DNA of 64,000 nt from contig NZ_CP042910.1 in the NCBI RefSeq assembly GCF_008298035.1, positions 1,632,001-1,696,000 of the forward strand, given 5' to 3'. Below the pieces are notes generated by a model, which was given only the letters and a program-made list of their open reading frames with translations, made no database searches and was not told where the DNA came from. The stretch's first letter is position 1. The number at the start of each line of letters is the position of its first letter. The stretch comes from Gimesia maris (GTDB lineage: Bacteria > Planctomycetota > Planctomycetia > Planctomycetales > Planctomycetaceae). Positions 1 to 64,000 of the stretch are shown here, piece after piece. Made by a program: the position numbers and the translations under genes.

Positions 1-817
1 TGACATCAGCAGTCACTTTCATTCCCGGACTGACAGAGCCGACCGAACGTTTTTCGGTCTGCTGCAGTTCGAGTTGACTGATATAGTTGTGATCCAGGCG
101 GAACTGCAGTTTGCCTTTGACGGTGATGGTGGTCTGCGCGCCAACGGTCGCTCCTTCAATACTGCCTGTGAAGCTGATGGTGGCCAGTTGATCTTCGACG
201 GAATCCAGTTGACAGGTTAACTCGGATTTCAAAACGGCTTCCAGGCCGGTCAGAGACTGCAGCACCCAGCGGTCCGGAGTCCAGACTTCACCCACTTCAA
301 CATCCGATTGTGGTAATAATGCCATCACGGGCAGGCTGTCTCCCGGGGAGTTCAGCAGTTCGACTTCGGAAGGCAGGAGATGACTGTTGGGGGCATGCAG
401 AGAGAGCCCTTCCAGAGTTCCTTCTGCCACGATGAGACGATGCTTGTCGCTGCCACGGGCATAGGTTTTCTGCCCTTGAACATCGATGGTGGCTGTCGCT
501 GCTTCATAATATCGAAGTGAGCGAAATGCTTCTGCATCGCGTCCGGTTCCGGGTAAGCGTCGTTCGAGGTACTGAAATTTTCCATCGACGTCGAGTGCGA
601 GTGAGCGTGCCTGCCCTGTTTTGATCGCTGTTTCCAGTTGTCCTTTCACCCGCACGGTAGAATTCACGTTGAAAGTACGTGCGTCCTGAACGGGTTCTCT
701 GAATTCATAGGGTTCCGCGAAAGAATCATTCGCAGAGGCTGACAGAACCAATGCGACCAGCGTCAGGCAGAGAATACCGGGAATCGATGCAGAAGAAACA
801 GAACTCAGTGAAAACAT
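1..817 (-). CDS. Secreted protein of unknown function, 3' end cut by window edge
   Basis: An open frame runs from an ATG at 817 leftwards past base 1, giving at least 272 codons without a stop. The first 30 or so residues form a signal peptide: a hydrophobic run (IPGILCLTLVALVLSASA) followed by an export-like start to the mature chain. The visible mature part is polar and beta-rich, without cysteine clusters or catalytic motifs that I recognise. Its product is probably periplasmic or in the cell envelope. It lies just downstream of dxs on the same strand (54 bp gap), so it could be co-transcribed. The C-terminus and any domain there are outside the window, so no function is assigned. Confidence 0.75.
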   Translation of the reverse strand, partial: MFSLSSVSSASIPGILCLTLVALVLSASANDSFAEPYEFREPVQDARTFNVNSTVRVKGQLETAIKTGQARSLALDVDGKFQYLERRLPGTGRDAEAFRSLRYYEAATATIDVQGQKTYARGSDKHRLIVAEGTLEGLSLHAPNSHLLPSEVELLNSPGDSLPVMALLPQSDVEVGEVWTPDRWVLQSLTGLEAVLKSELTCQLDSVEDQLATISFTGSIEGATVGAQTTITVKGKLQFRLDHNYISQLELQQTEKRSVGSVSPGMKVTADV

Positions 818-871
818 GCGGATGGCTCCGTAAATCAAGCGTCCATACTGATTGGAGAATGCGAAACGTAA

Positions 872-2785
872 CTAATCGTTGATTGCCACTTTGGTCTGCT
901 GTGCCAGTTCACGGGCTGTTGCCGTAATCCCGGCAACATCGAGACCCAGGTCAGCCAGTAATTCCTTGCGGTTTCCATGTTCAATGAAACGATCCGGGAT
1001 TCCCAGTCGTTTGAGGTGACTGGTGTTTATTCCCGCATCATTTGCCGACTCAAGAACGGCAGAACCGAAGCCGCCACAAAGTGTACCTTCTTCAACGGTA
1101 ATCACAAAGCCCGATTCCTGCAAAGCCTGGTGGATGACTTCTGCGTCAAGAGGCTTGGAGAAACGGGCGTTGATGACACCAATGTCGAGTCCTTCTTCAC
1201 GCAGTTTTTCCGCAGCCTGGATGCAATTGGTGAACAGAGAGCCAAATGCGATCAGCATTCCATCTTTGCCCCAGACGTAGACTTCCGACTTGCCGAGTTC
1301 CACAGGTGCGACCTGGCGTTCGACTGAATCGGCGGCTGCTTTGGGGTAGCGGATTGCCGTCGGTCCATCGTGCTGCAGCGAAAATTCGAGCATGGGCTCG
1401 ACATCCAAAGCGTCACCGGGGGACATGTTGACAATATTCGGAAAGCACCGCATGTAAGTGTTATCGAAGGCGCCGTGATGGGTAGGGCCGTCTTCACCGG
1501 CGATTCCGGCACGGTCCATGCAGAAGGTAACGGGCAGATTCTGTAAAGCGACTTCCTGAAAGATGTGGTCGAAGCTGCGCTGCAGAAAAGTGCTGTAAAT
1601 ATCGACGATGGGTCGCAGACCTGCTTTAGCCATTCCGCCAGCGAAGGCAACCGCATGCGCTTCGCAGATCCCGGTATCAAAGAAGCGGTCAGGGAAGCCA
1701 TCGCGGATTTTTCCGAGCTTATTACCGGCGCACATGGCCGCTGTGAGGACGACGACCCGTTCGTTGTCAGTCATCGCCTGAAAAATCGAACTGCTGACGA
1801 CATCGGTAAACGCTTTGGGAGAGCTGCTGCCTGGTTTTTCCACAGGCACGATTTCATTTTCTTCGTTCCTCTGGAACGGAGCCGGGGCATGAAATGAGAC
1901 GGGATCATTCGTTGCCGGTTCAAAACCGTGCCCCTTTTCGGTCAATACATGCAGCAGGACCGGGCCTTTGATGTTCTTGATCATCTGCAGATAACCGGAC
2001 AGTGATTCGATATCATGGCCATCGACAGGGCCAATGTAGCGGAAGCCCATTTCTTCAAACAGCATGCCCCCATGCAGAAAGCCTTTGACCGCTTCTTTAA
2101 AGCTGCCCAGGGTATGTTCCATGGACTCGCCGACGACGGGGAGTTTATTCAGCAGCCAGGAGACATCGCGTTTGAGGCCATTGTAAAAAGGTGCCACGCG
2201 TGCTTTATCGAGATACGTTGCCAGCCCGCCTACACGGGGACAGATTCCCATTTTGTTATCGTTGAGAATGACGAGCACATCCTGGTCCATGCCCGCTGCG
2301 TTATTCATGGCTTCGAAGACCACGCCTGAGGGAAGTGCTCCATCACCGATGACGGCCACTGATTTGCGATCTGATTCTCCCCTCAGATCATCGCCAGCCT
2401 TGAGTCCGAGGACAGTGGAAACGCTGGCACCGGCATGCCCGGTCATGAACAGGTCGTAATCGCTTTCTTCCGGATTGGGGTAGCCCATCAGGCCCCCCTT
2501 ACGACGGATCGTCGATATTTGTGAGTAGCGACCCGTCAGTAGTTTGTGTGGGTAAATCTGGTGTCCTGTATCCCAGATCAGTCGATCTTTGGAGAAATCG
2601 TAAGACATGTGCAGGGCAATACAGAGTTCAACCACTCCGAGGTTACTTGCAAAGTGAGCCGAGCGGTCTTCTACAACTGTGCACAAAACTTCACGAATTT
2701 CTGCAGCCAGCGTTTCGAGTTCAGTCCCGGATAAAGTTTTCATATCAAGTGGCGACTTGATCCGTGGTAGAATTTCGATGTTCAT
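872..2785 (-). CDS. dxs: 1-deoxy-D-xylulose-5-phosphate synthase
   Basis: Thiamine-diphosphate enzyme that condenses pyruvate and glyceraldehyde 3-phosphate to 1-deoxy-D-xylulose 5-phosphate, the first step of the MEP isoprenoid pathway, in the cytoplasm. At 637 residues it has family length. DTGHQIYPHK (about residue 72) and the ThDP/Mg motif GDGALPSG (about 147) with NDNK are visible, followed by the pyrimidine-binding domain (EDGPTHHG region) and the transketolase C-terminal domain. Some positions differ from the usual consensus (LPSG where many have MTAG), so it may belong to a divergent Dxs branch. The frame could start at 2866, but the ATG at 2785 overlaps the ispA stop as TGATG and gives the normal N-terminus, so translational coupling to ispA is likely. 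Confidence 0.93.
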   Translation of the reverse strand: MNIEILPRIKSPLDMKTLSGTELETLAAEIREVLCTVVEDRSAHFASNLGVVELCIALHMSYDFSKDRLIWDTGHQIYPHKLLTGRYSQISTIRRKGGLMGYPNPEESDYDLFMTGHAGASVSTVLGLKAGDDLRGESDRKSVAVIGDGALPSGVVFEAMNNAAGMDQDVLVILNDNKMGICPRVGGLATYLDKARVAPFYNGLKRDVSWLLNKLPVVGESMEHTLGSFKEAVKGFLHGGMLFEEMGFRYIGPVDGHDIESLSGYLQMIKNIKGPVLLHVLTEKGHGFEPATNDPVSFHAPAPFQRNEENEIVPVEKPGSSSPKAFTDVVSSSIFQAMTDNERVVVLTAAMCAGNKLGKIRDGFPDRFFDTGICEAHAVAFAGGMAKAGLRPIVDIYSTFLQRSFDHIFQEVALQNLPVTFCMDRAGIAGEDGPTHHGAFDNTYMRCFPNIVNMSPGDALDVEPMLEFSLQHDGPTAIRYPKAAADSVERQVAPVELGKSEVYVWGKDGMLIAFGSLFTNCIQAAEKLREEGLDIGVINARFSKPLDAEVIHQALQESGFVITVEEGTLCGGFGSAVLESANDAGINTSHLKRLGIPDRFIEHGNRKELLADLGLDVAGITATARELAQQTKVAIND

Positions 2786-3681
2786 CAGTGGTCTCGTTCT
2801 AATATAAAGTGGGCCAGTTCTTCCAATCGTTGGCCGTGGCTCCCAAGTGGGGCGATCGAGAGGCACGCTTCTTCAATTAAATTTTGAGAGCGTCGTCGAC
2901 TTTCTTCAACGCCAATCAGGGAGGGGTATGTTAATTTACCGTGATCGGCGTCTTTTCGCACGCCTTTTCCCATTTTTTCTTCATCACCGGTTAAATCAAG
3001 CAGGTCATCGGTAATTTGGAATGCCAATCCTATGCAAGTGCCGTATCTTTCCAGGTTTTTCAGGGTTGCTGGGTCTGCTCCGCCAATGCGAGCCCCCATG
3101 GTCAGTGCACTGCAGATCAGGCGGCCTGTCTTACGTTTGTGAATGGCTTCCAGAATTTCGAGTGTGGGGTTTTCGAGGTGCTCTGATTCCAGATCGGCGA
3201 CCTGACCTCCGACCATTCCCACAGCGCCAGCGGCATTTGCGAGATCGACACAACATGCTGCAGCACAGGATTTTACTTCGATCTGATTAGCGAGCAGTTC
3301 GAAGGCACGGGTCAATAACGCATCGCCAGCGAGGATTGCATTTGCTTCACCGAATTTGATGTGGCTGGTCGGTAAGCCACGGCGGAGTTCATCGTCGTCC
3401 ATCGCCGGTAGATCGTCATGGATCAGAGAATAGGTGTGTACCATTTCGATGGCACAGGCGGCTGGTAAGGCTGTGCTCTGATCACCGCCACAGGCTTCAC
3501 AGCTGAGTAGCACCAGGATGGGGCGTAAGCGTTTTCCTCCAGCAGAGAGGCTGTAGGACATTGCTGCTTTGAGAATCGGCGGGCAGTCACCCGATTGATC
3601 GAGGGCCTCTTCCAACTGGCGATTGACCAGTGTCTGCAGGTTGCTCCACATTTCTTTGAAGGGCTGGGATGAATCGCTCAT
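2785..3681 (-). CDS. ispA: Polyprenyl synthetase (farnesyl/geranylgeranyl diphosphate synthase)
   Basis: Class I trans-prenyltransferase that adds isopentenyl diphosphate to allylic diphosphates to give C15 or C20 products. The 298-residue length fits the IspA family. The first aspartate-rich motif DDLPAMDDD is at about residues 89-97 and the second, TDDLLDLTGD, at about 225. GGKRLRP near residue 48 is the usual substrate-binding motif. The gene sits immediately before dxs with a one-base stop/start overlap, an isoprenoid operon arrangement common in bacteria. An xseB gene, often found upstream in proteobacteria, is absent. Chain length cannot be read with certainty from sequence, so C20 specificity is possible. 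Confidence 0.9.
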   Translation of the reverse strand: MSDSSQPFKEMWSNLQTLVNRQLEEALDQSGDCPPILKAAMSYSLSAGGKRLRPILVLLSCEACGGDQSTALPAACAIEMVHTYSLIHDDLPAMDDDELRRGLPTSHIKFGEANAILAGDALLTRAFELLANQIEVKSCAAACCVDLANAAGAVGMVGGQVADLESEHLENPTLEILEAIHKRKTGRLICSALTMGARIGGADPATLKNLERYGTCIGLAFQITDDLLDLTGDEEKMGKGVRKDADHGKLTYPSLIGVEESRRRSQNLIEEACLSIAPLGSHGQRLEELAHFILERDH

Positions 3682-3729
3682 TCAATCAGAGTCTTTAACT
3701 ATTGTCTTGTGTAATACGTATGAGTTTTT

Positions 3730-4935
3730 TCAGGCTGATTCTGTCGCCGTCGCCAGCAGCAGTCCAATCTGACAGGCTTTGAGATATTCATCAATCATCA
3801 GGGTTTCACTGGTCGTGTGGATGTCCTGTTGGCCACATCCCAGTGTGACAGTGGGAAATCCATGGGCGGTCATCCAGTTGGCATCCAGACCACCATTGGC
3901 AATCGTCAGTTCCGGTTGTCCTCCCTGTTTTTCAATGGCAAGCCGCGCTGTCTGCACAGCGGGTTCCTGTTCCGGGAGGCGGAAGGAATCATATTTCAAA
4001 TAGGATTCGAAAGAAACGCTCCCCTGTTTCCCTTCACTGTTTTTCACTGATTTGGCCGCTTTCAGGAAAGCCTTTTTAAACTCATCCAGTATTTTCTGGC
4101 GAAAGCGGGGATTGTGACTGCGGGCTTCCGCTTTGATGGTTAATTCGGGCATGACTACATTCGTTGCGGCTCCGCCTTCGATGACTCCAACATTACTGGA
4201 TCCCGTGTTCTTGCCTTTGATTACCAGACCGTGCCAGCCATTCGTGTAGAGGTCGTCAATAGCCCGGGAGGCGATTACGGCGGCGCTGACACCGCATTCC
4301 GGATGCGCGCCGGCGTGACTGGCGATGCCTTGAATCTGGATCAGCATACCCGAGTCACCGGTTGCACCGATGCAGACCATGTCAGAGAGCTTACCATCCC
4401 AGTTGAAGCACATCCGGGGCTTTCCCAGCTTACTGGTTGTGAGCAGACGAACGCCGACCAGACCGATTTCTTCCTGAACCATCCAGCAGAAGCTGAGTGG
4501 TGGATGCGGCAGATTGTGTTCGAGAATGGTGAGCAGTGCGTTAAGTATGACGCTGCAGCCCGAGCGGTCGTCTGCACCTAATGCGGTCAGTTCACTTTTG
4601 GAATGGATCAGATCTCCTTTTTTGACCGGTTTTGCCCCCTCACACAGAGGGACGGTATCCATATGGGCCATCAGCAGGCGGCGTGGTCCCCGCATTGTGC
4701 CGGGCAGTTTGACGATCATGTTCCCTGTCTGACCACCAATCGGACTTTTCTTATGGGCAGAATCAAACTGGATCATTGTTTCAGACAGTCCCGCTTTGAG
4801 CAGGCGGCTTTTGATTTCCGCAGCGATCAGTGCCTCTTCACCACTCTTACCGGGGATTGCCATGAGCTCAGTCACGAGCTGTAACGCTTTTTTAGAATTG
4901 ACTTTAATTGCAGTCTCTGTGGAATGGTTGCTCAT
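3730..4935 (-). CDS. M20-family metallopeptidase, PepT-like
   Basis: Predicted cytoplasmic dizinc aminopeptidase or related amidohydrolase of the M20/M25/M40 family (401 residues). Visible metal and catalytic motifs in order are HMDTVP (H91, D93), GADDRSG (bridging Asp about 122), QEEIG (E155 general base, E156 ligand), and a late HTTSE histidine. The dimerisation/lid domain lies between, with SHAG near residue 210. The overall pattern is closest to tripeptide aminopeptidase (PepT)-like proteins, but substrate cannot be deduced. There is no signal peptide. It lies 48 bp upstream of ispA on the same strand and could lead that operon, although the functions are unrelated. Confidence 0.82.
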   Translation of the reverse strand: MSNHSTETAIKVNSKKALQLVTELMAIPGKSGEEALIAAEIKSRLLKAGLSETMIQFDSAHKKSPIGGQTGNMIVKLPGTMRGPRRLLMAHMDTVPLCEGAKPVKKGDLIHSKSELTALGADDRSGCSVILNALLTILEHNLPHPPLSFCWMVQEEIGLVGVRLLTTSKLGKPRMCFNWDGKLSDMVCIGATGDSGMLIQIQGIASHAGAHPECGVSAAVIASRAIDDLYTNGWHGLVIKGKNTGSSNVGVIEGGAATNVVMPELTIKAEARSHNPRFRQKILDEFKKAFLKAAKSVKNSEGKQGSVSFESYLKYDSFRLPEQEPAVQTARLAIEKQGGQPELTIANGGLDANWMTAHGFPTVTLGCGQQDIHTTSETLMIDEYLKACQIGLLLATATESA

Positions 4936-5278
4936 AAGTCTGGATCACCGGTTGAGAATAGATTGAGATGGTCGATGGACAGTATCCTGTTTCGAATGAT
5001 GCAAGTTAGGCTTTCACAAGAGTTTTTTCAATGCGGGTGAAGCTGAACTTCCCAGATCTGTCAGTGTGGGTATTCAGACTCATATTGCTGTAAATCAGGA
5101 TCAAAATTAGAATCCCCGCTGAATTGTTGACAAATAACTGCAATTGGCCTTTCCTGGCTTCTTCGTATTTGTCCAGAAGAACAGCAGCATTTCCTGAGTT
5201 GCCTCCCGCATTGAAGACGGGGGACAACGTATTCGTTAAGTAGAATCAGCTTAAAATCTTAACATCGGTTTCTGATAT
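4936..5278. other. Intergenic stretch between divergent peptidase and SGNH genes
   Basis: This 343-bp gap must hold the promoters of two divergent genes. A 73-codon minus-strand frame (5006-5227) runs through it, but it has no family resemblance, unusual composition and no clear ribosome site. I saw no confident promoter or terminator. Confidence 0.4.
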
Positions 5279-6505
5279 TTGAAGATCATCCGCTCACCTC
5301 TGCGCTGGCTTAAGCATATTACGCTGGCACTGATTACTCTCATCCTGTTAGCGGTTGGGAGCGAGGTGGCGCTGCGCGTTGCCGAATATCGAGATCAGGA
5401 TTCTGTCCGTAGCTATGATTCTGAAGGGTTTCTGATTCCCTCCGACGTGAGTTATCACCGCATCCGGCCTTTGCAGGATGTTTCCCGCAAACATCCTGAT
5501 ACGGGAGAAACAATTCAGTTTTCGATCAACAGCCTGGGGCTCAGAGGGGCTGAACCTGCGATCCCTAAGCCTGCGGGGGTCTTTCGGATTCTCTGCCTGG
5601 GAGGCGAGACGGTTCTGGCTCCGGAGATGTCAGACGAGGATACTTTCTGCTCCCGACTGGAATCGCTGTTACAGAAGCAGACCGAACTGAAAGTAGAAGT
5701 CATCAATGCCGGCGTGCCTGATGCCTGTCCCCTGATGTCGTATCTGCATTTAAGACATTCCCTGCTGGGGCTGCAGCCCGACCTGATTCTATTTCATTTT
5801 GACATGTCCGATGTTGCCGACGATCATGCATTGCGGCGTTACACACAGATCAGTGATGCCGGGGTACCTTTGTGCTCGATGCATCCTCTGTTTGAGAAGA
5901 TGCATGAACCGGAACGACTGGAGAGTCACTTCTTCGTCTATCGTTATACACTTCGCTGGCTCGGCGATTACTGGGTGGAAAATCAACCAGCGGGTCTGGA
6001 TCGTGATATTGATACGCCTCAGGGAAAATATCTGTGGCTGGAAGATCATCCCCCCGACTGGTCAGTTTATGTCCGGCAGACCCTGGAGCCCATTCAAAAT
6101 ATTCAACAGATTGCTCAGGGGACTTACTCGCGTTTTATCATGGCATCCTATCCCAAACCATGGCAGGTATCTGAGACAGCGATGGGGGGAGAACAGGCCC
6201 GCGCACAACTGGGAGTTCGTGCCGGTGTGACTTATGGAAGCCGCTTTCCGTTTGAACTGCTGGAGACGTATTCCCGACAGATCAATCTTTCCTTCTGTGA
6301 TACCTCACGCACTTTTCAGAGTATCCAGGATCCGGATCGATATTATCTGCAAAATGTGTCTCAGTTTTCACGTGAAGGCCATGCCTTATACGCTCGTGAA
6401 CTGGCTCTGTATATTCTAAAGGAAGTCCCGGGCATCTGGTCTCGCGAAGTTCCTTCGCAGCTTGAACCGCCGGCCGATCGACAGGCGTTGGTTCCCTTAC
6501 GTTAA
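5279..6505 (+). CDS. Membrane-anchored SGNH-fold protein, probably catalytically altered
   Basis: A 408-residue protein with one N-terminal transmembrane segment (about residues 13-31, ITLALITLILLAVGSEVAL) and a large extracytoplasmic domain. The layout follows the GDSL/SGNH hydrolase-like proteins common in planctomycetes: a first block ending RILCLGGET, then a DTFCSRLESLL helix, a block with VINAGVPDA, and a late FSREGH histidine block. In active members the first block reads GGST or GDS; here the serine position is glutamate (E110), and the usual GxND block is FDMSD. The fold call is therefore moderate and enzymatic activity is doubtful. The start is TTG at 5279; no strong ribosome site is visible. 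No operon partner is apparent. Confidence 0.65.
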   Translation: MKIIRSPLRWLKHITLALITLILLAVGSEVALRVAEYRDQDSVRSYDSEGFLIPSDVSYHRIRPLQDVSRKHPDTGETIQFSINSLGLRGAEPAIPKPAGVFRILCLGGETVLAPEMSDEDTFCSRLESLLQKQTELKVEVINAGVPDACPLMSYLHLRHSLLGLQPDLILFHFDMSDVADDHALRRYTQISDAGVPLCSMHPLFEKMHEPERLESHFFVYRYTLRWLGDYWVENQPAGLDRDIDTPQGKYLWLEDHPPDWSVYVRQTLEPIQNIQQIAQGTYSRFIMASYPKPWQVSETAMGGEQARAQLGVRAGVTYGSRFPFELLETYSRQINLSFCDTSRTFQSIQDPDRYYLQNVSQFSREGHALYARELALYILKEVPGIWSREVPSQLEPPADRQALVPLR

Positions 6506-6867
6506 AAGTGAGCCTGGCTCTGATGCCGGGTTATGATGGATGTATCGATTATTCAATTCCGTTTAACAGTTTGTCTAGTGGCCTTTTATTTAACAGAATT
6601 TTATCACGGAGCGCAAATCTGAGGGGAAGCTCTGATTTCGGTTTCGAAGTTCAGATTCTCTGATTTTCAAAGACTTTAAGTCGTAAATGTGACCTATCTT
6701 TTCAAGTATGAAGAAATCTTAATTATTTGACCAGGAAATCGCTTTCACGATGAATCGAAAATCAGTGGCGAATCTTCTGGAATTATGATTTCAGTTAACT
6801 ACGCATCGTATCAGTCGGTTCCCTGGTTTTTCAGATCTCAGCTCGCAGTGAGACAGGACAGGATGTA
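6506..6867. other. AT-rich intergenic region upstream of gdhA
   Basis: A 362-bp stretch without a convincing gene. It should contain the terminator of the SGNH gene and the promoter of gdhA. A plausible ribosome site (AGGACAGGA) precedes the gdhA ATG. I found no strong hairpin with a T-run and no near-consensus promoter. Confidence 0.4.
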
Positions 6868-8097
6868 ATGAGTTCTTACGAAACAGCATGTCGTTATTTT
6901 TATCAGGCTTCGCGCCAGGTCGGTTTGTCGAAGAATATGCAGGATCTGCTGCGAACCCCGGAGCGAGAAGTCAAAGTCGAAGTGGCTATTGAACGGGATA
7001 ATGGTGAAATCGCGACCTATATCGGCTATCGTGTGCAACATGACAGTTCGCGTGGCCCCATGAAAGGGGGGTTGCGTTTTCACCCGGAGGTCAATGGAGA
7101 TGAAGTGTTGGCGCTGGCCTCTTTGATGACCTGGAAGACGGCTCTGGTGAATATTCCTTACGGCGGTGCTAAAGGGGGGATTTCGGTAGATACCAGTCAA
7201 TTGTCCCAGGGGGAACTGGAACGGGTCACCCGTAAATTTATCGATAAGATCTATGATGTGATCGGGCCTCTCAAAGACATTCCGGCACCGGATATGGGAA
7301 CGAATGCGCAAGTGATGGCCTGGATCATGAATCAGTATGAAAAATACCGGGGATTCAACCCGGCCTGTGTCACAGGAAAACCGCTGGAACTGCATGGCGC
7401 CGATGGTCGTGAAGAGGCCACCGGCCGTGGGGTGGCGATGGTGACACGGGACACACTGGATCATATGAAGATTGATGTGACCGGAGTGACTGTCGCAATT
7501 CAAGGGTTCGGCAATGTGGGCAGCTACACTGCTCATTTTCTGGATGAATTGGGGGCCAAGATTGTCGCTGTGTCTGACGCCAGCGGCGGAATTTACTGTG
7601 CTGATGGAATTAATATTCCCAAACTTATCGAATACACTAAGGACACAGGAGCCGTCAAAGGATTTCCGGAAACGGAAGCCCTCTCGAACGAGGAACTGCT
7701 CACATCCAATGTGACCGTACTGATTCCCGCTGCTTTGGGTGGGGTATTGACCAAAGACATCGCTAAGGAAGTCAAAGCGAGATGCATTATTGAAGCTGCC
7801 AATAATCCGACTGTCCCGGAAGCAGACGAAATATTCGATAAAAACGGAGTCATCGTGGTACCTGATATTCTGGCCAATGCCGGGGGCGTGACGGTCAGTT
7901 ACTTCGAATGGGTTCAGAATCGTCAGCATTTCAGCTGGGAAAAATCCCGCGTACGGTCGGAATTAGATCGTATTATGAATGACAGTTTTAAACTGGTCTG
8001 GAAGATTGCTACTGATAAAAAAGTGTCTCTGCGCGTCGCCGCCTATATACTGGGAATTGGACGGGTAGGGCGTGCCACCGTTCTGGGAGGCATCTGA
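6868..8097 (+). CDS. gdhA: Glu/Leu/Phe/Val dehydrogenase (glutamate dehydrogenase type)
   Basis: NAD(P)-dependent oxidative deamination of glutamate to 2-oxoglutarate and ammonia, or the reverse, in the cytoplasm. The 409-residue length fits the small hexameric class. The substrate-side motifs [11 protein letters not shown] (K66) and PYGGAKGGI (catalytic-region K102) are intact, as is PAPDMGTN. The Rossmann domain carries the nucleotide loop GFGNVGS around residue 213. The family also includes leucine and phenylalanine dehydrogenases, so specificity is inferred from motif fit. The next gene starts 83 bp downstream on the same strand. Together with proA and putA in the window, it suggests an active glutamate-proline exchange. 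Confidence 0.9.
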
Positions 8098-8180
8098 AAT
8101 CCCGCCATTATTTTTCGTGAAGTTCAATTCGGACCGAGATTCACATTTATTTCACACCTGACGCTTGCGAGGTAACTAAT

Positions 8181-8705
8181 ATGATATCCACAGAGGAACT
8201 GATCAATGATTGTGTTCTGTTTCAGTCTGTAACACCGGCTGAAATGGAAGAATTGCTCTATTACTCTGAAACGGAAGAGTTTTCTGAAGGGGCACGAATT
8301 CTGGACGAAGGGAATTCCACACGCTATCTCTGGGTCATAAAGAGTGGTTCCTGTGAGGTACGTAAGAAACTGGCCAATGGAAGCGAGCAGACTCTGACTA
8401 AGTTGAGCCCACTGTCGGTGTTCGGCGAAATGTCGTTTTTCAAGCCTGCTCCTCACTCAGCGAGCGTGGTTGCTTTGTCCGATGTGGAAGTCGTGCGGAT
8501 TCCCGGACGCGAATTCGATCAGATGCTGAAAGACGGAGCCAAAGGCGCTCAGAAGGTTGTGTTCAATACTGTGCGGATCATGTCGGATCGATTGCGGATG
8601 ATGGATAAATGGTCAGCAGAAATGGCGGAGAGTTGTGGTTCCCGCACCAGAAATGCAGAATGGCATGACTTTCGGTCGAAATTATACTCAGACTGGAAGT
8701 TTTAG
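8181..8705 (+). CDS. Cyclic nucleotide-binding-fold protein, stand-alone
   Basis: A 174-residue cytoplasmic protein consisting of one cNMP-binding (CRP/FNR-type) beta-roll, about residues 15-120, plus a helical tail. The phosphate-binding cassette reads FGEMSFF followed by PHSASV. Known cyclic-nucleotide binders have an arginine just before the serine (RSA); here it is His92, so cAMP/cGMP binding is uncertain. There is no helix-turn-helix, so it is not a complete CRP-type transcription factor; it may act as a protein-interaction or signalling module. It follows gdhA by 83 bp and may be co-transcribed with it. Confidence 0.8.
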   Translation: MISTEELINDCVLFQSVTPAEMEELLYYSETEEFSEGARILDEGNSTRYLWVIKSGSCEVRKKLANGSEQTLTKLSPLSVFGEMSFFKPAPHSASVVALSDVEVVRIPGREFDQMLKDGAKGAQKVVFNTVRIMSDRLRMMDKWSAEMAESCGSRTRNAEWHDFRSKLYSDWKF

Positions 8706-8743
8706 CCTGAAATCGAGTCAGAATCGACGTTTGTGATCCCGCG

Positions 8744-8772
8744 TTGACACATTTCGACGGATATTTGATACT
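8744..8772 (+). promoter_or_regulatory. Sigma-70-like promoter upstream of proA
   Basis: TTGACA at 8744-8749, a 17-nt spacer and GATACT at 8767-8772. The -35 is perfect and the -10 matches four of six consensus bases. Transcription would start near 8779, leaving a leader of about 155 nt before proA. Confidence 0.55.
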
Positions 8773-8935
8773 GCGGTATGTTGAACACAGTCGATCAGGC
8801 CATTAGCCTGTGGCGGCACGGCGCGCACCTCCCGGTCGCATCTCGTGTCCTTTTATCAGAGAACTGCACGTGTTTTACGTACCAGGATGGTCGATGAACA
8901 CATTTACCATCTACCCGTAATCGATTAAGAGTAAC

Positions 8936-10201
8936 ATGACAGAATTAGACCTGGCTCAATATACAGAACAGCTGGCATCTCAGGCACGAGACGCCTCGCG
9001 GAAACTGGTATCCTCAAACGGGAATCAGAAAAATGCCTGGCTGCGCCGCATGATTGAGCTGATTCAAGAACGAACACCCGAACTGCTGGAAGCAAACGCC
9101 GCCGACATCAAACAGGCACCTGAATATGGCCTGACGGAGGCTTCGATCGATCGGCTGCGACTGACCGAGACCCGATTGCAGGGGATTATTACGGCTCTGG
9201 AAGAGATCATCGCGTTGCCGAATCCGATTGGCGAAATCATCGACAGTAATATTCGTCCGAACGGTCTGCTGGTGACACGCGTAAGAGTCCCGCTGGGCGT
9301 TGTCTTTTTTATCTATGAATCACGCCCTAATGTGACCATCGATGCGGCTGCATTGTGTGTCAAAAGCGGAAACGCCGTGATTTTGAGGGGCGGAAAAGAA
9401 GCATTACACAGCAATATCGCATTCTATAAGCTGTTACAGGAAGGCCTGCGTGATGTCGGGCTTCCCGAAGAAGCAGTGCAGCTGGTTGAAACGACGGACC
9501 GCGAAGCAGTGGGACATTTTCTGAAACTGAGCGAATACATTGATGTGACGATACCCCGTGGGGGAAAAGGTCTGATTGAACGAGTGGCCCGCGATGCGAC
9601 AATGCCTGTTATCAAGCATTTTGATGGCGTCTGCCACGTGTATCTCGACAAATCGGCTGATCCAGAGCTGGCAGTATCGATTACGGTGAACAGTAAATGT
9701 CAGCGTCCCGGTGTGTGCAATGCAGCGGAAAGCCTGCTCGTGCATACTGATATCGCCGATACAGTTTATCCACGTGTCGCAGAGGCGCTTAAGAAGCAGG
9801 GAGTCGAACTGCGCTGCTGTCCGCGTTCATTGGAACGGACACCGGGGGCAACAGCGGCGACTGAAGAAGATTATGGCACGGAATACGGGGCCAAAATCAT
9901 CTCCGTCAAAATTGTGAATCACATGGATGAAGCGATCCGACATATTCATCAATATGGATCGGGGCATACCGAGTCGATTGTCACGACAGAGCTGGCGGCG
10001 TCTGAGAAGTTCACAACACAAGTCGATTCGGCGGCAGTGATCGTGAATGCCAGCACGCGTTTCAACGATGGAGGAGAGTTCGGACTGGGAGCGGAAATCG
10101 GGATCAGTACCGATAAATTTCACGCACGTGGTCCCTGTGGATTAAACGAACTGACCAGTTATAAATATGTAGCCCATGGAGCAGGGCAGATTCGAGAGTA
10201 G
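8936..10201 (+). CDS. proA: Gamma-glutamyl phosphate reductase
   Basis: Reduces L-glutamate 5-phosphate to glutamate 5-semialdehyde with NADPH, the second step of proline biosynthesis. The 421-residue length is typical. It has the ALDH-superfamily fold with [18 protein letters not shown] around residues 117-134, RGGKE for cofactor binding, and the catalytic-cysteine segment [10 protein letters not shown] (C261). The C-terminal [18 protein letters not shown] motif is diagnostic for ProA. proB is not adjacent. It has its own promoter upstream. fliM follows 75 bp downstream with no obvious terminator between, so read-through is possible. Confidence 0.95.
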
Positions 10202-10276
10202 CAGTTAGATCAATGATTGAAATCCCGTCGCGGGCAGCCTGCTCTCGCCGTGTTTCAATTTTCAGGGAGGCCAGGG

Positions 10277-11326
10277 ATGGCAGACGTACTGAGTCAAAAT
10301 GAAGTCGAGTCGCTCTTATCGGCGTTAGATCCCTCTGCGAGCAGCGGCGGTGGATCGAGCCGTCCTGCGACGCGCAATACCGACTTCAATTCCCAGATCA
10401 GTATCTATGACTTCAAACGTCCCGAGCGTGTCAGCAAAGAGCAGATGCGGGCATTTCGCGCGTTGCATGAAAGCTTTAGCCGTGAATTTGGTGCCGCCCT
10501 CAGCGGGATGTTGCGTTCCATCATTGAAGTCAAGCTGATCAGTGTAGACCAGTTGACCTACAGCGAATTTGTATTCAGTCTGGAGAACCCGACCTGTTTT
10601 AATCTACTTGAGTCCGAAACGCTGGACGGGCATATTATTCTGGACATCAGCCCGTCGATCATCTTTCCCATCATTGACCGGTTACTGGGGGGGGATGGGC
10701 ATTCGCATGGTGCCTACCCGAATCGGGCGCTGACCGAAATCGAAATCCGCCTGGTTTCCCGGATTACCGGGCTGGCCATTGAAGGGATTGAATCGGCGTG
10801 GAGTAACTTGTGTGACTGGAAATTACGGGTCTCACAGGTCGAAAGTAATCCTCAACTGGTGCAGATTGTACCACCCAACGAAGTGATCGTGCTGATTTCT
10901 TTCGAAGTCACGATGGGGGAAACGCGAGGGATTATCAATCTCTGTATTCCCTTCAATACGATTGAGCCTCTGTCTAACAAATTGACCTCCGATACCTGGT
11001 CTGCTTACAAGAAGAAGTCACCGGATTTGAGACAGCAACTGAATCTGGAAGCGAGTGTCTCTAAGTCAAAAATTGCGATGCGGGTCGAACTGGACAACAG
11101 TAAATTGACGGCGGGTGAAGTACTGAATCTGGCTGTGGGTGATGTCATCATGTGTAACAAGGGGAGTGCCCAGAGCCTGACGGTTGAGCTGGAAGGTTCG
11201 CCGGTCTTCACTGCTTTTCCGGGAGTGTATAAAGGACATAAAGCCATCAGTATTGAGAAAATGCTGGCAATTCCCCGGGACGTGATCGAAGAACGTCTGA
11301 AAAAATCGGATGCAGCGACAGGATAA
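10277..11326 (+). CDS. fliM: Flagellar motor switch protein FliM
   Basis: C-ring protein that binds phospho-CheY and controls the direction of flagellar rotation. The N-terminal CheY-binding peptide [10 protein letters not shown] is present at residues 5-14, followed by a short Ser/Gly linker, the CheC-like middle domain (DRLLGGDG near the end of its first half) and the SpoA C-terminal domain. The chosen ATG (10277) is preceded by GGGAGG and gives the canonical MADVLSQNE start; an upstream in-frame ATG at 10217 would add 20 residues not seen in the family. No other flagellar genes are nearby, which is unusual for fliM. Confidence 0.92.
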
Positions 11327-11754
11327 AACGATCGGTTTTTGCGGGATGATCCCACACTGTACTTCAGGGATGAATTGTAGTAGACTTTGAAGATCAATGG
11401 TAATCTGAGATGTTTTCAGCTTGCCAGATCTCATTATTGATTGAACGATCATCGGTCAGCCGATCGGGATACACCGGTTTTCAGTCAATCCGTCATTTTT
11501 TCTACGAAGTCACCGGGTTTTTAACCCCGTTTCGGTGGAAAAAGTAACGTGAGGCTGATTATACTGCCCGATCAACCTCCCTGTTGAAGTTCCGTCTGTA
11601 CTGTTTGATGGACAGATGTGTTCTTCCTGGTTGAGGATTCTGCGTGAGAAGAATGCAGAACACGTAGAGGAAATGACTCTGGATTGAAGACTGGATCTCT
11701 GTTTTCTCAGAGGCAGCCCGTGTCTCTGAAACGTTTACGAAGATAGAAAATAAA
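11327..11754. other. Long leader/intergenic region before rpmI
   Basis: A 428-bp stretch without a gene. It lies where infC often sits in other bacteria, but no IF3 coding sequence is visible. A TATACT -10-like hexamer occurs at 11560-11565, though without a good -35, which would leave a leader of about 190 nt. The region has several short inverted repeats, and such leaders before rpmI-rplT often carry an L20-binding autoregulatory RNA; I cannot prove that here. Confidence 0.4.
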
Positions 11755-11955
11755 ATGCCTAAGCAAAAGACACATAAAGGAATGAAGAAGCGGTTCAAAA
11801 TTACTGCTTCTGGTAAAGCCAAGCACAGGAAAGCATTTCGCGGTCACATTCTCAGTAAAAAGAGCCCCAAGCGAAAGATCAGACTTCGCGGTGATGGTAT
11901 TGTGACAGGCGCGGAAGCAAAGCTGATTGTGAATGCTCTGCGTCCCAGTTCATAA
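11755..11955 (+). CDS. rpmI: 50S ribosomal protein L35
   Basis: Small basic large-subunit ribosomal protein of 66 residues, the usual L35 length. The N-terminus [15 protein letters not shown] and the internal [13 protein letters not shown] with [12 protein letters not shown] match the family. It precedes rplT with a 79-bp gap, the standard bacterial order, and is probably co-transcribed with it from a promoter in the long upstream leader. Confidence 0.96.
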
Positions 11956-12034
11956 CTTTGCCGAGATCCCGGCTACTTAAGCTGGAGTGTGTGCTGACAG
12001 AATCAATATTTAACATCACAGTTGGAAAGTAATA

Positions 12035-12391
12035 ATGCGAGTTCGAAAAGGTGCAGCTCGACGTCGAGCCAAGAAAAGACTGTTCAAAGAAGCCCGCGGT
12101 AATGTTGGTGGTCGCAGTAAACTGCTGCGAACCGTCAAAGAAACCCTGATTCGTTCCCGGGTGTACGCCTACCGTGACCGTCGCGTTCGCAAACGTGAAT
12201 TCCGTGCATTGTGGGTGACTCGAATCACTGCTGCCTGCCGCGCACGTGGGACGAATTACTCCCAGTTTATCAATGGTTTGACCAAAGCGGGAATCACTCT
12301 GAATCGTAAATCGCTGAGCGAACTGGCAATTTATCAGCCACAGATCTTTGATGAGATTGTGAAAGCTTCCCAGGCTGCTTTAGCAGCATAA
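12035..12391 (+). CDS. rplT: 50S ribosomal protein L20
   Basis: Large-subunit assembly protein that binds 23S rRNA and in many bacteria represses its own operon. The 118-residue length is standard. The basic N-terminal tail [20 protein letters not shown] is followed by the conserved [16 protein letters not shown] and the C-terminal globular domain with INGL and [10 protein letters not shown]. It is the last gene of the rpmI-rplT unit, ended by a strong intrinsic terminator at 12435-12469. Confidence 0.97.
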
Positions 12392-12434
12392 GTTCTGAGT
12401 CGTTTGACTGCTCAGTTCAGAGACATAAAATCTG

Positions 12435-12469
12435 CCAGGTCTGTTCGATGAAACAGACCTGGTTTTTTT
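12435..12469 (+). terminator. Intrinsic terminator after rplT
   Basis: Perfect 11-bp stem CCAGGTCTGTT / AACAGACCTGG (12435-12445 with 12452-12462), 6-nt loop, then seven T. Confidence 0.92.
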
Positions 12470-12626
12470 ACGTACCGGTCTGATATCTGTCAGAATGGGG
12501 GATATAGGATCTCTCAAATTGCAGTTCGCCCGAAAACAGGAATCTGTTATATTACGAGTCGAATCTGTCGGGACTGAGGCAGGTTTCATTTCAGAAGTAA
12601 TTCCCGATCAGGGAGGCAGGGATTAG

Positions 12627-13046
12627 ATGCAGACAGGCGTGGAATCAGCTCCGGGATGCAGCAGGTGTAGGCTACACTGGCTGATTGCGCTGTCGTGCTG
12701 TCTGGCGAGTTTCATGAGTTTGTCTGCGTGCACCGGCTTCAGGTCGGTTGTGCCGGCCCCGCTGGTCTTCGAAGAGCAGTCGGCAAAGATCCTGGAGCTC
12801 GCGCCGCTGGGAACTCCCAAAGAACAGGCTATCCGTCAGTTGAACGATGCGGGGATTTCGGGCGATTTTGCTTCCAGTCCTTCGATCTATTATTGTGATC
12901 TGTGGCAGCGGGAAGATGGCAGTCTGTGGCATCTCAATGTCGCTCTATTGTTCCAGGAGGACGGCACACTCTATAAAACCCGACCGGCACAGGCCGATGT
13001 CAGCTGGGAAAAAGACGCCTCCACCACGCAGCAGTCGGAGCCTTGA
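12627..13046 (+). CDS. Predicted lipoprotein of unknown function
   Basis: A 139-residue protein with a lipoprotein signal: a hydrophobic segment (about residues 18-33) ending in the lipobox LSAC, so Cys35 should be lipidated and the protein anchored in an envelope membrane. The mature part has a GTPKEQAIRQLNDAGI segment, reminiscent of the short helix at the start of SmpA/BamE-like folds, then a hydrophilic tail. I do not recognise a defined family. A good ribosome site (GGGAGGCAGGG) precedes the ATG. It converges on the zinc-ribbon gene with only 26 bp between stop codons. Confidence 0.7.
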   Translation: MQTGVESAPGCSRCRLHWLIALSCCLASFMSLSACTGFRSVVPAPLVFEEQSAKILELAPLGTPKEQAIRQLNDAGISGDFASSPSIYYCDLWQREDGSLWHLNVALLFQEDGTLYKTRPAQADVSWEKDASTTQQSEP

Positions 13047-13072
13047 TTCCTTTATAAAGGCAAGTGGACCAG

Positions 13073-13522
13073 CTATTGATCCACCGGGTCTGCGGGTTTC
13101 TCGAGCAACTGGATGTGTCCCTTGCAGAATTTGCAGGCTGCCACTGTACCCAGGTATTTGTGGGCTATGCGCAGTTCCTGTCGGCAGTGCGGACAACTGG
13201 TATAGAAGCCCTGGGAGATGGCTTTGCTGGCATCGATTTTCAAGGCTAAAGGGGCCTGGCAGAATTTGCAGGAGACCTGTTTTCCCAGGTATTTTTTATG
13301 GACGCGTAATTCTTTACGGCAGTCCGGGCACTGGAAAAAGTATCCGACCGGATAAGCATCGCAGCAGACCGCCAGCTCTTTCAGTGGATGGAAAGCGGGA
13401 ATCTCTACTGTATCGTGCTCCAGGTCATCATTGAGCAACTCACGGCAGGTTTGACAGTGTACCAGATTTGCAGGCATGTCCTCCCCGCATTGCGGGCAGG
13501 GGCCACCGGGCCAGGCGGGCAT
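13073..13522 (-). CDS. Multi-zinc-ribbon protein
   Basis: A 149-residue protein with three CxxC pairs that each look like a zinc ribbon: CPQC...CQTC (residues 9-28), CPDC...CKFC (about 69-92) and CPHC...CKFC (about 113-136). The second and third are clear internal copies, sharing the pattern CPxCRxELRxxxKYLG followed by CKFC. No signal peptide, so it is probably cytoplasmic and may bind nucleic acid or protein. No known enzymatic domain is present. It stands alone between two convergent or unrelated genes. Confidence 0.72.
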   Translation of the reverse strand: MPAWPGGPCPQCGEDMPANLVHCQTCRELLNDDLEHDTVEIPAFHPLKELAVCCDAYPVGYFFQCPDCRKELRVHKKYLGKQVSCKFCQAPLALKIDASKAISQGFYTSCPHCRQELRIAHKYLGTVAACKFCKGHIQLLEKPADPVDQ

Positions 13523-13740
13523 AATAAATCCTTGTTTTTCAATTCAGTCAGTTTTCAGGTTGCTGAAGTTTTGAGATGGCCCGTTATCTCGGTTGAGGTT
13601 TTACTTGATCATTAGAGATTCGTAGAGATTACTGGGAGATGAGCTTAATCGTTTAGAACTGTCCTCATCTAAAGTATAGCAGATACTGGAACAGTTTGAA
13701 TCAATTTTTCCAACGTTCCGCATCTCTTTCCGCGTGCAAC

Positions 13741-15006
13741 TTATTTTTGAGGTTGCAGGCAGTACAGGTGTTTAAAGGTCCGCAGAAACATCTGGCCATT
13801 GGCGACCACCACGGTCGCATGGCTGGGGTCTCCGAGTTTGACTTTTCCATGTGATTTAAACTGGGGAGAGGCTTCGATCATGGCAAGATCACCATTTTCA
13901 TTGATGCAGTACAGGACGCCGTTAATGCAGACGGGAGAACTGCTGAAGTTTCCCTCAATACGTTCGGTCCAGATGTTTTTCTGAGTGGCCAGATCGACAC
14001 AGCTGACGACGCCGGCATCACCCCAGAGATAGAGATGTCCTTCGTAGACAACCGGAGTCGGAACGTAAGGAAGTTTGGTGGAACGCTGATACTTGATATG
14101 GCTTTCTTTGATATTACCTGAACCGGTAGGGTCTACGCCATACAGCAGTTTGCCTCTGCCGCCCCCGCCACAGGTAGCAAAAATCAGGCCTTCGCCATAC
14201 ACGGGGGAAGAAACAGTTCGCTGCGGAAATTCTCCCGTAGTCCAGTTCAGTTTCCCTGTTTCCGGGTCGAGGCTGCTGACGCCGGTTGCACCACTGACAC
14301 AAATCAGTTGCGGTCCCGTATTGGGGTGATTGATAATGATGGGGGTCGCATAGGAAGTCCGACGGACCTCCCGGTCTGCCTGCCAGACTGTTTCGCCGGT
14401 CAGTTTATTAAACGCGGTGACAAAACTGGGGCCCTGTTGGTCGTTGGTGGCGATGACCAGGTCTTTATAGATGATGGGAGAGCTGCCATGTCCGTGCTGG
14501 CTCATAAAGGCGCCCAGGTTGCGTTCCCAGATTTTGTTCCCTTTGAAGTCGTAGGCGATCAGCAGATATGACTCTTCATCCGCAAACTCGACATACACGT
14601 GTTCTCCATCGGTGGCGGGGGTACTGGAGGCCCAGCTTCCCTTGCGATGTTTATGGCTCTTTTTAAGTTTCGTTTCCTGTCGCCACTTTTCTTTTCCGGT
14701 TTTGGGGTCGATGCAGAACAGGTAGCGGGTTTCTCCTTCATCGATGGCGGAAGTGACAAACAGGTTGTCTCCCCAGACGGACGGTGAAGAATGCCCGATT
14801 CCAGGCAGTTCCATGTGCCAGGCGTAGTCTTTCTCGGTCCACTGCAGCGGGAAGCCTTTTTCTTCCGAAATGCCTGAACCGTCGGCTCCTCGAAAGCGCG
14901 GCCAGTTTTCTGCGTGCAGTGAGGACAGAACGGTAAGAGAGCAGCATACAATCAGCATGATCCGCAGGGGGTGGGTAAAACGGCGGTTGGAAAGTAGTCT
15001 GTTCAT
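13741..15006 (-). CDS. Secreted PQQ-type beta-propeller protein
   Basis: A 421-residue exported protein with an N-terminal signal (hydrophobic stretch about residues 15-31, ending near LHA) and repeated beta-propeller blades of the PQQ/quinoprotein type. The mature N-terminus NWPRFRGADGSGIS is a motif repeatedly seen in planctomycete propeller proteins. Blades carry the usual alternation of DPKTGKEKW and DPETGKLNW sequences. No catalytic residues typical of PQQ dehydrogenases are visible, so it is more likely a BamB-like structural or binding propeller than an enzyme. It is divergent from the sigma54 regulator gene. Confidence 0.85.
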   Translation of the reverse strand: MNRLLSNRRFTHPLRIMLIVCCSLTVLSSLHAENWPRFRGADGSGISEEKGFPLQWTEKDYAWHMELPGIGHSSPSVWGDNLFVTSAIDEGETRYLFCIDPKTGKEKWRQETKLKKSHKHRKGSWASSTPATDGEHVYVEFADEESYLLIAYDFKGNKIWERNLGAFMSQHGHGSSPIIYKDLVIATNDQQGPSFVTAFNKLTGETVWQADREVRRTSYATPIIINHPNTGPQLICVSGATGVSSLDPETGKLNWTTGEFPQRTVSSPVYGEGLIFATCGGGGRGKLLYGVDPTGSGNIKESHIKYQRSTKLPYVPTPVVYEGHLYLWGDAGVVSCVDLATQKNIWTERIEGNFSSSPVCINGVLYCINENGDLAMIEASPQFKSHGKVKLGDPSHATVVVANGQMFLRTFKHLYCLQPQK

Positions 15007-15234
15007 GGGAGATTCTCGTTTGAGGCAGGATGTAATTCAGATTTCACACAATTAGCTTGACGAATTTTATGTTCTGGTGCAAGTTAATTGAATATAATAA
15101 ATGTCCGGGCTATCGTAAGTAAATAGGGCGTACTGATTTCGGCAATGTTTGCGGGGCGGGTGCCTGTTGGCTCTATTATGAGGGATCACGTTCGCTGGAT
15201 TTACCGCAGTGGAACCAGTCCTGTGTCATCATAC

Positions 15235-17274
15235 ATGCATAATTCTGAAAAGAAAAACTCAAACGTGACTTCCTCGGTAGCGTATCTGATCATTCAGGAG
15301 CTGGAAGAGCGGGGCAAGGTGTATCGCCTGGTGGATCGTCAGGTGACGACCATCGGCCGCGCGCCGACGAACCGGATTGTGCTCGACGACGAGGTCTGCA
15401 GCCGCAATCATTGCGAGATCTTCTATAGCGATTCTGCCTGGTACATCCGAGATCTGGGAAGTCGAAACGGGACGCTGGTACAGGGGATTCCCATCAGCCA
15501 GGATTATGAGCTCCAGGAAGGCGACATCGTAGAAATTGGTGACAGTCAGGCGATCTTTACGTTTGATGTATCCCGTTTCTCCTCGCGTCCGACGTCAGAC
15601 GGCTCCAGTGCCGAGCTGGAGAGTGAGACCATGGGGGCGGGGCATCAGTCCAGTTGGGAAGAGTTCAACGTCCCCGAGATCATCCAGCGAAAGAGTCACA
15701 CCCGGTTTCACACACCGCCTCCAGTCTCTCATTCTGACCGGGACCGGGATCGAACCAGCCGTGAGCTGGGGCGCCTGTATCGCCTGGCGCTGGATATGGG
15801 CAATGTCCAGTCCGAGCAGGAACTCTCGCAGATTGTCCTGAACGGGCTGTTTGAGGGAACGAGTGCGGATATCGGGGCTATTTTGTATTTTGATCCGGCC
15901 CAGCAGCAGCCCCGCAAGCCTGAACACCTGAAGGTCATCGCTTTTCAATCAGTCGACGAGTTGCCTTACCAGAAGCCTTCCCACTTCCTGTCAGAGATGG
16001 TTTTTGATGAAGGGGATGCGATTCTGGCCCACAATATCGCGGATGACAGCAAGCTGTCGACGCGGGACAGCCTGGGGAAAATTCATGCCCAGAGTGTCAT
16101 CTGTGCGCCGTTGCGAAATAAACGGGGGGTGGCAGGACTGATCCACCTGTATTCGACCAACCCCGATAATCCGCTGGATTCAGATGACCTGGAGTTCACA
16201 CTGGCTCTGGCGGATCAACTGGCGATTTCCTTTCAGAACCTGAGTGAGAAGCTACGACTCTCCGATGGTCTGGCGCGGATGGAAGGCGAGAATAAAGCAC
16301 TGAGGGAGCAACTGGAGCTCGAGAGTGAGCTGGTCGGGAAAAGCCCCAGTATGACTGCGATGAAGGCACAGATCCTGCGGATTGCCCCTACAGATGCCAG
16401 TGTGCTGATTCGTGGTGAGAGCGGCGTTGGTAAAGAGCTGGTAGCGAGAGCGATTCATTTCAACAGCCAGAGAAAGAAACAGCCTTTTGTCTGCATGAAC
16501 TGTGCGGCTCTCAGTGAGGGTCTGCTGGAGAGCGAGCTGTTCGGGCATGAAAAGGGGGCCTTTACCGGTGCAACCGGTCAGAAGCCTGGTAAATTCGAAC
16601 AGGCACATAAGGGGACTCTGTTTCTGGATGAAGTCGGGGAAATGTCCCTGGGGGTGCAGGCAAAGTTTCTACGGGTTCTGGAAGGGCATTCCTTTGAGCG
16701 GGTCGGCGGCAGTGTATCGATCAATGTTGATGTGAGGGTGGTTGCTGCGACAAACCGGGATATGGAGAAAGCGGTTGCAAAAGGGATCTTCCGGCAGGAC
16801 CTCTATTTTCGATTGCACGTGGTAGAGGTCAGCGTTGACCCGCTACGGGTACGTGCGGACGATATCCTGCTGCTGGCCGATTATTTCCTGAATCGCTTTG
16901 TGGTGAAAACAGGGCGACCGATTCGCGGATTTACCGAGGAAGCCAAGGAGCTGCTGGAAGCGTATCACTGGCCGGGTAATGTCCGCGAACTGCAGAATAC
17001 GATCGAGCGGGCTTTTATCTTGTGCACCGGCGACGTGATAGACGCTTCTGATATCCAGTTATCCGCCGTCGGCATGGAAAGCGATCCTCAGAATGTGCTT
17101 CCTGCCGCTCATACCCGGTATCGGGAAGTTTCACTGGAGATCATGGAGCAGGAACATATTCTGGCAGTGCTCAATAATACCAACTGGAATAAATCGCGGT
17201 CGGCTCAAATCTTGGGAATTGAACGTTCCACTTTGGATCGGAAACTGAAACGTTACGGGATTCATCGCCCCTGA
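15235..17274 (+). CDS. FHA-GAF sigma54-dependent transcriptional activator
   Basis: A 679-residue enhancer-binding protein. An FHA domain (about residues 25-95, with IGRAPTNRI and SRNHCEI) recognises phosphothreonine, suggesting input from a Ser/Thr kinase. A GAF domain follows (about 178-340), then the AAA+ domain with Walker A GESGVGKE (about 394), the sigma54-contacting GAFTGA loop (about 440) and Walker B LFLDE. The C-terminal Fis-type helix-turn-helix (about 635-679) should bind DNA. The ATG at 15235 is preferred over upstream in-frame starts because it places the FHA domain at the usual distance. The target operon cannot be told from context. Confidence 0.9.
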
Positions 17275-17777
17275 TCTGTGAACGAGTGCTACTGTTGAAT
17301 GTTGTCACCATGTGGTTTTGATTCATCAAAATCCAGCAGATTCAGCCGAAACGGCAGGCGAAATCTGAATCTCAGGCGAGAGTTACCTGTTGAGGGATTC
17401 GATTTCAAAGTAGTTTGCAAAAATGTCAAAAATCTTGTTGACATTTTACCATAAAAACTAAAGAATTGTCCTAGAAACAGGGGATACCTAATAGGTGTCC
17501 TCTCTTGCGGTTTTCAACTGCAGCCAAAAAAATTCGGGATGTTTTTTAACCACTAATTTAGAAGAGTTTCCCACCTGAAAAAACTTCCCACACCCTTGGA
17601 GGGTGTTGCTTTCAATCTCCCAAATAACGCAATGGATGCGTACGCTACGAGCGATTGAATTTCTCGGTTTGGTAGAGATGACTGATTGTTTTGTTCCACG
17701 TAGAAGGTTTGTTCACTCATATGGTATGGGTGGAGATTCTGGACTTTTGTAATTGTTGTTGGAGAAAGAAGAAGAGA
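17275..17777. other. AT-rich intergenic region with a dyad
   Basis: A 503-bp stretch without a gene. It holds the dyad described at 17420-17447 and ends in a purine-rich ribosome site (GGAGAAAGAAGAAGAG) for the next gene. Confidence 0.5.
17420..17447. promoter_or_regulatory. Perfect 10-bp inverted repeat overlapping a TTGACA
   Basis: AAAATGTCAA (17420-17429) and TTGACATTTT (17438-17447) form a perfect dyad with an 8-nt centre. Its right arm contains a TTGACA -35-like hexamer, so it could be an operator over a promoter for the gene at 17778; no good -10 was found at 17 nt. Confidence 0.4.
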
Positions 17778-18104
17778 ATGTCGGCATTTTTGATGGGTAC
17801 GGATGACGTTGAGACTCTTTCATACGAACTTGAAGATGATCAGTCATTGGTCAGCTACGAAGATGGTGATTACCAGGATTTTTCTGGTGAAGGGTATGAT
17901 CCCAACTTCGATGCTCTGTTCGGTGAAGAAGAGTACCGCGAAATGGGCATTAACCCAGACGAAGCAACACAGGCGAAGCCTGGTTCAGAACAGAAGGTTC
18001 TGATGCTGGCTGCTCGCTATGCTGCTGGTCTACCACTCTGGAATAACAGTGATTGTTACGATCACGGTCCAGGAGAAAACCTGCTGCAGGGACTTCTTGC
18101 TTAA
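17778..18104 (+). CDS. Small acidic protein of unknown function
   Basis: I do not recognise this 108-residue protein. The first two thirds are strongly acidic (runs such as YELEDDQ and GEEEYRE); the last third contains a helix KVLMLAARYAAGLPLWNN. There is no signal peptide or membrane segment. The ATG at 17778 has a strong purine-rich ribosome site; the frame could extend upstream to 17691, but that part looks non-coding (FCNCCWRKKK). It has its own long upstream region and a hairpin just downstream, so it is probably a single-gene transcript. Confidence 0.65.
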   Translation: MSAFLMGTDDVETLSYELEDDQSLVSYEDGDYQDFSGEGYDPNFDALFGEEEYREMGINPDEATQAKPGSEQKVLMLAARYAAGLPLWNNSDCYDHGPGENLLQGLLA

Positions 18105-18160
18105 AATCATCGATTTCGCAGTGTCTTTTTCACAATGCGAATCGTTATGTTTTCGATAGA

Positions 18161-18194
18161 AAAGGGTCTTCAGGCAATTGACTGAAGACCCTTT
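18161..18194. terminator. Hairpin terminator after small acidic gene
   Basis: Stem AAAGGGTCTTCAG / CTGAAGACCCTTT (18161-18173 with 18182-18194), loop of 8 nt. The T-run is short and within the stem on both strands. Confidence 0.7.
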
Positions 18195-18254
18195 CCTTGC
18201 GCTGAGACAGAATGTTCATACCGCTTCCGCTTTGTGGAGAGGTGGACTGACGAC

Positions 18255-19589
18255 ATGAGGCAAACGATCTTGTCTGGAGTCATGTTACTCCTTGCTACAA
18301 TCGCTCTGGAGACCAGGGCCGCAGAGCAGGCTGAAAATACTCCTGAGAGTCTGGCCCGGGAATTCGTCACACAACTGGCTCAGGGGGACTACAGAGAGGC
18401 TGTCAGCAGCTTTGACAGCAAGATGAGTCATCACCTGCCTGAAGACAAGCTGCAAAAGCTCTGGGAAGGGATTTCTGGTCAGTGGGGAGAACTTCAGGAA
18501 ATTCAGAGTATCCGGCTGCAGAAAGTTCCGCAGTATCAGATTACTCTCGTAACCTGTCGCTTCGAAAAGGGGCTATTGGATGTGAAGGTCGTCTTCGCTG
18601 CAAACCAGCAGATCGCTGGTTTGTTTTTTCTGCCTGCAGGCCGCTATCAAAGCCCCTCTTATGTCAAGCCGAACCGGTTTAAAGAGACCGAAGTTACCAT
18701 CGGGACCGGGCTCTGGTCGCTACCAGGGACGCTGTCAGTACCGGTAATGGGTAAGAAGGTGCCCGCGGTTGTGCTGGTGCATGGTTCCGGCCCACAGGAT
18801 CGCAATGAAACGACTGGTCCAAATCAGCCCTTTCGTGATCTGGCAGAAGGGCTCGCGTCACAGGGAATCGCTGTTCTGCGCTATGAGAAACGCACAAAGC
18901 ATCATCGATTGAAGATGGTGCTCCTGTCGGAAAGTCTGACCGTCAGGGAAGAAACGATTGATGATGCGGTGGCAGCGGTTCAGTTTCTCCAGTCGCAGGC
19001 GCAGATTGACAGAACCCGGGTTTTTGTTCTGGGGCATAGTCTGGGGGGCTACCTTCTTCCCCAGCTGGGAGCAGAAGCGCAGGGGATTGCCGGGTTGATC
19101 AGTCTGGCGGGCTCCGCACGACCCCTGGAGGAGATCGTACTGGAACAGGTGAAGTATCTTTCCGCGCTCAACGGCGAGGCTGCCGCGGAAAGCCAGCAGA
19201 AGCTTCAAGAACTGGAAAAACAGGTTGCGATGGTCAAATCTCTGGAGCTGAAGCCCGAAACACCCGCCGGGCAACTTCCTCTGGGAATCCCCGCCAGCTA
19301 CTGGCTGGCCTTGAGAGGCTATGATGCCGCAGAGCGTGCCAGAACGCTCCAGGTGCCTCTCCTGATCCTGCAGGGGCAGCGGGATTATCAGGTGACGATG
19401 GATGACTTCGCCAGGTGGAAGCAGGCTTTAAGGAACCGGAAGGATGTCAGGTTCATTTCCTACCCGAAGCTGAACCACCTCTTCATGGCAGGCGAGGGGC
19501 CGGGGACTCCTGCGGAGTACATGATTCCCGGAAATGTGGCTGAGGAGGTGGTACGGGATATTGCGGCCTGGATTGACGATCAGAAGTAG
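18255..19589 (+). CDS. Secreted alpha/beta hydrolase with N-terminal DUF3887-like domain
   Basis: A 444-residue exported protein. A signal peptide (about residues 1-22) is followed by a small NTF2-like/DUF3887 domain (about 30-125; LAREFVTQLAQGDYREAV is typical) and an alpha/beta-hydrolase domain. The nucleophile elbow is GHSLGG (S262), with an oxyanion segment LVHGSGPQDRNET, a later aspartate in GQRDYQV and a histidine in KLNHLFM. The substrate is unknown, but this two-domain type includes esterases and peptidase-like hydrolases. The ATG at 18255 starts the signal peptide cleanly; an upstream in-frame ATG at 18234 would add seven polar residues. Confidence 0.85.
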   Translation: MRQTILSGVMLLLATIALETRAAEQAENTPESLAREFVTQLAQGDYREAVSSFDSKMSHHLPEDKLQKLWEGISGQWGELQEIQSIRLQKVPQYQITLVTCRFEKGLLDVKVVFAANQQIAGLFFLPAGRYQSPSYVKPNRFKETEVTIGTGLWSLPGTLSVPVMGKKVPAVVLVHGSGPQDRNETTGPNQPFRDLAEGLASQGIAVLRYEKRTKHHRLKMVLLSESLTVREETIDDAVAAVQFLQSQAQIDRTRVFVLGHSLGGYLLPQLGAEAQGIAGLISLAGSARPLEEIVLEQVKYLSALNGEAAAESQQKLQELEKQVAMVKSLELKPETPAGQLPLGIPASYWLALRGYDAAERARTLQVPLLILQGQRDYQVTMDDFARWKQALRNRKDVRFISYPKLNHLFMAGEGPGTPAEYMIPGNVAEEVVRDIAAWIDDQK

Positions 19590-19971
19590 TTGATGGATCA
19601 ACTTATCAAGGCAGACAGTTCAACCGGATTGTGCTTGGTTTCAGGCTATGGTTCGTAAGGATCATTTACCGGGATGCGTTTCTGCAGGTGTTCGCACACT
19701 TTTTGTGCATTTGTTTGGGGATCAGCAAAAAAACGACGCATGCTCAAGCTTGATTTTCGGGCCTCTCTATTTACAGCGGATTAAGATTCGGTTCAAAGTT
19801 GAATTGACTAAGTGTTGTGTGTTGAAACAGATACGATAATCGCGTATCACAGTCAGCGTATCGCGATTGCTGTTTTTTTTGAACAGTTTTCTTTTCGGCA
19901 CATGATTCGCGAATGTCCTGAAACCAGTACAAAACAAAGCCGACACACTTTTTTTAAGTTGGATGATTGCA
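19590..19971. other. Intergenic region with a possible weak terminator
   Basis: A 382-bp stretch without a supported gene. At 19838-19844 and 19862-19868 the arms AATCGCG/CGCGATT flank a 17-nt centre and are followed by GCTG and eight T, which could be a weak terminator. The direct repeat GCGTATC occurs twice nearby. Confidence 0.4.
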
Positions 19972-20313
19972 ATGTCTTTGCAAATTTTACAAAAGCCAGA
20001 GCGTACCGTTGCAGAAGAAACAATCACAGCAGAAGCTCTTATGGAGCGTGCGAAAAGTACACCTCCCCGGGAAGTTGCCCCGCGGTTCACCGCAGCCTGG
20101 GATAGCTGTCCTGCCCCTGCGAGGCTGGAGTCTGAGATTCAGTCTGGTACTCATCACCAGGTTCAGAATGTCAAAGTTCGCTGTGATCACGCAGGAATTA
20201 CGGTGTATGGCGTCAGCTCCAGTTACTACCTGAAGCAGCTGGTGACACAGACCGTGCAGACATTTGCACCATCGATTCCTTTAATGAATCGTGTGCTGGT
20301 TCAGGCTAAATAA
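19972..20313 (+). CDS. BON-like domain small protein
   Basis: A 113-residue protein whose second half (about residues 55-113) fits the BON fold: a beta strand VKVRCDHAGITVYGVSSS, a helix YLKQLVTQTVQTFAP and a last strand MNRVLVQAK. BON domains bind phospholipid or other envelope ligands and are often paired in periplasmic proteins; here only one copy is seen and there is no signal peptide. The N-terminal half is polar and unassigned. Start choice between 19963 and 19972 is uncertain. It converges on greA, sharing the terminator at 20455-20490. Confidence 0.6.
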   Translation: MSLQILQKPERTVAEETITAEALMERAKSTPPREVAPRFTAAWDSCPAPARLESEIQSGTHHQVQNVKVRCDHAGITVYGVSSSYYLKQLVTQTVQTFAPSIPLMNRVLVQAK

Positions 20314-20454
20314 CCTGTTGCCGGTTGAGAACAGCATCTGCGAGGCACGTGGGCCTCTGGTTGTGGGAAACTGAGATGCTCTCAATCTGTGATTGAAATC
20401 AGCCCGGGAAGTCTGATGACTCTTTTTCTGCTGTCTGGAACGAAACGATATATA

Positions 20455-20498
20455 AAAAAGCGGCGTGAGAAATATCTCATGCCGCTTTTTATTTTTTT
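20455..20498. terminator. Bidirectional terminator between BON gene and greA
   Basis: A 16-bp stem (20455-20470 with 20475-20490, one G-T pair, loop AATA) with T-runs on the plus strand and, reading the other way, on the minus strand. It serves two convergent genes. Confidence 0.92.
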
Positions 20499-20513
20499 GG
20501 TCCTGGAATAATA

Positions 20514-20990
20514 TCAGTCTTCAATTTGAATCACTTCAAATTTCAGTGTTCCGGAAGGGACTTCGACTTCGACTTTATCTCCCACTTTCTTGTTGAGCAG
20601 ACCTTCTGCAAGCGGACTTGAAGTGAGAATCTTCATGACTTCACCCAGGTAATCTTCTTCGCCAGGTCCTACGAACTCGTATTTCTCATCCAGTCCATCA
20701 TCCAGATTTTTTACGGTCACGATTGAGCCAAAGGTAACGACGCCTTTCGGCATTGTCGACTTGTCTGCGATGTAGCAGTTGGCCAGTTTGGATTTCAGCT
20801 GGTTGATTTTCGCCTGTGTCATCCCCTGTGCTTCACGTTGGGCATGGTATTCGGTATTTTCTTTCAAATCACCTTCCGCGCGGGCATCTGCGATTTTTTC
20901 CGCGATTTCAGGCATGACGTCGCTTTCCAGATGACGAATTTCTTCGCGCAGCTTATCATAACCTTCTTGTGTGATTGGATGACGGTCCAT
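20514..20990 (-). CDS. greA: Transcription elongation factor GreA
   Basis: Stimulates transcript cleavage by backtracked RNA polymerase. The 158-residue length is standard. The N-terminal coiled-coil carries [18 protein letters not shown] and the tip region with acidic residues ([15 protein letters not shown], around 38-52), where the catalytic Asp and Glu lie. The C-terminal FKBP-like domain includes [14 protein letters not shown]. It is a single gene on the minus strand, ended by the shared terminator. Confidence 0.95.
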
Positions 20991-21123
20991 CTTTTTGGCT
21001 CCCGATTCGTGCTAACTTCAGTTTTCAGATTCATTATATAGCAAAAACGGGCGACGCGGAGTGCCACCCGTTTTTACAAAGACTTGTTATGCAGGCATTA
21101 TAACAGAAAACGTGCCTGCAATG

Positions 21124-22281
21124 CTATGCTATTTCAACCCATTGCCTGTCTTTGGCACTTTGCAGCACCGCGTCACAGACCTTCTGTGTTTCCAGTGCCG
21201 CACGGAAGTCGGGCTGGGTTGGTTTACCAGTATCGAGTCCCTGGAAAAAGTCTGCCAGGGCATTGGTAAAGGTGTGTTCGTATCCGATGGTACAACCGGG
21301 AACCCACCAGTGATCCATGTAAGGATGCTCGAAGTTGGTGACATGAATCCGTCGCCAGCCGGTCACATGGTCTTCGACTTTCTCACCGGTCGTAGGATTG
21401 GCATATTCAAAATACTGCAGGATCTGCGGATCTTCCAGATCGAAGAAGACCGAACCGTCTTCGCCGTTCAGTTCGAACGTGTTGAAGTTTTTGCGTCCGC
21501 GGGCATAACGGGAGCTTTCGAAGGTTCCCATTGAGCCATTGGCGAAACGGGCCAGGAACATGCAGGCATCGTCGATTTCGACTTTCGTCTTTTCGCCGGT
21601 TTCCTGGTGAACGCGTTCTTTGATGAAGGTTTCCGTGGCAGCGGAGACCGAAGTGATCGGCCCGTTAAGCCAGATGGCCGAGTCGATCGAATGAGCCAGC
21701 AGGTCGCCTGTAACGCCACTCCCGGCGACTTTCGCATCCAGACGCCAGAGTGTGGCACCCCCCTGGGGAACGTCTTCGGCGATCGTCCAGTCCTGCAGAT
21801 AAGCGGCCCGGTAATGGAAAGGGCGGCCGATACGTTTTTCGTCGACCAGCTGTTTCGCCAGCGTAATTGCAGGGACACGGCGGTAGTTGAACCAGACCAT
21901 GTTCGCGACGCCTGCTTTTTCGATAGCGTCTGTCATCGCGACTGCTTCGGCGGTGTTCATGGCCAGCGGTTTTTCGCAGAGCACCATTTTACCGGCTTCG
22001 GCAGCTGCAATGGCGATATCGTGATGGGAATTGTTGGGGGTGGTGATGTCGATCAGGTCGATATCGTCCCGCTCAATCAGCTTACGCCAGTCGGTTTCGT
22101 AGGACTCCCAGCCCCAGTTGTCAGCGAAGTCTTTGATTTTGTCTTCACTGCGGGCACAGCAGGCCTGCAGAACAGGCGTGTGTTCGATGTCAAAGAATTT
22201 ACCGACTTGTCTATAAGCATTGGAGTGGGTACGTCCCATGAATCCGTAGCCGATCAGGCCGACGCGTACGGGTTTGCTCAT
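21124..22281 (-). CDS. Gfo/Idh/MocA family oxidoreductase
   Basis: NAD(P)-dependent sugar or inositol dehydrogenase-type protein of 385 residues. The N-terminal Rossmann fold carries [16 protein letters not shown] (about residues 8-23), and EKPLAMN (about 98-104) is the conserved lysine-proline motif of the family. The C-terminal domain is the typical substrate half. No signal peptide or Tat motif is present, so it works in the cytoplasm. It is the third gene of a minus-strand cluster with a sugar-isomerase-like TIM barrel (58 bp upstream) and a ManA-like cupin, suggesting catabolism of an unidentified sugar or polyol. Confidence 0.88.
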
Positions 22282-22339
22282 TGGTGTGACTCCTTCAATA
22301 TGAAAATTCAGGTTGAGATTGAAATAAAATTAAGCAGGA

Positions 22340-23392
22340 TCAGGACCAGCCGTGGGCTTTTCTGACATTAATCATGGCTTCCAGGATGTCATTCCAGGTT
22401 TGCGGACTCATCATGATCTCGTTGGAGAACATGCAGCCATCCCAGCAGATATGTTCGAATTTCTTCGTGGGATTACCGCTTTCATCTTTGAGCCAGTAAC
22501 CAGCCCGTTTGACGATATCGAGCTTGCCATTAGGGTCTTTAGGCAGGCAGTGGCGACCGGTTTTGTCGTGGGAACCGGTGCCGTGCACGGTGCCATCATT
22601 CTGGGCAACGTGGAAATCGATCGTCCAGGGGCGCAGGGCGTCGGTCAGGGTTTTGTAGGCCGCGTCGAAGGTCGCTTCATCACTCCAGTCGAAGTCCTCG
22701 GGGAGCAGGCGGTCTTCGGGGGCGTTATAACCCATCAGGTAGAGCAGGGTGTGTGACATGTCTGCCTGGAAACCCAGCGTGTCAGGGCGATCGACCATTT
22801 CCAGCAGTTGGACCATGCGTTTCCAGCTGTGCATGCCTCCCCAGCAGATTTCGCCTTCGGCAGCGAGGCGTTCGCCATGATCGGCGGCGATGTCGGCGGC
22901 CTGTTTGAAGGTTTCCGCGATTTTTGCCTGATTGCCTTCGGGATCGCCCACCCAGTCACTCACGCCGGCTGCAGAGTCGAGACGCACGACGCCGTAGGGA
23001 CGAACGCCCAGTTCGCGCAGTTTCCGGGCGATGGTGCAGCCTTTGAGGACCTGTTCAAGGAACTGGCCGCGTTCTTCGGCGCTTCCCATGGCAGAGCCAC
23101 CCCCTGTGGGAGGCCAGACGGGAGCCACGACCGAACCGATGACCAGGTTGCGACATTGAACTTTTTCGGCCAGTTGTTTCAAGTCGTCATCGGAGGAGTC
23201 GATACTGACGTGAGGATCAAACAGGAACAGGTCGGTCCCGTCAAATTTGATGCCGTCGACTTCCGCGGCAGCGGTTAAGTCGAGCATGGTATCCAGGTCG
23301 ATGGGAGGTTCGGAATCAGGGCCTTTTCCGACCACACCCGGCCAGGCTGCATTATGAAGTTTGGGTAAGGTGTTAGCTGCGTTATCACTCAT
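22340..23392 (-). CDS. Sugar phosphate isomerase/epimerase-like TIM barrel protein
   Basis: A 350-residue protein of the xylose isomerase-like TIM barrel (AP endonuclease 2) superfamily. Visible metal-site candidates include [23 protein letters not shown] and [18 protein letters not shown], which carry the glutamate, aspartate and histidine residues expected along the barrel. The ATG at 23392 has AAGGA at correct spacing; the ATG at 23407 does not. It lies between the cupin and dehydrogenase genes. A terminator-like hairpin sits just upstream, so it may have its own promoter or be expressed below the cupin gene. The substrate is unknown. Confidence 0.82.
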
Positions 23393-23436
23393 GAGACGGT
23401 CCTTCATGTTAGCAGGAGTTGAGAGATCAAAAAGAA

Positions 23437-23460
23437 AACTGCCCGAGAGTTCGGGCAGTT
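23437..23460 (-). terminator. Hairpin between cupin and TIM-barrel genes
   Basis: Stem AACTGCCCGA / TCGGGCAGTT with a 4-nt loop. On the minus strand it is followed by TTTTCTTTTT, so it should end or reduce transcripts leaving the cupin gene before the two downstream genes. Confidence 0.8.
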
Positions 23461-23479
23461 CCTGTGTGATGGGTCGGCT

Positions 23480-24703
<1,224 letters not shown>

Positions 24704-25214
24704 TCTTTCCTCTTCTTTATTCCGTGTTGAACTGGCACATGCTCGCTGGCAACCCTGATGACGACCTCACCGAAAGCATCATCTATTGTGAGGGACCGGA
24801 GCACAGGCAAATTGAATGGCTGTCGAAAACGACCTGAATCAATGATTTTATTGTGATGTTTCCACCCGTTTTTGAAAAGGAAACCGAATTGTTTTTGCCG
24901 CTTAATTTGAAAGAATCACAGTCAAAATCGGTGTGGGCGTTGACTTTGTTGATTCTAAACAATCATTATTAAATCTGCATGATGACCTGTTCTGCCAATG
25001 TCAGTCAGCTCAGCATGTGGCGCTGATTTGATTTTCCTCAATCTGCTGCTCTGCCAGTGATTACCTGGCAGAATCTGGATAAAGCGGGTGATCCTTTCTG
25101 GACAGTTACTTGTCGTCATCGTAATCAGGCTTAGAATGGACGTTTTGAAACTATAGTGGCAGACGTCGGTCAGTTGACGACTTCTGCAGAGAATTTTAGT
25201 CGGATCAGGAAATA
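24704..25214. other. Divergent intergenic region between cupin cluster and argC
   Basis: A 511-bp stretch holding the start regions of two divergent transcripts. A minus-strand frame at 24955-25221 overlaps the argC start and is not supported. The dyad at 25050-25072 is described separately. Confidence 0.45.
25050..25072. promoter_or_regulatory. 8-bp dyad upstream of argC
   Basis: TCTGCCAG (25050-25057) and CTGGCAGA (25065-25072) form a perfect inverted repeat with a 7-nt centre, about 145 bp before argC. It could be an operator or a leader hairpin; no T-run follows. Confidence 0.35.
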
Positions 25215-26228
25215 ATGACAAAAGTTGCCATCATGGGAGCCACCGGTTATGCGGCTCTGGAACTCATCAAGATTCTGCTGCGAAATCCAGACGTGGAAAT
25301 CGTGGCGTTGACATCTCGCTCAGAAGAATCGCCTCATATCAGCGAAATCCATCCCTGTCTGACCGGTCGCCTGGATCTGTGCTGCGAAGCATTGACGCCA
25401 GCCGAGATTGCCGAACGTTCTGACTTCGTATTCTGTGCACTCCCGCATGTGGCGAGTATGGAAGTCATTCCTGATCTGCTGGCAGAAGGTTGCCGGGTGG
25501 TGGATCTAAGTGCCGACTACCGGTTGAGTGATCCTGCCGTCTATGAAAAATGGTATCACCATGTGCATATCGATCCGACGCGGCTGGGAAGTACCGTGTA
25601 TGGTCTGCCCGAATTGTGGTCGGAAAAAATACCGGACGCCGACCTGATTGCCAACCCCGGCTGTTATACGAGTACGGCGATTCTGGGACTGGCGCCATTG
25701 ATGGCTGCCGGCCTGATAGAACCAACGGGCATTATCATTGACGCCAAAAGTGGTGTGAGCGGTGCCGGGCGGAACCCCAAGCTGGGAACCCTGTATCCGG
25801 AGTGCAATGAGAGTATCACCGCGTACGGCGTGGGAACCCATCGGCATACTCCCGAGATCGAAGAAGTACTGACGACCGTGGGGGGGGAAGAAGTAAAGGT
25901 AACCTTCACACCTCACCTGACGCCAATGAACCGGGGGATACTGGCGACCATGTATCCCCGCCTGACGAAAGCTGTCAGCCGCGAAGAACTGCTGGGCGTG
26001 TATCGAACTTTTTATGAAGGCAAGCCGTTCGTCCGAATTATTGATGCGATCCCGGCGACGAAGAATGTATCGGGAACCAATTACTGTGATATTTCGGTGC
26101 AATTTGCCGGCGATCAATTGATTGTGTTCTCCGCCACCGATAATTTGATCAAGGGGGCAGCCGGTGTTGCCGTCCAGAATTTCAATCTGATGGCGGGTTA
26201 TCCGGAAACCACGGGCCTGATCGTCTGA
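25215..26228 (+). CDS. argC: N-acetyl-gamma-glutamyl-phosphate reductase
   Basis: Third step of arginine biosynthesis: NADPH reduction of N-acetylglutamyl phosphate to the semialdehyde. The 337-residue length is normal. The Rossmann motif [11 protein letters not shown] is at residues 7-17; the catalytic cysteine is in NPGCYTST (C150) and a conserved histidine in [11 protein letters not shown]. It is followed after 25 bp by argJ, an operon of two consecutive arginine enzymes. No arg repressor gene is nearby. Confidence 0.95.
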
Positions 26229-26253
26229 AACTATTTACCGCGAGGAGAGGCAG

Positions 26254-27453
26254 TTGACTGCTGACATGATTTTACCCCGGGGATTTCGTTCCGCCGGCCT
26301 GGCCTGTGGAATCAAAGAAAAAAAAACGACCTTTGATTTATCGCTGTTCGTCTCTGATGTGCCTTGCGCGGGAGCGGGAGTGTTTACGAAAAACCAGGTG
26401 TGTGGTGCCCCGGTGAAAGTATCCCGAGAACGGGTGCCCGGCGATTCGCTGCGGGCGGTTGTGATCAACTCGGGCAATGCGAATGCCTGTACCGGGGAGC
26501 GGGGAATTGAAGATGCCAAATGGATGACCGGACTGGTGGCTGGCGGGCTGGGTGTTGCTGCGGAAGATGTGCTGGTCTGTTCGACCGGAATCATCGGGCG
26601 ATTTTTGCCTCGCACGCCGCTGGAAGCGGGAATACCTGCAGCGATTGAACAACTGGGCGCGGATGCAGAATCATTTCTGAACGCAGCCCGGGGGATGATG
26701 ACGACCGATACGGTTCCCAAACAGTCGACGCGTGTTGTGAGTGTCGGCGGACAGGAAGTTCGGGTGAGTGGTGTCGCGAAAGGAGCCGCGATGATTGCTC
26801 CCAACATGGCGACCATGTTATCGGTGATCATGACGGACGCGCCCCTCGATGCGACCCAGACCGATCAGATGCTAAGGCACGCCGTTGATCGCAGTTTCAA
26901 CTGTGTTTCTGTTGAAGGCCATACGAGTACGAGTGATACGGTGATTTTACTGGCCAATGGCGCCTCGGAGGCCCATGAATTATCGGAAACAGAATTGACT
27001 CAGTTACAGACCGCGCTGGACGAAGTGGCGATGGAACTGGGGCAGGCTATCATTCGGGATGCGGAAGGGGCCGACCATTTCGTGACGATTGAAGTTTCCG
27101 GCGCTGCAGACCGCGCAGACGCAATGGAAATTGCCCGCACCATTGCCAATGATGCGCTGGTGAAAACAGCGATTGCCGGCTCTGATCCCAACTGGGGGCG
27201 GATTGTTTCTGCCTCCGGGCGGACCAGCGTGAAACTGACAGAGCGGGATATTGTACTGCATATCAACGGGGCGCTGATTTATGAAGACGGGAGACCTGCC
27301 GACTATAACGAACAGGCAATCTCGGATGGGATCAGGCAGAACCGGGATGTTCTGATTCAGGTTCGCCTGCCCTTTGGCGAGGAGCAGGTTGTGTTCTGGA
27401 CCAGCGATTTGACGCAGGAATATGTAAGGCTGAATTCGGAATACACGACGTAA
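26254..27453 (+). CDS. argJ: Bifunctional glutamate N-acetyltransferase/amino-acid acetyltransferase
   Basis: Transfers acetyl from N-acetylornithine to glutamate, giving the cyclic arginine pathway. The 399-residue precursor cleaves itself before a threonine; the site is visible in [15 protein letters not shown] (T187). The TTG at 26254 is chosen because GAGGAG lies at normal spacing; the ATG at 26266 is too far from it. The N-terminal [11 protein letters not shown] and C-terminal GSDPNWGRI motifs are family hallmarks. The stop is followed by a hairpin at 27482-27511. Confidence 0.94.
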
Positions 27454-27481
27454 TCAAACAGGATGCATTCAAACAAAAAAA

Positions 27482-27511
27482 GAGCGGGAGTTTTATTTAA
27501 AACTCCCGCTC
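27482..27511. terminator. Convergent terminator between argJ and CCxxC protein gene
   Basis: A 13-bp stem GAGCGGGAGTTTT / AAAACTCCCGCTC with loop ATTT. The strong T-run is on the minus strand, so it fits best as the end of the gene at 27584; it may also stop argJ transcripts. Confidence 0.85.
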
Positions 27512-27583
27512 CCGATATACGCTCAGCATACTGGCCCGCAAATGGATGCTGAGGAAAAACTGATTCAGTCAACTGGAAAGAGA

Positions 27584-28021
27584 TTACTTTTCAGTGACTT
27601 TGAATCCTTTTTCGAAGGCTTTGTCGTTGAAGATCAGTTTGATCTGTGCATCGCCTTCTGCTTTGGCTGCTTTACTTTTGCAGTTTCCACAGCAGAATTT
27701 CACTTCTGTACCAGCAACTGTTACTGACTGAGCTGGGTTAACTGGTTTGCCGGCGAAGGGGCAGTTAACCTGCTTGGCCTGACCGGTTGCAACCAGTTGC
27801 ATGTTGGCTTTGGCAGCAAACTTCTTGGGGTTGGCTGTGAAAGCAGCTTTGCATTTGCCACAGCAGAGGCTGACGGTTCCGCCTTTGTAGTCAACTGTCT
27901 GAGCGGGGTTGGCAGGTTTGCCGGCGACGGGGCAAACTGCTTTACCTGCTTCAGCAGCAAAACTCTGACCAACAAATGCAGCGACTGCAACTAAAGCGGC
28001 GATAGATAATACTTGACGCAT
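27584..28021 (-). CDS. Exported protein with duplicated YHS/TRASH-like metal-binding motifs
   Basis: A 145-residue periplasmic protein: signal peptide (residues 1-22, ending SFA) and two tandem copies of a motif CPxAGKPxNPAQxV, about 12 residues, then CCGxCK (about residues 30-62 and 87-119). These cysteines resemble YHS/TRASH domains that bind heavy metals such as copper or zinc; the annotation is by motif only. It lies downstream of a Cys-rich exported protein on the same strand, which strengthens a metal-handling idea. It is ended by the hairpin at 27482-27511. Confidence 0.8.
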   Translation of the reverse strand: MRQVLSIAALVAVAAFVGQSFAAEAGKAVCPVAGKPANPAQTVDYKGGTVSLCCGKCKAAFTANPKKFAAKANMQLVATGQAKQVNCPFAGKPVNPAQSVTVAGTEVKFCCGNCKSKAAKAEGDAQIKLIFNDKAFEKGFKVTEK

Positions 28022-28206
28022 GGGTTTCTCCTCGAAAGTTTAAAAAATTGTCGTTGTTACAAAATAGTACAGCACATAGACGAAAGCAGGTTCCGTTCCG
28101 GTTTTCCGCTGCAGAATTCAGATTCGGCAGGGAAGCGCGCAAGAGTAAGACTAGAGTGTCTACTGCTTGAGAACGGAGCGGGCCAATCCGGTTTTGTATT
28201 AAAAAA

Positions 28207-28659
28207 CTAGATTAACCAGAGGCAGAAGTGCGCGCAAAACTCCCCTGAAGAGTAAGAAATTTCAGGGGGACGCCGCTCAAAATTGCGTGAGACGGCGGGG
28301 CGGACAGGGTGAGTGAGCTGAGCAGTCAGGTCGATTGATTCGAACTGACTGCGTAACTGCTGCTCTAACTCGACGGTTTTTACAGAGACGGTTGCAGCGG
28401 TCTGCGAAAACGTCTGCTGGCAGTGGCAATTCGGTTTCTGACATTGAGTCTGCTTGTGATTCGACTCAGGCTGTTTTTTCGTAATGGGGGAAGTCCGGCA
28501 GCAGCAGGATTTCGTCGGGACCTCCGTATCAGAGGCTGATTTGCTGCAACAGCAGCCTTTGCCCTGGCTGGTCTGCTGCTGGCTGCATTCGCAACCCGAA
28601 ACCGGGGCGGCTGGTAAAACCAGGCAAGCAATCAGAATCAGAACTAAGAAACGGTACAT
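28207..28659 (-). CDS. Exported cysteine-rich protein
   Basis: A 150-residue protein, unrecognised as a family. A signal peptide (about residues 1-21) is followed by dense cysteines: CEC, CCC, CCC, a further single C and CHC, within about 60 residues, then a polar segment and two more cysteines near the C-terminus. The arrangement suggests metal binding or a disulphide-rich envelope protein. The ATG at 28659 gives the clean signal; the frame extends to 28734 with basic, non-signal sequence. It sits between the giant PQQ/TPR gene and the CCxxC gene, all on the minus strand. Confidence 0.65.
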   Translation of the reverse strand: MYRFLVLILIACLVLPAAPVSGCECSQQQTSQGKGCCCSKSASDTEVPTKSCCCRTSPITKKQPESNHKQTQCQKPNCHCQQTFSQTAATVSVKTVELEQQLRSQFESIDLTAQLTHPVRPAVSRNFERRPPEISYSSGEFCAHFCLWLI

Positions 28660-28742
28660 GGACGCTTTCTTCAGTTTGACAGAAAAACCATCGCGAAACG
28701 CCCTCATTGTATTTTTATGAGTCTTGTTTCGCAAGTCGTAAT

Positions 28743-31700
28743 TTAATTCTTTTCAGTCGTCTGCTTTTCTGCGGGGGGCTGTGGTGCAGCCCGCTTCTGG
28801 TCCCGGATTGCCAGTTCATCGGCATCATACAGACGAATTCTTGCATTATAAGTCAGGATTTCTATCATTTTCTGCCCATAATCGACATTCAAATCTCTGA
28901 TATTGGAATCAATGGGGGCATTCCAAGTGAGCAGGCTCTCCCCCGTCCGCTTGTTAATCGCCTGGAGATGGATAATGCTGGTGGATCGATTTCCCCTCCG
29001 TTTGTAATCTCGCGACACCAGCAGGATCACGGGCAGCAGATTCTGCTGGTCGAGAACCAGATGTTGATTATTAATTTCCTGGCTCCAGAGTCGTTTCCCG
29101 GTCTGGCGATTGAAGGTGTAAAGCATCCCGTTGATGGGGATCGAAGGAATATTGACCGAAATGGAGTTATGCGAGGGGGAATGTGCGGCGAAATAAATCT
29201 GTTCCCGATCTGCAACCAGGTAGAAATTCTGATGATCTTTGAGTTCCGCCCGCGGGATCCCTTCCAGTTCAGAACGCTTTCCGTTGCGGAGGTCAATGAC
29301 CAACAGCTGACCTTTAGGGCCGAGAACTGACAGGTAATGGTGGCTGAACAGGCCAAATTGCGAGTCACGGGGAAAATCCAGTTTCCAGTTGAATTCCTTA
29401 GACTGGGGATGAAAACTGAAGAGGGAACTGACGCCGGCTGTCAGACCTGGCAGTTTTGTGTCTTCCGCAGATGAGATCGCGACGAACGCCGATTCACCCT
29501 GATAAATGGCATTCTCCAGGTACTGTCCAGTTTCTCCAATCTCCACCAGCTGGCCGTCACTGACCCGCAGGATCTTTCTGGTAACACGATCCCGGGTGAC
29601 CAGATAGATCATGCGATCATCGCCGAGCACGCGGGTTTCTTTGTCGACATTCTCATGGGTCCAGCGAACTTTTCCGGTCCGGGTATCAATCATGACGATC
29701 TGCCGACGACTGTAATAGCAGGTATAGTCAGCATTCGCGGCGGCGATCATTCCGACTTTGCGAATGGCGATGGAGGGGTGGTGTCGATGCACAAGAGTGG
29801 ATTCATTTCCCAGTTGGGCCGGTGTCAGGCGATAGGAGCTGGCGTAATAGCGGTTGGCCTGTTCCTTCTCCAGCTTCTGGCTCCAGATCAGTCTGCGATC
29901 GACCAGATCGAAGAAGTGCAGCATGTCTCGATGCTGCAGAATCAGATTGTGCCCGACCACATCACTTTCATTAAAGCTGGACGAGCGGGACTGAATGGAT
30001 GACCGCAGGGGTGTCGACCACATCTGCTGGTTTCCTGCAGGCTGATCCATCGTCAGCCGATTTTGTTTTGGATCGACTGAAAGAATCAGCGAACGGTAGA
30101 ACGGCAGGCTGGAATCACTGGTGTCCAGAGTGTTCTCCCGCGAAGAATAATTTCTCGACGAACCGCCTACGATCAGTTTCAGATTGTGGGGACGCCAGCT
30201 TTCCGGCAATGCTTTCTGATTGAGTGTCTCTAGCTTCTGATGATATTGCTCCTGGAATTGTGCAGCAGTCAGATTCTCTGCGACAATCAGGTTGGGATCA
30301 AGCTCCGAAAGTTGATTCAGGTAATAAGCGGCGTCATCTGTCAGGTTGAATTTCATGCAGAGTTGCACCATTCCGGCCAGCGCTTCCGCTGTATGTTCTG
30401 GCGATTTCCGTTTCATCAGTTTGGTCAGCCAGAGTTCCGCTTCAAAGAATTTCTCCGATTGCATTGCCGTACTGATTTGAAATCGCAGGACTGGAATGGA
30501 GGCATCAAGGAAGCCGAACTGCTGCAGAAAACGCTCTCTGGTATCGTTGTCTGCCGCTAGAATCTTCCGGGTGCGCTCGTCGATCTGTTGCGTAAACAGT
30601 TCCTGTTGTTCGGGAGTGGCCTGTTGCCAGAGGTCAGCCGCCTGTCCCGCGATCCAACAGTCAATCTGCGTTTCTGTAGCGCCTGTTTTGATAGTTGCCT
30701 CTGCAGGAGCAGTCGCGAGTTCGAGGAGAAATTCCAGGGCCGTGGAAAATTCTTTACGAGCCCGGGCTCGTTCGACGAGCAGCCTCTGCAGTTCAATGCG
30801 TTCTTTTTCCGAGGTGACCTGTTGTTTCAACTGCGGGATCAGTTCGTCATACTGCTGGAAATTCGAGCGAATGATCGAGGTCAGGCAGTCGATCATCAGT
30901 GCCTGGTACTGAGGTCGACGTTTCGCAGGGAGCTGCTGGGGGTCGATCCGTCGCAGTTTCGTCAGTGCCTGTTGATGGTGGTGGCTCATCATTAACAGTT
31001 CTGACTCTTTAAAGAGTACCAGCGGGTCACTGGCATTCTGTTGTTTCAACTGTTCAATTTCTGCTTCGAAGGTCTGTTTCTGTTCGAAGCTGACCAGTCC
31101 TGCAGCGCTGAGTGACAAAAACTGCCCCTGGTAGATGATCAGGTTGCCCAATGGTTGACCGGGATGGGGGCTGAAAAGTTTATTCAGAATGATGCCAGAC
31201 TTGACGTCAAAGGTCCAGATCTGCCCGCTTTGCAGAGGGACGTGCAGACGCTGATCGGCGATGACTGCCTGGCCTGAAGGGAGGCCGGCTTCGGAATCAA
31301 AGCTTTTGCTCCAGACGGTTTTACCATTCGTCAGTGAGACCGCATGTACGCCATTTAAGCCAACCAGCAGAATCAGATTGTCGACGACTCCCGCCAGGTA
31401 GAGGGAGCTTTCTTTGGCGCGGCGGGTCCAGCAGGGGGAACCGGTAATCAGATCGAGGCAGACTAGTGTTTCGTCATCCTGGGGCGTATAAATTACCTTG
31501 TTTCCGCTGATAATGGGTGCAGAAGGGCACCAGCGCTGGTTCAGGGGTTCCCGGGTGGTCTGGTTGATGTGATTGAACTGCTGGTTGTTTCTGCTGCTGC
31601 TGGCCGGTTCGTATCTGGTGGACCAGAGGATGGAATGATTCAGACGATCGATGGCGGTCAGGAGTCCGATTGTGGTGGGACAGATAATGACCCCCTGGTC

Positions 31701-33458
31701 AATTGCGACAGGAGCAATCCACCAGCGGCGGACCATGTCGAGTTCAATATCCTGATCGGGGTTGCCAATCTGTTGTGACCAGCGTTCTGCACCCGTTTCC
31801 GGATCGAGGGCATACAAGCGGATTTCCCGGTCCCGTTCGCCGATAATATAAATTTCGTTTTCAGCCGGAGTGGGAGCACCAAAGAAAAACGTTCCCGCCA
31901 GTGGCAGGTCGAACGGTTCTTCAAAGCGGGTTCCCCCCACTTTCCATTTTGGCTGGCCGGTTTTCAGATCGTAGGCAACCAGTTGATTGCTGGACCAGAA
32001 ATCTGTTTCAAAGCCGCCCCGCTGTCTCAGGCGATTGAAATTCCGTGTAGAGCCGGAACTGCCGAGGTTCAGACGCATGCTCTCCAGCACGAACAGGTGT
32101 TTCCCGTCGCTGCTCTGGCTGCCCCAGTTGGCATTTCTGTAGAGCAGGCTGGTTAAAGCATGTGAGTCGGGATCTGTTCCTTTATAAGGAGAAAAGGACT
32201 GTGGTTCCTGTTCCGCATCGAACAGTCCTCGGGCCTGTGGAGTGTTACTGCTTTTGAGCTGGGCATTGATATAGGCTGTTTCCGGCGAGTTTTCCAGAGC
32301 GGCTTCCCAGAGTGGCATTCCCGTGCGGGCTTCAAGTACCTGTACTCCTTTAAGGGTGCGGAAGATGACTTTTCCATCGATTGCTAAAGGTGGCAGAGCG
32401 GGGATGGTAGCATGTCGCGCGCTGGTGAGATCTTCCTGAATCAGTTGCAGCTGGATTTGAATCGAGTGATTTGATGTGAGAGGGAAAGACCAGCGAGGGA
32501 TCAGTAAAGGGTCGGCAGCCTGAGCGCGCGCGGCATGATTGGGGGAGCCGAACAGCATCGGCCACTCTGTCAGCATCAGGTTTGCGGTCGTCTGCAGAAT
32601 TTCCTGTTTCTGTAACCACTTGAGCGGGCTTTCGTCCGCGCCACCTATTTTGATGGACTGATCGGGGCCGGCAGGCGCATCGTCGGCCTGGATCAGTTCT
32701 GCGACCAGTTCTTCATTTCCTGTCTGTTTAAAGATATAGGCTGCTTTTGTTCTCCACTGCCGCGACCTGGTGATCGGGGCATTCAGTTTCAGCAGGCGTT
32801 GCAGGTATTGTGCAGCCAGGCCAAATTCGCCTCGATCGAGATGGTAAGAAGTCAGGTAGTTCATGGCTGCAAAGCCGGCGGGAGTGCTGGCGAACCGGGT
32901 AGCGATTTCTGCATAAGTCTCAGGAACTGCATTGCTCTGCAGGGCATCCGTGAGCAGTCTGCTGGCCAGCGATTCATACTGGCGCGTGAATTTTTCCTGC
33001 TCTTCATTCGGAAGCAGGTGCAGGAGTTCGTAAATCAGCTCGCGGTCAGTGATCAGTTGACGGTCGCCATCAATGTGAACCGGCAGGTTCAGGCTGTTTT
33101 CCAGCATTAATTGCAGTTTTTCACGGGCTGCCTCCCATTGTTCTCCGTCAATTAACTGCTGCACACTTTTGAATCGTCGTTCCTGTTCGAGATCCTGGGG
33201 AAAACGGTAATAGTCGGGGCTTTTCGATTGAGCGGGTTTATTTGCCTGTTGCGCCGGGTTGGGTTTTCCAAACCAGCCCTGAATGATTTTCTTCAGGGGA
33301 TTGAGTGCATTCTGTGCGGGGGCCGGTTTCTGGGCATTGGGTTGAAAGGGATCCTGTTTTTCCTCCGGTTCCTCTGCAGAAATTCCTGAGATGGGGAGCA
33401 GGAGCAGGCAGGTTATAACGATTAAAACGTTGGTTCGGTTTATTCTGATTGAATTCAT
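28743..33458 (-). CDS. Giant exported PQQ-propeller/TPR protein
   Basis: A 1571-residue exported protein. A signal-like hydrophobic segment (about residues 11-26) precedes a Gln/Pro-rich linker, an N-terminal helical region, a first PQQ-type beta-propeller (DLKTGQPKW, DPETGAERW blades, about 370-780), a long helical TPR-like middle (about 790-1080; SEKERIELQRLLVERARARK) and a second propeller (DTRTGKVRW, NRQTGKRLW, about 1120-1540). It probably works as an envelope scaffold or binding protein. The ATG at 33458 places the signal at the N-terminus; an upstream ATG at 33521 would add 21 residues. Similar very large propeller/TPR proteins are typical of planctomycetes. Confidence 0.83.
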   Translation of the reverse strand: MNSIRINRTNVLIVITCLLLLPISGISAEEPEEKQDPFQPNAQKPAPAQNALNPLKKIIQGWFGKPNPAQQANKPAQSKSPDYYRFPQDLEQERRFKSVQQLIDGEQWEAAREKLQLMLENSLNLPVHIDGDRQLITDRELIYELLHLLPNEEQEKFTRQYESLASRLLTDALQSNAVPETYAEIATRFASTPAGFAAMNYLTSYHLDRGEFGLAAQYLQRLLKLNAPITRSRQWRTKAAYIFKQTGNEELVAELIQADDAPAGPDQSIKIGGADESPLKWLQKQEILQTTANLMLTEWPMLFGSPNHAARAQAADPLLIPRWSFPLTSNHSIQIQLQLIQEDLTSARHATIPALPPLAIDGKVIFRTLKGVQVLEARTGMPLWEAALENSPETAYINAQLKSSNTPQARGLFDAEQEPQSFSPYKGTDPDSHALTSLLYRNANWGSQSSDGKHLFVLESMRLNLGSSGSTRNFNRLRQRGGFETDFWSSNQLVAYDLKTGQPKWKVGGTRFEEPFDLPLAGTFFFGAPTPAENEIYIIGERDREIRLYALDPETGAERWSQQIGNPDQDIELDMVRRWWIAPVAIDQGVIICPTTIGLLTAIDRLNHSILWSTRYEPASSSRNNQQFNHINQTTREPLNQRWCPSAPIISGNKVIYTPQDDETLVCLDLITGSPCWTRRAKESSLYLAGVVDNLILLVGLNGVHAVSLTNGKTVWSKSFDSEAGLPSGQAVIADQRLHVPLQSGQIWTFDVKSGIILNKLFSPHPGQPLGNLIIYQGQFLSLSAAGLVSFEQKQTFEAEIEQLKQQNASDPLVLFKESELLMMSHHHQQALTKLRRIDPQQLPAKRRPQYQALMIDCLTSIIRSNFQQYDELIPQLKQQVTSEKERIELQRLLVERARARKEFSTALEFLLELATAPAEATIKTGATETQIDCWIAGQAADLWQQATPEQQELFTQQIDERTRKILAADNDTRERFLQQFGFLDASIPVLRFQISTAMQSEKFFEAELWLTKLMKRKSPEHTAEALAGMVQLCMKFNLTDDAAYYLNQLSELDPNLIVAENLTAAQFQEQYHQKLETLNQKALPESWRPHNLKLIVGGSSRNYSSRENTLDTSDSSLPFYRSLILSVDPKQNRLTMDQPAGNQQMWSTPLRSSIQSRSSSFNESDVVGHNLILQHRDMLHFFDLVDRRLIWSQKLEKEQANRYYASSYRLTPAQLGNESTLVHRHHPSIAIRKVGMIAAANADYTCYYSRRQIVMIDTRTGKVRWTHENVDKETRVLGDDRMIYLVTRDRVTRKILRVSDGQLVEIGETGQYLENAIYQGESAFVAISSAEDTKLPGLTAGVSSLFSFHPQSKEFNWKLDFPRDSQFGLFSHHYLSVLGPKGQLLVIDLRNGKRSELEGIPRAELKDHQNFYLVADREQIYFAAHSPSHNSISVNIPSIPINGMLYTFNRQTGKRLWSQEINNQHLVLDQQNLLPVILLVSRDYKRRGNRSTSIIHLQAINKRTGESLLTWNAPIDSNIRDLNVDYGQKMIEILTYNARIRLYDADELAIRDQKRAAPQPPAEKQTTEKN

Positions 33459-34146
33459 CCACGCAGCCTTATGGTTGTCTGGCAGGGGGATTGATTGCCA
33501 GAACATTTGAGTCACTCTCACTCTATTCTACAGCCTGCACTGCCAGAGCCAATACGTAATCTGCAGGAATCCCGCTCAGTCGGAATCATTGCCGTCTGTA
33601 CGATCAATCGGGGGGAGCTGGTTGAACTGGTGGATGTGTTTGTGTACACTTTTCTGGTGGAAAGAAAAAGTTGGTCTGATCCTGACGGGTAGAATCGACT
33701 TATGAAAATGAAAAAAACAGTGTGTCTTGGAACTTTCAAGCAAGATAGAGGGGGGAATCGGTTGCAGATTTGTGCGCGGGAAGTTATTTTTGCACGCTTC
33801 AACTATCGCAAACTGGTGAAGTACCAGCCGCTCAAGCGGGTGGAATCGCTGGGATTGCCCTTGGATCATATGTGCTTTTCGGACGGAACTGCCTTCTCTG
33901 TCTGGCTTTAGCCTGTGCCCAAAATCAATGGATGTGTCTCCGGGATCATTTAGTTCCGAATGAGATGGAAAACAGATCGATATGACGAGGCACTCCATTG
34001 ATCACTGATCAGGCGGGGGCACTGGTTGATCATCAACAGTATTTGCAGTATTTAACGACATAGTGTCAGGTAATAGATTCAAAAGTCTTTAATGGAAGAG
34101 TGGCACGACGTGAGTCGTGGTAATACTCCTCGAGGAATGTTGGGAA
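33459..34146. other. Long intergenic region between giant protein gene and rplY
   Basis: A 688-bp stretch with divergent promoters to be expected. A 69-codon plus-strand frame at 33702-33911 has no family support. Near rplY, CACGAC / GTCGTG (34104-34109 with 34114-34119) enclose a GTGA tetraloop, about 28 nt before the start codon; it may be a leader hairpin. Confidence 0.4.
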
Positions 34147-34773
34147 ATGTCAGACGATTTTGTATTGCAGAAAATCAGTGCTACGAAGCGTGAAAAATTA
34201 GGCTCGATCGAAAGTCGACATATTCGTCGTGCTGGTCGGATTCCAGCAGTGGTTTACGGCCACGGTCAGGATCCTGCACATGTGAGTGTGGATGAGCATG
34301 ACCTGCAGGATCTGGTCAAGAACCGCGAACGTGTGTTTGAGATCGACGTGGATGGTAAAGTTGAAGAAACCATGTTGCGAGATCTGCAGTGGGATACATT
34401 CGGAACACAAATTCTGCATGTTGACCTGATCCGAATCAACGCTTCGGAACGAGTGACTCTGGAAGTTCCCGTGCGTCTGCGGGGTACATCGCCTGGTGCG
34501 ACTGACGGCGGAATTCTGGAGCAGCCATTGCATGCACTGGAACTGGACTGTCTGGCTCACAGTATTCCTGATTACATTTCCGTGAAAATCAATGCACTGG
34601 AAATTGGCGATGCCATTCATGTCAGTGATATTGAAGTGCCTCGTGGCTGTAAGATTCACAATGATCCGGAACTGGTCGTTGTGCATGTGCTGGCACATGG
34701 TGCTGAAGAAGCAGTGCCTGCAGGAGAAGAAGAAGCAGAAGTCTCTGAACCAGCAGAAGCAACGGAAGAGTAA
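34147..34773 (+). CDS. rplY: 50S ribosomal protein L25/general stress protein Ctc
   Basis: 5S rRNA-binding large-subunit protein with the CTC-type C-terminal extension. At 208 residues it is the long form. AVVYGHGQDP and the L25 fold lie in the first 95 residues, the TL5/CTC domain follows, and the end is an acidic tail. The ATG at 34147 (preceded by GAGGAA) is preferred over the upstream ATG at 34117, which adds ten unrelated residues. It heads a translation/replication operon that continues with pth 55 bp downstream. Confidence 0.92.
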   Translation: MSDDFVLQKISATKREKLGSIESRHIRRAGRIPAVVYGHGQDPAHVSVDEHDLQDLVKNRERVFEIDVDGKVEETMLRDLQWDTFGTQILHVDLIRINASERVTLEVPVRLRGTSPGATDGGILEQPLHALELDCLAHSIPDYISVKINALEIGDAIHVSDIEVPRGCKIHNDPELVVVHVLAHGAEEAVPAGEEEAEVSEPAEATEE

Positions 34774-34828
34774 GATCACCACGCGTGATCAGTACAGGTT
34801 AAGAAAATAATATCTGGCGGGTGTCGCT

Positions 34829-35398
34829 GTGAAAGTGGTCGTAGGACTGGGGAACCCCGGTAAAAAATACGAACGAACGCGTCACAATGTCGGGTTTGAA
34901 GTGTTAAGTCAATTGGCAGAGTGGCACGGTGCACCTGGGTCACGCAGCCAGTTTGAAGCGGAAGTCACTGAGATTTCCTGTGGCGGCGATAAGGTGTTAC
35001 TTGTTGCACCGCAAACATTTATGAATTTAAGTGGTCGCAGTGTTGCCGCTGTGGCAAAATTTTTCAAACTGCCAGCCACTGATGTGATGGTTGTTTGTGA
35101 CGATATGAATCTGCCTGTCGGGCGTCTCCGGTTACGGGGCTCTGGTTCTGCAGGTGGGCAAAAAGGATTACAGGATATTATCCAGAAGCTGGGTACCCAG
35201 GATGTGCCACGCCTGCGAGTAGGTGTGGGGCGGCCTCCTGCGGGATTTTCAGCAGCGGATTATGTCTTGGGACGATTTCAGGGGAAACAGGAATTCGAGC
35301 TGATCGCAACGGCAGTCGACAATGCTGCCCGTGGGATTGAGTGCTGGGTTCAGAGTGGACTTGAAATGGCCATGAACCAGGTCAATGCACCTGAGTAA
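34829..35398 (+). CDS. pth: Peptidyl-tRNA hydrolase
   Basis: Releases tRNA from peptidyl-tRNA that has dropped off ribosomes. The 189-residue length and motifs fit the bacterial Pth1 family: GLGNPGKKYERTRHNVGF (the catalytic His lies in TRHNVG, about residue 20), PQTFMNLSG, and DDMNLPVGRLRLR. GTG start at 34829 with GGCGGGTG as a plausible ribosome site. The rplY-pth pairing is common in bacteria. Confidence 0.95.
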   Translation: MKVVVGLGNPGKKYERTRHNVGFEVLSQLAEWHGAPGSRSQFEAEVTEISCGGDKVLLVAPQTFMNLSGRSVAAVAKFFKLPATDVMVVCDDMNLPVGRLRLRGSGSAGGQKGLQDIIQKLGTQDVPRLRVGVGRPPAGFSAADYVLGRFQGKQEFELIATAVDNAARGIECWVQSGLEMAMNQVNAPE

Positions 35399-35498
35399 AC
35401 AGATCCCGGTTTGGTTGAACCGGCAATAAGAAATAAATGAGAATTGGATCATCAATCTGGCTGAATTATATCAGTCAAATTATTCCGGGAGAAAAGTC

Positions 35499-35942
35499 TT
35501 GTCTGTAGCAGAAAAAAAAGCAGTTATGGTAAATTACGAAGGTATGTTCCTGCTGGACAGTGGCAAGTTTGCTGCTGATCATGAAGGGACCATTGCTCAT
35601 CTGATGGAAATCCTGGATAAGGCTGGTGCCGAAATTGTGGCACATCGTCCCTGGCAGGATGGAAAACTGGCATATGAGATTGAAGGCCATATGAAAGGTC
35701 TGCATTATCTCGTGTACTTCACCATGCCTGGCAGTGGTATGGACGTGATTACCCGTTCCTGCCACCTCAGCGACGTTGTAATTCGTCAGATGGTGATCAA
35801 GCAGCCTCAAACACTGTTTGATGCGATGGTTTCCGCCATCGACCCCAGTTCTGCTCCAGAAGCACCGGCAGAAGAGGTCAAGGGACAGTCAGATGATGAT
35901 GGTCCTGAATACGATGCCATCGACGATGATGATGAAGAATAG
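35499..35942 (+). CDS. rpsF: 30S ribosomal protein S6
   Basis: Small-subunit protein of 147 residues with the S6 ferredoxin-like fold: YEGMFLLDSGKF, then GKLAYEIEGHMKGLHYL and a C-terminal acidic tail (DDDGPEYDAIDDDDEE). The TTG at 35499 has GGGAG at good spacing; an ATG at 35526 is an alternative and would remove nine residues. It precedes ssb by 84 bp in the classical rpsF-ssb order. Confidence 0.9.
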   Translation: MSVAEKKAVMVNYEGMFLLDSGKFAADHEGTIAHLMEILDKAGAEIVAHRPWQDGKLAYEIEGHMKGLHYLVYFTMPGSGMDVITRSCHLSDVVIRQMVIKQPQTLFDAMVSAIDPSSAPEAPAEEVKGQSDDDGPEYDAIDDDDEE

Positions 35943-36026
35943 AGTTTCATCGCCGGTTCGATGATTCATAAGGAAGTTCTTCTGGAATGTTCCCGTTTAT
36001 AACATTCAAGCTCAGGGAGGCCAATT

Positions 36027-36518
36027 ATGGCCAGTTTTAATAAAGTCATACTGGTAGGCAATTTGACACGCGACCCACAGGTACGCTATACACCGGGGGG
36101 GAGTGCGGTCGCGGAAATTGGTCTCGCTGTGAATCGCAGCTGGTTTGACAAGAACTCGAATTCCCGCAAAGAAGAAACCACGTTCGTTGACGTGACGCTA
36201 TGGGGACGCACTGCAGAAGTAGCCAGCGAATATCTGACCAAGGGGCGTTCCGTTCTGATTGAAGGTCGTCTGCAACTGGATCAGTGGGATGATAAAGAGT
36301 CCGGACAGAAACGGAGCAAGCTCAAGGTGGTAGGCGAAAACATGACCATGCTGGGCGGCAAAGGTGAGTCTGGCGGCGGTGGTGGTGCACCATCGGGTGG
36401 TGGTGGCGGATATGCCTCACGTGGAAACGCTCCTTCGCAGGGTGGCGGTTCCAGTCCGGCAGATTCATTTTATGATGATACGCCTGGTGGGATTCCTGAT
36501 GATGATGTGCCCTTCTAA
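36027..36518 (+). CDS. ssb: Single-stranded DNA-binding protein
   Basis: Binds ssDNA during replication, repair and recombination. The OB fold (about residues 1-108) contains [20 protein letters not shown] and GRLQLDQW; it is followed by a Gly/Ser-rich linker and the acidic C-terminal tip DDDVPF that recruits partner proteins. Length 163. A good ribosome site (AGGGAGG) precedes the ATG. In many bacteria rpsR follows, but here the next gene is rplI. Confidence 0.96.
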
Positions 36519-36605
36519 TTGTGGCATGGTTGCTGGTGAATGACACCGCAGGTAACAGTTTTTTAAAACGATTGAATAAAACAAGAATTACGGAAGTGAC
36601 TGATA

Positions 36606-37112
36606 ATGGTTCGTAAACAACGTAACGCCGCTGTCGTCGGTAGTACCAAATCGTCTATCGAAGTATTGCTGGCAGAAAAAGTAGATAGCCTTGGTGAGCA
36701 GGGTGATATTGTCCGGGTTAAACCTGGCTATGCCCGTAACTTCCTGTTGCCTTATGGTCTGGCAACGATTGCGACTGATCACAATAAATGGATGGTCGTC
36801 CAGCACCAGAAGCGGATGGCCGAACTCGAAAAAGACCGTCTGAAGTCATTGAAGAATCTCGCTGACAAATTGAGCAAGCACAGCGTGACAATGGAAGCCA
36901 ATGCGAACGAAGATGGCCATCTCTACGGTTCCATCGTTGCCGTCGACATCAGCAAGTCTCTGAAAGAGGGTGGCTTTGATATCGATGCAGAAAGCATTCG
37001 CCTGGAAGGTCCCCTGAAAGAACTGGGGATGTACACCGTGAAAATGCAGCTGCATGAGAAGGTGAAAACCGAAGTTAAAGTCTGGGTCGTACCGACTGCA
37101 GAAAAAAGCTGA
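36606..37112 (+). CDS. rplI: 50S ribosomal protein L9
   Basis: Elongated large-subunit protein binding 23S rRNA. The conserved N-terminal domain has VDSLGEQGDIVRVKPGYARNFLLP, followed by the long connecting helix and C-terminal domain; 168 residues. A short N-terminal extension of about 20 residues precedes the usual start of homology. It is the last ribosomal gene of the operon and ends before an intrinsic terminator at 37163-37193. Confidence 0.95.
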   Translation: MVRKQRNAAVVGSTKSSIEVLLAEKVDSLGEQGDIVRVKPGYARNFLLPYGLATIATDHNKWMVVQHQKRMAELEKDRLKSLKNLADKLSKHSVTMEANANEDGHLYGSIVAVDISKSLKEGGFDIDAESIRLEGPLKELGMYTVKMQLHEKVKTEVKVWVVPTAEKS

Positions 37113-37162
37113 GGCTGGTCTGGTAAGAGAAATTTTACCAGTCTGGGATTCGAAAATAAGAG

Positions 37163-37193
37163 AGAGGTCCGGTATATTGCCGGGCCTCTTTTT
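37163..37193 (+). terminator. Intrinsic terminator between rplI and dnaB
   Basis: Stem AGAGGTCCGG / CCGGGCCTCT (one T-G pair), 7-nt loop, then TTTTTG. Read-through would be needed for dnaB to share the upstream promoter. Confidence 0.85.
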
Positions 37194-37315
37194 GTTATAT
37201 ATGATTGCGCTCGCAGTGTGGTCTGATTTGCTGTTTGCCGAGGCAGAGGGTTGATCTGGCCAGCGTGCTGCAGAGAGAACTCACTTCTTATTGCCAACAG
37301 AACCAGGGGATGGTT

Positions 37316-38743
37316 ATGTCAGTCGCCGGTAAAGGAAATTTTCGCCGCCCGAAGCAGGAATCGGTCGAAGAGTTATTCGGCAAGGTTCCACCGCAAAACC
37401 TGGATGCGGAAAAAGCGGTGCTCGGCGGGATTCTCCTGGATAATGTGGTGATTGATGATCTGGTGCAGATTGTCAAAGCCAACCACTTCTACAGCGACAA
37501 AAACACGCGGATTTTCGCCGCGATTCTGCGCCTGCATGATGCGGGGGTGCGCGGCATCGATGCGGTGACAATAGCTGAGGAGCTGGATTCGAAAGGCGAG
37601 CTGGAAGAAGCGGGCGGGGTATTGTACCTGCATGAGATTCTGGAAAGTGTTCCCCACGCGGCCCATGCTGAATACTATGCGAAAATTGTCCGAGATAAAT
37701 CGGTACAACGGACCCTGATTCATTCCTGTACGGAAATCATCCGTGAAAGTTATGCGCCGCAGGGAGACACCCTGGACGTATTGAATAAGGCAGAGCAGAG
37801 TATCTTCAGTATTCTGGAACAGCAGGGAGAAGGGGATAAGATCGAAATTCGCGACATCCTGATGGATGCCTTCGATCGAATTCACGAGCGCTCTCAAAAG
37901 GAAGGCATGCTGACCGGGCTGACGACGGGTTTTCTGGATCTGGATACCCAGATCAATGGTTTTCAGCCCTCTGAGCTTATCATTCTGGCAGCTCGTCCTT
38001 CAATGGGAAAAACAGCGCTGGTCTGTAACTTTGCCGAAGCGGCTGCCGACGAGGGAGCAACTTCGACGATCATTTTCAGTCTGGAACAGTCGAAACTTGA
38101 GTTAGCCGAACGTCTGCTCTGTATTCGTTCCGGTGTCAACGGTCACTCGCTGCGTGCGGGTGATCTGGAAGATGACGAACGCCATCGTCTGATTGAAGCC
38201 TCGTCAGAGCTCAGCGAAATGCCCCTGTATATCGATGACAAACCGGGGCGAACGATTCAGGAAATCAGTGCGATCTGCCGACGATTGAAGCGGCTCAGTA
38301 ACCTGGGGCTGATCATTATCGACTATCTGCAGTTGATTGAACCGGAAGATAAAACGATGCCGCGTGAGCAGCAGATTGCGTCGATCACCCGTCGTCTGAA
38401 AGGGCTGTGTAAAGAGTTGAACATCCCGATCATTGCACTGGCGCAGTTGAACCGTGGTGTTGAATTGCGGGATGACAAGCGACCGCGACTGGCCGACCTG
38501 CGAGAGAGTGGTGCCATCGAACAGGATGCCGACCTGATCATGTTTCTGCATCGTCCTGATAAATACGATCCGGAAGACAGTCCCGGCCTGGCAGAAGTGG
38601 TGGTGGCCAAGCACCGAAGTGGTCCGACCGGGATTATTAACCTGACCTGGATGGCATCTTCGATGCGATTTGCCAACTATGCAAATCTGGATATTCCCGA
38701 AGGGGGCTACATGGGTGACAGCGGGGGTGGTGGTTTCGGTTAA
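37316..38743 (+). CDS. dnaB: Replicative DNA helicase DnaB
   Basis: Hexameric 5'-3' helicase at the replication fork. The 475-residue product has the N-terminal domain (PPQNLDAEKAVLGGILLDN), the linker and the RecA-like domain with Walker A ARPSMGKTAL and the H4-type LRESGAIEQDADLIMFLHR segment. The ATG at 37316 has AGGGG at proper spacing; longer in-frame starts exist from 37205 but that sequence overlaps the terminator and is not conserved-looking. C-terminus ends in a Gly-rich tail. Confidence 0.95.
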   Translation: MSVAGKGNFRRPKQESVEELFGKVPPQNLDAEKAVLGGILLDNVVIDDLVQIVKANHFYSDKNTRIFAAILRLHDAGVRGIDAVTIAEELDSKGELEEAGGVLYLHEILESVPHAAHAEYYAKIVRDKSVQRTLIHSCTEIIRESYAPQGDTLDVLNKAEQSIFSILEQQGEGDKIEIRDILMDAFDRIHERSQKEGMLTGLTTGFLDLDTQINGFQPSELIILAARPSMGKTALVCNFAEAAADEGATSTIIFSLEQSKLELAERLLCIRSGVNGHSLRAGDLEDDERHRLIEASSELSEMPLYIDDKPGRTIQEISAICRRLKRLSNLGLIIIDYLQLIEPEDKTMPREQQIASITRRLKGLCKELNIPIIALAQLNRGVELRDDKRPRLADLRESGAIEQDADLIMFLHRPDKYDPEDSPGLAEVVVAKHRSGPTGIINLTWMASSMRFANYANLDIPEGGYMGDSGGGGFG

Positions 38744-38791
38744 TCACAGTCTGCCTGATACCGGTGGCTCTTAAAATACGGAGGAAGTGAA

Positions 38792-40759
38792 ATGAAATCG
38801 ACCTCTGATTTGAAGTTCAAACTTGTGTGTCTACTGATCGCTGCGGTGCTGGCGGATTGTTGTCCGGAGTGTGGCCCGATATTCGCCGCAGACTCCCCCG
38901 CTGCTGAAGCGATTCCCTTCAGAATTGAAGCCCCGTATGCCTGGAACCGCAGTGATCGCTATGTGCCACCGGATTTTCAGTCTTTTTTTCCGGACGACAA
39001 AGAGGCCGGTAAACAGCTTGACCTGATGCTGGAAGGAAAGCTGAAGGTAACGGGTATTGACCAGCGGCTGTCCCTTATCAGACGTGGGTTGCGGCATTGC
39101 ACGAAGCATCGAACGACATTGCTGGGGCAAGTGGGAAATCAGTATATCTGGAACCGGGAGCAACAGGATCCCCGTGCCATCGAGTTGATGTATCATGCGA
39201 GTGTCTGTGACGATGGTGGAGTTGCTCACTATGCGATGTATCATGGCCCGACGGTAGTGTCACAGCGGTCATCCAACCTCGTGCGGATGCTGATGGAGCA
39301 ATATCCAAAGCTTGATGCGCAGATGCAGCAGCGGATTGCCTGGGGCATGCGAACCTATGGCGACAAAGCACAGACGCGGACGTTGCTGCTGGGGCTGCTC
39401 GAGGATCACCGACAACTGGTTGATTTGACTGTTGCGGGGACACTGGAGATCTGGAAGACGGTGTTTGAGACCGATCCGCCGGAGCTGGGGCGCTTTGATG
39501 ACGTTGGTTTGTGGATGATAGCCTTTCATCGGACGGATGTTTCTGTCACACATCCCCGGGCTGCTGAACTGCTGCGTGAAATGGTTCTCAAGCCGTTGCG
39601 TGGTCAAGAAGAGCTGTTGCTGGAATATGTGACCCGTGTGAATGAAGGGCGAGAGACGGCTGTTGTCCTGTTGAAGGGACTGAAGGCCCGCCGGTTGCTG
39701 GTAGACTATCTTGAAAAACGGAATTATACGGAACTTGATTTCAACGAACTGTTTTCGGCGCGGGTCCTGCAGAAACGTCGTCTTCAGGAGTTTGCGCGAT
39801 TTCTGCCGGTGGATGCTCCTGCCAGCAGGCTGCCTGCTTATACGCGTCCATCTGCAGGTCAGGTTTATGCTTATCAGGCAGCGGAATTTGTAGCTCCCGA
39901 TTATCAGTCCTTCTTCGCAGATGATGTCCAGGCGGGGCAGAAACTGGATGAGCTGTATGAGAACCGGGAAAAACTGGTAATTACAGATCGCGAATTGCTG
40001 GAGTTGTTTCGACGCGGGCTTCGTCGATCCTCTTCACCGAATACAATGTTCGGGTGGATTTCCGGTGCACTGGGCTGGCCCCGTGATCCCCGTCTGACCG
40101 AGATTTTCTATCAGGCGCTCGACCCGAAGGGACCCGAAGATGTGCGGAAGGCCGCTCTCTATTATGGGTTTGGGCTGGGAACCGACAAGACCAGGAATGT
40201 TCTGCGAGCCCTTTTTCACGTCTATATGGCTCCGCCGTTCGACGACACGACCAATCGAAACATGCGGTCGCGAATTTTGTGGAGCGTCCGCGATCATGAA
40301 GATGATAAATACTACCTGTCGACCCTGTTTGCAGAGGCGTTACGCGAGCATGCGAAGCTGTCCGACGTGGCGCTGCAACAGGCTGACAGTGCGTACAAAC
40401 AGCTGACAGGCGAAGATCCACCCAATGCAGATGAATACAGTTCGCGAGGCGTGTACCTTGTCATATTTGGCGATGAGTCGGCGAGTACAGTCCCGGCTTC
40501 AAAGCAATCTGTTTCTCAGAGACTTGGCGAGTCACCGCATCTTCTCGCAAAAAAACATCTGGAGGAAAAGGGGGAGGTCAATGTCATGGTGCTCGTACGG
40601 GGACCTGCCGGGTTGAAGTGGCTGATCGATAATCTGCAGACCGAACCGAAGTTGCCCATCTATTACGCGGGCCTGCTGACCCCTGAGTTGATTGAAAAAG
40701 CGAACAACCTGCAGGAGTTTAAAAAATATCTGCCAGAGGAACCGCCGGGCAAAAATTGA
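38792..40759 (+). CDS. Secreted protein with two related halves, unknown function
   Basis: A 655-residue protein I cannot assign. A signal-type segment (about residues 10-33) starts it. The mature chain repeats itself: a block with PPDFQSFFPDDKEAGKQLD, RRGLRH, and DPRAIELMYHA (about residues 49-145) recurs as APDYQSFFADDVQAGQKLD, RRGLRR, and DPRLTEIFYQA (about 368-445). Both halves are mostly helical, in the style of HEAT/armadillo-like proteins. No catalytic motif is seen. A strong ribosome site (GGAGGAAG) precedes the ATG. It converges on putA with a 17-bp gap. Confidence 0.75.
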   Translation: MKSTSDLKFKLVCLLIAAVLADCCPECGPIFAADSPAAEAIPFRIEAPYAWNRSDRYVPPDFQSFFPDDKEAGKQLDLMLEGKLKVTGIDQRLSLIRRGLRHCTKHRTTLLGQVGNQYIWNREQQDPRAIELMYHASVCDDGGVAHYAMYHGPTVVSQRSSNLVRMLMEQYPKLDAQMQQRIAWGMRTYGDKAQTRTLLLGLLEDHRQLVDLTVAGTLEIWKTVFETDPPELGRFDDVGLWMIAFHRTDVSVTHPRAAELLREMVLKPLRGQEELLLEYVTRVNEGRETAVVLLKGLKARRLLVDYLEKRNYTELDFNELFSARVLQKRRLQEFARFLPVDAPASRLPAYTRPSAGQVYAYQAAEFVAPDYQSFFADDVQAGQKLDELYENREKLVITDRELLELFRRGLRRSSSPNTMFGWISGALGWPRDPRLTEIFYQALDPKGPEDVRKAALYYGFGLGTDKTRNVLRALFHVYMAPPFDDTTNRNMRSRILWSVRDHEDDKYYLSTLFAEALREHAKLSDVALQQADSAYKQLTGEDPPNADEYSSRGVYLVIFGDESASTVPASKQSVSQRLGESPHLLAKKHLEEKGEVNVMVLVRGPAGLKWLIDNLQTEPKLPIYYAGLLTPELIEKANNLQEFKKYLPEEPPGKN

Positions 40760-40776
40760 CGCCGTCTGCAGATTAC

Positions 40777-43700
40777 TTAGTCATCTTCTTCGTCTTCACC
40801 AACTGCCGTCGGCGCGAAGCCGCGACGCATGGTGTTTTCGGTAACGTTGACGGGGACGAGGAACTGCAGCAGGTAATCGGGGCCGCCGGTTTTGCTGCCC
40901 ATGCCTGACATTTTAAAGCCGCCAAACGGGTGGCGTTCGACCATCGCGCCTGTGATGTTGCGATTCAGGTAGATGTTGCCTGCCATCAGTTCCATGCGGG
41001 CTCTCTGCAGGTGAGCCGGGCTGCGACTGTAAATACCGGCCGTGAGGGCATACGGTGTATCGTTGGCGATAGTAATCGCTTCCTCGAAGTCATCGGCTTT
41101 CATGACGGCGAGAACCGGTCCGAAGATTTCTTCCTGCGCGATCTGGCAGGTGGAGTCCACATCGATGAAGATATGGGGCCCGACATAGTAACCTTCCTCA
41201 TCCAGTTCTGAAGTATCGCAGGCGAGCGCCAATGTGGCTTCTTCTTTGCCGATTTCGATGTATTCCTGAATTCGCTGTCGGGCATCCTGATCAATGACCG
41301 GGCCCACGATGGTGCCGGGATCTTCTGCGGGACCGATCTTCAGACTCTTTGTTGCTTCCACCAGGCGACTGACGAAGACGTCGTGGATCGATTCGACCAC
41401 AATCACCCGTGAACAGGCAGAGCATTTCTGGCCAGCGTAGTTGAAGGCGGAATGAATCACACCCAGAACCGCTTCGTCGAGGTCGGCGTCATCATCCACG
41501 ATGATGGCGTTCTTACCGCCCATTTCTGCGACAACCCGTTTGACCATTTTCTGGCGAATGTCTGTATTGGAGGCAGATTCATTGATCGCGAGCCCAACAT
41601 CACGAGAACCGGTGAAGGTGATCATTTCCACGTCCGGGCTGCCGACCAGTTCGGGGCCCACTTCTTCACCGACTCCGGGCAGGAAGTTCACCACGCCATC
41701 GGGGATCCCGGATTCGTGAATCAGATCCATCAGCTTGGCAGCGACAATCGAGGACTGCTCGGCCGGTTTCATGACGACCGTGTTTCCAGTGACCAGGGCG
41801 GCGGCTGTCATGCCAGTCAAAATCGCCAGCGGGAAGTTCCAGGGGGCGATGACGGCTACAGTACCCCGGGGGCGATAGAAGTAAACGTTCTCTTCGCCGG
41901 GCACGTCACAGTGTCGAGGGTCTGAGAGTTTACGCATCTGGTCGGCGTAGTACATGCAGAAGTCAATTGCTTCGACGACGTCGCCATCGGCTTCTTCCCA
42001 GGGCTTGCCGCATTCATAGACAATCCAGGCTGCCAGTTCAAAACGCTTGCGACGCATGTTGGCGGCGATCAGTTCCAAGTATTCGGCGCGGTATTGCGGT
42101 TCGGTTTTTGACCAGCCGGGGAAGGCCCGTCGGGCCGCATCAATGGCGTCGATCGCATCGTCGGCGGAGGCGGAAGAAATCGTTCCCAGCGATTCGGAGA
42201 GGTGCGAAGGATTACGTGATGTGAGGGTGGCTTTGGTGTCGATCGCCCGTCCGTTGATCAGCAGCGGGTATTCTTTGCCGAACTGATCTTCGACCGTTTC
42301 AAGTGCTTCCCGCATTTTCTGGCGTGATTCTTCCAGGCTGAAATCGATGAGTGGTTCGTTCTGGAAATGCTTCTCTTCTGAAGATGCTTTTTTCCGGTTG
42401 GATTTACTGGCGTGATCGGACGGATTCATCATCAAGGTCTCCAGGTTGACGTGCTCGCTAAAGCTTTGTCGAAGGAATGAGTCGTTAGAAGTGTTTTCCA
42501 GCAGGCGGCGGACCAGGTAGGCCATGCCGGGAATCAGTTCGCCAAACGGCGTGTAAATGCGGACTCGATGGCCCATCTCCGCAAAGACCTGTGCCTGCTC
42601 TTTGCCCATCCCGTACAGCATTTGAATTTCATACGCGGAAGGGGGGACGTCCAGTTCGTGTGCGACGGCGATCGCATGTGCCAGGCTCCGCATGTTGTGG
42701 CTGCCAAATGCAGGTTTGAGCCACTGGAAGTTTTGCAGCAGGATCTGTGTCAGCTTTTCATAGTTCGCATCCGACTCCCATTTTTCCTGGTAGACAGGGA
42801 TGGGCCAGTTGCGGTACTGGGACGTGATCGTTTCGTAATCCCAGTAAGCGCCTTTAACCAGCCGGACCCAGACAGGGGTCTTGCGTTTTTTGACCCATTT
42901 CAAGAGATCCATCAGGTCGGCTTCCGCCTGGGGCTGATAGGCCTGGATCACGATGCCGGCGTTGTCGAAGTCGCGGAATTCCTTTTCCATCAGCGTCTGC
43001 TTGAAGATTTCCAGCGTGAGTGGCTTATAGGAATTCTGTTCCATGTCAACGTGCAGGTAGGCATCGTATTTCATGGCATGTCGCAGCAGGGTTCGCAGCC
43101 GAGGCTGAACCGCTGCCATCGTACCGACAGGATCGGTTGGTTTGAACTGGCTGCAGAGGGCTGAGAGCTTAATCGAAACATTGGTGCGGGGCAGGTGGCC
43201 CTGGTTGTCCCAGTCGAGTTGCACATTTTCGGACCATTTGCGAACGCGGGGGGCCAGGCCCCTGATCAGGTCGAGATACGACTGCAGATAGGCTTCGGCT
43301 TCGACTTCACTGATAACAGCTTCCCCCAGCAGGTCCAGGGTGAAGGTGAAGTTTTCGCTGCGAAGTCGATCGACGGTGCGGTGAACTTCATCGACTGTTG
43401 ATCCAGCGATAAACCGGCTGGCCATGCGGCGGGCATTGGAGCGGGCGTTCAGCGCAAGGGCTCTGCCGAGAACCGAGTTCGGCGTCGACAGTTCCAGGCC
43501 GATCCGGGCCGCCCAGGGAAGGTGCTTGCGAACATCTTCAAAATATTCGTGCAGATGCCTGACGATCGATTCATGCGAGCGAAGCATGGGCAGGACATCC
43601 ACGAAGCGGAACATCTGCACTTTGACCGACTCATCGGCCATGGCCCAGGATAGAATTCGATCGTCCCACCAGCGTTTTTCGAACATGGTCGGTTCGCGGC

Positions 43701-43791
43701 GCTCCAGCAGACCCCAGATCTGCTCGCCGAGTTCCTGCGTTCGCTGCTCAAAATTCTGGTTCGAGATGGAAGACGCTTTTTTTCGTGCCAC
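40777..43791 (-). CDS. putA: Bifunctional proline dehydrogenase/L-glutamate gamma-semialdehyde dehydrogenase
   Basis: Oxidises proline to glutamate in two steps, using FAD and then NAD+. The 1004-residue product starts with a proline dehydrogenase barrel (RLVKGAYWDYE at about 320, YGMGKEQ at about 400) and continues with an aldehyde dehydrogenase domain (PWNFPLAILTG, ITFTGSRDVG, catalytic GQKCSACSR with C790). The N-terminal ribbon-helix-helix DNA-binding domain of the enterobacterial PutA is absent, so it is not expected to repress its own gene. ProDH and P5CDH in one chain allow channelling of the intermediate. No proline transporter gene is adjacent. Confidence 0.94.
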   Translation of the reverse strand: MARKKASSISNQNFEQRTQELGEQIWGLLERREPTMFEKRWWDDRILSWAMADESVKVQMFRFVDVLPMLRSHESIVRHLHEYFEDVRKHLPWAARIGLELSTPNSVLGRALALNARSNARRMASRFIAGSTVDEVHRTVDRLRSENFTFTLDLLGEAVISEVEAEAYLQSYLDLIRGLAPRVRKWSENVQLDWDNQGHLPRTNVSIKLSALCSQFKPTDPVGTMAAVQPRLRTLLRHAMKYDAYLHVDMEQNSYKPLTLEIFKQTLMEKEFRDFDNAGIVIQAYQPQAEADLMDLLKWVKKRKTPVWVRLVKGAYWDYETITSQYRNWPIPVYQEKWESDANYEKLTQILLQNFQWLKPAFGSHNMRSLAHAIAVAHELDVPPSAYEIQMLYGMGKEQAQVFAEMGHRVRIYTPFGELIPGMAYLVRRLLENTSNDSFLRQSFSEHVNLETLMMNPSDHASKSNRKKASSEEKHFQNEPLIDFSLEESRQKMREALETVEDQFGKEYPLLINGRAIDTKATLTSRNPSHLSESLGTISSASADDAIDAIDAARRAFPGWSKTEPQYRAEYLELIAANMRRKRFELAAWIVYECGKPWEEADGDVVEAIDFCMYYADQMRKLSDPRHCDVPGEENVYFYRPRGTVAVIAPWNFPLAILTGMTAAALVTGNTVVMKPAEQSSIVAAKLMDLIHESGIPDGVVNFLPGVGEEVGPELVGSPDVEMITFTGSRDVGLAINESASNTDIRQKMVKRVVAEMGGKNAIIVDDDADLDEAVLGVIHSAFNYAGQKCSACSRVIVVESIHDVFVSRLVEATKSLKIGPAEDPGTIVGPVIDQDARQRIQEYIEIGKEEATLALACDTSELDEEGYYVGPHIFIDVDSTCQIAQEEIFGPVLAVMKADDFEEAITIANDTPYALTAGIYSRSPAHLQRARMELMAGNIYLNRNITGAMVERHPFGGFKMSGMGSKTGGPDYLLQFLVPVNVTENTMRRGFAPTAVGEDEEDD

Positions 43792-44312
43792 TTATATAAC
43801 CTGCCTCTGAGTGCAGACTGCACTTTTCTGTGTCGCGGTATTAATGATTAAGATTGAACTGAGACCACTGGACAGGGGAGTTAACTGGTGGAAAGGCCCC
43901 ATTCAATCGACATCCTGTCAGTAATACTCTTACGTAAACACTCCCTTGAGTGTTGGGGGCTGGCCTCTCATCGTACGGGGCTCTATGACCCGAAATATTC
44001 GTATATGATGTTAACTGCAAGCAGGTTACCAAATCCGCATAGGTGAGGTAAGTGTTGCGGGTCAGGCAATCGGAAGTTTTCTGCTTCGATGCAGGCAAAT
44101 CGGACTTGTCAGGCGGGGGAGAGACTTTATTCTTAAGGAAATTCTAAAATTAAAAAATTAGGTCGCCAGTTCCTCTTTCGTTGCATTGATGTTAGTTGAC
44201 AGGTGATTGATAATAAAGTCAAAGTGATACTCGATGACCAGTCTGAAATTCGCTTTCGAATCAAAGCCGAATAGAGGATTGTCTGGACAATTAGGAGAGG
44301 GATGAACCTGCG
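43792..44312. other. Intergenic region between putA and molybdenum hydroxylase operon
   Basis: A 521-bp stretch with divergent transcription. A small hairpin AACACTC / GAGTGTT with loop CCTT (43937-43954) lies upstream of putA; a TTGACA hexamer at 44196-44201 lacks a -10 at the right distance. Short frames in both strands have no support. Confidence 0.4.
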
Positions 44313-45182
44313 ATGCGTGACTTTGAATATGAAGCCCCCACTTCACTGGCAGACGCCGTTGGTCTGCTGGCTAAAAGTAATGGGAATGCCCGCCCGCTCG
44401 CGGGGGGAACCGATTTAATTGACCATGTCCGGACCGGCAGATTATCGACGGATCTGATTGTCGATCTGAAAAAGATCCCCGAACTGATGGCGTTGGAAGA
44501 GAACGACGCCGGCCTGCGTCTGGGAGCGGCAGTGCCGTGCTACCAGATCTACAACCATCCGGGAATTCTGGAAAACTACACGGCAATCGCTGACAGCAGC
44601 AATATTATTGGTGGCATGCAGATTCAGAACCGGGCCAGCGTCGGAGGCAACCTGGCGAACGCCGGTGCCGCAGCGGATTCGACTCCCGCGTTGATCGCCC
44701 TGGATGCAATTGTGGTGATTCAGGGCCCTTCCGGAACCAGAGAAGTTCCCGTCGATCAGTTCTGCACGGGACCGGGTAAAAATATTCTGGAACCAGGTGA
44801 AATTATCGTCGAGCTCAAATTCCCGCCACGACCTGCACACAGCGGTTCCCATTACCGGCGGTTCATTCCCCGCAATGAAATGGATATCGCAGTGGTTGGC
44901 GTAGGTGCCGCTGTCGTTCTGGATGAGAGTGGTGAAAACTTCGTCTCAGCCCGCATTGGATTGGGCGCGGTCGCCGCAAAACCATTTTATGCCCAGGAAG
45001 CCAGCGAACTGCTGACCGGCCAGCCTGTGAGTGATGAGACGATCAAAAAAGCAGGCGAGGCGGCCCGCTCCGTGATCCATCCGATTACGGACATGCGGGG
45101 AACGGAAGAGTTCCGCCTGCATGTGACGGGCGTACTGACCGAACGTGTTTTGAAAAAAGCGGTCGAGCGTGCTCGCGGCTAG
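44313..45182 (+). CDS. FAD-binding subunit of a molybdenum hydroxylase
   Basis: Medium subunit (CoxM/xanthine dehydrogenase FAD type), 289 residues. FAD-binding motifs ARPLAGGTDL (about residue 27-38) and GGMQIQNRASVGGNLANA (about 100-117) are present, followed by the CO-dehydrogenase flavoprotein C-terminal domain. It accepts electrons from the Fe-S subunit and passes them to an external acceptor. The ATG at 44313 gives a typical N-terminus (MRDFEYEAPTS). It begins an M-S-L operon that ends with a MoaD-like gene. Confidence 0.92.
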   Translation: MRDFEYEAPTSLADAVGLLAKSNGNARPLAGGTDLIDHVRTGRLSTDLIVDLKKIPELMALEENDAGLRLGAAVPCYQIYNHPGILENYTAIADSSNIIGGMQIQNRASVGGNLANAGAAADSTPALIALDAIVVIQGPSGTREVPVDQFCTGPGKNILEPGEIIVELKFPPRPAHSGSHYRRFIPRNEMDIAVVGVGAAVVLDESGENFVSARIGLGAVAAKPFYAQEASELLTGQPVSDETIKKAGEAARSVIHPITDMRGTEEFRLHVTGVLTERVLKKAVERARG

Positions 45183-45253
45183 GTCACCCGCTGTCTGATG
45201 TCTCACTCACTCAATAAAATAATAATCGATCATTTTTTAATAAGGACTTTTCG

Positions 45254-45760
45254 ATGGCGAAGAAACGGATCGTAACCGCGACTGTCAATGGGCGTGAAGA
45301 GGAATTCCTCTGCCAGCCCCGGCAGACATTGCTCGAAGTCTTACGAAATACGCTGAATCTGACCGGTGCCAAAGAAGGTTGCTCGAACGGCAACTGCGGT
45401 GCCTGTTCCGTGGTGATTGACGGGAAAGCCATCAATACCTGTATGGTGCTGGCCGTGGAAGCGGATGGTGCCAACATTGAAACGATTGAAGGTCTGGCGC
45501 CCGGCGATGGCCTGGATCCGCTGCAGGAAGCGTTTCTGGAAAACGCGGCGCTGCAGTGTGGAATCTGCACTCCCGGTTATATCATGGCAGCCAAGGCATT
45601 TCTGGATGAGAACCCGAATCCCACCGAAGAAGAAATTCGTTTTTCGATGGCGGGCAATCTGTGCCGTTGCACCGGTTACGACAAAATCGTGCGTGCTATC
45701 CAGCAGGCTGCAGAAACTCGGTGTGCTCAATCTGCCTCATGTGAGAAGGAGACTGTCTAA
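45254..45760 (+). CDS. [2Fe-2S] subunit of a molybdenum hydroxylase
   Basis: Small subunit with two [2Fe-2S] clusters, 168 residues. The plant-ferredoxin type site is CSNGNCGACSVVIDGKAINTC (the four cysteines spread over 21 residues, starting near 44), and the second, helical site uses CGICTPGY (about 106) and CRCTGY (about 138). It relays electrons between the molybdenum and FAD subunits. Its stop overlaps the start of the next gene by one base (TAATG), implying translational coupling. Confidence 0.95.
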   Translation: MAKKRIVTATVNGREEEFLCQPRQTLLEVLRNTLNLTGAKEGCSNGNCGACSVVIDGKAINTCMVLAVEADGANIETIEGLAPGDGLDPLQEAFLENAALQCGICTPGYIMAAKAFLDENPNPTEEEIRFSMAGNLCRCTGYDKIVRAIQQAAETRCAQSASCEKETV

Positions 45761-48054
45761 TGGCGACCATTGATGAAACCAGAACCGCAGAAGGTAGCGA
45801 AGAGACTCCTCAATATAAGGTGATTGGCACCCGGCCGATTCGTCATGACGGCGCTGATAAAGTTACCGGTCGTGCGTTGTACGGTGCGGATATCAAAGTC
45901 AAAGGCATGATTTACGGTGCAGTGCTGCGGAGCCCGCATGCCCATGCCAACATTAAATCGATCGATACCTCAAAAGCTGAAGCTTTCCCAGGTGTGCGTG
46001 CCGTCGTCACCAGTGCGGATCTGCCGGAGCCCGGCGATAAAATTGCCGAGCTGGGAGAAGGGGCTGTCGTCCTCAACCATCTGAGCAGCAACAATCTGGC
46101 CCGCACCAAAGTGCTTTACAAAGGGCACGCAGTCGCTGCGGTTGCCGCCGACAATCTGCATATCGCACAGGAAGCAGCCAACCTGATTGAAGTCGAATAT
46201 GAAGTGCTGCCACCCGTGCTGGATGTGCTGAAAGCGATGGAAGATTCGGCACCTGTTTTGAATCCTGATGTGCGGACGGAAGAAGCCTCTACGGGTGAAA
46301 AAGGGGACAAGCCTAGTAATGTCGCCAAGCATATTGTGTTCGAAAAAGGGGATCTCGAAAAAGGATTCGCCGACGCGAAATATGTTGTCGAACGCGAATT
46401 CCGCACATCGACCGTGCACCAGGGGTATATCGAACCACACGTTGCGACCGTATTGTGGAATAACGATGGTCAGATTACCGTCTGGACTCCGACTCAAGGC
46501 ACGTTTTCGGTCCGCTCGCAGATGGCAGAGTTGTTGCATGTGCCTCTGGCCCGCGTGAAAGTGGTCCCTGCAGAAATTGGCGGGGGGTTTGGTGGCAAGA
46601 TCTCCGTTTATCTTGCACCAGCGGCTGCAGTCTTATCCCGTAAAGCAGGTGTTCCCGTTCAAATTGTGATGGACCGGGCAGACGTGCTGCAGGCAACTGG
46701 CCCCACCCCCGGTTCCTTTATCCGAATCAAGATGGGCGTCGATGCTGACGGACGTCTCACCGCCGCCGAGGCCTGGATGGCTTATGAGGCAGGCGGTTAT
46801 CCCGGTTCTCCGATTGGCGCCGGTGCGATGTGTGTCTTCTCCTGCTATGACATTCCCAATGGTCGCGTGGAAGGTTATGACGTTTGCGTCAACAAACCGC
46901 GTACCAATGCGTATCGCGCGCCGGGAGCGACCAACGCCGCGTTCGCGACGGAAACCGTTGTGGATGAACTGTGCGAACAACTGGGCATGGAACCGGTAGA
47001 ATTTCGCCTGCTCAACGCTTCGAAAGAAGGGACACGCCGGATTGATGGCGTGACGTATCCCCGCATCGGCCTGGTCGAAACACTGGAAGCCATCAAGAAC
47101 AGCGAGCATTACAATACGCCGCTGACTGGTCCAAATCAGGGACGGGGCATTGGCTCCGGTTTCTGGTTTAACGCGGGATTGAAATCAGCCGTGACCGCGA
47201 CCGTCAATTCGGATGGCTCTGTTGGTCTGCTGGAAGGTTCGACGGATATTGGTGGTTCCCGGACCGCGATTGCCATGCAGTTCGCGGAAGCAATTGGACT
47301 GGCAGCAGAAGACATTAAACCGGCAGTGGTCGATACGGACAGTGTGGGCTATACCGATGTGACTGGCGGAAGCCGCGTGACGTACGCGACGGGCTGGGCC
47401 GCTTATGAAGCCGCCCAGGACCTGAAGCGGCAGATCGTCAGCCGAGCCGCTGAACTGTGGGAAGTGGATCCCGATCTCGTTTCCTACGAAGACGGTTCTG
47501 TGATTGGTCCGGACAAGTCGATGACCTTCAAGGAAATTGCCATCGAGTTATCTCTGGGAGGTGAGCCGCTGGTGGGACGTGGTGTCTCCAATCACAACGA
47601 GCCCGGCGGCGCGTTCGGTACACATTTAGTGGACGTGGAAGTCGATCCTAATACCGGGAAAGTAGACATTCTGCGTTACACCGCCGCCCAGGACTGTGGT
47701 ACCGCGATACATCCTGCGTATGTTGAAGGACAGATTCAGGGGGGAGCCGTGCAGGGGATTGGCTGGGGGTTGAACGAAGAATACTGGTACGACGAAGCAG
47801 GCAGCATGCGAAATGCTAACTTCCTCGATTACCGGATTCCGACCTGCTATGACCTGCCGATGATCGATGCGATTATTGTGGAAGTCCCTAACCCGGGACA
47901 TCCCTACGGTGTGCGTGGCGTGGGAGAAGTTCCCATCGTGCCACCACCGGCGGCTCTGGAAGCAGCAATTCACAACGCCGTCGGCGTGCGGATGTATGAA
48001 CTGCCGATGTCGCCGCCACGGGTTCTGCATGAACTGTTGAAAAAAGAATCCTGA
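45760..48054 (+). CDS. Molybdopterin-binding large subunit of a molybdenum hydroxylase
   Basis: Catalytic subunit of 764 residues of the xanthine dehydrogenase family. GGGFGGK near residue 270 is the molybdopterin contact loop. The active-site loop reads AYRAPG (residues 384-389), not AYRCSFR, so it is not an aerobic form I CO dehydrogenase. The closing VRGVGEVPIVPPPAALEAA segment holds the active-site glutamate of the family. The most likely job is hydroxylation of an aldehyde, purine or other heteroaromatic compound, but the substrate is unknown. It is followed by a MoaD-like gene after 18 bp. Confidence 0.93.
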   Translation: MATIDETRTAEGSEETPQYKVIGTRPIRHDGADKVTGRALYGADIKVKGMIYGAVLRSPHAHANIKSIDTSKAEAFPGVRAVVTSADLPEPGDKIAELGEGAVVLNHLSSNNLARTKVLYKGHAVAAVAADNLHIAQEAANLIEVEYEVLPPVLDVLKAMEDSAPVLNPDVRTEEASTGEKGDKPSNVAKHIVFEKGDLEKGFADAKYVVEREFRTSTVHQGYIEPHVATVLWNNDGQITVWTPTQGTFSVRSQMAELLHVPLARVKVVPAEIGGGFGGKISVYLAPAAAVLSRKAGVPVQIVMDRADVLQATGPTPGSFIRIKMGVDADGRLTAAEAWMAYEAGGYPGSPIGAGAMCVFSCYDIPNGRVEGYDVCVNKPRTNAYRAPGATNAAFATETVVDELCEQLGMEPVEFRLLNASKEGTRRIDGVTYPRIGLVETLEAIKNSEHYNTPLTGPNQGRGIGSGFWFNAGLKSAVTATVNSDGSVGLLEGSTDIGGSRTAIAMQFAEAIGLAAEDIKPAVVDTDSVGYTDVTGGSRVTYATGWAAYEAAQDLKRQIVSRAAELWEVDPDLVSYEDGSVIGPDKSMTFKEIAIELSLGGEPLVGRGVSNHNEPGGAFGTHLVDVEVDPNTGKVDILRYTAAQDCGTAIHPAYVEGQIQGGAVQGIGWGLNEEYWYDEAGSMRNANFLDYRIPTCYDLPMIDAIIVEVPNPGHPYGVRGVGEVPIVPPPAALEAAIHNAVGVRMYELPMSPPRVLHELLKKES

Positions 48055-48072
48055 TCAGGAACGGAAGCTGAT

Positions 48073-48336
48073 ATGCCTCGTCTGTTTATTCCTCCGCTGC
48101 TCAAACCCTATTGCAAAGGGGCAGCAGAAGTTGTTGTGGAAGGAACGACCGTCAGGGAAGCGGTTGAGTCTTTAGACGAGTTGTATCCCGGCGTCAAAGA
48201 GCGACTCTGCCCTGAGGGCACACTCAGGGCAGGGCTCGCGGTGACCGTCGATCAGAACGTGACCCCCCGCGGGCTCTCACAGAAGGTGACCCCTGAAAGT
48301 GAAATTCACTTTCTACCCGCAATTGGCGGCGGGTAA
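48073..48336 (+). CDS. MoaD/ThiS-family sulfur-carrier-like protein
   Basis: An 87-residue ubiquitin-like protein ending in GGG, the C-terminal glycines needed for thiocarboxylation in the MoaD/ThiS family. In molybdopterin synthase the small subunit delivers sulfur to the cofactor. Its place directly after the hydroxylase large subunit suggests a dedicated role in making or sulfurating the molybdenum cofactor. Neither moaE nor moeB-type genes are next to it. A REP-like fragment starts only six bases after its stop codon. Confidence 0.8.
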   Translation: MPRLFIPPLLKPYCKGAAEVVVEGTTVREAVESLDELYPGVKERLCPEGTLRAGLAVTVDQNVTPRGLSQKVTPESEIHFLPAIGGG

Positions 48337-48342
48337 TCTTCT

Positions 48343-48354
48343 CCGGTACCACCC
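48343..48354 (+). repeat. A0: 3' end fragment of REP-like element
   Basis: CCGGTACCACCC, identical to the outer end of the full elements, beginning six bases after the stop of the moaD-like gene. A 26-nt linker follows before unit A1. Confidence 0.75.
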
Positions 48355-48380
48355 AATAAATAATTGAAACCAACTTTTTC

Positions 48381-48565
48381 GGGTGGCCCCGGATGTAATC
48401 CGGGGTTGTCGTAGACAACAGGAGGTTGCAGAGATAGTGATGTCTGGTGTGAGAAGTCGCCTCACTTTCTGAACTGAAGAGGTAGGCAGCATTGCTTTGA
48501 ATCGATCATTTCAACTGAGACCTCCTGCTCGCTGCGCTCGTACCGGATTACATCCGGTATCACCC
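48381..48565 (+). repeat. A1: BIME-like element (about 185 bp)
   Basis: Starts GGGTGGCCCCGGATG and ends CATCCGGTATCACCC. It contains the two terminal palindromes in inverted orientation, plus AGGAGGT near the left end and ACCTCCT near the right. The middle is the most diverged of all copies (ATAGTGATGTCTGG region), suggesting it is an older copy. A 27-nt linker separates it from A2. Confidence 0.88.
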
Positions 48566-48592
48566 GATATATTATAGGAATCAACAACTTCC

Positions 48593-48777
48593 GGGTGGCC
48601 CCGGATGTAATCCGGGGTTGTCGTGAGACAACAGGAGGTGGCAGTGTTGGGTTGGCTGGTTTGAGAGCGATCCTCAATTTCTGAAATGTAGAAGCAGGTG
48701 GCATTGCTCTGCGCCGATCGCTGCAGCTGAGACCTCCTGCTCGCTGCGCTCGTACCGGGTTGCATCCGGTACCACCC
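48593..48777 (+). repeat. A2: BIME-like element (about 185 bp)
   Basis: Full element with left palindrome CCCCGGATGTAATCCGGGG, second hairpin GTTGTC/GACAAC with loop GTGA, and right palindrome ACCGGGT-TGC-ATCCGGT, where one pair is a G-T wobble. It is the last copy before the response regulator gene. Confidence 0.9.
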
Positions 48778-48854
48778 ATTGATTGCGCAACACTTCCCAG
48801 GGGAACTCTCGAATTATATTCGGGTTACCCATTTTTCTAATATCCGAGATGGTG

Positions 48855-49235
48855 TTAATCGGGTTTCAGTAGTTCATTGACTGCTTCGACCAGGTCTTCG
48901 ATGTGGTAGGGTTTGGGGATGAAGCGGTCGACGCCGCGATCGAGGGCCAGTTCGCGGTATTTGGGTTCGCTGTTTCCTGTCACCATGATAATCCGCGGGG
49001 CACGCTGTTTATAATTGGTGATGGTGTCAAGGACGGCAAATCCGCTGCGTCGGGGCATGACCAGGTCCAGAAGCACCAGGTCGGGTGCGTCGCGCTCGAT
49101 TTTCATCAGACCTTCGTTTCCGTCGTGGGCAACCAGAACCTCGTACCCGGCGGCTTCCATGGCCATTTGAAGCGGTTCAGTCAGACCTTCGTCGTCATCG
49201 ATAATCAGTACGCGTTTTTGAGGAGTTATGTTCAT
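48855..49235 (-). CDS. Single-domain response regulator (CheY-like)
   Basis: A 126-residue receiver domain without an output domain. The acidic pair and phosphoacceptor are visible as IIDDDEG (D13/D14) and LLDLVMP (D57); VTGNSE supplies the conserved Thr and IPKPYH the conserved Lys. Such stand-alone receivers work as phosphorelay shuttles or by protein contact. No histidine kinase gene is nearby. The ATG at 49235 is used because the longer frame (to 49268) adds a non-conserved basic segment. It is divergent from purA, between repeat groups A and B. Confidence 0.9.
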   Translation of the reverse strand: MNITPQKRVLIIDDDEGLTEPLQMAMEAAGYEVLVAHDGNEGLMKIERDAPDLVLLDLVMPRRSGFAVLDTITNYKQRAPRIIMVTGNSEPKYRELALDRGVDRFIPKPYHIEDLVEAVNELLKPD

Positions 49236-49475
49236 TATCCTGCTGAAAAAACCTGGTCTGGCCCGCACGGAGGCGATCTCTGTAAGGAATTATATCATCA
49301 GTCTCAGCGAAAATCCAATTATTAAGATCAACCTGACGCGTGGCGCTCCCCAAACGGGTTTTAGTTCGATAAAATGGGCCGGTGCGCGCCTGGAATGCGC
49401 CTTGTCTGGTCCTTTCTGAATCAGGCAGAATCATTTTTTCTCCGTTTTATATTGTCTAACCAGTGGGATAGTGTT

Positions 49476-50762
49476 GTGTCAGCGACGTCGGTAATCGGAT
49501 TGCAGTGGGGCGATGAAGCCAAGGGCAAAATTGTAGATTTACTCTCAGAGCAGCACGAAATCGTGGTGCGATACCTGGGGGGAAATAATGCAGGCCACAC
49601 CGTCAAATTTGATGGAAAGACTTATAAACTCTCACTTTTACCGGCGGGAGTTCTGAATCCGAACGTCACTTCCGTGATAACCGGGGGAGTGGTCATCAAT
49701 CCCAAGGCATTTCTACAGGAAATGGCCTCCATTGTTGAGCAGAATGGTCCGATTGAAGCCAGTCGGCTGCTGATCAGTGACCGGGCCCACGTGATTTTTC
49801 CCTATCATATGCAGGAAGAAGTGGTTTTCGAGCAGAGTCGCAAGGAAAAAGCGATCGGCACAACCATGCGGGGAATCGGGACCTGCTACCGTGATAAAGC
49901 GGGCCGAACGCACGCTATCCGGATGGGGGATCTGGTGCGTCCCGAGTTTTTCCGGAGTCGCCTGGAAGAAATCGTCGCCTACAAAAACAAGATTTTTCAG
50001 GCGCTCGACCCGGAAGCCGAACCCCTGGATGTCGATGCGATCTACGAAGAATATTCAGGTTATGCCGAGCAACTGAAGGATCATGTTGTCGACACCAGTA
50101 CCTATTTGCTGAATGCGGTCGCTGAGAAGAAAAAAATTCTGTTTGAAGGCGCCCAGGGAAGTCTGCTGGACATTGACCATGGTACGTTTCCTTATGTGAC
50201 CTCTTCCAACAGTTCCGGTTGTGGAATTCATAATGGAAGTGGCGTCTCCGAACGCTACATCGATAAGATGATCGGCGTGGTGAAGGCCTATACCACGCGC
50301 GTAGGAGGCGGACCTTTCGTGACCGAACTGCATGATGAGATTGGTCAGCGAATTCGCGATGTGGGGAACGAATATGGTACGGTTACCGGGCGTCCCCGAC
50401 GCTGTGGCTGGTTTGATGCTGTTGCGACCCGCTATGGCGCCAACATCAGTGGTGTGGACTGCATTGCCGTGATGCTGCTGGATGTCTTGAGCGGCCTGGA
50501 TGAACTGAAGATCTGCGAAGCTTATGACATCAATGGCAAGCAGGTCATTGATTTCCCCAGCCACATTCTGGATCTGGAACAGGCCAAACCTGTCTATCGT
50601 ACCATCGCAGGCTGGAAAGAAGACATCACCGGCATTCGTAAAATGGAAGATCTGCCGGAAAATGCGATTGCTTATATCAAGGCAATCGAGGAAATCATCG
50701 GCAAACCCGTGGAGATTGTTTCCGTGGGACCGGATCGTGAGCAGACAATTCTGTTGAAGTAG
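49476..50762 (+). CDS. purA: Adenylosuccinate synthetase
   Basis: Joins IMP and aspartate with GTP to give adenylosuccinate, the first step towards AMP. The 428-residue length is typical. The N-terminal GTP motif [14 protein letters not shown] is at residues 8-21, and [11 protein letters not shown] and [10 protein letters not shown] further on are hallmarks. The GTG at 49476 matches the family start; the open frame begins at 49374 but the added part is not conserved. A truncated REP-like element begins immediately after its TAG stop, so its 3' untranslated region is repeat-derived. Confidence 0.95.
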
Positions 50763-50889
50763 GCTGGCTGGCCTGAAAGCGATCCTCATTTTCTGAAACG
50801 AAGGGTTCGGTGGCATTGCTCTGAGCCAATCGTTGCAGCTGAGACCTCCTGCTCGCTGCGCTCGTACCGGATTACATCAGGTACCATCC
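50763..50889 (+). repeat. B0: left-truncated BIME-like element abutting purA stop
   Basis: Homology to other copies starts within a few bases of the purA stop (GGCTGGCCTGAAAGCGATCC) and continues to the right terminal palindrome, which is mutated to ACATCAGGTACCATCC. The left palindrome and second hairpin (about 60-70 bp) are missing. A 27-nt linker leads to B1. Confidence 0.85.
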
Positions 50890-50916
50890 GCAATTTTATG
50901 CGAATCAACAATTCTC

Positions 50917-51102
50917 GGGTGGCCCCGGATGTAATCCGGGGTTGTCGTCAGACAACAGGAGGTGGCAGTGTTGTGTGCGTCTGGTTTGAGAGCGATCCTC
51001 ATATTCTGAAACGTAGAAGCAGGTGGCATTGCTCTGAGCCGATCGCTGTAGCTGAGACCTCCTGCTCGCTGCGCTCGTACCGGATTACATCCGGTACCAT
51101 CC
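50917..51102 (+). repeat. B1: BIME-like element (186 bp)
   Basis: Complete copy: GGGTGGCCCCGGATG start, hairpin GTTGTC/GACAAC with loop GTCA, GCGATC and GATCGC internal inverted pair, and right palindrome ACCGGAT-TAC-ATCCGGT. Ends CCATCC. A 27-nt linker follows. Confidence 0.9.
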
Positions 51103-51129
51103 GCTATTTTATACGAATCAACAATTTCC

Positions 51130-51292
51130 GGGTGGCCCCGAATGTAATCCGGGGTTGTCGTGAGACAACAGGAGGTGTCAGAGTTGGGTGCGTCTGGTTT
51201 GAAAGCGATCCTCAATTTCTGAAATGTAGAAGCAGGCGGGATTGCTCTGCGCCGATCGCTGCGCTCGTACCGGATTACATCCGGTACCATCC
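51130..51292 (+). repeat. B2: BIME-like element with internal deletion (163 bp)
   Basis: Same ends as B1 but 23 bp shorter. The loss lies between two TCGCTG copies that flank the ACCTCCT arm in the other units, so the right partner of the AGGAGGT pair is gone. The left palindrome has one change (CCCCGAATG). Confidence 0.88.
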
Positions 51293-51319
51293 GCTATTTT
51301 ATGCGAATCAACAATTTCC

Positions 51320-51504
51320 GGGTGGCCCCGGATGTAATCCGGGGTTGTCGTCAGACAACAGGAGGTGGCAGTGTTGGGTTGGCTGGTTTGAAAGCGATCC
51401 TCAATTTCTGAAATTTAGAAGCAGGCGGGATTGCTCTGCGCCGATCGCTGCAACTGCAACCTCCTGCTCGCTGCGCTCGTACCGGATTACATCCGGTACC
51501 ACCC
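51320..51504 (+). repeat. B3: BIME-like element (185 bp)
   Basis: Complete copy with loop GTCA in the second hairpin, the GGTTGGCTGG middle variant also seen in A2, and right end CCGGTACCACCC. A 27-nt linker of the common sequence (TATTTTATGCGAATCAACAA) separates it from B4. Confidence 0.9.
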
Positions 51505-51531
51505 GCTATTTTATGCGAATCAACAATTTCC

Positions 51532-51716
51532 GGGTGGCCCCGGATGTAATCCGGGGTTGTCGTGAGACAACAGGAGGTGACAGAGTTGGGTGCGTCTGGT
51601 TTGAAAGCGATCCTCATATTCTGAAACGTAGAAGCAGGTAGCATTGCTCTGCGCCGATCGCTGTAGCTGAGACCTCCTGCTCGCTGCGCTCGTACCGAAT
51701 TGCATTCGGTACCACA
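51532..51716 (+). repeat. B4: BIME-like element (185 bp) with compensatory hairpin change
   Basis: Complete copy whose right palindrome is ACCGAAT-TGC-ATTCGGT instead of ACCGGAT-TAC-ATCCGGT; both arms changed so that pairing is kept. It ends 61 bp before the RAYT start codon. Confidence 0.9.
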
Positions 51717-51777
51717 CAAAATGGTTTTATGATCAATAAGAGTTTGGCGGATCATTCTCGTTTGTTATCATGTGAAC

Positions 51778-52290
51778 ATGAACAAAAGAATCAACTTCGA
51801 TGATCAGCGATATGTCCACTTCATTACTTTTTCCTGTTATGGAAATCGAACCTGTCTTGATCACGATGATGCCAAACGGCGTGTTTTGGGAGCTCTGAAT
51901 CACGAGATTTTACGACACTCTGCGACATGTGTTGGGTTTGTGATAATGCCAGATCATGTTCACTCATTAATCTGGTTTAAGGAGCCTGGAGAGCTGAGTG
52001 CATTCATTAGGGATTGGAAGCGGAGTTCCAGTCGTTCTATCAAACAGTTTCTTCAAAATCACAGTGAGTATGCGAAGAACTTCCAGTCGGCAGATCCGCT
52101 TTGGCAAAAACGCTATTATTCATTTGAAATTGAGACAGAAGAAAAAATCGAAGAGAAATTGACTTATATCCACATGAACCCTGTTAAGAAGGGGCTGGTA
52201 GAAAACATCATGGATTGGCGCTGGAGCTCTGCGCGATATTATGTATCTGGAAAATCTGTAGGTGTACCTATTGGGTGGCCCCGGATGTAA
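51778..52290 (+). CDS. REP-associated tyrosine transposase (RAYT, Y1 HUH family)
   Basis: A 170-residue single-strand DNA transposase-like protein. The HUH metal site is in MPDHVHSLIWF (H60, H62), and the nucleophile tyrosine is expected in YIHMNPVKKGL (Y130), both hallmarks of the RAYT branch of Y1 transposases. WRWSSARYY is the typical C-terminal signature. The final residues GWPRM and the stop TAA are coded by the first 18 bases of element C1. Start is ATG 51778 (a GTG six bases upstream is possible). It sits between element B4 and C1, which fits a protein acting on these repeats; whether it is active cannot be told. Confidence 0.92.
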   Translation: MNKRINFDDQRYVHFITFSCYGNRTCLDHDDAKRRVLGALNHEILRHSATCVGFVIMPDHVHSLIWFKEPGELSAFIRDWKRSSSRSIKQFLQNHSEYAKNFQSADPLWQKRYYSFEIETEEKIEEKLTYIHMNPVKKGLVENIMDWRWSSARYYVSGKSVGVPIGWPRM

Positions 52291-52458
52291 TCCGGGGTTG
52301 CCGTGAGACAACAGGAGGTGACAGAGTTGGGTGCGTCTGGTTTGAAAGCGATCCTCATATTCTGAAACGTAGAAGCAGGCGGGATTGCTCTGCGCCGCTC
52401 GTTGTAGCTGAGACCTCCTGCTCGCTGCGCTCGTACCGGATTGCATCCGGTACCACCC
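52273..52458 (+). repeat. C1: BIME-like element overlapping RAYT 3' end
   Basis: Complete 186-bp copy beginning at GGGTGG inside codon 166 of the RAYT frame. The second hairpin has one changed base (GTTGCC), and the right palindrome is ACCGGAT-TGC-ATCCGGT ending CCACCC. Confidence 0.92.
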
Positions 52459-53119
52459 ATTGCTTATGTACTTTGATCAATCTCAGTGGGTGCTGAAAAT
52501 TTCGGGGTGCTGTCATTGCATCTTCTGCCTCGTGTTGAGCACTGGTGGTTGAGATTCAGCTGGGTTTGCCCGTGCGCTTCTGTAATATTGCCCGGTTTGC
52601 TGTTCGCGTTTTCTGGTGTCGGGCTGACATCAAATCGTCGAACGTGTCTGCGATGGTCGTTCAGACTTTGTCCCGTTTTATCGTAGCGTCTCCAGGGCGA
52701 TCAGGAGTTGGTCATGTTTCATAATGCTTTTTCTGTGACTGAAATTATGAAGTTGAGGATGATGGTTTACCTCCCGATAAGTTGTGATCTTCGCGAAGGG
52801 CGTGAGGCGGTCAAGGCGATTCAGCAGAAACAGGGGTGGCGATGTTTGTTGATAGGGAACCGATACCGGGGTGATCAGGGCCGGTACTGTGCTGATGGCT
52901 CGCGAAGTGCGGCGACCCGCAGGCATACATCGGGAACTGGTGCTGTTTCAGGCAGTGAAAATCTGGAAAAAACAGGCTGTTTTATAGTGAAGATCAAGAA
53001 CAACTGTCGTGTGTTTCAGTGCACTGTAAACTGAGCACGCGCGCGACACAAGACAACGCTTATCGCCGGTGGTGCGCAGCGGTCAAGGGGATTATTTTCA
53101 GTAGACGGGGAAAGGGTGA
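52459..53119. other. Gene-poor stretch after the repeat region
   Basis: A 661-bp stretch with short frames on both strands (for example 52708-53034 plus and 52678-52926 minus), none with a recognisable domain. No REP-like sequence, hairpin terminator or good promoter was seen. It may be decayed sequence next to the repeats. Confidence 0.4.
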
Positions 53120-53551
53120 CTAAGTGGTCACCACTCCTTTTTTGAGGATCAGGTTGGCATACAGGGCTGATTCGCTGGTGGCAATGATGGCGTAGGCATT
53201 TCTGGCTCGATCATAGAATTCAAAGCGTTCGATTTTTTCCAGTCCCGTCTTGCGGGAGTCATGCTGTTGAATAAGATCTGCATAGGTTTTCCAGATGGGG
53301 GGTGTGGGAGTCTGGTCATCGACCGGGTGCATCACACCCGCGGGTTGTTCCACGAATGTATCGAGGGGAAAGAACTGCAGGATTGCCTCCAGGATTTCCG
53401 GAACGCCGTGCCCGTCGAGACGGATGAGTCTCTGAGCGTGGGAGTCGGCGGGGAAATTACCGTCGGCGAGGACAATGTCATCGCCGTGTCCCATTTTCAT
53501 GAGAACATACATCAGATCAGGCGAGAGGAGGGGAGGGATATTTTTCAGCAT
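53120..53551 (-). CDS. fucU: RbsD/FucU-family sugar mutarotase
   Basis: A 143-residue protein of the RbsD/FucU family, which interconverts the alpha and beta anomers of fucose, ribose or related sugars. MLKNIPPLLSPDLMYVLMKM and the active-site MGHGDDIVLADGNFPAD are strong matches to FucU; the C-terminal FEFYDRARNAYAII with the late tyrosine is also typical. The ATG at 53551 gives the canonical MLKNIP start; the longer frame to 53647 adds unrelated residues. No fucose catabolic genes are adjacent. Confidence 0.9.
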   Translation of the reverse strand: MLKNIPPLLSPDLMYVLMKMGHGDDIVLADGNFPADSHAQRLIRLDGHGVPEILEAILQFFPLDTFVEQPAGVMHPVDDQTPTPPIWKTYADLIQQHDSRKTGLEKIERFEFYDRARNAYAIIATSESALYANLILKKGVVTT

Positions 53552-53815
53552 GCGATTTCTCGGATTGGGTTGATTTGAGTCGTGTGGCAGACGGCTGTTT
53601 TCTGATTTTGACGCATCAAAAAACAGATTGAAACCGGTAGCAGACATTGATTTCCATTATGCAGAAATTTTAGGTCGCTGGCGAGTATGGCTTGCTGGAT
53701 ATGCTGTTGTGAACCCGTTATGATGGCCTGAGTTCAAGCTGTGGGCTCGACAAAGTTTTTGAACGCCGCTTTTTCTAATCGGTAGCAAATTTTCAGGAGA
53801 AAGTCTGAAAAATCA

Positions 53816-55003
53816 ATGAAAATTCACGAATATCAGGCCAAACAGTTGTTTCGCGAAGCCGGGATTCCCGTACCTGAGGGAATTGTAGCGAAAACCGTAG
53901 ACGAAGCAGTGGCCGCTTTTGAGAAACTGGATCGTCCTTTAGTGGTTGTGAAGTCACAGATTCACGCCGGTGGCCGCGGCAAAGGTCGTTTCAAAGAATA
54001 CCCCGAACAGGCAGGCGTTGTGCTGGCTCGATCTGCGGAAGAAGTTCGCGAAAATGCGGAGCGGATGCTGGGCTCGACACTGGTAACAATTCAGACGGGC
54101 GAAGAAGGCAAGCAGGTCAATACACTGTTCATCGAGCAGGGACTGGATATTGCCCAGGAGCTGTACCTGGGGTGTGTCGTCGACCGTGAAGCAGGCGGCC
54201 CGGTTCTGATTCTCTCTACGGAAGGGGGAATGGAGATCGAAGTGGTGGCAGAAGAGAGCCCGGAAAAAATTCTGAGCGAGCCCTTCTCGATTCACACGGG
54301 TCTGCTCGGTTTCCAGGCACGCAAGCTGGCGTTCAAACTGGGGATGGAAGGAAAAACTGTTCGCAGTGCCGAGAAATTCCTCTGCCAGATGAGTCGCTTT
54401 TTCATCGATAATGATTGCAGCATGACCGAAATCAACCCGCTGGTGATTACCGGCGAGGGAGAACTGGTGGCGCTGGATGCCAAGGTATCATTTGACGAAA
54501 ACGCGATGTTCCGACACAAGCCTCTGGAAGAACTGCGCGACCTGACAGAAGAAGAACCTGCCGAAGTAGACGCGGGCAATGCCGGGTTAAGTTACGTCAA
54601 ACTGGATGGAAATATTGGTTGTCTCGTGAACGGAGCCGGTCTGGCGATGAGCACGATGGACCTGATCAAGCATCATGGCGGCGAACCAGCCAACTTCCTG
54701 GACGTAGGAGGCGGAGCGAACGTCGACCAGGTGAGCGAAGCGTTTCGCATCATCCTGGCGGATGATAACGTGAAAGCGGTTCTGGTCAATATTTTTGGCG
54801 GGATCATGAAGTGCGACACAATTGTGACCGCGCTGCTGGAAGCCTACGAGAAGGTTGGTTTCACAGTACCTCTGGTGGTGCGTCTGGAAGGGACTAACGT
54901 GGATAAGGCTCGCGAGATGCTGGCCGGAAGCGGTCGGGATATTATCTCAGCAACAGACCTGACCGATGCCGCCCAGAAAGTGGTCGCCACTTTGAGTTCA
55001 TAG
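53816..55003 (+). CDS. sucC: Succinyl-CoA ligase (ADP/GDP-forming) beta subunit
   Basis: TCA-cycle enzyme subunit that forms succinate and ATP or GTP from succinyl-CoA. The 395-residue protein starts [20 protein letters not shown], has the ATP-grasp nucleotide site ([16 protein letters not shown], about 46-61) and the C-terminal ligase/CoA domain (FGGIMKCD). It is followed by sucD after 115 bp on the same strand. Confidence 0.96.
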
Positions 55004-55118
55004 GACCGACTGCGGCCTGTTGAGTGATCAGCGGGCCGCGATCATTTGACGTGGTTGTTTTGTAAAAAGCGATCTTTGCCTTCATTCAAACACATATTTC
55101 CCGCAAGGGTGACAGATT

Positions 55119-55997
55119 ATGAGTATTTTAGTTACTGAAAAGACACGCGTCATTTGCCAGGGGATCACTGGTAAGTCGGGGCTGTTTCACAGCCAGCAAT
55201 GTCGCGAATATGGAACTCCCCTGGTGGGCGGAGTGACTCCTGGAAAAGGTGGGACCGAGGTTGATGGTTTTCCTGTTTTCAATACGGTTGAAGAAGCGGT
55301 TGAAAAGACCGGTGCCAACACCAGTCTGGTCTTCGTACCACCACCATTCTGTGGTGAAGCGATTATGGAAGCCGCCGATGCCGGCATGGAACTGATCATC
55401 GCGATCACCGAAGGCGTGCCCGTCTTCGACATGGTCCGTGTGATGGAATATCTGAAAGGCAAAAAGAGCCGCCTGATTGGCCCGAACTGTCCTGGCGTGA
55501 TTACTCCGGGGATTGCCAAGATCGGGATCATGCCTGGTTACATTCATACGCCCGGCTCTGTGGGACTGATCAGTAAGAGTGGAACACTGACCTACGAAGC
55601 GGCCTGGCAGCTGGGTAATATTGGCCTGGGACAGAGTACTGCGGTTGGCATTGGTGGTGACCCAATTATCGGGACGACCTTTATTGATCTGCTGGAGCTG
55701 TTCGAAAACGATCCTGCAACGGAATCGATCATGTTGATTGGTGAAATTGGTGGAACGGCTGAAATTGAAGCAGCTGAATACATCAAGGAACATGTCACCA
55801 AACCAGTGGCTGGTTTCATTGCCGGCAAAACAGCGCCTCCCGGAAAACGGATGGGACACGCAGGCGCGATCATCAGTGGTGGCAGCGGAACCGCAGATGA
55901 AAAGATTGCCGCTCTGGAAGCAGCCGGTGTCGTCGTGGCGGAAAGTCCAGCCGACATGGGTACCGCGATGAAGCGTGCGATTGAAGCTGCAAAATAA
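55119..55997 (+). CDS. sucD: Succinyl-CoA ligase alpha subunit
   Basis: CoA-binding and phosphohistidine-bearing subunit, 292 residues. The N-terminal Rossmann-type CoA domain contains [15 protein letters not shown], and [17 protein letters not shown] holds the phosphorylated histidine (about residue 248). It completes the sucCD operon, closed by a strong bidirectional terminator. Confidence 0.97.
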
Positions 55998-56023
55998 GCT
56001 GCTTTCAACTGAGAGTCAAAAAG

Positions 56024-56059
56024 AAAAAGGCCATCCCCAATTCAGGATGGCCTTTTTTT
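56024..56059. terminator. Bidirectional terminator between sucD and ndk
   Basis: Stem AAAAAGGCCATCC / GGATGGCCTTTTT, 8-nt loop, T-runs on both strands. Confidence 0.94.
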
Positions 56060-56087
56060 ATGGTTTCAAATTTGTGAAGAGCCGAGA

Positions 56088-56555
56088 TTATTTCTCGTCG
56101 TCTGCACAGACCCAGTCACCTAAAGCGGTGCCGTATTCGATCAACTCTTCAGGCTTGAAGTAGATTTTGATTTCGCGGGTCGCTGCTTCGGGACCGTCGC
56201 TGCCATGCACCAGATTCATCTGGCGGCTGATGCCATAATCGCCGCGGATGGTTCCGGGGGCGGATTCACGACCATTGGTGGAACCCATCATCGAGCGGAC
56301 GACGGTGATCGCTTCGGGGCCTTCCGCGACAATTGCGACGACAGGACCGGCGGTGATAAATTCTTCGAGCAGAGGATAGAATGGCTTCTCCACATGTTCT
56401 GCATAATGTTCTGCCGCTAATTCTTTGGTAACCTGCAGCAGTTTTAGGCCGACGATTTTCAGTCCCTTGTTTTCGAAGCGGGTCAGAATCGTACCGGCCA
56501 GGCGGCGCTGGATGGCATCGGGTTTAATCAGAATCAGAGTTCGTTCGAGGGCCAT
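56088..56555 (-). CDS. ndk: Nucleoside diphosphate kinase
   Basis: Transfers the gamma phosphate between nucleoside triphosphates and diphosphates. The 155-residue chain starts LERTLILIKPDAIQRRLAG and has the phosphohistidine in NLVHGSD (H117), with PGTIRGDYG before it. The stretch STNGRESAP replaces the more common TNPxxAxP, a mild variation. It stands alone on the minus strand, sharing the sucD terminator. Confidence 0.95.
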   Translation of the reverse strand: MALERTLILIKPDAIQRRLAGTILTRFENKGLKIVGLKLLQVTKELAAEHYAEHVEKPFYPLLEEFITAGPVVAIVAEGPEAITVVRSMMGSTNGRESAPGTIRGDYGISRQMNLVHGSDGPEAATREIKIYFKPEELIEYGTALGDWVCADDEK

Positions 56556-56764
56556 GTGGGGTTCTTTCTATCTTGTCAATTGTCTGTAAAAAAGTGCGGG
56601 GGCAGATTCTGTTCCCGTCGGTCATGTATATCGGAATCTTGAAATTCAGTATTTTGTCTACTCGATCAGTTGAGGATGAACGGATCTCCCACGCCTGATT
56701 GAAGTGAATTGAAATGAAATTCAGCGATCATTTCAACCCTGATTCTTTTGAATCACAGGGGCAA

Positions 56765-57943
56765 TCAGGAAGAAACGCGTGCCTGGCTGATGCTTTCAAA
56801 AAACTGCTGGAACAGATAATGGCTGTCGTGCGGGCCGGCGGAGGCTTCGGGATGGTACTGGACGCTGAAAGCCGGGTGAGTTTTATGGCGTAATCCGGCG
56901 ACGGTATTGTCATTCATATTGATATGAGTGATTTCTACATCGTCGGGTTTCGTTTCAGGGTCGATGGCAAAACCGTGGTTCTGCGAGGTAATTTCGACCT
57001 GGCCGGTGGCGTGATTGATAACGGGCTGGTTGGCACCACGATGACCGAATTTCAGTTTGAAAGTCTTGCATCCACAAGCCAGGCCCAGCAGCTGATGGCC
57101 GAGACAGATGCCGAAAATCGGGACCTGACCTAGCAGTTCGCGGATGGTATCGATGGCATAGGTCAGCGGTTCCGGGTCTCCGGGACCATTTGAAAGAAAG
57201 ACGCCATCAGGATTGAGTTCCATGACTTCCGCTGCGGTGCAGTTTCCGGGGAGTACCGTGACTTTGCAGCCCAGTTGTTTCAGGTGACGCGGAATATTCC
57301 ACTTCATGCCATAATCAATGGCGACGATGTGGTAGGCGCTTTCGGCAGCCAGATCTTCTTCGGAAAGCGTCGCGATATTTTTACCTGAGAAGGAATGAGT
57401 AGAACTGCTGTGGGCCAGTGGATGCAGGGCTTCATTCCATTCAGACGCCGCTTCAGGGATGACTTTGCTGACCAGATCCTGCCCGACAAGTTGCGGGCTG
57501 CTTTGGGCTTTTTTAACGAGCGATTCATCATCGAGATCTGTTGTTGAAAGCACGCCGGTCATAGCCCCGCTGGTGCGGATTTTTCGAACCAGGGCGCGGG
57601 TATCGATACCTTGCAGTCCGATGACGCCGGCCGCTTTGAGGTATTCATCCAGTGTCTGTGTAGACCGATAATTGCTGGGGATTTCGCAGAGTTCGCGAAC
57701 GATGAAACCCTGTAACGAGATGCCTCCGGATTCGACATCTTCGGGGACGATCCCGTAATTCCCGATCTGCGGATAGGTCATCGTGACGATCTGGCCGCAA
57801 TAGGAAGGGTCAGTCAGGATTTCCTGGTAACCGGTCATGCTCGTGTTGAACACAACTTCACCGTGGACTTCTCCGTCTGCACCAAAGGCCGTCCCTGTGA
57901 ACACACTACCATCGGCAAGGGCTAATTTCGCTGTTTTCTGCAT
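56765..57943 (-). CDS. carA: Carbamoyl-phosphate synthase small (glutamine amidotransferase) subunit
   Basis: Hydrolyses glutamine and channels ammonia to CarB for carbamoyl phosphate, used in arginine and pyrimidine synthesis. The 392-residue length is standard. The N-terminal CPSase small domain contains MTGYQEILTDPSY, and the class I amidotransferase triad is visible as GICLGHQ (C280) and YHPEASAGPHD. carB is not in the window. It is preceded upstream by the ArsR-type gene and its terminator, so it has its own promoter. Confidence 0.96.
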   Translation of the reverse strand: MQKTAKLALADGSVFTGTAFGADGEVHGEVVFNTSMTGYQEILTDPSYCGQIVTMTYPQIGNYGIVPEDVESGGISLQGFIVRELCEIPSNYRSTQTLDEYLKAAGVIGLQGIDTRALVRKIRTSGAMTGVLSTTDLDDESLVKKAQSSPQLVGQDLVSKVIPEAASEWNEALHPLAHSSSTHSFSGKNIATLSEEDLAAESAYHIVAIDYGMKWNIPRHLKQLGCKVTVLPGNCTAAEVMELNPDGVFLSNGPGDPEPLTYAIDTIRELLGQVPIFGICLGHQLLGLACGCKTFKLKFGHRGANQPVINHATGQVEITSQNHGFAIDPETKPDDVEITHINMNDNTVAGLRHKTHPAFSVQYHPEASAGPHDSHYLFQQFFESISQARVSS

Positions 57944-58019
57944 TGTTTGTACTGATCTCAGGACATGGAAAAAATCTGGTTAAATCTGTTATGTTCTATC
58001 AAAGATGGGCGCAAATAAA

Positions 58020-58049
58020 AAGAGACCGACTGTCTAAGGTCGGTCTCTT
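58020..58049 (-). terminator. Intrinsic terminator after ArsR-type gene
   Basis: Stem AAGAGACCGAC / GTCGGTCTCTT (58020-58030 with 58039-58049), 8-nt loop; a T-rich tail follows on the minus strand. Confidence 0.9.
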
Positions 58050-58084
58050 CGTTGGATTTTTCAGATTTGAGACTGATACAGGGA

Positions 58085-58480
58085 TCAGCTCTGATTTTGT
58101 GTCAGTGTGAAATGATCGATCCGAATGATATTTTCCTCGGGATCATTAAAGCTGTTGAAAAGTTCTCCCATAATGGAATGGAAGTGTTCACGGCAGATGG
58201 AATAGAAATTGTGTTTTCCATCTCGTCGTGCTTCGATCAGTCCCGCATCCCGCAACAGTGCAAGGTGGTGGCTGACAGCAGGTTGACTCTGATTGAGGCG
58301 TTCACATAGCGCCGTTACGAATAACTCTTCTTCCTGGGCCAGGTAAAGCATAATTCGCAGTCGTGTCTCGTCAGACAGCAACTTAAAGACCTTCACCAGA
58401 TTCTTTTCAAGATGATCTGGCAGAGTGGGAAAACGCTGTGTCGTTCCTTCTTGGGGCGGATCCACAAGGTTTGTGGCCAT
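58085..58480 (-). CDS. ArsR-family transcriptional regulator
   Basis: A 131-residue winged-helix repressor-type protein. The DNA-binding helices are LFVTALCERLNQSQPAVSHHLALLRDAGLI and the wing has RRDGKHNFYS. The ArsR metal motif ELCVCDL is replaced here by ELFVTALCERL with only one cysteine, so it may sense something other than metal. The ATG at 58480 is preferred (AGGA upstream); an in-frame ATG at 58507 adds nine residues. It is divergent from an SDR gene across 444 bp, a likely regulatory target. Confidence 0.85.
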   Translation of the reverse strand: MATNLVDPPQEGTTQRFPTLPDHLEKNLVKVFKLLSDETRLRIMLYLAQEEELFVTALCERLNQSQPAVSHHLALLRDAGLIEARRDGKHNFYSICREHFHSIMGELFNSFNDPEENIIRIDHFTLTQNQS

Positions 58481-58507
58481 ATTACTAGTTTCCTTTTTTA
58501 AATTCAT

Positions 58508-58924
58508 GCAAAAAAGCTCATTTTCAACCGTCGTTCGTTTTCAACGACCGGCCTGTGGGGCATAATCTGTTCGTTCCGCTCACAAGTCAAGTGGGGGAAT
58601 GAATCGCAAAAAAACAAGCAGCCAATCGCTGGCCATACCAACTTTACAACATTGTGGCCCTAAATCGCCTGTAATACATGGCGCGCAGATCTAAGCTGAA
58701 TTACTTACTCAACTACTTGTATTATTTGCCAGACAGGCGAAAGATGTGATATGAGGGAGTCGCTTTGCGGTCCAGATGATCGCCAAGAACGCTCCCTTAA
58801 TTCGATGGCAATTATGGTAGTGCCGTACCCGATCGTCAACTAGTATTTATCCAGTTTATCTAATTATTCGCGAAAAAACATGCGATTTGTCTGCTTAAGT
58901 GTTTTTTAAATATGGAGTTATGAC
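58508..58924. other. Divergent intergenic region with possible operator
   Basis: A 417-bp stretch between the ArsR-type and SDR genes. GTCGTT (58530-58535) and AACGAC (58543-58548) form an imperfectly sized dyad close to the regulator start and may be an operator. No other gene is supported. Confidence 0.4.
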
Positions 58925-59695
58925 GTGTCTGTATCTTCGTTCTGTAATCTCACCGGTAAGAAAGTTCTGGTCACCGGTTCTTCAAGTGGGATCGGAAAAG
59001 CGATCGCAATTGAGCTGGCTCAGGCGGGGGCGGACGTGCTGATTCATTATCGGAAATCAAAAGAAGCAGCGGAAACGGTTGCCAGCCAGCTGCAGAAACT
59101 GGGGCGGAAATCGAAGACATTATCTGCAGATCTTGCCTGTCTCGAGAATTATGAATCTTTCCTGAATCAGGCTTTTCAGACCTGGGGCCAACTGGACATC
59201 TGGGTGAATAATGCCGGGGTCGATTTATTAACCGGCAGTGAAGCGAAGCTGGATTATGGTCAGAAACTGGAAAAGCTGCTCGATGTGGATGTACGCGGAA
59301 CCGTACTATTATCCCGGGCTGTGGGAGAACGTATGCAACAGCAGGGGAGTGGCTGTATTCTGAATATTGGTTGGGATCAGTCAGACCGGGGCATGGAAGG
59401 AGCCAGTGGAGAATTATTTTCCACCAGTAAGAATGCCATTATGGGTTTCAGTCGGTCCCTGGCAGTATCGCTGGCTCCCCAGGTACGCGTGAACTGTATC
59501 GCACCGGGGTGGATTCTGACTGCCTGGGGGGAAAACGCCAGTGACGTCTGGCAGGAACGCGTCAAACGGGAGACCCCAATGCAATGCTGGGGGACGCCGG
59601 AAGATATCGCGAAGATGGCCCGCTTTCTCTGCAGTGATGAGGCGGCTTATATTACCGGCCAGGTAATCAACGTCAACGGGGGAGCTGTCCGTTAA
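58925..59695 (+). CDS. SDR-family oxidoreductase with altered active site
   Basis: A 256-residue Rossmann-fold protein of the classical short-chain dehydrogenase/reductase length. VTGSSSGIGKAIA (about residues 16-28) binds NAD(P), and NNAG is present. The usual catalytic YxxxK reads FSTSK, with phenylalanine at position 165 in place of tyrosine, and the serine region reads NIGWDQSD, so normal oxidoreductase chemistry is doubtful. It starts with GTG at 58925. Its C-terminal TGQVINVNGG is normal for the family. Its neighbour is a divergent ArsR-type regulator. Confidence 0.85.
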   Translation: MSVSSFCNLTGKKVLVTGSSSGIGKAIAIELAQAGADVLIHYRKSKEAAETVASQLQKLGRKSKTLSADLACLENYESFLNQAFQTWGQLDIWVNNAGVDLLTGSEAKLDYGQKLEKLLDVDVRGTVLLSRAVGERMQQQGSGCILNIGWDQSDRGMEGASGELFSTSKNAIMGFSRSLAVSLAPQVRVNCIAPGWILTAWGENASDVWQERVKRETPMQCWGTPEDIAKMARFLCSDEAAYITGQVINVNGGAVR

Positions 59696-59703
59696 ACCGG
59701 GAC

Positions 59704-62661
59704 TCAGTCTGACGAACGATTCGAACCTGCTTCCGGCAGCAGATAGGCAATCAGGTCCCGGAATTCCTGAAGAGTCATCTGGTCTGCCAGGCCGTTGGGC
59801 ATGATCGAAGTTTTAGAAGGGACCATCTCTTCAATCTCACTGATTTTGAATGAGATCACATTACCCTTTGAATTGTAGATGGAGCGTTCTTTGTTATTGT
59901 GCTTGTGGTAGATGCCAGATGCGGATTTTCCATCGATGGTGACAATCGTGAGGGGTAGAAATCCTGGATCGATGTCTTTGCTGGGATTGATAATCGCTTC
60001 GACCAGCTGTTCCCTGTTCAGGGCGATTCTACCGTTCGAACGGATGAGTCCTGGTCCTACCTGTTGACCGCGGCCATCGATCTGATGACAACGGAAACAG
60101 CCGGGACCTTTGGGGTGAAAAAAGAGCCGCTGGCCGGCCTGGGAGTCCGCGGGGCCTGCGAGCGTCTGCATCCATGCTGCGAGCTGATCTCTGGTGGGGC
60201 GTTTTTCATTCAGCTGTCGTGTAAAGATCCTTTCCACGGCAGCCGCTTTGTCTGCATCAGCAACTGCGAGCTGTTGAAGTCTCGTACGTTGTACTCCGGT
60301 CAAGGTAGCGCCGGACAGGGTTCGCAAGGCTTCATTGCTGACGATTGGGTTTTTATTCTGTGCTAATTTCAGCAGAGGCTCGATATTTTTTGCGAAAGAA
60401 GAGTCGAGACCAATGAGGGCTTCTGCACGCAGATTGGCATCCGTCGCTTCGTCGTTTGCGAGTTGTAACAGTTTTTCCCTGACAGAATCGGATTTGAGTT
60501 CGCGCAGGGTGCGGACGGTTTCGGTTTGCAGACCGGGATCTTCCGATTTCAGGAATTCAGTGAGTTTCGCTTCGCTCAAGGCGGGATCATTTGCAGGCAG
60601 AAACAAGAGGATCTGTTGCAGTACCGCTGGGGATGTCTCGGGGAGCTCGAGCAATTGTGCTGCCTGCTGGCGTGCCTGGGATTTGCTGACCCACCAGTCG
60701 CCGGTTTTGCCTCGCGTCCAGTCTTTCATCACTCCATCCAGTTGAGCGATGGCCGCGAGATAAGCTTTCAGCAGTTCTGGAGTGGGGGCTTTGCTGGCGA
60801 GGTCTGCAATCAGTGTCTCGCGAAATTCATGCAGTTCATCGCGGCCGATCCACTCAACGGCTGCAAAGCGGACTTGCGGATTCTCATCATTCAAAGCCAA
60901 ATGCAGTATAGAAGTAGAGGGCTTTGCGTGGCTTGCTTTTAACAACAGAATGACACCCAGACGGACGGCGGGATCTGCGTGTGAAAAGTTTTCAGCGAGC
61001 TCTGCGTCGGATAACGTATTGCGGAGAGCCTGCCGCGCAGCCTGCTGCATGAATTTGTCGGGAGAAGCAAGCCTTTGAAATATCAGCGGCAGCGCTGACT
61101 TATCAGAAATTCGTCTTAACGCCGCTGCCTGAACAGCAGGCGAGGGATCTTCCTGAGCGATTTTCGTTAATTCAATCAGCTTCTCAGGCAGGATCGTCAC
61201 CGCCTGTTCCCGTAGGCCGGACTGTTTGTCCTGCAGGATTGAGGTGGCCTGTTCGGTAGAGAGTTTGTCGACACTGACCAGGGTATTCAAGGCGACAGCA
61301 CGAACGCGGGGATCTTCATTTTTGAGAGCGGCTTTTAATGCGGTGATTCCAACCTCTCCCTGTGTGAGTAGATGCCTGGCAGCGGCATTACGGGTCTGCC
61401 AGTCAGAAGAAGTGATTGTATTATCTTTCTGTTTCTCTCCAGGTTTGACCGCAGAGATGCGCCAGACGCGACCTTTGCCGTGGAGGGGATAGGAACGATC
61501 TGCCCAGTCGCCGACATATAGACTGCCATCAGGACCTGCAGCGATCCCGGCGGGCCGAAAATGTTCTTCGCCGGCGATAACGGGCTGAGTCGTTGCTTTA
61601 AAAGCGGCTCCGTCCGGAGTGAGGTGGTAGCGGTCTATACGATGTTCTCCCCAACTGGCAACCAGCAGGTCGCCGCGATAGTCGGCGGGCAACTGATCCG
61701 ATTCGTAGATGATCAGTCCGGTGGGAGATTCGCCAGTAGACGAGGTCATCGGCAGTGTGCCGGGCGTTTCTGCGTTGACGGCGATAAAGGGTTCGAGTGT
61801 CCGGCGTCGATAACCATAGTCGCCACCCCGCACGATTGTTAGCAGGCGGCAGGGAGGTCGGTTCCCGGGATCATTATCGCCGACAAACATGCGACCGTTG
61901 ACATCGAAGCAGAGATGGAAGGGATTCCAGAAGCCGGTAGCGATGCGTTCGAGCTTGCTGCCATCCAGACGACAGCGGAAGATACCTCCTTCGCCGCGGA
62001 GGGCGGGAATGCGTACATTTCCTTTTCCCACGAGAAGGGCATCGTCTCCATAATTCTGACCGAGGGTGAAATAGACGTTTCCAAAATCGCCAACCAGCTC
62101 TGCATCAGCTCCTTCGTTTTCTCCCATGGTAAAGTAGACATTGTTAAAAAAGTCGAAGGCAAAACCTGAGAAGCCGTTGTGCGGATAGGTGGCTGTCGTC
62201 TCCAGTTGCACCAGGTTCTGCCTGATATCAGCGGTGCCATCATCGTCTTGATCGCGCAGTCGGAAAATCGAGCTGCGGGTTGCGACGTAGATCCAGCCCT
62301 CCGGATGCGCGGCGATGTTCATCGTTTCGGTTGAACCTTCATAGAAGGTCTGGATGCGATCGGCGTGTCCATCGCCGGTAGTGTCCTGCAGGAAGCGGAT
62401 ACGGTCGGTTTTCGGTCCCTGGTAATTTTCGGGACGAAAGTGAGTGTGGCTCTCAACAACATACACGCGGTTGTGCTGATCGACAGTCAGTCCGGTGACT
62501 GTAACGATATCCGGTTCGGAGGCGAACAATTCGATTTTCACTCGATCATCAAGTGAACGAGGTGTTTTGATTTCCTCTGCCTGCAAGAACGACGTAGCCA
62601 GAACGAACATCAAGCCGCTGATACAGGAGAAAAGCATTTTCCGATTCGTGAAACCGGTCAT
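59704..62661 (-). CDS. Secreted PVC-type haem-binding CxxCH protein with propeller and HEAT repeats
   Basis: A 985-residue exported protein with a domain order typical of planctomycetes: signal peptide (about residues 8-29), a membrane-bound dehydrogenase-type beta-propeller (about 35-400, RVYVVESHTHF, GLIIYESDQLP), HEAT-like repeats (about 430-810; many DPAVRLGVI-type helices) and a C-terminal cytochrome c-like domain with the haem site CFRCH and a QVGPGL axial-ligand region (about 860). It probably takes part in electron transfer linked to polysaccharide or sugar oxidation. The ATG at 62661 is chosen over 62667; both give the same signal. It converges on the SDR gene with an 8-bp gap. Confidence 0.92.
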   Translation of the reverse strand: MTGFTNRKMLFSCISGLMFVLATSFLQAEEIKTPRSLDDRVKIELFASEPDIVTVTGLTVDQHNRVYVVESHTHFRPENYQGPKTDRIRFLQDTTGDGHADRIQTFYEGSTETMNIAAHPEGWIYVATRSSIFRLRDQDDDGTADIRQNLVQLETTATYPHNGFSGFAFDFFNNVYFTMGENEGADAELVGDFGNVYFTLGQNYGDDALLVGKGNVRIPALRGEGGIFRCRLDGSKLERIATGFWNPFHLCFDVNGRMFVGDNDPGNRPPCRLLTIVRGGDYGYRRRTLEPFIAVNAETPGTLPMTSSTGESPTGLIIYESDQLPADYRGDLLVASWGEHRIDRYHLTPDGAAFKATTQPVIAGEEHFRPAGIAAGPDGSLYVGDWADRSYPLHGKGRVWRISAVKPGEKQKDNTITSSDWQTRNAAARHLLTQGEVGITALKAALKNEDPRVRAVALNTLVSVDKLSTEQATSILQDKQSGLREQAVTILPEKLIELTKIAQEDPSPAVQAAALRRISDKSALPLIFQRLASPDKFMQQAARQALRNTLSDAELAENFSHADPAVRLGVILLLKASHAKPSTSILHLALNDENPQVRFAAVEWIGRDELHEFRETLIADLASKAPTPELLKAYLAAIAQLDGVMKDWTRGKTGDWWVSKSQARQQAAQLLELPETSPAVLQQILLFLPANDPALSEAKLTEFLKSEDPGLQTETVRTLRELKSDSVREKLLQLANDEATDANLRAEALIGLDSSFAKNIEPLLKLAQNKNPIVSNEALRTLSGATLTGVQRTRLQQLAVADADKAAAVERIFTRQLNEKRPTRDQLAAWMQTLAGPADSQAGQRLFFHPKGPGCFRCHQIDGRGQQVGPGLIRSNGRIALNREQLVEAIINPSKDIDPGFLPLTIVTIDGKSASGIYHKHNNKERSIYNSKGNVISFKISEIEEMVPSKTSIMPNGLADQMTLQEFRDLIAYLLPEAGSNRSSD

Positions 62662-62723
62662 GAGCATTCCTTGAGATGGTTTTGTAAATACAGGGAGAGT
62701 TCGAGATTGTTTCAGTAAACGGA

Positions 62724-63635
62724 TTATTGTTTTGGTTCGATGTAGTCCAGTGAGGTCAGAAACTGATCCAGTTGTTTGATTGTGGAGTGGTAGTTGTCTT
62801 CGCTGTTTTTGCGGAGATTAAAGAATCCGTGCCCTTCACCTTCGTAGGCGACCAGTTCACAGCGGTTGCCGTTTTGTTTCATCTGTTCTGTGAAACGTTC
62901 GACATTTTCGAACAGGACGGTTTTATCAGCAGTGCCATGAAAAATGATGGTGGGCGGCGTCCCTTTTTTGAGGAAGTGAATTGGTGAAATTTCCTTGCAG
63001 CGTTTTCCCAACTGAGAAGGGCCGCCTTTCCAGCCAGTTTCTGTGGTATCGACGACCGGATTGAACAGCGCCATCGCATTCGGGACGGACGAGATGCTTT
63101 TGTTTTCATCGGGTTCATCAAAGCCGATCACGGTTCCCGTGCAGGCGGCGACATGCCCACCGGCAGAGCCACCGCCGGCTGCGATACGCTGAGGGTCGAT
63201 TCCCAGTTCTTTTGCATGTTCGCGAATCCAGCGGACTGCGGATTTCCCATCGGCCACGCATTCAAACGGCGTTGTATCGTGTTTGGATTTGATGCGATAT
63301 TCGGCGGTGCAGGCAACCATGCCTTTGGATGCCAGGTGTTTACAGTGTGGTTCAAACTGGCTGGGATTGCCGTTTCTCCAGCCGCCCCCAAAGAAGAAGA
63401 CGATGCCGGGACGGGTGTCGGTGGCTTTCCAGTCTGCGGGCTTATAGATATTCAGATGCAGATCACCCTGTTCGATTTTTTTGTAGACTTTGTATTCCGC
63501 GCCTGCTAACGGCTTCCAGGCATTCTTCTTTGCTGCCGGTTTTTTGTCAGCCGCTGTTGATGATTCGATTGGGAAGAGGCTGAAAACTGTTGCCAACAGA
63601 GCCAGAATGAGTGTTTTTTGAGTGAGGAAGTTCAT
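62724..63635 (-). CDS. Secreted alpha/beta hydrolase (esterase/lipase type)
   Basis: A 303-residue exported protein with a signal peptide (about residues 1-28, ending STAA). The oxyanion loop is FFGGGWRNG and the nucleophile sits in GGGSAGGH (S157), the pattern of the hormone-sensitive lipase/BD-FAE-like esterases; the late histidine is in YEGEGHGFF. Related proteins deacetylate or de-esterify plant and algal polysaccharides, a plausible role here. It lies 62 bp upstream of the PVC haem protein gene, same strand, and may share a transcript with it. Confidence 0.88.
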   Translation of the reverse strand: MNFLTQKTLILALLATVFSLFPIESSTAADKKPAAKKNAWKPLAGAEYKVYKKIEQGDLHLNIYKPADWKATDTRPGIVFFFGGGWRNGNPSQFEPHCKHLASKGMVACTAEYRIKSKHDTTPFECVADGKSAVRWIREHAKELGIDPQRIAAGGGSAGGHVAACTGTVIGFDEPDENKSISSVPNAMALFNPVVDTTETGWKGGPSQLGKRCKEISPIHFLKKGTPPTIIFHGTADKTVLFENVERFTEQMKQNGNRCELVAYEGEGHGFFNLRKNSEDNYHSTIKQLDQFLTSLDYIEPKQ

Positions 63636-63756
63636 GTCGCGACGCTTCTTTCATAAAAAACAGAAACCGTATACTTGAGTTGGAATTGTGTCTGTCTCTA
63701 TAGTAAAAGGAATACTGATGATTTTGTCTCTTGTTTTCGAGTGGGAATCCCAAAAA

Positions 63757-64000
63757 ATGAAAATTAAATGGTTGTTGAATCTGACCCTGTGTCTGGGGAT
63801 GTCTGTTGTTTTATCGCCGCTGCTGGCCGCTGACAAAACTGCTGAGTTACCCGAGAAAGAAAAGTTTCATATCTATCTGCTCATCGGGCAGTCCAATATG
63901 GCAGGGCGGGGCAAAGTTGATCCTGCCAGCAATAAAGCACATCCCCGGGTGTTGAAACTCGATAAAGCTGGGAACTGGGTGCCTGCAACAGATCCGCTGC
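63757..64000 (+). CDS. Secreted SASA-family (acetylxylan/sialate O-acetylesterase-like) protein, 3' end outside window
   Basis: The frame runs from an ATG at 63757 to the window end (81 codons). A signal peptide (residues 1-25, ending LLAA) is followed by IYLLIGQSNMAGRG, whose serine (S46) is the catalytic start of the SASA/DUF303 carbohydrate esterase family. It is divergent from the esterase gene at 62724-63635. An earlier in-frame ATG at 63718 would add 13 residues before the signal. Confidence 0.85.
   Translation, partial: MKIKWLLNLTLCLGMSVVLSPLLAADKTAELPEKEKFHIYLLIGQSNMAGRGKVDPASNKAHPRVLKLDKAGNWVPATDPL

Follow-up and report, generated by a model that had tools for sequence, protein, structure and literature searches.

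Genomic context of the elements around purA

The 64-kb window analyzed here (the whole stretch of DNA, to which all coordinates refer) raises the question of whether the palindromic elements clustered around purA and a Y1 transposase gene belong to a wider family and, if so, whether that transposase serves it. By direct reading, repeat search, and alignment, we located eight element copies and one fragment, all on one strand and disposed in three groups around purA and the transposase gene (Table 1), just as the original prediction had placed them; the element ends, the GTTGTC/GACAAC hairpin, and the AGGAGGT/ACCTCCT pair were also recovered as described there by reading and alignment. A full unit spans ~185 bp and consists of two unlike arms, A and B, whose heads point outward and which are separated by ~90 to 110 nt.

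Table 1. Elements and neighboring genes at the locus, in window positions
Feature	Position	Strand	Evidence or remark
Remnant of B-arm end, CCGGTACCACCC	48343..48354	+	Reading, alignment
Element E1 (A arm + / B arm -)	48381..48565	+	Repeat search, alignment
Element E2	48593..48777	+	Repeat search, alignment
Response regulator gene (neighbor)	48855..49268	-	Pfam PF00072
purA (neighbor)	49476..50762	+	Pfam PF00709; locus compared in 14 genus genomes
Element E3, lacking its 5' half, just past purA stop	about 50768..50889	+	Alignment
Element E4	50917..51102	+	Alignment
Element E5, ~24-nt internal deletion	51130..51292	+	Repeat search, alignment
Element E6	51320..51504	+	Alignment
Element E7, B-arm head toward RAYT	51532..51717	+	Alignment
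RAYT gene (Y1 transposase)	51778..52290	+	Last codons and stop inside E8
Element E8, A-arm head encodes RAYT C-terminal GWPRM-stop	52273..52458	+	Reading, alignment

Across the 14 purA loci compared, the palindromes are species specific, yet their pairing is intact. Five genus genomes were found to carry the transposase gene, in each case with A-B units on both sides.

Identity of the transposase

The protein contains a Y1_Tnp domain (PF01797), with an HUH motif of the form DHVH and the tyrosine in YIHMNP (YxxxNP). It scores 123.9 bits against the NCBIfam RAYT model NF047646 (cut-off, 80) and 28.7 against the IS200 model NF033573, under the cut-off of 55, and its first-ranked solved relative is TnpA_REP (PDB code 4er8), as judged with an AlphaFold model of modest quality (mean pLDDT, 65). 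On its sequence the protein is a RAYT, in agreement with the original assignment. IS200/IS605 elements have several near-identical transposase copies; the gene in the window is single copy in its genome, with the next relative 37% identical, and in this respect it differs from them. The gene is under constraint (pN, 0.12 to 0.17; pS, 0.73 to 0.81 in six pairs); these measures were used in place of dN/dS because dS is saturated in five of the six pairs.

Anatomy of the arm and the unit

Each arm is ordered as a head (GGGTRN), a first hairpin, a second hairpin directly abutting the first, and a tail, mostly CARGA. Hairpin 1 (~8 bp) varies in sequence while its pairing is preserved: among 33 arms, double changes keep the pairing at four of the eight stem-1 pairs, and stem position 6, scored in 156 arms, is A-T in 78, G-C in 76, and mismatched in 2. 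Hairpin 2 has a stem of 4 to 5 bp and a loop that is mostly GNA or GNNA, a class described as forming extraordinarily stable DNA mini-hairpins (PMC4686876); in the B arms of the genus it reads C-GA-GC-loop-GC-GA-G, with tandem G.A pairs. The palindromes had earlier been said to lack a GTAG-type head, and here the original prediction was mistaken. The published REP head is GT(A/G)G (PMC2817692), most arms in the window carry GTGG or GTAG directly 5' of the hairpin, and the heads of 172 arms in the genome include GGGTGG (68), GGGTAG (23), GGGTAA (27), GGGTGA (25), and GGGTGC (10). The arms therefore share with REPs the head at the foot of the palindrome, with many departing in its last base, but they have two abutting hairpins where a REP has one.

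Among neighboring arms within 300 nt in the loci extracted from the genome of the window (G000) and a second member of the genus (G014), all 73 adjacent head-out pairs are A-B (44 of 44 and 29 of 29, respectively), and the inter-arm gaps of G000 cluster at 91 to 96 and 107 to 109 nt. The unit is accordingly an inverted doublet with outward heads and shared spacing, like a REPIN, without the symmetry of two like REPs. Tail types agree between the two arms in 51 of 55 classifiable units (15 of 70 were dropped), which fits either pairing between the arms or common descent. An avoidance of identical stem-1 sequences within a unit (0 of 70 identical) was considered and rejected because shuffling expects just 0.5 and 1.0 such pairs. 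The earlier reading of the locus did not include the second hairpin abutting the first in each arm, the difference between the A and B ends of a unit, the GNA loop class, or the persistence of the layout within a RAYT clade (see below).

Copies across the genome

Searches with the 187-bp element recovered 92 whole or partial matches in the genome, and the head-plus-palindrome pattern gave 106 exact matches against 0 for the same pattern reversed, which together exclude chance. At least 150 arms are present (150 scored among 5,500 candidates), with 178 arm matches within the extracted loci, placing the family above the ~100 copies per genome that characterize REPs. Confinement to this one locus, one of two outcomes that had been named as refuting the original prediction, is thus not what the genome holds.

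Association with one RAYT clade

The same layout recurs outside the genus and follows one branch of the RAYT tree. It is found in 15 of 17 rows of the clade of the window RAYT, named alpha in this text (14 by scan and 1, L045, added by eye), versus 0 of 44 other rows. By locus, 46 arms were recovered in 14 of 18 alpha loci and none in reversed sequence, whereas arms occur in 1 of 94 other RAYT loci, and that locus groups in the alpha clade; the scans covered the whole of locus L097 and the non-alpha rows L034 and L035. No arms were found in alpha loci L046, which has contig ends nearby, and L048, whose gene contains a stop. RAYTs of the other genera (41 to 54% identity) are accompanied by different hairpin-1 sequences in the same arm layout. 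The tail of L045 deviates from CARGA, and at both L045 and L097 the RAYT gene has like arms on its two sides, so the A-B asymmetry is not universal.

A second arm model, applied outside the genus and built from arms that included those of five of the nine genomes with a strong alpha RAYT (E below 1e-30), matched all nine of these genomes and 9 of 33 others. The four alpha genomes that did not enter its construction had 3 (G027), 101 (G029), 11 (G033), and 9 (G034) matches. Those matched without a strong alpha RAYT were G018 (43), G040 (39), G052 (26), G017 (15), and G022 (9), with fewer in G057 (4), G020 (3), G021 (3), and G024 (1). In G000 itself this model had zero matches.

Proposed mechanism and alternatives

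We consider it probable that the alpha-clade RAYT and the genome-wide REP population form a REPtron-like system with a two-part single-stranded DNA substrate, in which the short units are non-autonomous. The arms would fold once the DNA is single stranded; the head GGGTRN would act as the guide, and the HUH tyrosine nuclease would bind the head and hairpins and cut beside them. The RAYT might then move or copy the ~185-bp unit, and recombination between copies could give rise to tandem arrays and homogenized copies. The mobile, RAYT-driven family of the original prediction stands as a genome-wide BIME/REPIN-like family, while its mobility is something that we only infer. More tentatively, the system may be a separate REPtron class whose units differ at their left (A) and right (B) ends, wherein the fast-diverging hairpin would confer species identity and the near-constant mini-hairpin would either dock the transposase at a second point or clamp the single-stranded intermediate against nucleases.

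An unlikely alternative is that the elements are structures used by the host (as transcription terminators, to protect mRNA ends, or as chromosome sites), which selection retains and which multiply mostly through recombination and duplication, with the RAYT as a bystander or domesticated partner. The distribution of the units offers it some support: by rough ORF calls, after exclusion of 6 of 42 units lying inside them, the 26 gene junctions with units comprise 11 convergent, 11 codirectional, and 4 divergent ones, and a T-rich tract usually lies 3' of the B end (38 units). So does a comparison of 75 element clusters of G000 with extracted stretches of G014, 40 of the clusters having colinear flanks (some possibly paralogous). 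At 12 of these 40 sites, arms are also present in G014 at a length equal within 2 nt, suggesting that many copies are old, and G014 has one full unit at the position of E4 to E8 plus the RAYT gene. A further 7 of the 40 have no arm in G014; alignment of five of these yielded neither a clean empty site nor a duplicated target, which also tells against the REPtron-like reading, their junction content differing between the two genomes in intergenic DNA too diverged for boundaries or duplications to be defined. Comparison of G001 with G012, G008, and G005 likewise revealed no clean RAYT excision, despite their closeness.

The alternative of host-used structures also draws on the persistence of copies in genomes without this RAYT. 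Such genomes have 113 (G011), 100 (G008), 82 (G012), and 65 (G014) heads, while four with an unbroken gene have 106, 87, 79, and 47, and G009, with a broken gene, has 114. Equal abundance without the gene had been put forward as evidence against a RAYT-driven family, and these four genomes do display it; their position on the genus tree, inside the RAYT-bearing clade, nevertheless fits gene loss with relics remaining. Four outgroup genomes have 0 to 12 heads, and G016, inside the clade and with no such RAYT, has 16. What host use leaves unexplained is that the layout tracks one RAYT clade across genera and that the RAYT gene sits between units at all five loci of the genus.

It is improbable that another Y1 protein drives the units, such as the beta RAYTs at C1:2855151 and C1:6883158: G014 and G011 do have a beta-type and no alpha RAYT along with many heads, but the repeat on either side of these two beta genes is another one, headed GGGTG and with a single hairpin, and G012 keeps its heads with no RAYT match at an E value of 1e-6. 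That the repeat is a structured noncoding RNA family is very improbable, for although there is covariation, as well as a folding energy under that of shuffled sequence (z = -2.84, folded as DNA), the elements have no Rfam match at E values up to 1, their loops fit known stable DNA mini-hairpins (PMC4686876), and GT[AG]G-type heads face outward at both ends. The sole Rfam match at the locus, weak and unrelated, falls inside purA.

Returning to the REPtron-like reading, how REPs spread is described as poorly understood, and RAYT groups as recognizing their REPs differently (PMC8266576). The shared clade and layout, the varied hairpin-1 sequences, and the apparent gene losses make two resources available: cognate pairs for swap tests, from several genera with one RAYT clade and many hairpin-1 sequences under one layout, and, within one genus, element populations that seem to have outlived natural loss of the gene and whose subsequent decay can be measured.

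Relation to known systems

Like REPINs as described in PMC3116915, the units comprise two inverted REPs separated by a spacer, can fold into a single long hairpin, are RAYT linked, and also occur as singlets and clusters; REPINs are described there as symmetrical, whereas the planctomycete units have different ends, and each of their REPs has two abutting hairpins. Alternating inverted REPs are shared with BIMEs and heterodimeric GTAG REPs, for which PMC3733652 describes dimers of only unlike partners in GTAG-3 of Enterobacteriaceae and unlike stems in GTAG-24 of P. aeruginosa; the planctomycete repeats add the second hairpin, the CARGA tail, and a planctomycete RAYT clade. The same source describes TIRtrons with "double palindromic TIRs", RAYT-like genes flanked by two-palindrome repeats, some of them genome repeated, and singles out R. 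baltica for its many genes of this type. Repeats with a double palindrome next to such transposases were already mentioned in 2013, and the two-hairpin form is not wholly novel; by text description, the basis of this contrast, that account states no head-hairpin-hairpin-tail grammar, loop class, or single-clade link. E. coli TnpA_REP (4er8) shares the HUH fold and a guide tetranucleotide 5' of the hairpin, and in the Marinomonas system a GTGG guide is still cut, at lower efficiency, according to PMC8266576; the E. coli REP is a single bulged hairpin, in contrast to the two hairpins of the planctomycete arm. Given more than 100 two-hairpin copies and the same layout around one multi-genus transposase group, the planctomycete repeats and their transposases look like a structurally new form of REP/RAYT.

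Repeats and transposase at the purA locus

The window lies on a single 7.82-Mb contig. There, direct reading, a repeat search, and alignment all recovered the set proposed in the original prediction, namely, eight copies (E1 to E8, 5' to 3') of an ~185-bp element and one short remnant around purA and a Y1 transposase gene. The transposase matches the Pfam Y1_Tnp model, with DHVH as its HUH motif and YIHMNP as its tyrosine motif. It scores above the cutoff of the NCBI RAYT model and below that of the IS200 model, and Escherichia coli TnpA_REP is its closest solved structure by both sequence and predicted fold (model quality modest). The gene stands in the place of a spacer, flanked by the units E7 and E8, and the first palindrome of E8 contains its last codons and stop; despite this overlap, the C terminus is full length, and a VGVPIxWP-like end is largely kept in relatives. 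The gene, whose RAYT clade is hereafter called alpha, is under constraint (pN, 0.12 to 0.17; pS, 0.73 to 0.81). Given the observed arm anatomy, copy number, compensatory changes, A-B units, clade association, and gene constraint, we regard a RAYT with a population of nonautonomous REP pairs as the best reading.

Coordinates of features (G000, genome holding the window; G039, genome of another genus; C1, contig)
Feature	Location	Position	Strand	Description
E7	window	51532..51717		unit
RAYT	window	51778..52290	+	alpha RAYT
E8	window	52273..52458		unit
L032	G000 C1	2855151		beta-type RAYT
L033	G000 C1	6883158		beta-type RAYT
L041, L274	G039 C1	2996504-2998253		alpha RAYT flanked by same-strand arm arrays, period ~62 bp
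	G039 C1	7236057-7237430		another dense same-strand arm array
L177	locus	3108-3902		dispersed repeat

Arm anatomy and the A-B unit

Each element end (arm) comprises a head, GGGTRN; hairpin 1 (8 bp, 3-nt loop); an abutting hairpin 2; and then mostly CAGGAGGT or CAGGAAAC. Hairpin 2 is TTGTC-NNN-GACAA or TTGCC-NNN-GGCAA in arm A, where the loop sometimes has 4 nt, and CGAGC-NNN-GCGAG in arm B, which has G.A and A.G at two stem positions; five parsed G000 B arms carry T-A instead of the outer C-G pair, with the G.A pairs unchanged. Pairing across 33 distinct arms reaches 97% in hairpin 1, where four of eight pairs show double changes, and 79% in hairpin 2, a value explained by the G.A positions of the 17 B arms among them; sliding the stem partners abolishes pairing. 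Of the 172 G000 arms, 156 have at least seven stem-1 pairs; among these, stem position 6 is A-T in 78, G-C in 76, and mismatched in 2, and 127 have GNA as loop 1. The hairpin-2 loop is GNA or GNNA in 134 of the 149 parsable G000 arms (23 of the 172 were unparsable and left out). Tandem G.A pairs in the context of the B-arm hairpin 2 are stable in DNA. GNA and GNNA loops closed by two or more G-C pairs are reported to make extraordinarily stable, nuclease-resistant DNA mini-hairpins (PMC4686876).

Adjacent head-out arms in extracted loci (gap, ≤300 nt) pair A with B in all 44 cases in G000 and all 29 in its congener G014; thus, the two ends of the inverted unit differ. Head-in neighbors also join A with B (20/20 and 5/5, respectively), and same-strand neighbors are of both kinds (unlike versus like, 24 to 11 in G000 and 16 to 7 in G014). 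E7, the one unit folded, reaches −35.4 kcal/mol as single-stranded DNA versus a shuffled mean of −26.6, with 0 of 200 shuffles as good.

Other repeats and motifs were also noted. A T-rich tract usually lies 3' of the B end in G000 units, and TTTCTACCACGAAAAACACGAAA adjoins several of them (e.g., loci L009, L017, L019, L021, L022, and L023). A dispersed repeat of ~550 to 1,000 bp (L177, L190, L202, L210, and L239), 82 to 91% identical to G014 stretches, appears to hold A and B arms that point the same way. On either side of a different Y1 gene (L034) lie AAAAGGTGTCAGGAACCTT and its inverse, which are met again in G014 around a transposase-like insertion (L260).

Distribution in the genus

G000 holds 92 element matches, at least 150 arms, and 106 exact matches of the head-plus-palindrome pattern. 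Of the 17 genus genomes, some of them incomplete assemblies, 16 have this pattern and G003 lacks it; all 42 genomes from other genera lack it too, and its reverse is absent from all 59. Alpha RAYTs were found in five of the 17, G000, G001 (79% identity), G013 (73%), G005 (73%), and G009 (stop-broken), always beside purA and between two units. In four of them, the gene lies upstream of the response regulator; in the window, it follows purA. Arms mark the purA locus in 10 of 14 genus genomes examined, without a RAYT there in G011, G014, G012, and G008 and as a degenerate unit with a distant RAYT relative (31%) in G016. Neither was seen at this locus in G002, G003, G004, and G010, whose contig (G010) stops close upstream. 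The palindromes at the locus differ among species and are mostly alike within a locus, with pairing intact. The G016 relative (L083), downstream of purA, is 31 to 34% identical and is left out of the RAYT tree.

Repeated loss of the alpha RAYT fits this distribution, because RAYT-less, unit-rich genomes nest inside the RAYT-bearing clade of the genus tree (which leaves out G006, G007, and G015). The G006 assembly, 76% complete, contains 31 heads without an alpha RAYT.

Alpha RAYTs and arms in other genera

In other genera, the arms flanking alpha RAYTs (41 to 54% identical) have unrelated hairpin-1 sequences but keep the order of parts: head, hairpin, abutting second hairpin (loop mostly GNA or GNNA, with GCC and ACC also present in G039), and CARGA. 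Scanning for this grammar yielded 46 arms, spread over 14 of the 18 alpha loci (~16 distinct, two pairs of equal length being apparently the same contig) and none in the reversed sequences. An arm in L097 came from a whole-locus scan, L045 showed by eye a two-hairpin repeat whose tail differs, and L046 and L048 had no arms; the L045 and L097 genes have like arms on both flanks. Among 94 other RAYT loci scanned, one (L103) had arms, and it falls within the alpha clade. In a tree of 61 RAYTs (alpha support, 95/93), the layout is found in 15 of the 17 alpha rows, 14 through the scan and L045 through inspection by eye, versus 0 of 44 others. Of these others, six beta and eight acidobacterial loci were inspected: any hairpin seen stood alone, in many cases headed by GGGTG, and several loci had none. 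Two beta-type RAYTs of G000 (L032 and L033) have on their flanks a second repeat family, which combines a GGGTG head with a single hairpin, and similar palindromes also lie near some two-hairpin arms.

In ten arms taken from other genera, all 12 pairs are intact and 9 of the pairs show double changes; as these arms were picked because they fold, that level of pairing is expected, and the variety of pairs alone is evidence. Outside the genus, a model of these arms detected arms in all nine genomes that have an alpha RAYT (E < 1e−30), five of which had supplied arms, versus 9 of 33 others (P ~ 1e−4, the genomes not being independent). It did not recognize the G000 arms, and its largest unexplained positives were G018, G040, G052, and G017. 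Five head-out pairs at loci of other genera (L280, L285, L286, L298, and L299) all have unlike hairpin-2 stems.

Proposed mobility and relationship to known systems

The RAYT would bind the folded single strand and cut at a guide; hairpin 2 may be part of its substrate, and the units could have been moved by this route. No clean empty site was found in the G000-G014 site comparison and alignments or between G001 and its close relatives. Local arrays probably grew by recombination: the stretch downstream of purA that holds E3 to E8 and the RAYT in G000 contains just one full unit and a truncated copy in G014.

Earlier work has described RAYTs, REPs with GT(A/G)G heads, REPINs, heterodimeric REPs, and REPtrons, as seen in the available text of PMC2817692, PMC3116915, PMC3733652, PMC6006769, and PMC8266576. 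In the literature searched, mostly outside subscription papers, we found no description of the head-hairpin-mini-hairpin-tail grammar or of its RAYT clade. Double palindromic TIRs beside RAYT-like genes, and the many genes of this kind in R. baltica, are mentioned in the text of PMC3733652; compared with that text rather than with its figure sequences, the present layout may overlap with these TIRs.
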